NCBI RefSeq assembly: GCF_001589285.1
Contig: NZ_JEMA01000581.1
Location: 1 to 41,925, forward strand
Reading direction: 5' to 3'
Length of the DNA stretch: 41,925 nt
Source: Sorangium cellulosum
GTDB lineage: Bacteria; Myxococcota_A; Polyangia; Polyangiales; Polyangiaceae
The notes beneath the pieces were generated by a model, which ran no database searches, was not told where the DNA came from, and saw only the letters and a list, made by a program, of their open reading frames with translations. Positions 1-41,925 of the stretch are shown here, in pieces. Each line of letters starts with the position of its first letter. The first letter of the stretch is position 1. The position numbers and the translations under genes are program-made.

Positions 1-1
1 C

Positions 2-3000
2 GTGGCCCAGGGGGGCCAGCGCTGGACGGTGACGCCCGACCCTCAGGCGTCCGCGGCCGCGCCCGCCGCCGCGCCGGCCGCGCGCTGCGCGGGCCAGGGC
101 AGGACGAGCGCCTCGCCTGCGCCCGAGGAGCTCACCGCGATCGTGCGGCGCTCGCCGACCTCGTGGATGTTCGTCGGCGCCAGCGGGGCGATCTACGAGG
201 CCTCCTCGCCGCTCGGCCAGTTCACGCGCACGCTCGCGCCGCCCGAGCCGCTCGCGCAGGTCGCGGGCGCCGGCGGCGCGCTGCTCGGGGTGACCCGGGG
301 CGGCGGCGTGCTCCGCTGGCGCGAGGATCTCGGCTGGAAGCCGGTCCCGCTCGACGGCGCCGCGGGGCAGGGCGGCTCGCCGCCGCCGCGCGCGTTCGGC
401 GTCGCGATGGCCGAGGGGGGCCGGGCGCTCGCGCTCGCGCTGCCCGAGGCGCTGTTCGCGAGCGAGGACGGCGGCGCGACATGGTCGCGCGCGCCGCTCC
501 CGCCCATGGGCCTCTCGCGGGTTGGCGTCCTCGGCGGCGAGCTCCTCGCCGAGGGCCTCCTCGCGTCGGCGGCCTGGGATCCGCGGCGCGCGCCCGCGTT
601 CTCGCGCAGCGCCGCGGTGCTCCCGCGGGCCGACGTCGAGCTCGCCGTCGCGGCCCCGCGCGCCCCGTCCGCCTCCTCGGTGTGGCTCGGGCGGGCGGCG
701 ATGGCCGGCGATCGCTACCTCGAGGCGGTCCGGCCCGACGACGCCGGCGCGCCGTGGCGCTTCGCGAGCGGCCCCATCGAGGGCCCGCTCAGGGAGGCGC
801 CCCTGCCGGGCACGGGCGAGTGCGGGAGCATCAAGCTCGGCGCGAACGGCGCGAACGGCCGGCGCATCGTCGCAGTGTGCTCCGAGCCGGACGGCGACCG
901 CATCCTCGCGCGGGTGCTCCGCAGCGAGGACGGCGGCGGCACGTGGTCGCCCGCCGCCACGCTGGAGACGCTGGACATCGACCAGGTCGGCGTCGCGGTG
1001 GCGCCCGAGGGCGCGGCGCTCCTGACCGGCGTCTGCAAGCCGAGCGAGGGCGCCGGCGGCTGCAAGCCGACAGCGCCGCTGCTCCTGACCCACGACGGCG
1101 CCCAGGACGACGCCCGGGCGACGGTCGCCCTCACGGCGGCCCCCACGCTCAGCGCCCCGGCCGCGCTGCCCGCGTTCTCGGCGGACGGGCGCTCCGCCTA
1201 CTTCCTCGGCTACCGCGGCAAGGACGAGCGCCTCGCGCTGTTCGTCTCGCACGACGGCGGCGAGACGTTCGCGCCGCGATCGCTCGACGCGACCGCCGCG
1301 ACGGCGCCGGCGCCGCCGGAAGAGGACGCCGAGGCCGAGGACGCCGAGGGCGGGTCGGGCGACGGCCCCTCGTCCGAGGGGCTCGAGATCGTCGAGGAGA
1401 GCGCGCTGCGCCCCGCGGACGACGGCGCCGTCGGCCTCCTGCTCTCGGATCGCGGCGCGCTCACGTACCTGACCGCCGACGAGGACGGCCGGGTGCTCAC
1501 GGTGGCGGCCCTGCCGGCCGAGGGCGCCGCGCTCTCCGGCTTCGGCCGGCGCGTCGTCGCGCTCGCGACCCGCGCCGCCCCGCGCGTCGGCGCGGAGGAC
1601 GTCGCGGTGCTCTGGGAATCGCTCGACGGCGGCGTGAGCTGGGCGGAGCTCCCGGAGATGCTGGCGCTCTCGCGCGAGCTCGCCCAGGCCCCGGTCGCGA
1701 TCGCGTGCGGCGCGAGCGGCTGCCTCTTCGGCGACGTGGCGACCCGCGTCGGCTGGGGCGGCCAGGCCGAGGGCGCGCCGCCGCGCGCCCCGGACCTCGC
1801 GCCGCGCGCCCAGCCGGCGGCGCGCACCCCCATCGTCTGCGAGACGCTGCCGTCCTCGAAGTGGACGCGCATCGACAACGTCGACTCGAGCGGCCTCGGC
1901 CTGCCCGACGCCGACGAGCTCCTGCGCGGCCGGTCGGTCTGGTCGCTGCTCACGCGCGCGCCGAGCGGCGCCGTCGACGTCGTCTCCGCGATGCTCCCCG
2001 AGTCGGGCGCCGGCGAGGCGCGCGTCGTCACGCGCTCGCTCCTGCCCGCTGTGCCTTCGGGGCTCGGCAGGGCGCGGGTCGCGACCAACCTCACCACGCA
2101 GATGGAAGGTTACGCCGCGGCCCGCGTGCGGCTCCCCGGCGGCGCGGCGAAGCCGGGCACGCCGATGCGCAACGTCGAGGTCGCCTGGGAGAACTGGATG
2201 GATGGCACCTCGGGGCGCGGCGTGATCCCCGACGCCGGCCCGTTCGAGCTCGGCGACGTGAAGGTCGTCCCGGACGCGGCGCGCCAGCCGTCGTCCGGCG
2301 CGCGCCCTCAGCCCGGCGCGTCCCCGCGCCGCGCGCCGCCGCCGCCGCCTCCCGAGGATTTCTTCGATCCCGCGCTCCTCTCCGTCTCCATGCGCGGGCT
2401 CTTCGTCCGCCCGCACTCCGGCAGCGCGCACTCGGCGCTCACGTTCTTCTACGAGCCCTCCGGCAGGCTCCAGCGCTTCGAGTTCCCGCCCTGGCCCGAG
2501 TCGGGCCCCCGCGGCAGCCTCGACGTGCGCGCCGACGCCGTCTTCGCGGACGGCCAGCCTGTCGGCGTGGGCATGGTCCGGCAGGCGTCGAACGGCCCGG
2601 TGACCACGATGCTGCTCGCGCATCGCCCGGCGCCGGCGTCCCCCGGCGGGGCCACCCCGCCGGATCCCGGCGCCGCGTGGGCGATCGACGCCGTAACCGT
2701 CGCGCCTCCGTCGGGGCGCGATCGCGTCGTGCACACCGACTGGACCTACGCCGGCAAATCGATCGGCGTCACGACGCTCGTCGCCGATCCAGGGCACGGG
2801 ACGGCGTGGGCGATCTTCCAGCCATTCCGCGGGGATGGAACGCTCGGCCCGGCGCAGTCGATGCCGACGCCGCTCGACCTCGGCGACGTGCCGCGCCCTT
2901 GCTCTGCCGCCGAGCGCGCCGCGACCCCGCGCCACGAGGCGCCGCTCTTCCTCGGGAGCGAGGCCCTGTTCCCGGGCACGCGCCACCCCGTCCTGGTCAC

Positions 3001-3307
3001 CGACGCCGCCGGCCCTTCTGGCGCGACCGAGGCGATGGTGCTCCTGACCTCGTCCTCGGTGCTCCACGGCACGCCTGCCGCGCCGTGCGTGGCAGGCTGG
3101 GAGGCGAGATCGATCGGGCGGGCTCCTCTCTCGGCGATTGTCCCGGGCGATCTCGCGCGCTCGTGGCTGTTCCGGGCCGCGTCGGGCTCGTCCTCGGCGA
3201 GCGGCGTGGCCGTCGAGGTGCGCCCGATGGCGTGCCGCTTCGATCCGGGCGCCAGGGTGCCAGAGGCGGTATGGAACGAGCCTGCCACCGCGCGCCCCGA
3301 CCGCTGA
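2..3307 (+). CDS. Large Asp-box (BNR) repeat protein, 5' end probably outside window
   Basis: The frame is open from the first bases to a TGA at 3305-3307 (1101 residues). No signal peptide or ribosome site is visible at the edge, so the true start is probably upstream. Four Asp-box (BNR) motifs of the form S-x-D-G-G-x-x-W/F are seen near residues 154 (SEDGGATW), 308 (SEDGGGTW), 416 (SHDGGETF) and 541 (SLDGGVSW). Such motifs sit on the blades of sialidase-like or VPS10-like beta-propellers, so one or two propellers are likely. An acidic linker lies near residues 438-456 and a Pro-rich stretch near 765-785; the last 300 residues look like another beta-rich domain. No sialidase catalytic set was identified, so the enzyme activity is unknown. 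Related myxobacterial proteins are usually exported, which would fit a surface or periplasmic role, but that is inference. Confidence 0.8.
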   Translation: MAQGGQRWTVTPDPQASAAAPAAAPAARCAGQGRTSASPAPEELTAIVRRSPTSWMFVGASGAIYEASSPLGQFTRTLAPPEPLAQVAGAGGALLGVTRGGGVLRWREDLGWKPVPLDGAAGQGGSPPPRAFGVAMAEGGRALALALPEALFASEDGGATWSRAPLPPMGLSRVGVLGGELLAEGLLASAAWDPRRAPAFSRSAAVLPRADVELAVAAPRAPSASSVWLGRAAMAGDRYLEAVRPDDAGAPWRFASGPIEGPLREAPLPGTGECGSIKLGANGANGRRIVAVCSEPDGDRILARVLRSEDGGGTWSPAATLETLDIDQVGVAVAPEGAALLTGVCKPSEGAGGCKPTAPLLLTHDGAQDDARATVALTAAPTLSAPAALPAFSADGRSAYFLGYRGKDERLALFVSHDGGETFAPRSLDATAATAPAPPEEDAEAEDAEGGSGDGPSSEGLEIVEESALRPADDGAVGLLLSDRGALTYLTADEDGRVLTVAALPAEGAALSGFGRRVVALATRAAPRVGAEDVAVLWESLDGGVSWAELPEMLALSRELAQAPVAIACGASGCLFGDVATRVGWGGQAEGAPPRAPDLAPRAQPAARTPIVCETLPSSKWTRIDNVDSSGLGLPDADELLRGRSVWSLLTRAPSGAVDVVSAMLPESGAGEARVVTRSLLPAVPSGLGRARVATNLTTQMEGYAAARVRLPGGAAKPGTPMRNVEVAWENWMDGTSGRGVIPDAGPFELGDVKVVPDAARQPSSGARPQPGASPRRAPPPPPPEDFFDPALLSVSMRGLFVRPHSGSAHSALTFFYEPSGRLQRFEFPPWPESGPRGSLDVRADAVFADGQPVGVGMVRQASNGPVTTMLLAHRPAPASPGGATPPDPGAAWAIDAVTVAPPSGRDRVVHTDWTYAGKSIGVTTLVADPGHGTAWAIFQPFRGDGTLGPAQSMPTPLDLGDVPRPCSAAERAATPRHEAPLFLGSEALFPGTRHPVLVTDAAGPSGATEAMVLLTSSSVLHGTPAAPCVAGWEARSIGRAPLSAIVPGDLARSWLFRAASGSSSASGVAVEVRPMACRFDPGARVPEAVWNEPATARPDR

Positions 3308-3315
3308 GCGGTCGG
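3297..3315 (+). repeat. Perfect hairpin with the stop codon in its loop
   Basis: CCGACCGC (3297-3304) pairs with GCGGTCGG (3308-3315), an 8-bp all-matching stem whose three-base loop is the TGA stop codon of the Asp-box gene. No T-run follows, so it is not a textbook intrinsic terminator. The core GAGCGGTC recurs at 3333-3340 and, inverted, near 3392-3399. Confidence 0.5.
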
Positions 3316-3427
3316 CGGTGATGGGGCCGCAGAGCGGTCGAGCCGATGAGCATGGCGCGGAGCTGTCGATGCGGCGCTCGGCCGCAGACCGCTCCGACGT
3401 GATGAATGAAATGCAGCAGATGGTGCG

Positions 3428-3532
3428 ATGAAACAATCCCGGATCCGAGCTCGCGGTAAGCTTCCAACGGCCCTCGTTTGTGCCGCGGTGCTTGCGTTCG
3501 TGGTCTTCACGGCGATAGCCTCGCCTGCCTGA
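3428..3532 (+). CDS. Possible 34-residue single-span membrane peptide upstream of pssA
   Basis: ATG at 3428 opens a short frame closing with TGA at 3530-3532. The product has a basic start (Lys2, Arg5, Arg7, Arg9, Lys11) followed by one hydrophobic segment over residues 12-32, the layout of a small inner-membrane peptide or a bare signal anchor. Its stop is directly followed by the AAGGGAGG ribosome site of pssA, so its translation would run into that of pssA. The start overlaps (ATGA) the stop of another short frame, 3320-3431, that looks less protein-like. Third-position G+C is clearly lower than in the flanking genes and there is no strong ribosome site, so this could also be leader sequence of pssA. 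I do not recognise the peptide. Confidence 0.3.
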   Translation: MKQSRIRARGKLPTALVCAAVLAFVVFTAIASPA

Positions 3533-3544
3533 AAGGGAGGCGGC

Positions 3545-4363
3545 ATGATCCGGAAGCGACGGCGGTTCGAGCTCAGGAAGACGCTGTTCCTGCTTCCGAA
3601 CCTGATCACGCTCTCATCGATATTCTGCGGCTTTGACTCGATCCGGCGCTCGGCGACAGCGCAGTCGGAGGACGATTTCTACCGCGCCGCGCTGCTGATC
3701 GTCTTCGCGATGTTCTTTGACACGCTCGACGGGCGCGTCGCGCGGATGACGAAGACCCAGAGCGCCTTCGGCCTGCAGATCGACTCGCTGGCCGACATCG
3801 TCTCGTTCGGCGTGGCGCCGTCGATGCTCGTGTACCAGTGGACGCTGCACCGCTTCGACCTCGCGGGGCTGCTCGTCTCGTTCTTCTTCACCGCGTGCGG
3901 CGCGGTCCGGCTGGCTCGCTTCAACGTCCTCTCGATGGGCGAGGCGGGCAAGCCCACGAAGCCGTCCAAGTACATCGTCGGCCTGCCGATCCCGGGCGCG
4001 GCGGGGATCCTTGTGTCGATCGTTGTCGCGAACCACGCCGCCGCCGGCGCGATCGGCGGCGAGCGCTACGCGTCGGCGATCCTCGCGACCACGACGATCC
4101 TGTCGCTGCTGATGGTCTCGACCATCCGGTTCCGCTCGTTCAAGGATCTCCGCCTCAACGTCCGGACGGTGCTCTTCGTCGCGTTCGCGGTCGGGTCGAG
4201 CGCGGTGATCTCGACGCAGCTCCAGCCGGCGTTCGTGCTCGTGTGGCTGCTCGGCTTCTACGTGCTGCTCGGGATCTTCGAGTCGCTCTGGCACCTGCCG
4301 GCGCGCCTCCGCGGCCTGCCGCGGGACTCGGCGCCTCCGCCCAGGGTGCCCCCGGCGGCCTGA
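3545..4363 (+). CDS. pssA: CDP-diacylglycerol-serine O-phosphatidyltransferase
   Basis: This integral membrane enzyme makes phosphatidylserine from CDP-diacylglycerol and serine, the step before phosphatidylethanolamine. The 272-residue protein has the full CDP-alcohol phosphatidyltransferase signature: Asp59-x2-Asp62-Gly63-x2-Ala66-Arg67, then Gly76, Asp80 and Asp84, the metal- and CDP-binding set. The start fits the family (basic N-terminus, then LLPNLITLSSIFCG, typical of the type II/Bacillus-like PssA rather than the soluble E. coli enzyme). Several hydrophobic spans follow. AAGGGAGG at 3533-3540 is a strong ribosome site for the ATG at 3545. No decarboxylase (psd) gene lies next to it in this window. 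PgsA-type synthase is the alternative, but the N-terminal LPNLIT...CG pattern favours PssA. Confidence 0.9.
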   Translation: MIRKRRRFELRKTLFLLPNLITLSSIFCGFDSIRRSATAQSEDDFYRAALLIVFAMFFDTLDGRVARMTKTQSAFGLQIDSLADIVSFGVAPSMLVYQWTLHRFDLAGLLVSFFFTACGAVRLARFNVLSMGEAGKPTKPSKYIVGLPIPGAAGILVSIVVANHAAAGAIGGERYASAILATTTILSLLMVSTIRFRSFKDLRLNVRTVLFVAFAVGSSAVISTQLQPAFVLVWLLGFYVLLGIFESLWHLPARLRGLPRDSAPPPRVPPAA

Positions 4364-4419
4364 CGCCCGTCTTCTCCGGCCCGCCCGTCGCCGTCCCACC
4401 GCTCGGGCCTGTTTTTGAG

Positions 4420-4425
4420 TAGACT
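4420..4425 (+). promoter_or_regulatory. Candidate -10 box close to start codon
   Basis: TAGACT (four of six matches to TATAAT) lies 7 bases before the ATG at 4433 and no Shine-Dalgarno sequence is present. If used, the message would begin at or next to the start codon. No clear -35 box is seen. Confidence 0.25.
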
Positions 4426-4432
4426 GGGCGCG

Positions 4433-4834
4433 ATGAAGAACCGCGTGTTCTTTCCGCAGGCCGCGCTCGACGACTGGATCGCGAGCGACCGCGTCGATCT
4501 GAACAACGACGAGCTTCTGATCAAGACCGAGGGGCGCCGCTACAAGATCATCGAGGCGATCCGCGTGCTGCGCGAGGTGACCGGCTCGGCCGACATCCAC
4601 GAGGTCCTCGGCAGGGTCAAGACGCGCGCCTTCCTCCGGGAGCTCGGCGCGGAGATCCTCGAGGGCTCCATGATCATCGGCGACAACGCCTACGACGTGA
4701 TCCCGGGGTTCATCGGCGCGCCGGTGGGCACGTTCGCCGAGCACCGCAAGGCCGCGCCGGCGGCGACCGCGACCAACAGCAGCCTGACCACCGACGAGGA
4801 GCTCCTCGCCGCGTTCCTGACGAGCGACATGTAG
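4433..4834 (+). CDS. Unknown protein, 133 residues
   Basis: A well-behaved frame with strong G/C third positions. I chose ATG 4433 (MKNRVFFPQ) over a TTG at 4415 because the latter overlaps a -10-like box and adds only six residues. The protein is soluble, without a signal peptide or membrane span; residues 1-105 are mixed alpha/beta with a stretch EGRRYKIIEAIRVLREV that looks like an amphipathic helix, and the last 30 residues are Ala/Thr-rich and probably disordered before a short acidic helix. I do not recognise a family. It reads in the same direction as pssA and the haem genes but has its own upstream gap of 69 bases, so it may be a separate transcript. Confidence 0.75.
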   Translation: MKNRVFFPQAALDDWIASDRVDLNNDELLIKTEGRRYKIIEAIRVLREVTGSADIHEVLGRVKTRAFLRELGAEILEGSMIIGDNAYDVIPGFIGAPVGTFAEHRKAAPAATATNSSLTTDEELLAAFLTSDM

Positions 4835-5008
4835 CCGTGTCGCATCGCGCCGCGGCGGCGCCGCTGCTGGAGCAGCGCCGGCGGAAGCGACGCGCTGACA
4901 GCGGGAGCTCCGGGGCGCTCGGCCTGGCTCTTCTGTGCAGTCGGGCCCGTTCTTACGAGAGTACGCCTCCGCCTCTGCGGCCGGCGGGCCATCCCCGGTG
5001 AGGCAGGC

Positions 5009-5014
5009 TATAAC
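5009..5014 (+). promoter_or_regulatory. Candidate -10 box for hemX-like/hemA/hemC
   Basis: TATAAC matches the -10 consensus at five of six positions and ends 7 bases before the ATG at 5022. The intervening bases are GGGGGCC, with no usable Shine-Dalgarno spacing. It may be the promoter for a leaderless message of the haem block. Confidence 0.35.
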
Positions 5015-5021
5015 GGGGGCC

Positions 5022-5927
5022 ATGCCCGAGGTCCTCTCCGGGATCAGCTTTGTGCTCGCGCTGCTGTTCTACGGCGTCGCGAGCGCCCTCTTCTTCATCG
5101 ACGTCGCCGGCAGCCGCTCGCGGCTCCCCTCCGCGACCGATCTCGCTGGGCTCGGCGCGGGGTCGCACCACCATGATCCCGCGGCGCGGCCGAGCGCCGC
5201 GGCCGCGCCTCCCTCGCGGCACGCGCCCCTGCTGCTCGGCCTCGGCGCCCTCGGGCACGCGACCTACGTCACGTTCGCCAGCTTCGTCGCGCGGGTCTGC
5301 CCGGTCCATTCCGTTCACTTCATGCTCTCGGTCGCGTCCCTCCTCGCGATCGCCGTCTACCTCGTCGCCCGCCGTCGCTTCCGCATCGACGCGCTCGGGC
5401 TGCTCATCGGGCCGCTCGGGCTCGCCTTCCTGCTCGGCACCTTCTTCCTCGGAAAGCCGCACCCGGAGCCGAAGCTCAGCCCGCTGTTCATCGCGGCCCA
5501 CGTCATGGCGAACCTGCTCGGCATCGCCCTCTTCCTGCTCGCCGGCGCCTCCGCCGCGCTCTACCTCGTCCAGGAGAAGCGGCTCAAGAAGAAGCGGCAC
5601 GTCGAGCGCATGGGCAGCCTCCCGCCGCTCGACACCCTCGACCGCGCCGTCCACCGCTTCCTGATCGCCGGCTTCCCCTTGCTGACGCTCGGCATCGTCA
5701 CGGGCACGTACTGGGCGCACCAGCTCGAGATGGGCAACACCGAGGAGGTGATGCGCGCCATCTTCGGCTACGCCACCTGGCTCCTCATCGCGCTCGTGTT
5801 GCTCCTGCGCGCCGCCGCGGGCTGGCGCGGCCGGCGCGCGGCGTACGGCACCATCGCGGGGCTCGCCTGCGCCGCGGCGGTGCTCGTCATCTATCTCGTC
5901 CGCCCCGCCGCGGGGCTCGGAGGCTAG
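5022..5927 (+). CDS. HemX/CcsA-family polytopic membrane protein
   Basis: The 301-residue protein has about eight hydrophobic spans. The layout and the position immediately before hemA match the HemX/CcsA (cytochrome c assembly, CcmC-like) family. HemX proteins influence glutamyl-tRNA reductase level in Bacillus, whereas CcsA relatives handle haem. The tryptophan-rich WWD motif of true haem-handling CcmC/CcsA proteins is not evident here, which favours HemX. Conserved-looking histidines occur in spans (GHATYVTF, IAAHVMANLLG, VHRFLIAGFP). A His-rich loop (GSHHHD) follows the first span. I start at ATG 5022 because the alternative at 4935 adds 29 unlikely residues. The gene ends 6 bases before hemA, so the two are probably co-transcribed. 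Confidence 0.75.
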   Translation: MPEVLSGISFVLALLFYGVASALFFIDVAGSRSRLPSATDLAGLGAGSHHHDPAARPSAAAAPPSRHAPLLLGLGALGHATYVTFASFVARVCPVHSVHFMLSVASLLAIAVYLVARRRFRIDALGLLIGPLGLAFLLGTFFLGKPHPEPKLSPLFIAAHVMANLLGIALFLLAGASAALYLVQEKRLKKKRHVERMGSLPPLDTLDRAVHRFLIAGFPLLTLGIVTGTYWAHQLEMGNTEEVMRAIFGYATWLLIALVLLLRAAAGWRGRRAAYGTIAGLACAAAVLVIYLVRPAAGLGG

Positions 5928-5933
5928 GGGCAG

Positions 5934-7541
5934 TTGATCTTCGTCGGGCTCTCCCACAAGACCGCGCCCATCGAGGTGCGCGAGCGGCTCGCGATCGGGC
6001 GGAGCCAGCTCCCTGAGGTGCTCGCGCGCCTCACCGCCCACCCCGCCATCGCGGAGGCGCTCGTGCTGTCCACGTGCAACCGCGTCGAGGTCTACGCCTC
6101 ACCGCGTCGGCCGGCGTCGGGCCTCCCCCGCGTCGGGGGCGCGCCGATGTCGCCGCCGTCGCTCGATGACGAGCTCTCGCTCGACAACGAGGCGCTCCGC
6201 GCCGCCGTCTCGGTCCTCGTCGGCGTCGGCGGGGACGCCGTCCGCGGCCACCTCGCCGGCCGGGTCGGCAGCGATGCCGTCGTCCACCTCTTCCGCGTCG
6301 CCGCCTCGCTCGACTCGATGGTCGTCGGCGAGCCGCAGATCCTCGGCCAGATGAAGGAGGCCATCGAGATCGCCCGCGGCGCGAAGACCCTCGGCGCCCG
6401 GCTCGGCCGCGCCGCCCACCGCGCGATCAAGGTCGGCAAGCGCGTGCGCACCGAGACGGCGATCGGCGCCGGCCAGGTCTCGGTCTCCAGCGTCGCCATC
6501 GATCTCGCCCGCCAGATCTTCACGGATCTCGCCGGCCGCACGGCGCTCCTCATCGGCGCCGGCGAGATGGCCGAGGCCGCCTCGAAGCTCCTCGTCCGCG
6601 CCGGCGCCCGCCTCGTCGTCGTCAACCGGAGCCCGGAGCGCGCCGCCGCGCTCGCCCGCGAGGTCGGCGGCGAGCCCCGCCCCTGGGCCGAGCTCGAGCG
6701 CGCCGTTGTCGACGCCGACATCGTCGTCTCGTCGACCTCGAGCCCGAGCTACGTGGTCACGCTCGATCTCGTCCGCCGGGCCCGCAAGGCCAGGAGGGGC
6801 AGGAGCCTCTTCCTCATCGACATCGCGGTCCCGCGCGACATCGACCCGGCCGTCAACAAGCTCGACAACGTCTATCTGTACGACGTCGACGACCTCTCGC
6901 AGATCGTGGCGCAGTCCGTCGAGGGGCGCGCCGCCGAGGCGGCGCGGGCCGAGGCGATCGTCGTGGACGAGGCGCAGGCGTTCGAGGCGTGGACGCTCGA
7001 GCGCGCCCTGACGCCCACGATCGTCGGCCTGCGGTCCCGCACGCGCTCGATCCTCGCCGCCGAGGTCGAGCGCAGCCTCTCCGGCAAGCTCCGGCACCTC
7101 GGCCCGGCCGAGCGCCAGGCGCTCGCGCTCATGATCGACGCCGCCACGAACAAGCTGCTCCACGTGCCCACCACCCGCCTCCGCGCGATGGCCGGCGATC
7201 CCCGCGTCGCCGAGCACGTCGACTCGCTCCGGGAGCTGTTCGACATCGACGACGCCCTGATCGACAGCGGCGTCACCCGGGCGCTCGCCGAGGGGGAGCT
7301 GCGCGACGCCGCGGACGATCGGCGCACGCCGGTGTCCGCCCGCGGGGCGGAGCCGCCCGCCTCCGGCGACCGCAGCGGCGACCCCGCGCTCCGGCAGGCC
7401 GGGCCGCGCCCCCACGCCGCGGAGGACAACGGCCACTATGCCCGGCCGTCGGGCGCGCGTCCCCAGCCCGCCGAGGCCAGCGTCCTGGCCGTCGCGAATC
7501 CATCGGCGGCCGTGAGCGCGGCTGGGTTAAAAGGAGCGTGA
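5934..7541 (+). CDS. hemA: Glutamyl-tRNA reductase
   Basis: HemA reduces glutamyl-tRNA(Glu) to glutamate-1-semialdehyde with NADPH, the first committed step of the C5 haem pathway. The N-terminus FVGLSHKTAPIEVRERLA and the catalytic cysteine in LSTCNRVEVY (Cys48) are diagnostic. A Rossmann NADPH motif (LLIGAGEMAEAA) lies near residue 204, followed by DIAVPRDIDP and the long C-terminal dimerisation helix. The start is a TTG at 5934 with GGGG just upstream; no other in-frame start preserves FVGLSHKT. Two oddities: about 35 extra residues after Tyr54, and roughly 100 low-complexity residues beyond the normal C-terminus (535 residues against the usual 410-430). The gene lies between the HemX-like gene (6-base gap) and hemC (5-base gap). 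Confidence 0.95.
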   Translation: MIFVGLSHKTAPIEVRERLAIGRSQLPEVLARLTAHPAIAEALVLSTCNRVEVYASPRRPASGLPRVGGAPMSPPSLDDELSLDNEALRAAVSVLVGVGGDAVRGHLAGRVGSDAVVHLFRVAASLDSMVVGEPQILGQMKEAIEIARGAKTLGARLGRAAHRAIKVGKRVRTETAIGAGQVSVSSVAIDLARQIFTDLAGRTALLIGAGEMAEAASKLLVRAGARLVVVNRSPERAAALAREVGGEPRPWAELERAVVDADIVVSSTSSPSYVVTLDLVRRARKARRGRSLFLIDIAVPRDIDPAVNKLDNVYLYDVDDLSQIVAQSVEGRAAEAARAEAIVVDEAQAFEAWTLERALTPTIVGLRSRTRSILAAEVERSLSGKLRHLGPAERQALALMIDAATNKLLHVPTTRLRAMAGDPRVAEHVDSLRELFDIDDALIDSGVTRALAEGELRDAADDRRTPVSARGAEPPASGDRSGDPALRQAGPRPHAAEDNGHYARPSGARPQPAEASVLAVANPSAAVSAAGLKGA

Positions 7542-7546
7542 CCTAC

Positions 7547-8443
7547 ATGGAGCTCACCCTCGCCACGCGCCGATCGGCGCTCGCCCTCGCCCAGTCCCGC
7601 GCCTTCGCACGCTCTCTCGAGGCGGCGGTGCCCGGCCTCACCCTCCGCGAGCTCGAGGTGGTGACCTCGGGCGACAGGACCCAGGATCGATCGCTCCAGG
7701 ACATCGGCGGCAAGGGGCTGTTCATCAAGGAGCTCGAGGAGGCGCTGCTGGATCGGCGCGCCGACTTCGCGGTCCACTCGATCAAGGACGTCCCCGCCGA
7801 GATCGCCCGGGCGCTGTGCCTCGCGTGCATCCCCGCGCGGGAGGATCCGCGCGACGTGCTCGTCACCCGGAGCGGCGCCCCGCTCGCGGAGCTGCCGGCG
7901 GGGGCCCGGGTGGGCACGTCGAGCCTCCGCCGCGCTGTCGCGCTGCGCGAGGCGCGCCCGGACCTCCAGATCGAGCCGGTCCGCGGCAACGTCGACACCC
8001 GGCTCCGCAAGGTGGTCGACGGCGCTTTCGACGCCATCGTGCTGGCGCTCGCCGGCCTGAAGCGGCTCGGCCTCGCGGACCGCGCCACGGAGGTGCTGTC
8101 GCCCGAGGTGTCGCTGCCGGCGATCGGCCAGGGCGCGCTCGGCATCGAGTGCCGCACGGACGACAGCGCCGTGCGCGACGTCCTGGCGGCGCTCGCGGAC
8201 CGCGAGACAACGACCTGCGTCACGGCGGAGCGCGCCGTGATGGCCGCCGTGGAAGGCAGCTGCCGGACCCCGGTGGCCGCCTACGCGGTGCGAGACGGCG
8301 ACGCGCTCTGGCTGCGCGCGTTCCTCGCCGACCCCGACGGCTCCCGGCTGCGGCGGGCAGAGCGTCGCGTCGCGTGGCCCGGCGACCTGCGCGAGGCAGC
8401 GCGCCTCGGCGAGGACCTCGGGGCGGAGCTCAAGCAGGGCTGA
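7547..8443 (+). CDS. hemC: Hydroxymethylbilane synthase (porphobilinogen deaminase)
   Basis: HemC condenses four porphobilinogen units to hydroxymethylbilane. The product of 298 residues begins ELTLATRRSALALAQS, has the phosphate/substrate-binding HSIKDVP and GTSSLRR motifs, and Cys239 in VEGSCRTPVA, which carries the dipyrromethane cofactor. The frame is open well upstream in the hemA coding region, but the family N-terminus fixes the start at ATG 7547, preceded by AAGGAG at 7530-7535, which lies inside the end of hemA. The 5-base gap from the hemA stop implies translational coupling. hemD (uroporphyrinogen III synthase) does not follow here. Confidence 0.95.
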   Translation: MELTLATRRSALALAQSRAFARSLEAAVPGLTLRELEVVTSGDRTQDRSLQDIGGKGLFIKELEEALLDRRADFAVHSIKDVPAEIARALCLACIPAREDPRDVLVTRSGAPLAELPAGARVGTSSLRRAVALREARPDLQIEPVRGNVDTRLRKVVDGAFDAIVLALAGLKRLGLADRATEVLSPEVSLPAIGQGALGIECRTDDSAVRDVLAALADRETTTCVTAERAVMAAVEGSCRTPVAAYAVRDGDALWLRAFLADPDGSRLRRAERRVAWPGDLREAARLGEDLGAELKQG

Positions 8444-8555
8444 GGCGCCCAGCCGAGCTCCGGAGCCCCGACCTCCGGAGCGCCCGGCGCTTTCCACGCC
8501 CGCGCGTCCGTGCGAGACGAGGGCCCGCCGGCGGTCTACCGCCGCCCAGCGCTCC

Positions 8556-10154
8556 ATGCCGGGCTACGTCGCCCTCGTCCTCCACGCCCACCTGCCGTAC
8601 GTGCGGCACCCCGAGCACGCCCGTTCGCTCGAGGAGCGCTGGCTCTTCGAGGCGCTCTGGGAGTGCTACCTCCCCTTGCTCGGCGTCCTCGATCGCCTCG
8701 CCGCCGATCGCGTCCTCGCCCCGCTGACCGTCTCCGTCTCGCCGTCGCTCCTCGCGATGCTGCGCGACGAGCTGCTCCTGCGCCGGTTCGAGGATCACCT
8801 CCGCCGGCTCACCGCGCTCGCCGCCCGGGTCGAGGCCCGCTTCGCCGGGAGCGGCTTCGCGCCCGCCGCCGCGTTCTACAGCGCGCGGCTCGCCGACGCG
8901 GCGAGCGCCTGGGCCGCGCTGGGCGGCGACGTCCCCGGCGCCCTGGTCCGCCACGCCCGTGCCGGCCGCATCGAGCTCCTCACCACGGCCGCGACGCACG
9001 CCTACCTGCCCGGCCTGCTCCCCACGCCGGCGTCGATCCGGGCGCAGCTCCGGCTCGGCCGCCGCGCGTTCGCGGCCCTCACCGGCGCGCCCGAGCCCCG
9101 CGGCTTCTGGCTGCCCGAGTGCGCCTACGCGCCGCCCATCGACGCCGAGCTCGCCGCGGCCGGCGTCCGCTTCACCGTGCTCGACGCCCACGCCCTGACG
9201 CTCGCCGCGCCGCCCGCGTCCGCCGGCGCCGCCGTCCCCGTCCTCTCGCCGTCGGGCGTCGCGTGCTTCGGGCGCGACCGCGACAGCGCCCGCGAGGTCT
9301 GGTCGCGCGACGCCGGCTACCCGGGCCACCCTGCCTACCGCGAGTTCTACCGCGACGTCGGGCTCGACCTGCCCGAGCGCGAGCTCGAAGGCGAGATCGG
9401 CCCCGACGGCGTCCGGCTCATGACCGGCCTCAAGCTCCACCGCGTGACAGGGCCCGGCGCCGACAAGGCGCCCTACGACCCGGCCCGCGCGTCCGCGCAG
9501 GCGCGCGCGCACGCCGCGGAGTTCGTGGCCCGCCGCGAGGCCGCGCTCTCGTCGATCCGCGGCGCCGCCGCCCCGCCCATCCTGGTCGCCCCCTACGACG
9601 CCGAGCTCTTCGGTCACTGGTGGCTGGAGGGCCCCGAGTTCCTCGAGCACGCCCTGCGCGGCCTCGCGGCCTCGGCGCGCGCCGTCCCGATCGCGCTCGG
9701 CGCCTACCTCGAGCGCCACCCGCCCGCGGAGGTCGTCGAGCCTGCCGCCTCGACGTGGGGCGAGGGCGGGTTCGGCGCGTTCTGGACCGGCCCGAGCGCG
9801 GCGCGCCTGTGGCGTCACGCCCACCACGCCGAGCGCGCGGTGCTGGACGCGCTCTCGCGTCGCCGCGACGCGGGAGGCCTGCCCGGCCGCGCGCTGGATC
9901 AGGCGATCCGCGAGCTCCTCCTCCTTCAGTCGAGCGACTGGGCGTTCATGATGTCCGCGGGCGAGATGGTCTCTTATGCAGGAGCGCGCGCCCGCGCCCA
10001 CGCGGCCCGAGCACGCCGGCTCGCGGGCCTCGCCCTGCAGCCCTCGGCCGCGGCCGCCGATCTCGCCTGGCTCGACGCCGTCAGCGCGCTCGACCCTTTC
10101 CTCGCCGAGCTCACGGGCCCGGCGCTCCGCGACGCCTTCGATCCGTGGCGCTGA
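8556..10154 (+). CDS. GH57 family 1,4-alpha-glucan branching enzyme
   Basis: This cytosolic enzyme probably introduces alpha-1,6 branches into glycogen-like glucans. The product of 532 residues matches the Thermus/Thermococcus GH57 branching-enzyme type: HAHLPYVRHPE at the N-terminus (His10, His12), the nucleophile region GFWLPECAY with Glu188, and the acid region APYDAELFGHWW with Asp348. In Thermus thermophilus the equivalent residues are Glu184 and Asp353. A helical C-terminal part contains SSDWAFMMSAGEMVSYA, typical of the DUF1957 region of these enzymes. The ATG at 8556 begins directly at the family start; no clear ribosome site precedes it. It is 112 bases after hemC. No glgA or glgP neighbour is seen. 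Confidence 0.9.
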   Translation: MPGYVALVLHAHLPYVRHPEHARSLEERWLFEALWECYLPLLGVLDRLAADRVLAPLTVSVSPSLLAMLRDELLLRRFEDHLRRLTALAARVEARFAGSGFAPAAAFYSARLADAASAWAALGGDVPGALVRHARAGRIELLTTAATHAYLPGLLPTPASIRAQLRLGRRAFAALTGAPEPRGFWLPECAYAPPIDAELAAAGVRFTVLDAHALTLAAPPASAGAAVPVLSPSGVACFGRDRDSAREVWSRDAGYPGHPAYREFYRDVGLDLPERELEGEIGPDGVRLMTGLKLHRVTGPGADKAPYDPARASAQARAHAAEFVARREAALSSIRGAAAPPILVAPYDAELFGHWWLEGPEFLEHALRGLAASARAVPIALGAYLERHPPAEVVEPAASTWGEGGFGAFWTGPSAARLWRHAHHAERAVLDALSRRRDAGGLPGRALDQAIRELLLLQSSDWAFMMSAGEMVSYAGARARAHAARARRLAGLALQPSAAAADLAWLDAVSALDPFLAELTGPALRDAFDPWR

Positions 10155-10527
10155 GTCGCTCTCCCTCACCCCCACCTCATCCCTGCTCCCACGCGCACAG
10201 AGCCTCTCCCCGGGACATGTCATTCCACCCTAATTGAATTATTCTGTGGCGGTATTCTCGCCGTGGCGGCTGACCACCGGCTCCATGCCGCAGCGATCGT
10301 CGGATCCGTGGCGGGCGCGAGCGGCTCGTCCGCCCGCCCCCCGGCGCCTCTGGGCCCGTGTTTCAGCGTTTCCGGCGCGTTTTTCGGGAACATGACCGGC
10401 CATTCACTTTCCCGTTCCATTGCCGCTCGCGGGGCGAAGCAACCTCGAGGACGCCGCGCAGCACGTTTTCCTCGGGCGGGGCAGCACGAAGTGCGAGGCG
10501 GACGTAGACATGGCCCGGAGCACCCCC
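10155..10527. other. Long intergenic stretch before the efflux genes
   Basis: No convincing gene is found here; frames through it have poor third-position bias. It holds a small A+T-rich patch (about 10229-10246) and an ATGACCGGCC sequence at 10392-10401 that repeats half of the palindrome at 10532-10545. Confidence 0.5.
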
Positions 10528-10557
10528 TTGATGACCGGCCGGTCAGCACCCTACTGT
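10528..10557 (+). promoter_or_regulatory. Candidate efflux promoter with palindromic operator
   Basis: TGACCGGCCGGTCA at 10532-10545 is a perfect 14-bp palindrome. It overlaps a TTGATG -35-like box (10528-10533) and fills most of the 18-bp spacer before a weak TACTGT -10-like box (10552-10557). Palindromes with the ACCGGNCGGT type core are common operators of TetR/AcrR repressors, which often control RND pumps; that link is inferred. The adaptor gene starts 65 bases after the -10-like box. No regulator gene is adjacent. Confidence 0.45.
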
Positions 10558-10622
10558 GGTGCCCGCCAGCTTTGCTCCTGGACCGCACCGGCAGGCGCTG
10601 GCAAGAACCGGGCGAACTCCCC

Positions 10623-11918
10623 ATGACACATCCTTCTTGCGGACCCGAGCGCCCTATCGCTCGACGGGTTTTCGGCGCTCGTAGCGTCGCCTCGAATCAC
10701 TCCCGCGCCGCCCTCGTCGCGGCGCTGCTCGCGGCCCTCGCGGTGCCCACGCTGACCGCTTGCCGCAACTCGGACGCGGGCACTCAGCCGGCGCGCGACA
10801 CCGCGGCGCCCCGCGAGAAGCCCGCCGTGCGCTTCGGGAAGGTCACCGCGCGCCCGCTCGCGAAGACGCTCGACGTCAGCGGCACGCTCGTCGCCGACGA
10901 GACGAGCGAGGTGGCCACGCAGGTGGCCGGCCTGGTCCTGAGCGTCGCGGTCGACGTGGGCTCCCGGGTCAAGAAGGGCGACCCGCTCGTCGTGCTCGAC
11001 GCGCGCAACGCCGCGCTCCAGTCGCAGGCGGCCTCCGCCGCCGTCGCGCAGGCCCGCGCCAAGCTCGCGCTGCAGGAAGGGGCGTCGCCGAAGGGGATCG
11101 ATCCCGACCAGGTGCCCGAGGTCCGCGCCGCGAAGCAGAGCATGGAGCTCGCGAAGTCCGAGGCGGAGCGCGTGAAGCAGCTCTACGACCAGGGCGCCGT
11201 CGCGCAGTCGACCTGGGACGCGGCGCGCACGCAGGCGCAGAACGCGGCCGCGCAGTACGACGCCGCGGTCAACGGCATCCGCGCGACGGTCGCGGCGCTC
11301 ACGTCCGCGCAGGCGCAGGCGGGGCTCGCCTCGAAGTCGGTCGCCGACACGACGGTCCGGGCGCCGTTCGACGGCGCCGTCGCCGAGAAGCGGATCAGCG
11401 TCGGCGAGTTCGCGGGCCCGGGCCGCGTCGTCGCGGTCGTGGTCCGCGACAACCCGCTGCGGCTCCGCATCGACGTGCCCGAGTCGGACATCGCGCAGAT
11501 CGAGGTGGGCAAGGCGGTCAGCGTCTCCGTCGCCGCCTTCCCGGGCCGCCTGTTCCCGGGCGTCGTGAAGCGGATCGGCGCGAGCCTCAAGGAGTCGTCG
11601 CGCACGCTCCCCGTCGAGGCCGAGTTCGACAACAGCGAGGGGAAGCTCCGCCCGGGGCTCTTCGCGCAAGGCCAGCTCGCGCTGACCGGCGAGTCAAGAA
11701 CGGCGATCCTCGTGCCCGAGGCGGCGGTCGGCACCTCCGGGACGAGCGCGCGTGTGTTCGTGCGGGCGGGCGATCGCGTGACCGAGCGGCTGGTCAAGAC
11801 GGGCCGCAAGATCGAGGGCCTCGTCGAGGTCATCGGCCCGCTCACCGAGGGCGAAGAGGTCGCGATCGACAAGGTGGACCAGCTCGCGGACGGCATCGAG
11901 GTCGCTGCGGCGCAGTGA
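10623..11918 (+). CDS. RND efflux periplasmic adaptor (membrane fusion) lipoprotein
   Basis: The 431-residue product is the periplasmic adaptor of the pump encoded next. Residues 28-47 form a lipoprotein signal ending in LTAC (Cys47), so it is probably anchored in the inner membrane by lipid. The lipoyl-like half-motifs (VAGLVLSVAVDVGSRVKKGDPLVVLD; second half DTTVRAPFDGAVAEK) flank an alpha-hairpin near residues 130-235, followed by beta-barrel and membrane-proximal domains (PVEAEFDN, LRPGLFAQGQL). ATG 10623 is preferred over upstream starts because the frame before it has no coding character; the basic N-terminus before the signal is long but acceptable. The pump gene begins 43 bases later, and no outer-membrane channel gene is present. 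Confidence 0.9.
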   Translation: MTHPSCGPERPIARRVFGARSVASNHSRAALVAALLAALAVPTLTACRNSDAGTQPARDTAAPREKPAVRFGKVTARPLAKTLDVSGTLVADETSEVATQVAGLVLSVAVDVGSRVKKGDPLVVLDARNAALQSQAASAAVAQARAKLALQEGASPKGIDPDQVPEVRAAKQSMELAKSEAERVKQLYDQGAVAQSTWDAARTQAQNAAAQYDAAVNGIRATVAALTSAQAQAGLASKSVADTTVRAPFDGAVAEKRISVGEFAGPGRVVAVVVRDNPLRLRIDVPESDIAQIEVGKAVSVSVAAFPGRLFPGVVKRIGASLKESSRTLPVEAEFDNSEGKLRPGLFAQGQLALTGESRTAILVPEAAVGTSGTSARVFVRAGDRVTERLVKTGRKIEGLVEVIGPLTEGEEVAIDKVDQLADGIEVAAAQ

Positions 11919-11961
11919 GCCGAGCGCACCGGCGTCTCATTACTGAAGAAAGGTAGCGACC

Positions 11962-14900
11962 ATGCAATGGCTCGCGGCAATCTGCATCCGTAGGCCGGTG
12001 TTCGCCTCGGTGATCGTCCTGCTCCTCACGGTGCTCGGGGCGTTCTCCTACTTCGGCCTCGGCGTGGACCGGTTCCCCAAGGTGGAGTTCCCGTTCATCG
12101 TCGTGACGACGATCCTCCCCGGCGCGGCGCCCGAGGAGGTGGAGACGGAGATCTCCGACAAGCTCGAGTCCGCGGTCAACACCATCAGCGGCATCGACGA
12201 GCTGCGCTCGGTCTCGGTCGAGGGCCTGAGCCAGGTCATGATCTCCTTCCAGCTCGAGAAGGACGTCGACGTGGCCGCGCAGGAGGTCCGGGACAAGGTC
12301 GAGGGCGTCCTCGCCGAGCTCCCGGAGGGCATCGAGCCGCCGGTCGTCGGCAAGCTGGACCCGGACGCCGCCCCGATCCTCACGCTCGCCATCTCGTCCC
12401 CCAAGGCGAACGTCCGCGAGGTGACCGAGTTCGCCGACAAGACGCTGCGGCGCGAGCTGGAGTCGCTCCCCGGGGTCGGCCAGGTGCTGGTCATCGGCGG
12501 CCGCAGCCGCCAGATCAACATCTGGATCGATCCGGAGAGGCTCGAGAAGTACTCGCTGACGGGCGGCGTCGTGGCGCAGGCGCTCGCGAGCCAGAACGTC
12601 GAGGTCCCGGCCGGCCGCATCGAGCAAGGGGGCAGGTCGCTCACGCTGCGGACGCGCGGCCGCGTGCAGTCGGTCGAGCAGATGGCGGACATCGTGCTCG
12701 CGAACCGCGACGGCTACTCCGTCCGGCTCGGCGACGTCGCGGAGGTCCAGGACGGCATGGCAGAGCAGGAGTCGGCCGGCTTCCGCGGCCTCGACCCGGC
12801 CGTGCTCCTCAGCGTCCGCAAGCAGAGCGGGACGAACACCGTCGAGGTCATCGACGGGCTCAAGGCGCGCATCCGCGAGGTCGAGAAGCGCCTCCCCGCG
12901 GGCTACCAGATCGTCATCGCGCGCGATCAGTCGGAGTTCATCAAGAACTCCGTCAACGCCGTGAAGGAGCACCTCGTGCTCGGCGCGCTGCTCGCCGCGA
13001 TCATCGTCGCGCTGTTCCTCGCGAACGCCCGCAGCACGATGATCTCCGCGATCGCCATCCCGACGAGCATCATCTCCACGTTCGCGCTGATGAAGGTGGC
13101 GGGCTTCACGCTCAACGGGATCACGCTCCTCGCGCTGACCCTGGCGGTCGGCATCGTGATCGACGACGCGATCGTCGTCCTCGAGAACTGCTACCGCTGG
13201 ATCGAGGAGAAGGGCTTGAACCCGTGGGAGGCGGCGCTCCAGGGCACGCGGGAGATCGGCCCCGCGGTGCTCGCGACGACGCTCTCGCTGATCGCTGTGT
13301 TCGTCCCCGTCGCGTTCATGAGCGGCATCGTCGGCCGCTTCCTGAACTCGTTCGGCCTCACGATGGCGTTCTCGATCCTGGTGTCGCTGATCGTGAGCTT
13401 CACCCTGACGCCGATGCTGTCGGCGCGGTGGCTGAAGAAGCCGGAGAAGCACGCCGGCCACAGCTCCAAGGAGTCGCGCTTCTACGGGCCCATCGAGCGC
13501 GGCTACATGGCGCTCCTCCGCTGGTCGATGGCGCACCGCTGGGTGATCGTGCTCGCCTCGCTCCTGGCGCTCTTCTCGATCCCGGTGCTGGGCGGCCTCG
13601 CGAAGTTCAACTTCCTCCCGACCGAGGACGAGTCGCAGTTCCAGGTCAGCATCCGCGCCCCCGAGGGCGTGAGCCTCGACGGGACGCGCGTCCTCGCCAC
13701 GCGGCTCGCGTCGGACCTGGAGAAGATCCCGGGCGTGCTCTACACGCTGACGACGATTGGCGACGACCCGCAGAAGACGCCGAACCTCGCCAACATCTAC
13801 GTGAAGCTCAAGCCCGCGAGCGAGCGCGACCTGTCCCAGCAGGACCTCATCGACCGCGCCCGGCGCGAGCTCAAGCCGAAGTTCGACGCGGAGAAGCTCC
13901 GGGCGAACATCGGCCCCGTGCCCGCGTTCTCCGGCGGCCAGAGCGCACAGATCGCCTACCAGGTGCAGGGCCCCGACCTCCAGCGGATCGGCCAGTACTC
14001 CGACGCGTTGCTGGAGAAGCTCAAGGCGATGCCGGGCGTCGTCGACCCGGACACGTCGCTGCTCGTCGGCAAGCCGGAGATCCGGGTGATCATCGACCGC
14101 AAGAAGGCCGCCGATCTCGGCGTGCAGGTCGGCGACGTGGCCAGCACCCTGCGCCTGCTCGTGGGCGGGTACAAGGTGTCGACCTACAACGAGGGCGGCG
14201 AGCAGTACGAGGTGCGCGCGCGCGCGCTGCCGAGCTTCCGCTCGGACAAGGAGGGCCTCGCGAAGATCACGGTGCCCTCGGCCAAGCTCGGCGCCGTCAC
14301 GCTCGACAACGTGGTGACGTTCGCGGAGGGGACCGGCCCGTCGCGCATCGAGCGCTACAACCGCCAGCGGCAGGTCATGCTCACGGCCAACCTGGAGGCG
14401 GGCTACTCGCAGCAGACCGTCGTCCAGGAGCTCGACAAGGCCGTGTCGCAGATGAACCTCGCGTCCGGCTACTCCGCCGGTCCGGTCGGCGCGTCGAAGG
14501 AGCTCGTCAAGATGATGAGGAGCTTCCTTGTCGCCCTCCTCCTGTCGCTCGTCTTCATGTACCTGGTGCTCGCCGCGCAGTTCGAGTCGTGGCTGCACCC
14601 GATCACGATCCTCCTGTCGCTGCCGCTCACGGTGCCGTTCGCGTTCATCGCGGTCATCATCTTCCGGCAGTCGCTCAACATCTTCTCGCTGCTCGGCATC
14701 GTCGTGCTGTTCGGCGTCGTGAAGAAGAACTCGATCCTCCAGATCGACCACACCATCAAGCTGCGCGAGCACGGCCTGCCGCGGGCGCAGGCCATCCTGG
14801 AGGCGAACCGCGACAGGCTCCGGCCGATCCTCATGACCACGCTCGCGTTCGTGGCCGGCATGATCCCGCTGGTCGCCTCGAGCGGCGCCGGCTCGGGGAC

Positions 14901-15183
14901 GAACCGCGCGACCGGGTTCGTGATCATCGGCGGGCAGACGCTGGCGCTCCTCCTGACGCTGCTCGCGACCCCGGTCGCCTACTCGCTCTTCGACGATGCC
15001 TCGTCGTGGCTGAAGCGGGTCCTGCCCTTCATGCGGGGCAGCGACGACCAGGGGGACCCGCGCGGGGCGGGCGGCGCTGCGCCGCCCGGCGGGGGGCCCG
15101 TCGCAGCGGAGCCTCACGGCGCCGCGGCGCGCGTCGCTGTCGCGCACGAGGGCGGCCGGCCGGCGCAGGCCCACCTCGACTGA
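11962..15183 (+). CDS. RND efflux transporter, AcrB/MexB-type inner-membrane pump
   Basis: This proton-driven pump has 1073 residues. The first span is followed by DRFPKVEFPFIVVTT and GAAPEEVETEI, typical of the hydrophobe/amphiphile RND group (HAE). TM4 carries the proton-relay aspartate pair in GIVIDDAIVVLENCYR, and TM helices 5-6 and 10-12 are evident (NGITLLALTLAVG; LLGIVVLFGVVKKNSILQIDH). The two large periplasmic loops are present, giving the usual 12-span duplicated fold. AGGTAGCG before ATG 11962 is a weak ribosome site. The roughly 45 residues after the last span form a Gly/Ala/Pro-rich tail not usual in the family. Substrates cannot be judged from sequence. Confidence 0.93.
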   Translation: MQWLAAICIRRPVFASVIVLLLTVLGAFSYFGLGVDRFPKVEFPFIVVTTILPGAAPEEVETEISDKLESAVNTISGIDELRSVSVEGLSQVMISFQLEKDVDVAAQEVRDKVEGVLAELPEGIEPPVVGKLDPDAAPILTLAISSPKANVREVTEFADKTLRRELESLPGVGQVLVIGGRSRQINIWIDPERLEKYSLTGGVVAQALASQNVEVPAGRIEQGGRSLTLRTRGRVQSVEQMADIVLANRDGYSVRLGDVAEVQDGMAEQESAGFRGLDPAVLLSVRKQSGTNTVEVIDGLKARIREVEKRLPAGYQIVIARDQSEFIKNSVNAVKEHLVLGALLAAIIVALFLANARSTMISAIAIPTSIISTFALMKVAGFTLNGITLLALTLAVGIVIDDAIVVLENCYRWIEEKGLNPWEAALQGTREIGPAVLATTLSLIAVFVPVAFMSGIVGRFLNSFGLTMAFSILVSLIVSFTLTPMLSARWLKKPEKHAGHSSKESRFYGPIERGYMALLRWSMAHRWVIVLASLLALFSIPVLGGLAKFNFLPTEDESQFQVSIRAPEGVSLDGTRVLATRLASDLEKIPGVLYTLTTIGDDPQKTPNLANIYVKLKPASERDLSQQDLIDRARRELKPKFDAEKLRANIGPVPAFSGGQSAQIAYQVQGPDLQRIGQYSDALLEKLKAMPGVVDPDTSLLVGKPEIRVIIDRKKAADLGVQVGDVASTLRLLVGGYKVSTYNEGGEQYEVRARALPSFRSDKEGLAKITVPSAKLGAVTLDNVVTFAEGTGPSRIERYNRQRQVMLTANLEAGYSQQTVVQELDKAVSQMNLASGYSAGPVGASKELVKMMRSFLVALLLSLVFMYLVLAAQFESWLHPITILLSLPLTVPFAFIAVIIFRQSLNIFSLLGIVVLFGVVKKNSILQIDHTIKLREHGLPRAQAILEANRDRLRPILMTTLAFVAGMIPLVASSGAGSGTNRATGFVIIGGQTLALLLTLLATPVAYSLFDDASSWLKRVLPFMRGSDDQGDPRGAGGAAPPGGGPVAAEPHGAAARVAVAHEGGRPAQAHLD

Positions 15184-15258
15184 CCGCACCGGCCGGCTTC
15201 GCTCCGGGGCCGCGGCGCGCCGCGCCAGGCTCCCGGAGCGACAGCGGCGCGGCGACGC

Positions 15259-16416
15259 TCACCCGGGGTCGCCGTGCACCTTGCGCAGGATCACATCCAG
15301 CAGACCGTCGAACGCGTCGCGCATCGCCCAGGCCTGCGCGGCGTTGTCGTCGAGCACGGCGGCCTTGCGGCGGCCCTCGGCGAGCGCCTGCTTCGGGCCC
15401 CTGCACGCGCGGCCGATCCGGCGCTCCATGTCGAGCGCGGCTCCCTCGTAGATGTGATAGCAGGACGCGAAATCTCCCTCGTTGTAGAGCGGCGAGCCGA
15501 CCTGGATCGCGCCGTCCATCGTCCGCGCCAGCACGAGGAGATCGCCCTCCGTACAGCCGCGGAGCACCGAGAGCGCGTGGTGGGGGACCGACCGCTTGAC
15601 GGCCGGGAGCGCGCGCTCCTCCTCGGCCGTCTCGGCCGCGAACGTCGACAGCGGGACGGGATCGGGGCGCACGAGCAGCTTCTTGAGGTAGTCCGCGGGC
15701 ACGCCGAAGTTGAGGTTCTGCCCCTGCGTCGCGACCGCGGCGGCGACGCCGATCACCTCGCCGCGCTCGTTGAACAGCGGCCCGCCCGACGAGCCTGGCG
15801 CGATCGGCGCGGAGATCTGCAGCAGCGTCAGCGCGGGGTCGACAACGCGGACCGCGCTCACGAGGCCGTTCGACACGGTGTCGGCGAGGCCGAGCGGATG
15901 GCCGATCGCGACGACCGGATCGCCAGGGCGGACCGCGAGGCTGTCGCCGAGGGGCAGCAGCGGGAGCTTCCGCGGCGCGTGGATCCGGACGATCGCGAGG
16001 TCGCGCTCCTCGTCGAACGCGAGCACCTCGAGCACCGGGTGCTCGCTCTCGTCCCAGAGGACGACCTTGAGATCCGGGATCCCGGCGATGACGTGGAAAT
16101 TCGTCGCGATCCAGCCGTCCTCGCGGATGAGGAAGCCCGCCCCCAGCGAGCCGTCGCCGCGGATCGTGACGACCGCCGGCGTGGCGCGCGCCGCGATCTG
16201 GGCGGGCGTCATCACGGCGGCGGGCTGCGACGCGGAAGCCGCCGGCTGGCCGGATGAGCCCGCGCCGCAGCCGAGCGCCGCGAGCGCCGCCGCGGCGACG
16301 AGCCCGGAGAGCCGCGGCCAGCCGGGTCGTCGCGGGGGTCGGCCGCGGGAGGGAGGAGCGGCGCAGGGGCGCCGGTCGTCGTCATGGAGCTCGCCTGGCA
16401 GGCTGCGGTGATTCAT
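15259..16416 (-). CDS. Trypsin-like serine protease lipoprotein (HtrA/S1C-like, no PDZ)
   Basis: A 385-residue protein with a lipoprotein-type signal ending in LAALGC (Cys50), so it should be a periplasmic or outer-membrane lipoprotein. The catalytic triad is visible: His108 (ATNFHVIAG), Asp139 (ERDLAIVRI) and Ser210 (PGSSGGPLF), with GHPLG between. Such proteins degrade or process misfolded envelope proteins. Unlike DegP, no PDZ domain follows; instead about 120 residues contain three cysteines (CTEGD, CYHIYEG, ACRGPK) and form an unfamiliar C-terminal domain. GGGGAGCG just upstream of ATG 16416 is a fair ribosome site. The long basic stretch before the signal hints that a later start is possible. 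It converges with the pump gene across a 75-base gap. Confidence 0.85.
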   Translation of the reverse strand: MNHRSLPGELHDDDRRPCAAPPSRGRPPRRPGWPRLSGLVAAAALAALGCGAGSSGQPAASASQPAAVMTPAQIAARATPAVVTIRGDGSLGAGFLIREDGWIATNFHVIAGIPDLKVVLWDESEHPVLEVLAFDEERDLAIVRIHAPRKLPLLPLGDSLAVRPGDPVVAIGHPLGLADTVSNGLVSAVRVVDPALTLLQISAPIAPGSSGGPLFNERGEVIGVAAAVATQGQNLNFGVPADYLKKLLVRPDPVPLSTFAAETAEEERALPAVKRSVPHHALSVLRGCTEGDLLVLARTMDGAIQVGSPLYNEGDFASCYHIYEGAALDMERRIGRACRGPKQALAEGRRKAAVLDDNAAQAWAMRDAFDGLLDVILRKVHGDPG

Positions 16417-16520
16417 GTCGCTCCCCGGGGCGCCGCTCAGGAGCGATCACCCACCACCAAGCGTAACGAAGACCCGTCGGATCGTCTCGCGCGCCCGGAG
16501 AAAATTGAGGCGTGACCGCA

Positions 16521-16526
16521 TATGCT
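16521..16526 (+). promoter_or_regulatory. Candidate -10 box close to the DUF885 start
   Basis: TATGCT (four of six matches to TATAAT) ends 6 bases before GTG 16533, and no Shine-Dalgarno sequence precedes that GTG. No clear -35 box is seen. If used, translation must start at 16533 and not at GTG 16512. Confidence 0.25.
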
Positions 16527-16532
16527 GTCGCG

Positions 16533-18254
16533 GTGAGCCAGAACCACGACGCGCGCGATCCGATCTTCGCCCTCAGCGACGAGTTCGTCGCAGCCTTTGC
16601 CGCCCAGTGCCCTGCCCATGCCACCCTGGCGGGCCTCCCGTGCGACGACGGCGCGTGGAACGACTGGAGCCCGAGCGGCGCGGCGTCCTGGGCCTCCACG
16701 GTCGCGTCCTTCCAGGGGCGGCTCCGGGCGCTGCCGCCTCCTCGCGGACCGGAGGCGCGGTGGGGCCGCCTCGCACGCCGTGTCATGGCCGAAACCATGG
16801 ACGAGCGGCTCGACGATTTCCGCCACGACGAGCACCTGCGCGACCTCAACAACATCGAGTCGGCGTTCCAGCACCTCCGGATGGTCTTCGACCTCATGGA
16901 CCTCCAGAGCGCCGCCGGCTGGGACGCCGTTGCGTCGCGCCTGGAAGGCCTGCCGCAGGCCTGCGACAGCTACCGTGCGTCGCTGGAGGAGGGGCGCCGG
17001 ACGGGGAAGGTCGCCGCGCGTCGCCAGGTGCGCGCCGTCATCGAGCAGGCGCGCTACCAGGCGGGCGAGGCGTCGTTCTTCCTCACGCTGCCGGCCGCCT
17101 ACGAGGCGTCCGGGCTCGCCACGGGCGCTGGCCGCGCGCGCCTCGCCGCCGGCGCCGAGCGGGCGCGCGCCGCGTTCGGCGCCTTCGCCGGCTACCTGGA
17201 GCAGACGTACCTGCCCAGCGCCCGCGTCGAGGACGCTGTGGGAGAGGAGCGCTACCTGCGCCACGCGCGCCGCTTCCTCGGCGCGAGCATCGACCCGATG
17301 GAGACCTACGCCTGGGGGTGGTCCGAGGTGCACGCGATCGAGGCCCGGATGACCCGCCTCGCCGCCGAGATCCTCCCGGGCGCGTCGCTGCCCGAGGTGA
17401 TCCAGGTGCTCGAGACGGACCCGGGCCGGTGCGCGCCAGGGCCCGAGGAGTTCCTCCGCGTCATGTCCGAGCGCCAGCGCAAGGCGCTCGCCGAGCTCGA
17501 CGGCGTCCATTTCGACATCCCCGCGCCCATCCGCCATATCGAGGTGAGGATGGCCCCGCCGGGCGGCGCGCTGGGCGCGTACTACGTACCCCCGAGCGAC
17601 GGTTTCAAGCGGCCCGGCACCATCTGGTATGCCCCAGGCTCGAAGCGCGTGTTCCCGCTCTACGAGGAGATCACCACGGCGTACCACGAGGGCTTTCCCG
17701 GCCATCACCTGCAGTGCGGGCTCCAGGTGTACCTCGATGATCGGCTGAGCCGGCTCCACCGCTTCCTGGTGGTGAACTCCGGTCACGCCGAGGGGTGGGC
17801 GCTCTACGCCGAGCAGCTGATGTACGAGCTCGGCTATTTCGAGCGCCCCGATTACGTGCTCGGGATGCTCGCGGGCAAGCTCGCGCGCGCCTACCGCGTC
17901 GTCCTCGACATCGGCATGCACCTCGGTCTGCCGATCCCCGAGCGCGCCCCGCTCCACGCCGGGGAGCCGTGGCGCTACGAGGCCGCCGTCGAGTACCTGC
18001 ACCGCCGGGCGTTCCTCACGCCGGAGCACGCGCACAGCGAGGCGACGCGCTACCTCGGCTGGCCTGGGCAGGCGATCTGCTACAAGGTCGGCGAGCGGGT
18101 CGTCCTGGAGCTGCGCGAGGAGCTTCGGCGCCGGCAGGGCGAGGCCTTCAATCTGAAGGCGTTTCACGCCAGGGTGATCGGCTCCGGATCGGTCGGGCTA
18201 GACCACCTGCGCGAGATCGTCCTCGGCGACGACGCGGACGACGCCGCGCCCTGA
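16533..18254 (+). CDS. DUF885 family protein, putative metal-dependent peptidase
   Basis: The 573-residue product matches the DUF885 family. Near residue 385 it carries the family hallmark YHEGFPGHHLQ, an HE-x-x-x-x-HH metal-site-like sequence embedded in a carboxypeptidase-like helical fold, followed by GHAEGWALYAEQL, which should supply the next Glu ligand. DUF885 proteins are thought to be zinc peptidases, but substrates are poorly known. No signal peptide is seen, so it is probably cytosolic. The start is uncertain: GTG 16512 would add seven residues (MTAYAVA), but a -10-like TATGCT sits between the two GTGs, so I chose 16533. It faces away from the protease gene across a short divergent region. 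Confidence 0.85.
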   Translation: MSQNHDARDPIFALSDEFVAAFAAQCPAHATLAGLPCDDGAWNDWSPSGAASWASTVASFQGRLRALPPPRGPEARWGRLARRVMAETMDERLDDFRHDEHLRDLNNIESAFQHLRMVFDLMDLQSAAGWDAVASRLEGLPQACDSYRASLEEGRRTGKVAARRQVRAVIEQARYQAGEASFFLTLPAAYEASGLATGAGRARLAAGAERARAAFGAFAGYLEQTYLPSARVEDAVGEERYLRHARRFLGASIDPMETYAWGWSEVHAIEARMTRLAAEILPGASLPEVIQVLETDPGRCAPGPEEFLRVMSERQRKALAELDGVHFDIPAPIRHIEVRMAPPGGALGAYYVPPSDGFKRPGTIWYAPGSKRVFPLYEEITTAYHEGFPGHHLQCGLQVYLDDRLSRLHRFLVVNSGHAEGWALYAEQLMYELGYFERPDYVLGMLAGKLARAYRVVLDIGMHLGLPIPERAPLHAGEPWRYEAAVEYLHRRAFLTPEHAHSEATRYLGWPGQAICYKVGERVVLELREELRRRQGEAFNLKAFHARVIGSGSVGLDHLREIVLGDDADDAAP

Positions 18255-18362
18255 GCGGCGCTTCGCCCGGCTCCACGGCCGCGCCTTCGCTCCAGCGCGC
18301 CGGGGGGCCCTGGCCGGCCCTCGCGGCTCGACGCCGGGCCGCGCGCGTGCCAATCGAGGCGG

Positions 18363-18899
18363 GTGAGCTCTCCTCCAGCGAGCGCAGCGAGCGACGCCCC
18401 CGAGGCGCAGCCGAGCGGCTCGGACCTCTGCACCGCGTGCGGCCTGTGCTGCACGGGGCTGCTCTTCGACATCGCGCCGCTCGAAGAGCACGAGCTTCCG
18501 CTCGCCGAGAAGCTGCGCCTGCCGCTCGCCTGCAACCAGTACCACGACGCCTTCAGGCTGCCGTGCCCCTGCCATCTCGACCGCAAGTGCACCGTCTACG
18601 AGGCGCGCTTCTCGGTGTGCAGCAGCTATGAGTGCGGCCTGCTCCGGCGCTGCAAGGCGGGCGAGGTGCCGCTCGGCGAGGCGCTGTCCCGCGTCGAGCG
18701 CGTGGTCCGCCTCGCGGACGCCGTGCGCCGGCGCGTGCCCACGCTGGAGCCTCCCCGCCCGCTCTGGGACGAGGCCCGCGAGCACCTCCGCCGGCGTGAC
18801 GCCGAGGACGCGTCGCCGGCATGGCGGAGCGAGCGCGCCTCGCTCGTCGCCGCGCTCGACGAGCTCAGGGGCGCGTGCAGGGAAGGGCTCGACCCTTAG
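18363..18899 (+). CDS. YkgJ-family cysteine cluster protein
   Basis: A 178-residue protein of the YkgJ / UPF0153 type, which carries a putative zinc or iron-sulfur cluster. The N-terminal CTACGLCC (Cys23, 26, 29, 30) is the family signature, followed by further cysteines in CNQY, LPCPCH, KCTVYEARFSVCSSYECG and RRC. The C-terminal 60 residues are helical and charged. The start is a GTG at 18363 in a G-rich context (GAGGCG just upstream). The function of the family is not established; members are often thought to bind metal. It lies 108 bases after the DUF885 gene and may be a separate unit. Confidence 0.8.
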   Translation: MSSPPASAASDAPEAQPSGSDLCTACGLCCTGLLFDIAPLEEHELPLAEKLRLPLACNQYHDAFRLPCPCHLDRKCTVYEARFSVCSSYECGLLRRCKAGEVPLGEALSRVERVVRLADAVRRRVPTLEPPRPLWDEAREHLRRRDAEDASPAWRSERASLVAALDELRGACREGLDP

Positions 18900-18968
18900 A
18901 TTCGCGGGGCCCCGGGGAGGCCGCCGCAAGGAGGCGGGAGATCGGGAGCGGTGTTTCCTGTCTCGTCG

Positions 18969-19022
18969 CGATGGGATCGATCCACAGATCGCATCACCGC
19001 CCTTCGCGGAGATCTCCCATCG
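18969..19022. repeat. Separated inverted repeat in the intergenic region
   Basis: CGATGGGA at 18969-18976 is matched by its complement TCCCATCG at 19015-19022, 38 bases apart. It lies in the 292-base gap between the YkgJ-type gene and the DUF697-like gene, which otherwise holds no gene I can support. Function unknown. Confidence 0.35.
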
Positions 19023-19179
19023 TCCTTCTCCCGTACAACCCGGCAGATCCCGCAGGACAAGGCGGTGCACGGAGACTCCTGTGCTTCGTCCGGGGCAAGC
19101 GTGATCCGTCCTCGAACTGGCGCCTCGAGCCTCGCATCGACAGGCTCCTCCCGGCCTCCCGGCGTCTTGCTCCGCGCCG

Positions 19180-19185
19180 TATAGT
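19180..19185 (+). promoter_or_regulatory. Candidate -10 box close to start codon
   Basis: TATAGT (five of six matches to TATAAT) ends 6 bases before ATG 19192. There is no Shine-Dalgarno sequence and no obvious -35 box. The spacing predicts a leaderless message. Confidence 0.35.
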
Positions 19186-19191
19186 TGGCTG

Positions 19192-19668
19192 ATGGAACCG
19201 AAGATCCGCCGGATGACCAACAAGTATTCTGCCGTGGCCGCAGTGACGAGCTTCATCACGCAGCCGATCCCCGGCGCAGATGAGTTGATCGTGGTTCCCA
19301 TTCATTACCACTTTGCCGTGTCGCTGACGCGAACCCGGGGCGTGCCGCTCCTCGCCGCCCCGTGGCTCCAGGTCAGCAAGATCATCTGGGGCGGAGCGGC
19401 CGTGCGGCTCTTCGCCAACTTCACGCTCGGCCTCGTCCCCGTCGCCGGTCTCTTCTCCAATGCGATCACGGCCGTCGCCCTGACCGAGCTCCTGGCCCGC
19501 TACCTCGACGGCGCGCTGAGCGCCCCTGCGTCGCCGCCCGCGGTCTCCGTGAAGACCATCAGGGACGCCGTCGAGGGACCGCTCCGGGCGTGGAGAGCGC
19601 CGCGGGTCTGGTCCGGGATCCGTCGCGCTTTCCGGAGAACAGCCCCTGTGTCAGCTCCTGCGGGGTGA
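19192..19668 (+). CDS. Small membrane-associated protein, DUF697-like
   Basis: The 158-residue product begins with a basic stretch, then has two hydrophobic segments: residues 18-43 (SFITQPIPGADELIVVPIHY) and about 70-98 (FTLGLVPVAGLFSNAITAVALTEL). The pattern PIPGxDEL...P followed by a Gly/Ala-rich span resembles the DUF697 (YcjF-related) domain, where a conserved PiPG motif lies before the span. The last 50 residues are basic and probably cytoplasmic. No function is known. ATG 19192 is supported by the -10-like box just before it. It is separated from prfB by 264 G+C-rich bases that hold local hairpins but no gene. Confidence 0.55.
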   Translation: MEPKIRRMTNKYSAVAAVTSFITQPIPGADELIVVPIHYHFAVSLTRTRGVPLLAAPWLQVSKIIWGGAAVRLFANFTLGLVPVAGLFSNAITAVALTELLARYLDGALSAPASPPAVSVKTIRDAVEGPLRAWRAPRVWSGIRRAFRRTAPVSAPAG

Positions 19669-19932
19669 GGGGCCCTGTCCCGCTGCCGGGCAGCGCGGAG
19701 CTCGCGCCGCCTCGCCACCTCCAGCGGTGACGCGACCCGGGCCCAGGGAACCGGCGGCGCCGGGTCACGCGCACCACACCGCTGCGCGCGGGGAGCGCTC
19801 GACGCCGGCCGGCCACGTCGCGCGCCGCGTCCGCAGGGCGCCGCCGGCGCCCCGGCGGGGCCGCCGCCGTCCCCGTGAGCGCGCGGCTGTCTCTCCTGGC
19901 GATCGCCGCCCGGATCGAATAGATCCCCGGCC

Positions 19933-21076
19933 ATGCTCTCCGAGACCCGCGAGAAAGTCCTGGACATCAAACGGCGCTTTGAGGCGCTAAGGGGGCATCT
20001 TTGACGTCCCTAAGCTCGAACGGATGCTTCAGGACCTGACCCAGACGACGCTGTCGTCGGGGTTCTGGAACGATCAGGAAAAAGCCCAAGTCGTCCTCCG
20101 CAAGCGCGCCCAGGTCGAGGCGAAGCTCGAGATGGCGCAGAAGCTCGGTCGCGAGATCGAGGATCTCGCGGAGTACCTCGAGCTCGGCGCCGCCGAGGGC
20201 GACGAGGGCGTCATCGCCGACGCCGACGCGCAGGCCGAGGCGATCGCCGCGCGCCTGCGCAAGGCCGAGCTCGATCGCATGCTGGCCGGCCCCGCCGACC
20301 GCGGCAACGCCATCGTCAGCATCCACCCGGGCGCCGGCGGCACCGACGCGAAGGACTGGGCGTCCATGCTCCTCCGCATGTACCTGCGCTTCTGCGAGCG
20401 CCGGGGCTACAAGACGGAGATCATCGACTACCAGGACGGCGACGAGGCCGGCATCGACGCCGTCACCTTCACGGTGAGCGGCGACGCCGCCTACGGCTAT
20501 CTCCGGTCCGAGGCCGGCGTCCACCGCCTCGTCCGGATGAGCCCGTTCAACGCCGATCACACGCGTCAGACCGCGTTCGCCGCCGTCGAGGTCACCCCGG
20601 ACAGCGACGACGAGATCAACATCCAGGTGAACGAGAAGGACATCGAGATCACGACGATGCGCGCCGGCGGCAAGGGCGGGCAGAACGTGAACAAGGTCGA
20701 GACAGCCGTTCGCCTGCGGCACATCCCGACCGGCCTCAACATCGTGTGCCGCGCCGAGCGCAGCCAGCACCAGAACCGCGCGATGGCGATGAAGGTCCTC
20801 AAGGCGAAGCTCTACGAGATGGAGCTCCAGAAGCGGGAGGCCGAGGTCCAGGCCTACAACGCCGCGAAGAGCGCCATCAACTTCGGCAGCCAGATCAGGA
20901 ACTACGTCCTCGCGCCCTACCGGCTCGTCAAGGACGTCCGCACCTCCACCGACGCCACCGACGTGGACGCCGTCCTCGACGGCGATCTCGATCGCTTCAT
21001 CGAGGCCTACCTGCTCGCCGCGGCGGGCGGCTCGCTCCGGAAGGGCGGCGCCGTCGCGGAGGACGACGCTCCGTGA
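19933..21076 (+). CDS. prfB: Peptide chain release factor 2, with programmed +1 frameshift
   Basis: RF2 reads UGA and UAA stop codons. Translation begins at ATG 19933 ([10 protein letters not shown]), runs 23 codons to an in-frame TGA at 20002-20004, and continues in the +1 frame from GAC at 20003, giving about 380 residues. The anticodon-like tripeptide SPF occurs in [16 protein letters not shown] and the peptidyl-hydrolysis motif GGQ in [11 protein letters not shown]. Both are required for an active RF2. Coordinates here span both frames; a naive call would start at ATG 20024 and lose the first 30 residues. The gene overlaps lysS by 4 bases (GTGA), a common gene order. Confidence 0.93.
19990..20005 (+). 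promoter_or_regulatory. RF2 autoregulatory +1 frameshift site
   Basis: AGGGGG (19990-19995) acts as an internal Shine-Dalgarno sequence, followed by CAT, then the slippery CTT TGA C (19999-20005). The 3-base spacing is the same as in the E. coli prfB site. When RF2 is scarce the ribosome pauses at TGA, slips forward by one base from CTT to TTT and reads GAC, so RF2 controls its own synthesis. Confidence 0.93.
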
Positions 21077-22803
21077 GCCAGCAAAAAGACAAGCCGAACG
21101 ACAGGAAGACCGAGCGCCTCATGAAGGAGGCCGCCGAGGCCGCGCGCGCCGAGGAGACGCTGATCGCCACCCGCAAGGCGAAGGCGGCGCGCCTCCGCGC
21201 CCGCGGCGAGAACCCGTTCGCCAACGACGTCACCGCGGGCGAGCCGCTCACCGAGCTCGCGGCCGTCCGCGCCCGCTTCGACGGCGCGCGGGCCGCGGCC
21301 GAGCCCAGGCCCGAGGGCGGGGCGCCGGAGCGGCCCGCCGCGCCGACGGCGGATCGCTACGATCCGGCGCGCGTCGAGCCGCTCCCGTTCCGCGTCGCGG
21401 GCCGGGTCCTCTTCGTGCGCTCGTTCGGCGGCGTCACCTTCGTCCGGCTGCGCGACCGCACCGGCGAGCTCCAGCTCTACTGCGAGCAGGGGAGCCTCGC
21501 CGACTTCGAGCGGCTCGAGGACGTCGATCTCGGCGATTTCGTCGAGGCCCACGGCGTCGCGATGGCGACGCAGAAGGGCGAGCTCTCGATCCGGGCCGAG
21601 CGCCTCCGGCTGCTCACGAAGGCCTACCGCCCGCTGCCGACGAAGACGAGCTTCAAGGACGTCGAGTCGCGCTACCGCATGCGGTACGTCGATCTCGTGG
21701 CCAACCCGCACGTCGCGGGGATCTTCCGCGCCCGCACGGCGATCGTCGCCGCGCTCCGCGAGTTCCTCGACGCGCGCGGCTTCCTCGAGGTCGAGACGCC
21801 GACGATGCACACGCTCGTCGGCGGCGCGACAGCGAAGCCGTTCAAGACCCACCACAACGCGCTCGACCTCGAGCTCTTCATGCGCATCGCGCCCGAGCTC
21901 TTCCTGAAGCGGCTCGTGGTCGGCGGCTTCGAGCGCGTGTACGAGATCGCGCGCTGCTACCGGAACGAGGGGCTGTCGACGCGGCACAACCCCGAGTTCA
22001 CGATGATCGAGTACTACCAGGCGTACGCGACGTACGAGACCCTGATGGACGCGACCGAGGCGATGCTCCGCCACGTCGACGCCCGCCTCGCCGAGCGGCT
22101 CCCGGCCGAGCACGCGGCCTGGGCCGCGCAGCGCCCGTTCTCGCTCGATCGCTTCGCGCGCGTCCCCATGGCCGAGGGGATCGCCCTCGCCCTCGCGAAG
22201 TCGGGCCTCCCGGCGGACGTCCCGCAGCGCGTCGCCGCGGACGACGCGCCGATCAAGGAGTGGGCGAAGGCGGCGAAGGCCAGCGGGCGCGAGATCGACT
22301 GGGCGAACTTCCGCGCGGGCGCGAAGAAGTGCGAGTCGCCCGGCGAGCTCGTCTTCTGCGCCTACGAGTACGTGCTCGAGCCGTTCCTGACGCGGGACTA
22401 CCGCACCGAGTCGGGCGACAGGAGCGTCCCCGTCTTCATCATCGACTATCCCTTCGAGGTCTCCCCGCTCGCCCGCAAGAAGGACAGCGACCCTGCGCTG
22501 GTCGATCGCTTCGAGCTCTTCATCGACGGGCGCGAGCTCTGCAACGCCTTCAGCGAGCTCAACGATCCCGAGGACCAGGACGCGCGCTTCCGCGCGCAGG
22601 TCGCCAAGAAGTCGCGGGGCGAGGAGGAGACGATGGATTACGACGCCGACTACGTCCGCGCCCTGGAGCACGGCCTCCCGCCGACGGCGGGCTTCGGCAT
22701 GGGGGTCGATCGCCTGACGATGCTCCTCACCGGCGCGACGTCGATCCGTGACGTCATCCTGTTCCCCCTCCTGAGGCCTGAAGCGAGTGCCGCTGATACC
22801 TAA
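21073..22803 (+). CDS. lysS: Lysyl-tRNA synthetase, class II
   Basis: This enzyme charges tRNA(Lys). The 576-residue product has an N-terminal helix, an OB-fold anticodon-binding domain (about residues 95-200, [21 protein letters not shown]), and a class II catalytic core with motif 1 near [10 protein letters not shown], motif 2 in [23 protein letters not shown] and motif 3 in [16 protein letters not shown] 21073 overlaps the prfB stop by four bases (GTGA), and the N-terminus SQQKDKPN is reasonable. The polypeptide is longer than E. coli LysS (505) mainly through an Ala/Glu/Arg-rich linker at residues 60-100 and an insertion at about 390-430. The last 17 bases overlap the next gene. Confidence 0.93.
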
Positions 22804-24514
22804 GCCCGTCTACATCGCCTTCCTCGTCGCGGTGGCCGTGGTGAGCGTGCTGCTCGTCATCCGCGGCGTCCGCCGCATGAAGACGAGCCTGCCGCGCGCG
22901 CTGTTCTGGTGGTTCGGCGGCCTGCTCGGCGTCTCGTTCGGCGTCCTCTCGACGATGGCGGCCCGCCTCCCGGTGACCCGCGGCTCCACGCCCTTCGTCC
23001 TCCAGAACGAGCTCATCCGCTTCGGCGCGCTCGGCACCGGGGTCATCTTCCTGCTCATCTCGCTCGCGGCGCTGCTCCCGGTCATCCTCGACGCCATGGA
23101 GCGGCGGAGCTTCGTCTCCTACGTGGGCGCGCGCCACGTGCGCGCCACGAAGAGCGGCTTCCTCACGGTCATCTCGGTGCTCTCGATGGCCGGCGTGGCG
23201 GTGAGCTCGTGCGCGCTCTGCTCGGTGACGAGCATCATGGGCGGCTTCGGCGCCGATCTGAAGCGCAAGATCCTCGGGAACAACGCGCACATCGTCATCG
23301 ACGCGACCCGCCCCGGCGGGTTCGGCGACTGGGAGGACACGCTCACGGGGGTCCGCGTCGCGCTCGCCTCGCGCGGCGGCGCCGCGACGCCCGTCGTCGC
23401 GGGCGAGGCCATGGGCTCCAGCGCCTCGAACACGGCCGGCTCGCTCGTGCGCGGGATCGATCCCGACTCGATCAGCCAGGTCATCGACCTCGTCAACAAC
23501 ATCGAGGTCGGCAAGTTCGAGTACCTGCGCGATCCCGAGAAGCTGACGAGCTTGCCCCCCGAGGAGGTCATCGGCCGCGGCCCCGGCGGGGAGCCGTACT
23601 TCAAGGGGCCTGATTTCCGCCAGCCGACGGACGTCGACCCGTCCGTGCGCGAGTACCTCAAGCAGCAGACCCGCGTGTACCCCGGCGTCATCATCGGCCG
23701 TGAGCTCGCGAAGTCGCTCCACGTGCTCGTCGGGGACGAGATCACGCTCCTCTCGCCCATGGGCGAGCTCGGCCCCACCGGCGTGATGCCGCGCTCCCGC
23801 AGGTTCCGCGTGGCGGCGATCTTCTACAGCGGCATGTACGAGTACGACGTCACGCACGCGTACGTGCTGATGGAGGAGGCGCAGAAGTTCTTCAGCCTCG
23901 AGGGCAAGATCACCCACATCGACATCCGAGTCCCGGATCCCGAGCGGGTGCAGGAGGTCCGCCCGGCCGTCGAGGCCGCGGTCGCCGCGAGCGCTGCGGC
24001 GGCGGACGAGGTGCCCGACGGCGGCAAGCCGCCCCCGGCGCTCCGCGTCCGCGACTGGATGGAGATGAACAGGAACCTCTTCAGCGCGCTCAAGCTGGAG
24101 AAGATCGCGACCTTCATCATCCTGTCCATCGCCATCGCCGTCGCGAGCTTCTGCATCGTCTGCACGCTGCTCCTCATGGTGACGGAGAAGGGCAAGGAGA
24201 TCGCGATCCTGAAGGCGCTCGGGGCCTCCGACAACGCCGTGATGCGCGTGTTCATGCTCGAGGGCATCATCATCGGCGCCATCGGCACGGTCTTCGGCGT
24301 CGGCACCGCGCTCGCGTGCTGCACGGGCCTGTCCTGGTTCGGCGTCCGGCTCGACCCGGACGTCTATTACATCGACCGGCTGCCCGTGAACGTGAACGGC
24401 TCCGACTATGCGATGGTCGCTGTGGCGGCGCTGATCATCTGCACCATCGCCACCCTCTATCCTGCCCGCGCCGCCTCGAAGCTCTCTCCGGTCGACGGGC
24501 TTCGTTACGAGTAA
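22787..24514 (+). CDS. LolC/LolE-type ABC permease (FtsX family) with extra N-terminal spans
   Basis: This inner-membrane permease should work with the ATPase encoded next to release lipoproteins from the inner membrane to the periplasmic carrier. The 575-residue protein has the LolC/E core beginning at [15 protein letters not shown] (about residue 110), one span, a large periplasmic domain (about 170-430), and a last trio of spans ending in the FtsX-type [11 protein letters not shown]-like segment ([20 protein letters not shown]). Before the core are about 105 residues with three further hydrophobic segments (about 5-25, 38-58 and 80-102) that ordinary LolC/E (about 400 residues) lack. The start is GTG 22787, overlapping the end of lysS by 17 bases. 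Only one permease gene is present, so a LolF-like homodimer is possible. Confidence 0.85.
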
Positions 24515-24522
24515 CCAATCCC

Positions 24523-25257
24523 ATGTCCACTCCGCTCGTCGTCGTCGAAGATCTCCGCAAGACGTTCGTCCACATGGGGCGCGAGCTCCACGTGCTCTGC
24601 GGCATCGACATCGTCATCAACCAGGGCGAGGTCGTGGCGTTCGTGGGCCCCTCCGGCGCCGGCAAGAGCACGTTCCTCCACTGCATCGGCACGCTGGACC
24701 TCCCGACGAGCGGCCGCATCCGCCTGGGCAACGATGAGCTCACCGGCCTCTCGAGCTCGCGCCTCGCGGCGATCCGGAATCGGACGATCGGCTTCGTCTT
24801 CCAGTTCCACCACCTGCTCCCCGAGTTCAATGCGGTCGAGAACGTGATGATGCCGGGCCTCATCCAGGGGAAGACCCGCCGTGAGATGGAGCCGCTCGCG
24901 CGCTCGCTCCTCGCCGAGGTCGGGCTCGCCGAGCGCGCCACGCACCGCCCGGGCGAGCTATCCGGCGGCGAGCAGCAGCGCGTGGCCCTGGCGCGGGCGC
25001 TCGTCCTGTCGCCGAAGCTCCTCCTCGCCGACGAGCCGACCGGAAACCTCGACACGGCGACGAGCGACTCGATCCACCAGCTCTTCTTCGAGATGAACCG
25101 AAAGCACGGCACCACGATCGTGGTGGTGACGCACAACCTCAGCTTCGCCGAGTCGATGCCGCGCGTGGTGACCATGCGCGACGGCGCCATCGAGAGCGAC
25201 CGCATCGGCAGCGACCGCGCCGCGGCCCTCGGCTACCGCGCCGGCTCAGCCGGATAG
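24523..25257 (+). CDS. lolD: LolD-type ABC transporter ATPase
   Basis: The 244-residue ATPase pairs with the upstream permease. Walker A is GPSGAGKS, the signature LSGGEQQR, and Walker [11 protein letters not shown], with the Q-loop in [21 protein letters not shown], a sequence typical of the MacB/LolD branch. [19 protein letters not shown] and VVVTHN complete the fold. The ATG at 24523 is 8 bases after the permease stop. The C-terminus extends to 25257 and overlaps the end of the convergent GMC gene by 12 bases. Membership in the lipoprotein-release group is inferred from similarity and from the partner permease. Confidence 0.9.
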
Positions 25258-27333
25258 CCGCTCGCTCAGGAGCTCGGCCGCGCGCAGCGACATCGCCATG
25301 ATGGTCATCTGCGGGTTCACGCCGAGCGACGAGGGGATCGCGCTCCCGTCGCACACGTAGAGCCCGGCGACGTCGTGCGCCTGGTGATCCAGCCCGAGGC
25401 ACGAAGAGCGCGGATCCACCCCGATGCGGCACGTCCCGAGCGGGTGGAACGCGGCGATGTCGAGGTCACCCGCCTTGATCGGCTGCGCCCTCAGCCGCTC
25501 CAGGTCACCCGGGCCGTTCACCTCGTCGCAGCCGGCGACGAGCGGCAGGACCCGCCGTGCCCCCGCGGCCAGGAACACCTCGCAGAGCAGCTCGATCCCG
25601 CGCTGCATCCTCGCGACGTCCTCCTGGTTCATCGTGTAGAGCACGAGCGGCGTGCCCCCGATCCCGGGCCTCACCTCTCCGCGGCTCGTGTCCTTGATCA
25701 TGAACCCGAACGTCGCGAGGTGCGGATACTGCTCCATCAGCTCCGTGTAGCGGTGCCCCGTCCACGGCACGGCGAGCGCGGCGACGTCGAACGGGAGCGA
25801 GCCTCCCTCGAACATCAGCCCTTCGTCGGCGAAGTGGTCGATCTGGTAGCCCTGCGGGATGCCCTGCCACTGGTCGATCCGCTCGTCGAAGAGCGCCATC
25901 ACCTTCGAGGCCGGGTGGATCGACAGGTTCTTCCCGAGCATCCCGCTCGCGAGGCACGCGCCGCTCCGGCGCAGGAGCAGCGGCGTCATGAGCGCGCCCC
26001 CCGCCACGACGACGGCCTCCGCCCTGACAACGAGCCGCGGCCGCCGCCGTCCCGGCCCGGCTCTGCCCCCGCTGGTCTCGGCCCGCGTGTCGCCGCCGAG
26101 GACCGCCGTCGCGCCCCGCGCCCGCCCGGCCACGATGTCGATCGTCCTGACGCGCGCCGCCGTGATGAGCTGCGCGCCGCGCTTCAGCGCCTCGGGCACG
26201 TAGCTCACGTCGGTCGAGCGCTTCGCCCCGGTGGGGCAGCCGAAGCAGCAGATCCCCTGGCCGTCGCAGTCCGGCGCGTTCCGCTGGAGCGGCCCGTGCC
26301 GCAGGCCGAGCCGCTCCGCGCCGCGCCGGACGATCGGCCCGATCGCCCCGAGGTGCAGCGGGTCGGCCGGGGCGACCTGGAGCATGCGCTCGACGCGCTC
26401 GTAATACGGCGCGAGCCCATCGGACGAGAACTCCGCGGGCAGCCCCATCCCGCCTCGCCACGACGCGAAGGTGGTCTCCGGAGCCCGGTAGCACGTACCG
26501 GAGTTGATCACCGTGCTCCCGCCGACGGCCCGCCCGGCGAACACAGGGATGCTCACGTTCCCGACCGCCATGTCGAGCCCGTGATCGCGGTACATGTCCC
26601 GGTACGCGCGCGCGGGCCGTCCGGTGAAGCTCGCCCGCCGGTGGTAATCGCCCTCCTCGAGCATGAGCACCGCGTGCCCCCGCGACGCGAGCTCGTAGGC
26701 GGCGGCCGCGCCGCCGGCCCCTGTGCCGATCACGAGCACCTCGCACTCGAGCTCCAGGTCCTCCTCGACCTCGCGGCCGTTCGTCACCTGCGCCAGCCAG
26801 CGGGGCTCCTCGTTGCGCACCGTGGGCAGCTCGTACCGGCAGCCGACGTGCTGGAACATCTCGGGCTGGTCGTAGTGGAGGAACCGCAGCGGCGTGAGCA
26901 CCGCGCGGAGCAGCGAGCGCAGGGCCCGCGCGCGGCTCTGCTCGAAGCCGCGGAGCACCTCCATCCGCTCCTCCAGCGGCAGCGCCGACAGCGGCCTGAG
27001 CCGCGTCGGCACCGGCGCGAGCTCCATGGCCCACAGCGCCGCGCGCAGCCCCTGCGCGAGGTGCGGCGGGATCGACCCGAGCCAGCCCGCGAGGCGTCTG
27101 GCGGTGGCCGCGCCCGCGCCCTCGAGGAAGCGGCCGGGCGGCATGGCCGCCTCGGCGAGCGCGGCGGCGATGCGCCTCTCCCGCTCCGAGAGCCCGGGCT
27201 CCGCGCCCGCGCCGCCCGCTGCCACCGACGCGCCCTCGGCGCCGCGCTCGTCCTGCTTCGCCGCCCCGGCCCGGAGCTCCCTTCGCTCCAGCGCGGGCCA
27301 GCGCCTGAAATCGAGGTCCAGTCCCAGGGCCAT
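25246..27333 (-). CDS. GMC-family oxidoreductase, long-chain alcohol oxidase-like
   Basis: A flavoenzyme of 695 residues. The FAD Rossmann motif [17 protein letters not shown] lies near residue 195, unusually far in, after a helical N-terminal domain; this layout resembles long-chain fatty alcohol oxidases. GMC features follow: [13 protein letters not shown], the cysteine-rich [18 protein letters not shown] near 355, and the C-terminal HPLGTCRIG (about 629) with [15 protein letters not shown]. Probable reaction: oxidation of an alcohol to an aldehyde or ketone; the substrate is not known. I start at ATG 27333, which has AAGGAGG at 27345-27351, although the frame stays open to 27462. A palindrome lies just upstream. 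The gene reads towards lolD and overlaps it tail to tail by 12 bases. Confidence 0.85.
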
Positions 27334-27365
27334 CGCCGTTCGAACCTCCTTCGAGACTTCTGTTA

Positions 27366-27392
27366 ATTCTGTAGCAACAGAATCGTCACAAA
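27366..27392 (-). promoter_or_regulatory. Palindrome and possible promoter of the GMC gene
   Basis: ATTCTGT (27366-27372) and ACAGAAT (27377-27383) form a perfect 7-bp inverted repeat around a 4-base centre, in an A+T-rich patch. Another TTCTGT lies at 27358-27363. On the minus strand TTGTGA (27392-27387) with a 17-base spacer and AATTAA (27369-27364) would make a promoter that the palindrome covers, 31 bases from the start codon. Confidence 0.45.
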
Positions 27393-27458
27393 GCAAGGCG
27401 GCCTGAGCCGCGGGCGCTGCGCGTTCCGGACGAAGCGCGCAGGCGCTCCCGGCCGTGA

Positions 27459-28508
27459 TCACGGCATGGGCAGGACCCAGAGCGGCGCGAGGGGGTGCAG
27501 GTCGAGGTGCTGCCAGGCGTCCTCGGCGATCGCCAGGCCGCGCGCGCCCTCATCGCGGAAGCTCGCGGTGACCGCGCGGAAGTAGGGGGCGTCGGGGCGC
27601 TCGAGCGCGACGATGCCCTTCGGGTCCGACGGGCCCGGCGCGAACGGGCGTCCCGCCTTCGCCCGGCGCGTGTCGCTCACGAGCGAGATCTCGTCCATGC
27701 GGGCGGTGAAGTGCGGCCCGCCGTCGAACGGATCGACCCGGTGGGCGTAGCGGAAGCCGATGCGGCGCAGGAGCTTCTCGACCCCTCGGGTCTGCGCGCC
27801 CACCTTGCCGATCACGCGCTGCGCGTCGTCCGGCAGCAGCGACGCGTAGAGGGTCCCCTCCGGGAAGAGCCCTTTGATGAACTCCTTGTTCTTCTTCGAG
27901 AGGAGGTCGGCCTCGGCATAGCTCATGTCGGTGAACTTGCGCCCGAGCGCTTCCCAGAGGTGGCTTGTCCCGTCCGGCTCGAGCGGGGGCATCAGCTCAG
28001 CGAGGATCTCTTCCTGGAAGAGCTCCGGACGCGCGGCCATGTAGAGGAAGCGAACATAGGAGATCATCGTGCCGAGCCGCTCCGGCCCTTGCCGGTAGCC
28101 CGGCATGAGCACGAGTCCCCCGATCTCGGTGGGGCCGTTGTACGAGTAGCCGATGCGCAGCACGGTGTGATGGAAGTGCTTGTCGATCGTGGCCGAGTAC
28201 TTCTCCTCGTCGAGCACGTCGAAGAAGATGTAAGGGATGCCGCGCCGGCCGAGCTGCGCGATGATCATCGACGTCCCGACGATCGTCCCCTTGCCGCCCT
28301 TCGTCAGGTCGACGAGCACGAAGACGTATTGGCGCAGGCGCGGGTCCGTGATCGCCCCGCTGAAGCTCTTGTGGCTCTCGGCGACGATCTCGTGGATTGC
28401 GTCACGGTTGTTCGGCAGGTTGACCGAGTTCAGGTGGCGCGCGACATCGAGGAGCTGCTCCTCGTCGCCGGTCACGGCTGCGCGAATTTCGAACGAGATC
28501 ATCGGCAT
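27459..28508 (-). CDS. astA: Arginine N-succinyltransferase
   Basis: AstA transfers succinyl from succinyl-CoA to arginine (or ornithine), the first step of arginine degradation by the AST pathway. The 349-residue product resembles the family over its length: EIRAAVTGDEEQLLDVARHLNSVNLPNN at the start, then SFSGAITDPRLRQYVFVLVDL, GTSMIIAQLG, RIGYSYNGPTEIGGLVLMPGYR and LSKKNKEFIKGLFPEGTLYASLL. Two ATGs (28508 and 28502) are possible starts. No astB, astC, astD or astE gene lies beside it; the neighbours are a GMC enzyme and a shikimate-dehydrogenase-like gene. It ends 126 bases before the GMC start, a gap that holds the palindrome described separately. Confidence 0.88.
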   Translation of the reverse strand: MPMISFEIRAAVTGDEEQLLDVARHLNSVNLPNNRDAIHEIVAESHKSFSGAITDPRLRQYVFVLVDLTKGGKGTIVGTSMIIAQLGRRGIPYIFFDVLDEEKYSATIDKHFHHTVLRIGYSYNGPTEIGGLVLMPGYRQGPERLGTMISYVRFLYMAARPELFQEEILAELMPPLEPDGTSHLWEALGRKFTDMSYAEADLLSKKNKEFIKGLFPEGTLYASLLPDDAQRVIGKVGAQTRGVEKLLRRIGFRYAHRVDPFDGGPHFTARMDEISLVSDTRRAKAGRPFAPGPSDPKGIVALERPDAPYFRAVTASFRDEGARGLAIAEDAWQHLDLHPLAPLWVLPMP

Positions 28509-28643
28509 AAGCCTACGCGTGGCGCTCGCCGTTGGCCATTGCCGCCGGGGGCGGCGCGCGGGGCGTACAACAGAGGTCGCCTCGCGCTCGCCGGCCGCGG
28601 CGCTGGCTCGGACAGCGCGGCGCGGCCGCAGGCGGCGCGCGAA

Positions 28644-29489
28644 TCAGCCGAGCTGAGCGCGCAGCGCCTCGTCCATGGTGTCGAGCGGCGGCTCCCGCCC
28701 CGTGTACAGCCGGAACTGCTCCGCCGCCTGGTGGAGGAGCATCCTCCCGCCGTGAACAGCGGTCGCGCCGCGCCGCCGCGCCGCCTCCACGAGCTCCGTG
28801 ATCATCGGCTTGTACACGATGTCCATGACCAGCAGATCCTCCCGGAGCGCCTCCTCCGGGACAGGGCTCCGCGGGTCGACCTCGGCCATGCCGCGCGAGG
28901 TGGCGTTCACGAGGATGCCGTGCTCGGGCGAGGAGGCCGCGCCGTCGAGGGGCACCGCCGTCCCGCCGACCGCCGCGGCGAGCTGCCGCGCCTTCTCGAG
29001 GTCGCGGTTCGCGATCGTGACCGCCGCGCCGCGCTCCGCGAGCCCGAACGCGACAGCGCGCGCCGCGCCGCCGGCCCCGAGGAGCAGCACCCGCGCGCCC
29101 CCGAGCTGCGTCACCTCCTCGAGCGCCCGCACCGCGCCGATCCAGTCGGTGTTGTAGCCCCGGAGCCGCCCCTCGTCGTTGACGATCGTGTTCACCGCGC
29201 CGATCCGCGCGGCCACGGGGTCGATCTCGTCGAGGAGCGGAATTACCGCCTGCTTGTAGGGCATCGACACACCGAGGCCGCGGATTCCGAGCGCCCGCAT
29301 CCCGCGCGTCGCGCCTTCAACATCGGTCACCGCAAAAGGGATATAGGTAAAATCGAGCCCGAGCGCGCGGTAGCCGGCGAGGTGCATCGCGGCCCCTGTC
29401 GATACCGGATGACGCGACATTGATCCGCAGAGTGTGATGCGGCCCAGAGCCTGGGAGAACGGTGCAGTCGATGAAGTACAGCGGTGCAT
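28644..29489 (-). CDS. aroE: Shikimate dehydrogenase family protein, SdhL (HI0607)-like
   Basis: The product of 281 residues has the shikimate-dehydrogenase fold: an N-terminal substrate domain with the catalytic lysine in RGLGVSMPYKQ, Asn in AVNTIVN, Asp in YNTDWIGA, and an NADP-binding motif LLLGAGGAARAVA with NRD. The usual S-x-SP-x-MH substrate motif reads STGAAMH, with the second serine replaced by glycine. Wording such as LCGSMSRHPVSTGAAMH, GLDFTYIPF, RALGIRG and AAEQFRLYTGREP is closer to the SdhL group typified by Haemophilus HI0607, which is a poor shikimate oxidiser. It may therefore not be the main AroE. ATG 29489 preserves the family N-terminus. lepB starts 47 bases away on the other strand. 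Confidence 0.8.
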   Translation of the reverse strand: MHRCTSSTAPFSQALGRITLCGSMSRHPVSTGAAMHLAGYRALGLDFTYIPFAVTDVEGATRGMRALGIRGLGVSMPYKQAVIPLLDEIDPVAARIGAVNTIVNDEGRLRGYNTDWIGAVRALEEVTQLGGARVLLLGAGGAARAVAFGLAERGAAVTIANRDLEKARQLAAAVGGTAVPLDGAASSPEHGILVNATSRGMAEVDPRSPVPEEALREDLLVMDIVYKPMITELVEAARRRGATAVHGGRMLLHQAAEQFRLYTGREPPLDTMDEALRAQLG

Positions 29490-29536
29490 GCGGCGAAGCT
29501 GGCCTGTCTCGAGCGCGGATGCTAGCCCCGCCGGCG

Positions 29537-30271
29537 ATGAGCGAGCCCGGCTCCCCCCCGCCCGCGGCGGAGGTCGCGACAGCGTGCCTCCCGCCCGACA
29601 AGGCCGAACTGTTCATACCTCGATCCGATCGCGCGTTCGCGCGGCGCGCCTACCGGACTGTCGCGCCGCTCGCGCGCAGCCTCCTCAAGGTCGTCGCGGC
29701 GCTCGTGATCCTCACGATGGGCCGCTCGACGCTCGCGGACCAGTACCACGTGCCCACCGGCTCGATGTGGCCGACGATCGCGCCGGGCGACCGCATCCTC
29801 GTCGACAAGGTCGCCTACGGGCTCCGCGTCCCGCTCGTGGAGGGCTACCTGCTCGAGCGCAGCGGGCCCCGCGCCGGCGACGTCGTGCTCTTCGCGGATC
29901 CGCGCGGCGGCTCCACCCTCCTCGTCAAGCGGGTGATCGCGCTCGCCGGCCAGACGGTGATGCTCCGGGCAGGCGTGCTGTACGTCGACGGCGCGGCGCA
30001 GCCCGTCGAGCAGCTCGGGGACGGCACGCGGGTGGAGCACCTCGGTCGGGTCACGCACGCCGCGGGCGAGCCCGACTTCGCCGCGTTCGGCCCGGTCGTC
30101 GTGCCCGCGGACCACCTCTTCGTGATGGGCGACAACCGCGCCGCGTCGCTCGACAGCCGGGTGATGGGTGCGGTGCCGCGGGAGCTCGTCCGAGGCCGCG
30201 TGCTCCGGGTCGTCTACCACCACGACGCCGCGGGCTTCGATCTGTCCCGCGCCCTGCTGAGCGTCGACTGA
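29537..30271 (+). CDS. lepB: Signal peptidase I
   Basis: LepB cleaves signal peptides from exported proteins at the periplasmic face of the inner membrane. The 244-residue product has one N-terminal anchor (about residues 45-67), the catalytic serine in VPTGSMWPTI (Ser76), the general-base lysine in LVKRVIALAGQ (Lys131), and the conserved box VMGDNRAASLDSR. Two in-frame ATGs lie upstream (29462 and 29519), but 29462 overlaps the start of the divergent aroE-like gene. I chose 29537, although no strong ribosome site is present. The gene ends 13 bases before the convergent ftsH stop. Canonical Ser/Lys spacing suggests an active enzyme. Confidence 0.92.
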   Translation: MSEPGSPPPAAEVATACLPPDKAELFIPRSDRAFARRAYRTVAPLARSLLKVVAALVILTMGRSTLADQYHVPTGSMWPTIAPGDRILVDKVAYGLRVPLVEGYLLERSGPRAGDVVLFADPRGGSTLLVKRVIALAGQTVMLRAGVLYVDGAAQPVEQLGDGTRVEHLGRVTHAAGEPDFAAFGPVVVPADHLFVMGDNRAASLDSRVMGAVPRELVRGRVLRVVYHHDAAGFDLSRALLSVD

Positions 30272-30284
30272 GCGCCCGCCCTCG

Positions 30285-32105
30285 CTACGCCCCGCCGTTC
30301 GCCATCATCGCCCTGAGCTCGTCGCCGCTCAGCGTCTCGACCTCGTAGAGCCGCGCGGCGATGCGCTCGAGCGTCGCGCGGTGCCCGTGGATCATCGCCC
30401 GCGCCCGCGCCTCCGCGTCCGCGAGGATCCGCGCGACCTCCGCGTCGACCTCGCGCGCTGTCGCGTCGCTGCACTCCCGCGCCCCCGCGCCGGGCGGCGC
30501 GCCCCGCGCCTCGTCGAGGAACGACAGCGGCCGGCGCGGGTCCAGCGCCGAGAGCCCCACCCCGCGGCCCATCCCGAGCTCGCGCACCATGCGCCGCGCG
30601 AGATCCATCGCGTTCATGAGGTCGTCCTGCGCGCCGGTCGACAGATCCCCGACGGCCTCTTCCTCGGCGACGCGCCCCCCGAGCAGCACGACAAGCCGGT
30701 CGAGGATCTCCTGCCGGCTCCACAGGTAACGGTCCTCGCGCGGCTGCTGCATCGTGTACCCGAGCGCCCCCGGTCCGCGCGGCACAACGGACACCTTGCG
30801 CACAGGATCCTGCGTCGGCAGCAGCGTGGCCGTCAGCGCGTGCCCCACCTCGTGGTAGGCGACCACCCGCTTCTCGCGCGCGCCGAGCCGCCTCCCGCGC
30901 CGCTCGAGCCCCGCGATCCCGCGCTCGATCGCGGCCTCCATGTCGCTCTGCCCCACCGCGCTCGCCCTGCGCCGCGCCGCGAGCAGCGCCGCCTCGTTGA
31001 CGATGTTCGCGAGATCGGCGCCGACGAGCCCGGCGGTCTGCGCGGCCATGGCGTCCAGATCCACGCCCGGATCGAGGACCACCTTGCTCCCGTGCACCGC
31101 GAGGATCTCCTTCCGCTCGGTGAGATCGGGCCTGTCGATGTGCACCCGGCGGTCGAACCGCCCCGCCCTGAGCAGCGCCGGATCGAGGATCTCGGCGCGG
31201 TTCGTCGCGGCGATCACGACGATGGCGGCGCGCGCGTCGAACCCGTCCATCTCGGTCAGGAGCTGGTTGAGCGTCTGCTCGCGCTCGTCGTTGCCGCCGA
31301 CCGAGCCGCCCAGCCCCCTGGCCTTTCCGACAGCGTCGAGCTCGTCGATGAACACGATGCACGGCCCCCGCTCGCGCGCCTGGGCGAAGAGATCGCGGAC
31401 GCGCGCGGCGCCGACGCCGACGAACATCTCCACGAACTCCGACCCGCACGCGCTGAAGAAGGGGACGCCCGCCTCTCCCGCGATCGCGCGCGCGAGCAGC
31501 GTCTTGCCCGTGCCGGGCGGCCCCACGAGGAGCACCCCCCTGGGCATCCGGCCGCCGAGCTTCTCGTAGCGCTCGGGCGCCTTGAGGAAGTCGACGATCT
31601 CGCCGAGCTCGGCCTTCGCCTCGGCGCTGCCGGCGACGTCGCGGAACGTCGCCGTCGACCCCCGCTCCTCGTGGAGCCGCGCCCTGTTCTTGCCGAACGT
31701 CGTCGCGGCGGTCGGGACGTTCCCTGCCGCGGTCGCCCGGCGCGAGGCGAGGTAGATCGCCGCGACCAGGCCGGCGATCGGCAGCATCAGCCAGAGGTGC
31801 GGCAAGAGCCCTCGCTCGTCCGCGACGCGGGTGTACGGGATGTGGCGCCTGTCGAGGCCGGCGAGCAGCTCCTTCTCGGTCTGCTCGATGCGCCCCGTGC
31901 GGTAGCTCCGCTGCGCGTGCGTGCTCGGGCCGGGCACCGTCCGCCCGATGTACACGTCGCCCAGGATCTCGACCTCGGCGAGCTCTCCGCTCTCTGCGAG
32001 CGCGCGAAAGCGCGCGTACGGAATGCGCCTGTCGGACGCGACAACCACCTGAAGCAGCAGCGCCGAGCCGAGCACCAGGACGAGAACAATCCAGAGTGAC
32101 CGCAT
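30285..32105 (-). CDS. ftsH: ATP-dependent zinc metalloprotease FtsH
   Basis: FtsH is an inner-membrane AAA+ protease that removes damaged membrane proteins and selected regulators. The 606-residue product has two spans (about 3-24 and 103-122) flanking a periplasmic segment, Walker A GPPGTGKT (194-201), Walker [16 protein letters not shown], the second region of homology [20 protein letters not shown], and the zinc site HEVGH (418-422) with the third ligand in the [15 protein letters not shown] region. I start at ATG 32105 ([10 protein letters not shown]), because the 39 residues upstream are basic and unlike a membrane start. This may be one of several FtsH copies, as in other large myxobacterial genomes. 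It converges with lepB and diverges from the lipoprotein gene. Confidence 0.93.
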
Positions 32106-32169
32106 GCGCCCGCCTCCGCGCGGACAGGCGACCTCGCCGGCAAGCCGGCCCTGCCGCCGCCGTTCGCCC

Positions 32170-32186
32170 TGCACGGAGCCTGCCAA
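32170..32186 (-). promoter_or_regulatory. Weak sigma-54-like sequence upstream of ftsH
   Basis: Read on the minus strand, TTGGCAGGCTCCGTGCA keeps GG-N10-GC and differs from TTGGCACG-N4-TTGCW at two positions. It lies about 65 bases before the ftsH start. Chance occurrence is quite possible. Confidence 0.2.
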
Positions 32187-32207
32187 GGCGGTTCGTGCAC
32201 CTCCGTG

Positions 32208-32229
32208 GCAACTCCGGAGCAACTCCGGA
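32208..32229. repeat. 11-bp tandem repeat between ftsH and a lipoprotein gene
   Basis: GCAACTCCGGA occurs twice without a gap (32208-32218 and 32219-32229). It lies in the 239-base divergent region and is followed closely by the second repeat set at 32259. The junction CTCCGGAG is itself a palindrome. Confidence 0.7.
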
Positions 32230-32258
32230 TCAGGAGGAGCAGGCGGCGTTCGCTCGTC

Positions 32259-32287
32259 TTCACAGCTTCACAGCACGGCTTCACAGC
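32259..32287. repeat. Three TTCACAGC direct repeats
   Basis: TTCACAGC stands at 32259-32266, 32267-32274 and 32280-32287; the first two are in tandem and the third follows after five bases (ACGGC). The array ends 57 bases before the lipoprotein start. It could bind a regulator, or be a local slippage product. Confidence 0.65.
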
Positions 32288-32344
32288 GCCGAGCGCGCCC
32301 GGCGCGGCATGGACGCACGGCGCGAACCGATCAATTCTCGTCGC

Positions 32345-32857
32345 ATGGGGAGAGCTCTTGTCTTGATGGCTGGTCCTGTATCGATGGTGCTGCTCGGGTG
32401 CGCGGGGGCTCCGCCGCCTCCGGCCGAGCAGCCCGAGCCCGCGCCGCAGGAGGAGCCCGCGCCGCCCGTGGAGCCCGCGCCGGCGGCCGCCCTGGGCGAC
32501 GAGGCGCCGGGAGCGGATCCCGCCGCCGCGACGCCGGCGGCGCCGCGGCGCGACGACTCCGTGCCCGACGACTACGCGCTCATGCACGGCGACTGCGTGG
32601 AGCTCGGCAAGCAGCTCACGGTGCTCACGCGCACGGAGCAGGTCGCGGCGCTGAGCGCCAAGCTCACGCCGGAGCAGCGCGGCGAGACCGAGAAGAAGAT
32701 CGACGTGGTCGCGGCCAAGCTGGGCGAGCAGTACTCGCAGATGTGCGAGCAGAACGTCGGCAAGCACGTGGATCCCAGGTCGCTCAAGTGCGCGTTCGAC
32801 GCGCGGACGGTCAAGGCGTTCGAGGACTGCCTCAACGCCTCGCCGCCGGCCAGGTGA
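32345..32857 (+). CDS. Small lipoprotein with Pro/Glu/Ala-rich linker, unknown function
   Basis: The 170-residue product begins with a lipoprotein signal MGRALVLMAGPVSMVLLGC (Cys19). ATG 32309 would add 12 residues before the signal; 32345 gives the more typical length. Residues 20-70 are a low-complexity Pro/Ala/Glu linker, and the rest is a small helical domain (HGDCVELGKQLTVLTRTEQ, GETEKKIDVVAAKLGEQYSQMC, FEDCLNA) with four cysteines, likely two disulfides in the periplasm. I do not recognise a family. Four-cysteine helical lipoproteins of this kind are frequent in myxobacteria, as far as I know. It diverges from ftsH. Confidence 0.7.
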   Translation: MGRALVLMAGPVSMVLLGCAGAPPPPAEQPEPAPQEEPAPPVEPAPAAALGDEAPGADPAAATPAAPRRDDSVPDDYALMHGDCVELGKQLTVLTRTEQVAALSAKLTPEQRGETEKKIDVVAAKLGEQYSQMCEQNVGKHVDPRSLKCAFDARTVKAFEDCLNASPPAR

Positions 32858-32902
32858 GGCCCCCGCGTCCGGCGCGCCGAGCGCGCGCCGGACGCGCGCA
32901 AG

Positions 32903-32930
32903 ATGACGGCGCGCCCGGTGCAGATATAAT
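32903..32930 (+). promoter_or_regulatory. Promoter with perfect -10 for the small ORF-sigma factor pair
   Basis: TATAAT at 32925-32930 is an exact consensus -10 in very G+C-rich surroundings. ATGACG at 32903-32908 may be the -35 (four of six matches, 16-base spacer). The start of transcription would fall at about 32937, only a few bases before ATG 32941. An alternative ATG at 32929 overlaps the -10 itself and can be excluded if this promoter is used. Confidence 0.55.
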
Positions 32931-32940
32931 GGCGGCCAGC

Positions 32941-33192
32941 ATGGACGCCTCGCTCCTCGATGACCCCTGGATCGCCGCTCAGGTCGACGCCGCCGTGGCG
33001 CCTTACGTGGGCCGCCTGCCGGCGCACGAGGTCGCGTGGATGCGCGAGCAGCTCGCGGAGGTCCTGGTGCACGACGAGGAGGCGAGCCGCCTGCTGCGGC
33101 GCGCGCATCCGCGCGAGGTCGACGAGAGCGGCGAGCGGGCGTTCGGGGTGCTCGGCGCCGCGGAGCGCGCCAGGGCGACGAAGGCGGGATAG
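32941..33192 (+). CDS. Small acidic/helical protein preceding a sigma factor gene
   Basis: An 83-residue soluble protein (MDASLLDDPWIAAQVDAAV) with no signal, cysteine or membrane span. It is predicted to be largely helical, with the stretch HEVAWMREQLAEVLVHDEEASRLLRR looking amphipathic. ATG 32941 was chosen because the ATG at 32929 lies inside a perfect -10 box. The stop at 33190-33192 is one base before the GTG of the sigma factor gene, so the two are translationally coupled. Small proteins coupled to sigma genes may act as anti-sigma or activity partners, but nothing in the sequence itself shows this. I do not recognise the family. Confidence 0.6.
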   Translation: MDASLLDDPWIAAQVDAAVAPYVGRLPAHEVAWMREQLAEVLVHDEEASRLLRRAHPREVDESGERAFGVLGAAERARATKAG

Positions 33193-33193
33193 C

Positions 33194-33868
33194 GTGCGCG
33201 CTCCGGAAGACCGGCTGGTCGCCGAGGGGATCCACCTTCTCGCCCTGGTCGCGAAGCGCATCGCGCGCCGCCTGGGTCGCCGTATCCCGGTCGAGGACCT
33301 CGTCGCGCTCGGGCACCCGGCGCTGATCGACGTGGCGCGGACGTACGATCCGAGCCGGTCCACGTTCGAGGCGTACGCCAAGCGGAAGATCCGGTGGGCG
33401 ATCTTCGACGGCATCCGGCGGGAGACGCGCTGGCGCTCCGCGGCCGCGCGAGCGAGCGCGCTCGCCGCGTCGGCGCGGTTCGCGGAGGGGCGCGGCCCGG
33501 ACGCCGACGCCGACGCCGACGCGCCTGCCACGCAGGAGGCCTATGCCGCGCGGCTCAGCGGTCTCCTGGCCGGGCACGCCGCCGCGATGGCGCTCGGCCT
33601 GGCCTCGGCCCACGGCGACGTCGCCGCCGTCCCCGACGCCGCGGACAGCCCCGAGGAGTGCGCCTCGCGCGCCCAGCTCGCGCAGGTCGTGCGCGACGCC
33701 GTCAGCGAGCTCCCCGAGCGCGAGCGCGCCCTCGTGGAGCGCCACTACTTCGACGGCGAGCGCTTCGACCAGATCGCGCAGGATCTCGGGATCAGCAAGA
33801 GCTGGGCGAGCCGGCTGCACGGCCAGGCCATCGAGCGTCTCGGCGAGCGGCTCCGCGCGGCGCGCTGA
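33194..33868 (+). CDS. Sigma-70 family RNA polymerase sigma factor, FliA/WhiG-like
   Basis: A 224-residue alternative sigma factor. Region 2 is seen in DLVALGHPALIDVARTYDPSRSTFEAYAKRKIRWAIFDGIRRETRW, which resembles FliA/WhiG rather than ECF proteins. After a 100-residue middle part with a DADADADA run (33497-33525), region 4 with its helix-turn-helix follows (LPERERALVERHYFDGERFDQIAQDLGISKSWASRLHGQAIERL). The middle part is shorter and less like region 3 than in FliA. GTG 33194 is one base after the stop of the small ORF upstream. No flagellar gene is near; a role in development or stress is possible but unproven. Confidence 0.85.
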   Translation: MRAPEDRLVAEGIHLLALVAKRIARRLGRRIPVEDLVALGHPALIDVARTYDPSRSTFEAYAKRKIRWAIFDGIRRETRWRSAAARASALAASARFAEGRGPDADADADAPATQEAYAARLSGLLAGHAAAMALGLASAHGDVAAVPDAADSPEECASRAQLAQVVRDAVSELPERERALVERHYFDGERFDQIAQDLGISKSWASRLHGQAIERLGERLRAAR

Positions 33869-33917
33869 TCGCGCCGCGGGCGCGCCGCCCGAGCCGGCGT
33901 CCCACCCGCGATGGCGG

Positions 33918-34340
33918 CTAGCGCTGCCGGCTCTGGTACGAGCGGATGTACGGGGCCCGCTCCTCGTCGCTGACCGGCTCGTTGCTGATCACCCGGTGGT
34001 CGCGCGGCATGAAGTTCACGAGCCGGACCATCATGTGGTCCTTCGCGACGGTCATGTTCCCCTTGCGGCGGAGCTCCGCGGCTTCCTGGAAGGTCTGCAC
34101 CTTGGGGTCGTAGGCGATCATGTGAAGATCACGTCCGAACGGCGGGGGCAGGTCTTCCACCTCGACGATCTTGTAGATGCGGATGCCTCCGCTCCTCTCG
34201 GCGGCCGCCACGACCGCGCCGACGACCAGATCCTTGCCCGTCGGATCCGAGGCTTCGGGAACAGGGGGCGCGCGGTCGCAGGCCGGCGCGAGCGTCAGGG
34301 TGCCGGCGCACACGGCGACGGCGAGCGCGATCGACCTCAT
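33918..34340 (-). CDS. Small lipoprotein, unknown function
   Basis: The 140-residue product has a signal ending in LAPAC (Cys21), so it is a predicted lipoprotein. The mature part carries GKDLVVGAVVAAAERSGGIRIYKIVEVEDLPPPFG, a beta-rich core, followed by charged helical sequence (QTFQEAAELRRKGNMTVAKDHMMVRLVNFMPRDH). I do not recognise the family. It is convergent with the sigma factor gene (49-base gap) and divergent from the short-chain dehydrogenase. ATG 34340 is a natural start, with a basic residue and hydrophobic stretch immediately following. Confidence 0.75.
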   Translation of the reverse strand: MRSIALAVAVCAGTLTLAPACDRAPPVPEASDPTGKDLVVGAVVAAAERSGGIRIYKIVEVEDLPPPFGRDLHMIAYDPKVQTFQEAAELRRKGNMTVAKDHMMVRLVNFMPRDHRVISNEPVSDEERAPYIRSYQSRQR

Positions 34341-34492
34341 GGGCGCTGAATAACATCGCTGCGACCTGGCGCAAGCGTCTCGCCGCGGCGGCGCGGATCT
34401 CCGCTCCGCAACGTCTCCCGCCGCCGCGCTGCCTCGTGGTAGACGGCGCCTCCGAGACAGCGGTCGGGAGCGATCCCTGGAGGAATGCGATC

Positions 34493-35257
<765 letters not shown>

Positions 35258-35374
35258 CGCCGCCGGCGGCCCTGCCGCCCGCGCCCCTCCGCCACGCTCC
35301 CACCAGCACCGCCGACGCGCTCGACCCGAGCGTGGTCCAGACCACGAGACGATCCGTCCGCAGGACGTTCGTGC

Positions 35375-35409
35375 TTGACGCGTCGATATTGAAAGCTATG
35401 TTCAATATC
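35375..35409 (+). promoter_or_regulatory. bfd promoter with a large dyad operator
   Basis: TTGACG (35375-35380) is a good -35; TATGTT (35397-35402) after a 16-base spacer is a fair -10. GATATTGAA (35385-35393) and TTCAATATC (35401-35409) form a perfect 9-bp inverted repeat around AGCTATG, covering the spacer and the -10. It contains TGA-N9-TCA, the core of the IRO box bound by RirA-type repressors; it does not look like a classic Fur box. Given the bfd/bfr context, iron-responsive repression is the leading hypothesis. Confidence 0.6.
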
Positions 35410-35441
35410 ATCCGTGGCCGTCAACGTAGCCGGGGGTCTGC

Positions 35442-35654
35442 ATGTACGTCTGCCTCTGTATGGGCGTCTGTGACCGAGAGATTCGCGAAGCGATGAACGA
35501 GGGGGCCTGCTCCGTTTCGGAGGTGATGGAATGCACGGGTGCCGGCACGCGGTGCGGCTCCTGCCGGCCGACGATCGCCAAGCTCGTCGGCGATGGTGAG
35601 TCCGCTCCCACGCCACGCCGCCTGACGATGGCGCCGGTCTCCAGCGCAGCCTGA
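35442..35654 (+). CDS. bfd: Bacterioferritin-associated ferredoxin
   Basis: The 70-residue product carries the [2Fe-2S] ligand pattern of the BFD-like family: Cys4-x-Cys6 and Cys38-x2-Cys41 (VCLC and CGSC), with the helix REIREAMNEGACSVSEVMEC between. Bfd docks on bacterioferritin and reduces the stored ferric iron so that it can leave. The C-terminal 20 residues are a Pro/Ser/Ala tail beyond the normal domain. A large dyad sits on its promoter. The bacterioferritin gene follows 192 bases later, which supports the assignment. Confidence 0.92.
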   Translation: MYVCLCMGVCDREIREAMNEGACSVSEVMECTGAGTRCGSCRPTIAKLVGDGESAPTPRRLTMAPVSSAA

Positions 35655-35733
35655 TTCTCCGCAGGTTGCCCTGCATCGCGCCGGTTTCTCCGGTGAGGCG
35701 GCCCGTGTCGCTGCGTATTTCCTTCGAAATTTC

Positions 35734-35759
35734 TTGCGCACCTGCGTCGACCTTGCGCA
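35734..35759. repeat. TTGCGCA direct repeats in the bfd-bfr gap
   Basis: TTGCGCA stands at 35734-35740 and 35753-35759, 19 bases apart start to start, each holding the palindrome TGCGCA. An 8-base palindrome GAAATTTC (35726-35733) abuts the first. The local A+T content is raised. A separate bfr promoter or regulator site is possible. Confidence 0.4.
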
Positions 35760-35846
35760 TTTGACCTGGGCGCTGGCGCTCCAGCCGGCGCGCCCTCGCC
35801 TCGAGATGCGGGGCGAGCACGACAGGCACGAGCGCGAGAGGATCCG

Positions 35847-36317
35847 ATGAAGGGTGCGAAAGATATCGTCGACGCGTTGAACGAGGTGCTCGCGGGAGAG
35901 CTCGTCGCGATCAACCAGTACTTCCTGCACGCGAAGATGTGCCAGCACTGGGGCTTCGTCACCCTCGCCGCGCACGGGCGGGCCGAGTCGATCGACGAGA
36001 TGAAGCACGCCGACGCGATCATCGACCGCATCCTCTTCCTGGAGGGGCTGCCGAACCTCCAGCGCCTGGACACGCTTCGCATCGGGCAAAGCGTGCCGGA
36101 GCAGCTCAAGAGTGACCTCGAGCTCGAGTACCACGCGGTCAAGCGGCTCAACACGGCGATCGCCCTCTGCCGCGACAAGGGCGATCGGACGACCGAGGAG
36201 CTCCTGGCCAAGATCCTCGAGTCCGAGGAGGAGCACATCGACTGGCTCGAGACGCAAATCGGGCTGATCGAGAAGCTCGGGGAGACCGCCTACCTGTCCC
36301 AGCAGATCCGCGAGTAG
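35847..36317 (+). CDS. bfr: Bacterioferritin
   Basis: A 156-residue iron-storage protein that forms a 24-subunit shell and oxidises Fe(II). All ferroxidase ligands are present: Glu18, Glu51, His54, Glu94, Glu127 and His130, as is the haem-binding Met52. The segments AGELVAINQYFLHA, DEMKHADAIIDRILFLEG and EEHIDWLETQ are typical. GAGAGGA just upstream of ATG 35847 is a good ribosome site. With the bfd gene upstream it forms an iron storage-and-release pair. The intact residues predict a functional haem-containing ferritin. Confidence 0.96.
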   Translation: MKGAKDIVDALNEVLAGELVAINQYFLHAKMCQHWGFVTLAAHGRAESIDEMKHADAIIDRILFLEGLPNLQRLDTLRIGQSVPEQLKSDLELEYHAVKRLNTAIALCRDKGDRTTEELLAKILESEEEHIDWLETQIGLIEKLGETAYLSQQIRE

Positions 36318-36377
36318 GGCAGGGTAGGGCTCGCCCCCGCTCCGCCGGCGCCCCGCGTGCCTCCTGGCGGCGAGGGC

Positions 36378-36411
36378 CGTGCTTGACGTACGATACGGTG
36401 GACGCATGTCC
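36378..36411 (+). promoter_or_regulatory. Possible promoter upstream of the NtrC-type gene
   Basis: CGTGCTTGACG (36378-36388) is identical to the -35 region of the bfd promoter (35370-35380). With a 17-base spacer ATGTCC (36406-36411) parallels ATGTTC of bfd. The -10 match is poor. The gene starts 115 bases later, and I see no better candidate closer. Confidence 0.3.
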
Positions 36412-36525
36412 AAGACGCCGCGGACGACCGCGCTCGCGCGGTGTTGCGCCAGCTCGGCGCGCGTCGGTCGTGATCGTCGCGCCGCTCTCGTCCCACCAGG
36501 GGGATGAGGGCGGCGGGGGAAATCC

Positions 36526-37881
<1,356 letters not shown>

Positions 37882-38149
37882 GCCAGCGCCCTCCTCTGTG
37901 CCGGGCGGCGCGGCGTGCTCCTCCGGGCGGGCAGCGCGGCCGGCCTGTCAGCCAATCTCAGCAGCGCGTACCCGCAGGGTACAGCGAGTGTGAACCACCC
38001 TGCTCCTCAGGCTGCTGCTCGCCGGCCGAGCAACCTGATGCCCACCAGGCTCAGCAACCGCCCGCTGACCCGGGTTCATCCGGCACATACGGCCGGACAG
38101 AGCAAACCACCTGACTCAGCAGCAATTCAGGGCAGCTAGCTCACGACGG
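37882..38149. other. Gene-poor stretch after the NtrC-type gene
   Basis: No frame here has convincing coding character. TGCTCG (38016-38021) and CGAGCA (38027-38032) make a modest hairpin without a T-run, which could end transcription of the upstream gene weakly. The rest holds scattered CAGCAACC-like repeats. No tRNA fold was found by eye. Confidence 0.4.
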
Positions 38150-38165
38150 ATTGCATCCCTGCAAT
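38150..38165. promoter_or_regulatory. Inverted repeat upstream of the sigma-54 promoter (distal)
   Basis: ATTGCA (38150-38155) and TGCAAT (38160-38165) form a perfect 6-bp inverted repeat around TCCC. TGCAATG recurs once at 38192-38198. The site lies about 100-120 bases upstream of the -24 element, in the range where NtrC-type activators usually bind. Confidence 0.4.
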
Positions 38166-38237
38166 GTAGGAGTGTCGGGATTTGCCTTAGTGCAATGAGG
38201 CGGCTGATGTAGACTGTGTTCTTCTGTTTCACTCCGG

Positions 38238-38259
38238 CGTCGGAAACCATAATCCGACG
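38238..38259. promoter_or_regulatory. Inverted repeat upstream of the sigma-54 promoter (proximal)
   Basis: CGTCGGA (38238-38244) and TCCGACG (38253-38259) form a perfect 7-bp inverted repeat around an 8-base A+T-richer centre. It ends 11 bases before the promoter element and could bind an activator, IHF-like protein or a repressor. Confidence 0.4.
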
Positions 38260-38269
38260 ATTCGGTTAC

Positions 38270-38286
38270 TTGGCCCGGCGATTGCT
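38270..38286 (+). promoter_or_regulatory. Sigma-54 (RpoN) promoter ahead of the receiver-queA-tgt genes
   Basis: TTGGCCCGGCGATTGCT matches the consensus TTGGCACG-N4-TTGCW with one mismatch (C for A in the CAC part) and keeps GG-N10-GC exactly. Transcription would start near 38297, giving a short leader that holds the AGGAGG ribosome site and ATG 38336. The gene next upstream encodes a sigma-54 activator. Confidence 0.7.
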
Positions 38287-38335
38287 AAACCGGTAGGCGT
38301 AATAGATGGCGGCAGCCGCCGCAGGAGGACGCTTA

Positions 38336-38713
38336 ATGGCCCGCATGCTGATCGTGGACGGTGAGAATTCCCAGCGTCGCGCTCTTTCGGCTGGGCTGAG
38401 CGTCGAGGGGTTCGACGTCGCGTTCGCGGCCTCGTTCCAGGATGCGCTGCGCATCCTCGGCTCGTCTTCGATCGACGTCGCGATGATCGACCTGATGATG
38501 CCGGATCTGAACGGCCTCGAGCTGGCCCGCCATATCCGGCGCGCCTTCCCGAGGGTGCGCGTCGTGCTTTCCAGCGCGTATCACCTCTCCGCGCGCCAGG
38601 TCGAGCGCGCCGACTGCGGCGCCGTGGCCTTCGTCCCCAAGCCTTACAAGGTCGGAGAGATCTGTCGTTTCCTCCGCGCCAAGACGAGCGTGCTCACGCC
38701 CGCGTCGTGCTAG
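38336..38713 (+). CDS. Receiver-only response regulator
   Basis: A 125-residue single-domain protein with the receiver fold: Asp8, phospho-acceptor Asp52 (MIDLMMP), Ser80 in place of Thr, and Lys102 in PKPY. The second acidic residue of the usual DD pair is glycine (VDGE), which may weaken metal binding. There is no output domain, so it would act by protein contact or as a phosphate sink. GCAGGAGG precedes ATG 38336 with good spacing; the in-frame ATG at 38306 is less likely because it overlaps the leader. The gene follows the sigma-54 promoter and ends 9 bases before queA, so receiver, queA and tgt probably share a transcript. Confidence 0.85.
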   Translation: MARMLIVDGENSQRRALSAGLSVEGFDVAFAASFQDALRILGSSSIDVAMIDLMMPDLNGLELARHIRRAFPRVRVVLSSAYHLSARQVERADCGAVAFVPKPYKVGEICRFLRAKTSVLTPASC

Positions 38714-38722
38714 TAGCGCGGC

Positions 38723-39844
38723 GTGCGCTGCGAGCTGCTCGACTACGAACTCCCTGAAGCGCTCATCGCGTCGCGGCCCCCCGAGGAGCGTGACGGCGCG
38801 AGGCTCCTCCTGATCGATCGCGGCCGCAGCGACCGCGAGATCGAGCACGCCGCGATCCGCGATCTCGACCGGCACGTCGAGCGCGGCGCGCTCGTGGTCG
38901 TCAACGACACGAGGGTCGTCCCCGCGCGCCTGTTCGGCAGCAAACGCGGCACGGGCGGGCAGGTGGAGCTCTTCCTGCTGCACCGGCTGGACGAGGCGCC
39001 GGCCAGCGGGGGCGACCTCGCCGGCCCTGCGGAGGGCGCGGCGCGGCCCGAGCGCTGGCGTGCCATGGGCCGTGCGTCGAAGCCGATCCGCCCGGGCGCC
39101 GTGCTCGATCTCGAGCGCGACGGGGCGCTGGTGGCAGAGGTGCTGGAGCGCGCGGAGGACGGCGTGCTCACGGTGCAGCTCTCCTCGCCCGCAGGGCTGT
39201 CCATCGCCGCTGCGATCGACGCGTACGGGCACATCCCGCTCCCTCCCTACATGGGCCGCGGCGACGACGCGTCCGATCGCGAGCGGTACCAGACCATCTT
39301 CGCGCGCGTCCCGGGCGCCGTCGCCGCGCCCACCGCGGGCCTGCACCTCTCGCCCGCCCTCGTCGAGCGGCTCCGCGCGAACGGGGTCGAGATCGCGAGC
39401 CTCACGCTGCACGTCGGCCTCGGCACGTTCCAGCCGGTCACGGCCGACGACCTCGACGTGCACCCCATGCACGCCGAGGTCTACTCCGTCCCGGAAGCGA
39501 CCGCCGCCGCGATCGCGCGGGCGCGCGAGCGCCGCGCCCCGGTGGTCGCGGTCGGCACCACCGTCGTGCGGGCGCTGGAGACCGCCGCGGATCCGGCGCG
39601 CGCGGGCCTCGTGCGGGCGCAGTCCGGGGAGACGCGCCTCCTCATCCAGCCCGGCTATCACTTCCGCGTCGTCGACGCGCTGCTGACGAACTTCCACCTG
39701 CCGCGATCGACGCTGCTCGCGCTGGTGTTCGCCTTCGCCGGCCGCGAGCGCACGCTGCGCGCGTACCGCGCGGCGATCGACGCCGGCTACCGCTTCTACT
39801 CCTACGGTGACGCCATGCTGATCCGCGGGGCGAGCGCGCCATGA
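38723..39844 (+). CDS. queA: S-adenosylmethionine:tRNA ribosyltransferase-isomerase
   Basis: QueA transfers ribose from S-adenosylmethionine to preQ1 in tRNA, giving epoxyqueuosine, a late step of queuosine synthesis. The 373-residue product shows the family blocks: YELPEALIASRPPEERDGARLLL at the start, VVNDTRVVPARLFGSK, GLHLSPALVERLRANG, TLHVGLGTFQPV, HAEVYSVPEATAAAI, VGTTVVRALE and TNFHLPRSTLLALVFAFAG. It is about 15 residues longer than E. coli QueA because of an insert near residue 95. The start is GTG 38723, nine bases after the receiver gene, without a clear ribosome site, implying coupling. The stop overlaps the tgt start (ATGA). Confidence 0.95.
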   Translation: MRCELLDYELPEALIASRPPEERDGARLLLIDRGRSDREIEHAAIRDLDRHVERGALVVVNDTRVVPARLFGSKRGTGGQVELFLLHRLDEAPASGGDLAGPAEGAARPERWRAMGRASKPIRPGAVLDLERDGALVAEVLERAEDGVLTVQLSSPAGLSIAAAIDAYGHIPLPPYMGRGDDASDRERYQTIFARVPGAVAAPTAGLHLSPALVERLRANGVEIASLTLHVGLGTFQPVTADDLDVHPMHAEVYSVPEATAAAIARARERRAPVVAVGTTVVRALETAADPARAGLVRAQSGETRLLIQPGYHFRVVDALLTNFHLPRSTLLALVFAFAGRERTLRAYRAAIDAGYRFYSYGDAMLIRGASAP

Positions 39845-40962
39845 GCCGCACGCCTGGCTTCTCGTTCACCGAGCTCGCGCGGGACGGTCATGCCCGCACG
39901 GGCCTGCTCTCCACGCCGCACGGCGAGGTCCCGACGCCGACGTTCATGCCGGTCGGCACCCAGGGCAGCGTGAAGACGCTGACCCCCGCCGAGGTGGCCG
40001 CGACAGGCGCGAGGATCGTCCTCGGCAACACGTACCACCTGTGGCTCCGCCCGGGGCCCGAGCTCGTCGCGCAGCTCGGCGGCCTGCACGCGTTCTCCCG
40101 GTGGCCGCACGCGATGCTCACCGACTCCGGGGGCTTCCAGGCCTTCTCGCTCGCCGAGCGGCGCACCCTCGTCGAGGACGGCTTCGTGTTCCGGTCGCAC
40201 CTCGACGGCGCCCGCAAGGCGCTCACGCCCGAGGTCGCGATGGAGGTGCAGGGGCTGCTCGGGGCCGACATCGCGATGCAGCTCGACGTCTGCCCGCCCG
40301 GCGGCGCGCCGCTCCCGGAGGTCGAGGAGGCGTGCCGGCTGACGACGCGCTGGGGGAGGCGCTGCCTCGCCGCCAAGCGCCCCACGCAGGCGCTCTTCGG
40401 CATCGTGCAGGGCGGCACCTCGGTCGCCCTGCGCACGGCGCACGCGGAGGAGCTCGGCGCCCTTCCGTTCGACGGGCTCGCCCTGGGCGGCTTCTCCGTG
40501 GGCGAGCCGATCGCGATGATGCACGAGGTCGTCGCGCAGATCGCGCCGCGCCTCGACCCTGCGCGCCCGCGCTACCTCATGGGCGTTGGCACGCCGCTCG
40601 ACCTGATCCACGCGATCGGCGCCGGGGTCGACATGTTCGACTGCGTGCTCCCCACGCGGAACGCCCGCAACGGGCAGGCGCTCACGCAGCACGGCAAGAT
40701 CGTCATCAAGCAGGCGCGCTACAAGGAAGACCCGTCGCCGCTGGACCCGACGTGCTCCTGCCCGACCTGCGCGGGGGGCTACAGCCGCGCGTACCTGAGG
40801 CACCTCTACATGGCGGGCGAGATCCTCGTGCTCCGGCTGTTCACCGAGCACAACCTGCACCTCTACGGCCGCCTCATGCGCGAGGCGCGCGCGGCCATCG
40901 CCGAGGGGCGGTATGCGGCGTTCGCCCGCGCGTGGCTCGGCGCGCCCGACGCGAGCGAGTGA
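39841..40962 (+). CDS. tgt: Queuine/preQ1 tRNA-guanine transglycosylase
   Basis: Tgt swaps guanine 34 of GUN-anticodon tRNAs for preQ1. The product of 373 residues has catalytic Asp95 (LTDSGGFQ), nucleophile Asp267 (MFDCVLPTRNARNG) and zinc ligands Cys305, Cys307, Cys310 and His337 (CSCPTC ... FTEHNL). ALGGFSVGE and GVGTPLDLIHAI are typical of bacterial Tgt. The ATG at 39841 overlaps the queA stop by four bases. queA-tgt is a standard pair; the receiver gene before them is unusual. yajC or secD, which often follow in other bacteria, are not found here. Confidence 0.96.
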   Translation: MSRTPGFSFTELARDGHARTGLLSTPHGEVPTPTFMPVGTQGSVKTLTPAEVAATGARIVLGNTYHLWLRPGPELVAQLGGLHAFSRWPHAMLTDSGGFQAFSLAERRTLVEDGFVFRSHLDGARKALTPEVAMEVQGLLGADIAMQLDVCPPGGAPLPEVEEACRLTTRWGRRCLAAKRPTQALFGIVQGGTSVALRTAHAEELGALPFDGLALGGFSVGEPIAMMHEVVAQIAPRLDPARPRYLMGVGTPLDLIHAIGAGVDMFDCVLPTRNARNGQALTQHGKIVIKQARYKEDPSPLDPTCSCPTCAGGYSRAYLRHLYMAGEILVLRLFTEHNLHLYGRLMREARAAIAEGRYAAFARAWLGAPDASE

Positions 40963-41284
40963 CCCTACATCATCGCCATGGGCTCCTCCACGGCGCCCGG
41001 GGCAGGCGCCGCGGCGCTCTCGCCGGCGAGCGCAACGTCCGCGCTGTCCGGAGGGTTCCGGAGTACGATGAGCGAATGGTGAGAACTGGCCGTCCGCCTC
41101 GCGCCGCGCGCAGGTCTCCGCGCGCCACCGGCGGCGCCTCGGCGGCGATCGACAAGGCAGTAGGCTCGAGCCGCCGGTCCAGGAGCCCGAGCCGGTGGCG
41201 CCAGCCGAACGGCCGTCTCAGCGCGCGGGTCGCGTGCTTGCTCGCGCATTCCTCGTCCATTAGCCTTCGGACTCGGCCCGCGGA
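40963..41284. other. Intergenic stretch after tgt
   Basis: No gene on the plus strand is supported. A minus-strand frame (40965-41249, 94 residues) is Ala/Arg/Pro-rich in composition and has no clear start site, so I treat it as doubtful. No clear terminator or promoter was found. Confidence 0.4.
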
Positions 41285-41925
41285 ATGACGCAAGACGCCA
41301 ACAAGAAGCCGCTCGGACGCATCCTCCTGCAGCAAAGGGCGGTCACCCAGCCCCAGCTCGAACAGGCGCTCCTCGACGCGCGTGCGAAGGGGGTCCCCCT
41401 CGCCACGAACCTCATCGAGAGCGGCACCGTCTCCGAGGTCGCTGCGCTGAAGGCCCTCTCCGAGCAGAGCGGCGTTCCTGGCATCGACCTCAACCAGGTC
41501 TGCATCAAGCTGGGCGACCTCTCGATCCTGCCCCGCGAGATCGCCGCGAAGCACAAGCTCTTGCCCGTGCTCGTGCGCGAGGACCGCATCCTCGTGGCCA
41601 TGGCCGCGCCCGCCGACAAGAAGGTGATCGACGAGCTCGAGTTCGTCACCGGCAAGCGCGTCTTCCCGTACATCGCGCTCGCGGGCCCCCTCGTGCGGAC
41701 CATCGCGGCCGCCTACGACATGAAGGAGCAGGGCGAGCCGTTCTACGTCGGCGCGAAGTGCCCCCCCGAGGTGCTGAAGCGCGCCGGCCTCGGCGCCGCC
41801 GCGTCGTCCTCGACCGAGGCGCCGCCCGCGCCCACGCCGGCGCCCGCTCCTGCGCAGCCGGCGCGCCGGCCTCCGTCCGCCGTGCCCCCGTCGACGGTGG
41901 CCCAGGCGCCTGCTCCGCCTGCGCC
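41285..41925 (+). CDS. MshEN/GspE N-terminal-domain protein, 3' end outside window
   Basis: ATG 41285 opens a frame that runs off the end of the window (213 complete codons). Residues 8-150 match the type II secretion ATPase N-terminal (GspEII/MshEN-like) domain: KPLGRILLQQRAVTQPQLEQALLDARAKGVPL, then LPREIAAKHKLLPVLVREDRILVAMAAPADKKVIDELEF and VTGKRVFPYIALAGPLV. Some MshEN domains bind c-di-GMP, but the longer binding motif was not checked. A Pro/Ala-rich linker begins near residue 170, leading to an unseen second part. In myxobacteria such domains also occur apart from GspE/PilB ATPases, so the full function cannot be stated. Confidence 0.7.
   Translation, partial: MTQDANKKPLGRILLQQRAVTQPQLEQALLDARAKGVPLATNLIESGTVSEVAALKALSEQSGVPGIDLNQVCIKLGDLSILPREIAAKHKLLPVLVREDRILVAMAAPADKKVIDELEFVTGKRVFPYIALAGPLVRTIAAAYDMKEQGEPFYVGAKCPPEVLKRAGLGAAASSSTEAPPAPTPAPAPAQPARRPPSAVPPSTVAQAPAPPA

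Follow-up and report, generated by a model that had tools for sequence, protein, structure and literature searches.

Does the sigma-54 promoter upstream of the queuosine genes queA and tgt in Sorangium cellulosum serve those genes, or the receiver gene that lies in front of them? The initial annotation of this locus had proposed that queuosine synthesis may here be induced by a signal through sigma-54 and a receiver protein. We followed up this proposal in the window (the whole stretch of 41,925 nucleotides that was analysed) and at related loci. The positions originally assigned to the promoter site, activator, receiver, queA, and tgt were all correct on re-checking (Table 1).

Table 1. Features of the activator–receiver–queA–tgt locus, with positions in the window.
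Feature	Position	Strand	Basis or remark
NtrC-type sigma-54-dependent activator (bEBP)	36526–37881	+	Receiver, AAA+, and Fis-type HTH domains; Pfam
Dyad 1, TTGCATCCCTGCAA	38151–38164		106 bases upstream of the -24 element; motif TTKCA-N4-TGMAA
Dyad 2, TTGCCTTAGTGCAA	38182–38195		One mismatch; end 75 bases upstream of the -24 element
Sigma-54 -24/-12 promoter, TTGGCCCGGCGATTGCT	38270–38286	+	Consensus match, shuffles, conservation
Stand-alone CheY-like receiver, 125 aa	38336–38713	+	Pfam PF00072; alignment
queA, tRNA preQ1(34) S-adenosylmethionine ribosyltransferase-isomerase	38723–39844	+	NCBIfam, Pfam
tgt, tRNA guanosine(34) transglycosylase	39841–40962	+	NCBIfam, Pfam
MshEN-domain gene 3' of tgt	41285–41925, runs past window end	+	Pfam PF05157; conserved position

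The ATG of the receiver gene is preceded by AGGAGG (38323–38328) and lies 49 bases past the sigma-54 site; we judged it a better start than position 38306, which a mechanical list of open reading frames had given. Nine bases separate the receiver stop from the GTG of queA, queA and tgt overlap by 4 bases, and both of these genes exceed the curated NCBIfam cut-offs. As in other bacteria, queA stands directly before tgt, but here receiver and activator genes precede the pair and an MshEN-domain gene, perhaps a further member of the operon, comes after it.

Sigma-54 promoters follow the consensus TGGCACG-N4-TTGCW, in which GG and GC are 10 bases apart. The site TTGGCCCGGCGATTGCT departs from this consensus at one position and keeps GG-N10-GC (GG at 38272–38273, GC at 38284–38285). 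It is the sole sigma-54-like site with one mismatch or fewer in the window, compared with 0.30 expected, and at least one such site arose in 27 of 100 shuffles; with three mismatches or fewer, 38 sites were found versus 48 expected. Taken by itself, the match is weak and not beyond chance. It becomes significant because it is conserved across related loci: a -24/-12 site with two mismatches or fewer was found 5' of 44 of 56 related receiver genes, compared with 0.75 expected from shuffles, many of these 56 rows being close relatives and hence not independent. The best candidate had three or more mismatches at 12 of the 56 loci, and the key bases were retained in all six aligned Sorangium rows. 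Both the element and the receiver gene were thus recovered in relatives, and the one-mismatch site described before the receiver is real. The source genome encodes sigma-54 (PF04552), and the usual spacing predicts a transcript start near 38297.

Two activator-type dyads precede the promoter, the second starting 31 bases after the first. Their motif was derived by visual inspection of upstream regions of relatives, and its first count drew on these same 56 regions: with one mismatch or fewer, it lies before 49 of 54 receivers (two loci without a promoter candidate at three mismatches or fewer were dropped), compared with 0.92 in shuffles and none of 54 for the backward motif. The 21 loci outside the motif-defining set, distinguished from the 56 by the lengths of their contigs and including four from Sorangium like the window, provide a fairer test: 20 carry the dyad at this threshold, and the single failing locus (L164) is a doubtful 38% relative. 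Three of the 21 (L159, L160, and L163) are same-class loci, with the activator directly upstream only at L160. The two dyads are the only matches in the window with one mismatch or fewer (0.28 expected), and dyad 2 is identical in five of the six Sorangium rows and differs by one base in the sixth. Most of the 15 dyad sites found across the source genome are probably due to chance, given that the backward control yields 10. A sigma-54-like site downstream of a dyad was found genome-wide only in the window itself and at L109 (two mismatches) and L106 (three mismatches).

Pfam bore out the domain composition described for the adjoining activator (PF00072, PF00158 [Sigma54_activat], and PF02954 [HTH_8], all above the cut-offs). 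Given that its score of 417.9 bits against the NtrC equivalog TIGR01818 falls under the curated cut-off of 558.6, the protein is, judged from its sequence, NtrC-type but not NtrC. The loop with which bEBPs contact sigma-54, GAFTGA, reads GSFTGA in this protein. Orthologs with E values of ≤1e-160 were present in 127 of 144 genomes of the order, and the activator lies upstream of the receiver on the same strand at 42 of the 56 loci. This synteny and the conserved dyads support the suggested link from the activator to the promoter, with binding at the dyads predicted. In family f8, five loci possess the receiver–queA–tgt string with site and dyad and a non-adjacent activator, which is located elsewhere in four of the five genomes (E ≤1e-160). 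The arrangement resembles that of NtrC-family EBPs with an adjacent sigma-54 target in its layout: a receiver–AAA+–HTH activator is accompanied by two dyads in tandem, 75 and 106 bases ahead of GG-N10-GC. It differs in its target, a stand-alone receiver gene that is followed by queA-tgt in two families. The genome has 147 HATPase_c matches, but all lie outside the 43-kb contig of the window (C579), where no histidine kinase ATPase domain was found. In the search for a kinase beside the activator, the upstream gene at five loci of f3, f5, and f10, of ~440 aa, proved to encode an HD-domain protein instead.

The fold of the stand-alone receiver is not in doubt, and 43 PDB matches with E values of ≤1e-15 include Spo0F and NtrC receiver chains. 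Its phospho-acceptor pocket comprises D52 and S80, which are conserved in all 56 aligned receivers, and K102, which is conserved in 51. The protein thus consists of a receiver only, with the Asp, Ser, and Lys of a single-domain response regulator, but the Mg2+-binding acidic pair is incomplete: the window's receiver reads D8-G9-E10, compared with D-D in many of the 56 relatives. Because the usual second acidic residue is absent, its phosphorylation may be weak. Spo0F-like regulators share the CheY-like receiver and the pocket, whereas the present proteins form a distinct subfamily with a conserved SAYHLS-RQL-R-DCG-GFVPKPY pattern, and the second acidic residue has been lost in Sorangium.

Given that the site, the dyads, and the activator–receiver order are conserved across loci, activator, promoter, and receiver constitute an old module. 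Eight groups of family rank within one class contain the unit (f1, f3, f4, f5, f8, f10, f17, and f18). The receiver is followed by queA-tgt at all 25 first-copy loci of the window's own family, f1, and at all five of f8, but at none of 20 loci in f3, f4, f5, and f10. At these 20 loci the promoter–receiver unit occurs without queA behind it and dyads likewise precede the receiver; six second copies in Polyangium-type genomes also show the unit without queA. The gene order of the window is therefore kept in relatives, and queA shares the receiver strand at all 30 loci where it follows. The gap between receiver and queA at these loci has a median of 39.5 bases (range, 9 to 252) and measures 9 bases in Sorangium, Polyangium, and Byssovorax-type genomes. 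Since four of the 30 gaps span 111 to 252 bases, another promoter or a terminator is possible between the two genes.

Loci at which the receiver is missing separate the promoter from queA. Among 30 receiver-less f1 genomes, taken from 44 as those with activator and queA on one contig, 23 have queA in the same orientation as the activator and no more than 160 bases 3' of it, and a sigma-54 site with two mismatches or fewer is absent there. In two further such genomes outside the 30 (G026 and G138), match coordinates place activator and queA ~30 bases apart. None of 40 regions upstream of queA without an intact receiver, including that of G119 with its receiver remnant, contains a sigma-54 site with two mismatches or fewer, and one does at three mismatches; a promoter serving queA itself is contradicted by this count. 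The site disappears where queA has no intact receiver, and the sigma-54 promoter belongs to the receiver. On the activator tree, a quick one without bootstraps that cannot separate gain from loss, the presence of the receiver requires 10 changes or more; a split remnant of the receiver in G119 (L133) favours loss.

The whole is probably best explained by an activator–dyad–promoter–receiver module with read-through into queA-tgt, for which we infer the following course. A signal would act via a kinase to phosphorylate the activator, which would bind both dyads and loop to sigma-54 RNA polymerase at the promoter. The stand-alone receiver would be the first, dedicated gene of the transcript and, as a likely phospho-acceptor, may feed back on or branch the same phosphorelay. 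Read-through, in Sorangium and the rest of its family, would yield additional queA-tgt transcript when the signal is present, and perhaps transcript of the MshEN-domain gene as well. With a baseline from another promoter, queuosine would be modulated, not switched on, by sigma-54, and queA-tgt probably gains an extra, lineage-specific input in this manner.

The alternative that survives best, possible though in our estimation unlikely, is that queA and tgt are passive neighbours, transcribed from their own promoter or from that of the activator gene with negligible read-through, in an inherited order. The 23 receiver-less relatives with queA close behind the activator and no site would be expected if queA were co-transcribed with the activator, and the receiver–queA gap reaches 252 bases at some receiver-bearing loci. 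The 9-base gap in the window does not favour such independence, nor does the result of a terminator scan, whose three terminator-like sites (1.3 expected) fall inside the activator and tgt genes and not in the interval from receiver to queA. A scan of 36300–41300 for sigma-70-like promoters, blind to other promoter types, likewise gave no match.

We hold it to be improbable that queuosine is controlled chiefly by sigma-54, with the module existing to induce queA-tgt on signal. The tightness of the string in the window and the invariable linkage in f1 first-copy loci and f8 are in keeping with such control. Furthermore, regulated queuosine genes are not new in principle, the tgt transcript of Vibrio cholerae being reported to respond to tobramycin, to CRP, and to the stringent response (PMC11703503). 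Such control is difficult to reconcile with the promoter–receiver units without queA (20 loci in four families and the six Polyangium-type second copies), with the lack of a site at two mismatches or fewer in all 40 queA regions without an intact receiver, and with a receiver whose presence changes at least 10 times while queA remains near the activator in 23 of 30 receiver-less genomes. The original proposal of signal-induced queuosine synthesis thus holds as regards a real promoter, a same-strand string, and a receiver–queA junction free of terminator-like sites, but is not supported as regards the purpose of the promoter. We also found no described receiver-only gene co-transcribed with queA-tgt in the open-access literature, as had been stated.

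It seems scarcely probable that the sigma-54 transcript was first a structured RNA like Pxr, with the receiver gene as a later or additional product. In Myxococcus xanthus, according to two reports (PMC5684412, PMC5568312), pxr lies behind the gene of the sigma-54-dependent regulator nla19/pxrR (Mxan_1078) in an intergenic region of ~260 bases, for which a sigma-54 promoter and an enhancer region have been predicted. Both loci have an NtrC-type gene and a product immediately downstream of the intergenic region, a likeness that concerns locus layout. In the pxr system as described there, the product is a small RNA and a kinase gene, pxrK, adjoins pxrR, whereas here the product is a protein-coding receiver on a contig without a kinase. 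A CTGC6-7 run occurs just 5' of the receiver at six of the 56 loci (three of five in f10, two of six in f3, and the single f4 locus), and in the three f10 leaders it lies within the 10-base loop of a 17–18 bp hairpin with a T-rich tail; neither the Sorangium leader nor the 49 other loci have such a run, all C6-7 runs being in other families, and the Sorangium leader thus lacks the C-rich loop of such a small RNA. Rfam searches of seven loci returned only two matches, both far under the gathering scores. The published Pxr probe sequence had no match with three mismatches or fewer in 282 (phylum), 13 (one family), and 90 (one class) genomes, sets that overlap and in which the presence of Myxococcaceae is not established. 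Finally, that the -24/-12 match arose by chance is practically negligible, given that the expectation of 0.30 sites in the window alone is countered by conservation of both site and dyads.

The unit of dyads, sigma-54 promoter candidate, and receiver, usually beside an NtrC-type activator, supplies a predicted operator for which genomes can be searched. Relatives that have the unit without queA, and those that lack receiver and promoter but keep queA beside the activator, constitute natural comparisons. One speculative and rather improbable extension, drawn by analogy, is that queA-tgt have been captured, in large-genome Polyangiaceae, by a sigma-54 phosphorelay of Pxr-like layout. Starvation or a social signal would then raise tRNA queuosine and re-tune NAU/NAC decoding as the lifestyle changes, while the receiver made from the same transcript would time the pulse or bring it to an end. 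Sorangium and Polyangium offer a concrete setting in which to ask whether operon capture has placed a tRNA modification under the control of a two-component signal, and in some lineages of these soil bacteria queuosine modification of tRNA may be tuned by signals.

Re-reading of the window sequence confirmed every feature that the initial annotation had described, and Pfam and NCBIfam confirmed the identities of the receiver, queA and tgt genes as well as the type of the activator. The sigma-54-like site TTGGCCCGGCGATTGCT retains GG-N10-GC and lies 49 bases, rather than the 50 first reported, before the preferred receiver start. The receiver stop is separated from queA by 9 bases, and there is a 4-base overlap between queA and tgt. 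The receiver is 90–94% identical to its counterparts in four Sorangium records, one of them S. cellulosum So0157-2, and the genome encodes sigma-54. A gene for a further sigma factor lies near the module, and a bacterioferritin-type gene precedes the activator, as it also does in L038–L045 (9/56 receiver loci in total; Sorangium, Polyangium and Byssovorax-type).

Positions of the module, its neighbors and related loci
Feature	Position	Strand	Remark
Sigma factor gene	32960-33868		sigma-70 region 2 and region 4 domains
Bacterioferritin-type gene	35847-36317
Activator	36526-37881	+	receiver, AAA+ and Fis-type domains
Candidate dyad	38151-38164		106 bases before promoter
Candidate dyad	38182-38195		75 bases before promoter
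Sigma-54-like site	38270-38286	+
Receiver	38336-38713	+	preferred start, preceded by AGGAGG
queA	38723-39844	+
tgt	39841-40962	+
MshEN-domain gene	41285-41925
Second candidate target (L109)	G000:C972:8799	-	window's genome, before DUF2378 gene
Activator homolog	G244:C1:230213-231550		75% identical

Taken alone against chance, the match of TTGGCCCGGCGATTGCT is unimpressive: the window contains one site at ≤1 mismatch versus 0.30 expected (at least one in 27/100 shuffles), and 38 at ≤3 mismatches versus 48 expected. Conservation was examined by protein search across 144 genomes sampled from the order, which yielded 56 receiver copies (E ≤ 7.4e-23) in 50 genomes; all 56 loci were fetched, and weaker matches (E from 1.9e-19), mostly within longer open frames, were left out. 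The best GG-N10-GC site within 250 bases upstream of each receiver (plus 10) showed 1 mismatch in 24 loci, 2 in 20, 3 in 10, 4 in 1 and 6 in 1. The -24/-12 element that the initial annotation had suggested seeking in other genomes is thus present at ≤2 mismatches in 44/56 loci, compared with 0.75 expected from shuffles; the rows are not mutually independent (six Polyangium-type genomes are counted twice, and the activators of two rows are identical). Across six aligned Sorangium rows, the key bases of the element are retained inside a more variable stretch.

The activator lies upstream of the receiver on the same strand in 42/56 loci, more than 1 kb away in two of them. This arrangement was found for 25/25 first copies of f1, the family of the window, 17/20 loci in families f3, f4, f5 and f10, 0/5 in family f8, where the activator is located elsewhere in 4/5 genomes, and 0/6 second copies. 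On reading the regions upstream of receivers, we recognized a frequently tandem dyad, TTKCA-N4-TGMAA. In 49 of the 54 loci that have a promoter candidate at ≤3 mismatches, the dyad occurs at ≤1 mismatch in the 170 bases before the promoter, whereas shuffles give 0.92 and the backward motif 0; the whole window has only the two such matches. Of 21 loci outside the motif definition, 20 have the dyad at ≤1 mismatch, three of them in genomes from other families of the class, where the dyads are exact. A promoter at ≤2 mismatches is present in 16 of the 21; L164, a doubtful relative, has neither. Tandem sites at such a distance are the layout of an enhancer-binding protein. The link between activator and promoter, originally an inference, is supported by this co-conservation, and the dyads are most likely sites of the activator.

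The window's genome contains a second candidate target, in which two dyads 19 bases apart are followed 53 bases further on by a sigma-54-like site (2 mismatches) and then by a DUF2378 gene. Six Polyangium-type genomes (L087–L092) carry a second receiver, 53–54% identical to that of the window, with its own sigma-54 site and the exact dyad TTTCAnnnnTGAAA; neither activator nor queA was found within the fetched stretch, and in L089 two M16 peptidase-family genes precede the receiver. The activator homolog of G244, a genome labeled as another class of the phylum, is closer than many same-order copies, indicating transfer or misplacement.

All 56 aligned receivers retain the phospho-acceptor D52 and S80, with K102 in 51 and D8 in 55; the window protein has D8-G9-E10 in place of the usual acidic pair. 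The subfamily signature is SAYHLS-RQL-R-DCG-GFVPKPY, and the matches among solved structures (43 chains at E ≤ 1e-15) are to a wide variety of receivers.

The proposed receiver-queA-tgt order is lineage-specific. queA follows the receiver in 25/25 f1 first copies and 5/5 f8 loci (gap of 9–252 bases, median 39.5, over the 30), but in 0/20 loci of f3, f4, f5 and f10, where it lies on another contig or >1 Mb away in 19 genomes and was not found in one. An MshEN gene lies behind tgt in 21/25 f1 loci, the remaining four stretches stopping too early; in Polyangium-type genomes, rough gene calls place an opposite-strand gene between the two. An MshEN-type gene also lies directly behind the receiver in 6/8 f5 loci (L049, L052, L056, L060, L065 and L083), and none was found among the five f8 loci, hinting at a possible old link between the module and MshEN proteins.

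A close receiver copy is absent from 44/69 sampled f1 genomes. Of these, 30 with activator and queA on one contig were fetched; in 23 of them queA follows the activator within 160 bases on the same strand, and in 7 it is more distant or rearranged. Among 40 queA upstream regions (these 30 and ten from f3, f5 and f10), none carries a sigma-54 site with ≤2 mismatches, and one carries a site with 3. A quick tree of 71 activators implies a minimum of 10 changes in receiver presence and places the 16 rows that have activator and receiver but no queA together on one side of a branch. G119, one of the 40, groups as sister of a genome that has the receiver; between its activator and queA lie the split remains of a receiver gene (positions -396 to -155 from queA), probably the mark of a recent loss. 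The simplest reading is that receiver and promoter were lost repeatedly, with queA remaining beside the activator. Genome size within f1 also differs: the median is 10.8 Mb for the 25 genomes with the receiver and 5.85 Mb for the other 44 (Mann-Whitney p = 2.7e-6, without correction for kinship).

The layout resembles that of pxrR-pxr in M. xanthus, described as an NtrC-type gene, a 260–262 base intergenic region with a predicted sigma-54 promoter and enhancer region, and then the product (PMC5684412, PMC5568312, PMC10217877); there, a small RNA is produced, with a kinase as its partner. In six of the 56 loci, a CTGC6-7 motif lies between sigma-54 site and receiver (3/5 f10: L072, L079 and L082, in G016, G044 and G029; 2/6 f3: L063 and L066, in G012 and G030; the one f4: L046, in G003). 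In the three f10 leaders it occupies the loop of a 17–18 bp hairpin followed by a T-rich tail, a structure resembling a terminator or small RNA and reminiscent of the C-rich Pxr of Myxococcus. Regulation of tgt expression in bacteria has been shown in V. cholerae (PMC11703503). Consistent with the initial statement that no such case was described, open-access text yielded nothing on queA-tgt with sigma-54, on queuosine or queA with a response regulator in myxobacteria or Sorangium, or, judged from listings, on this locus; papers on queuosine with RpoN do exist there and, again judged from listings, agree with that statement.

The original observation is right, and stronger than could be known from one sequence. 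Most likely, a kinase would pass a signal to the activator; among the 147 HATPase_c matches in the genome, none lies on the window's contig. The activator would fire the sigma-54 promoter by way of the tandem dyads, with the receiver as dedicated product, which by analogy probably feeds back on the same phosphorelay. Because of the spacing and the absence of any terminator-like site found between receiver and queA, we propose that queA-tgt in f1 receives read-through, which may extend to the MshEN gene. The interpretation of the locus as a queuosine switch finds only partial support. Activator and promoter are of a known kind, their probable target is one that we found described nowhere, and the link to queA-tgt is lineage-specific; sigma-54 probably modulates, rather than governs, queuosine.
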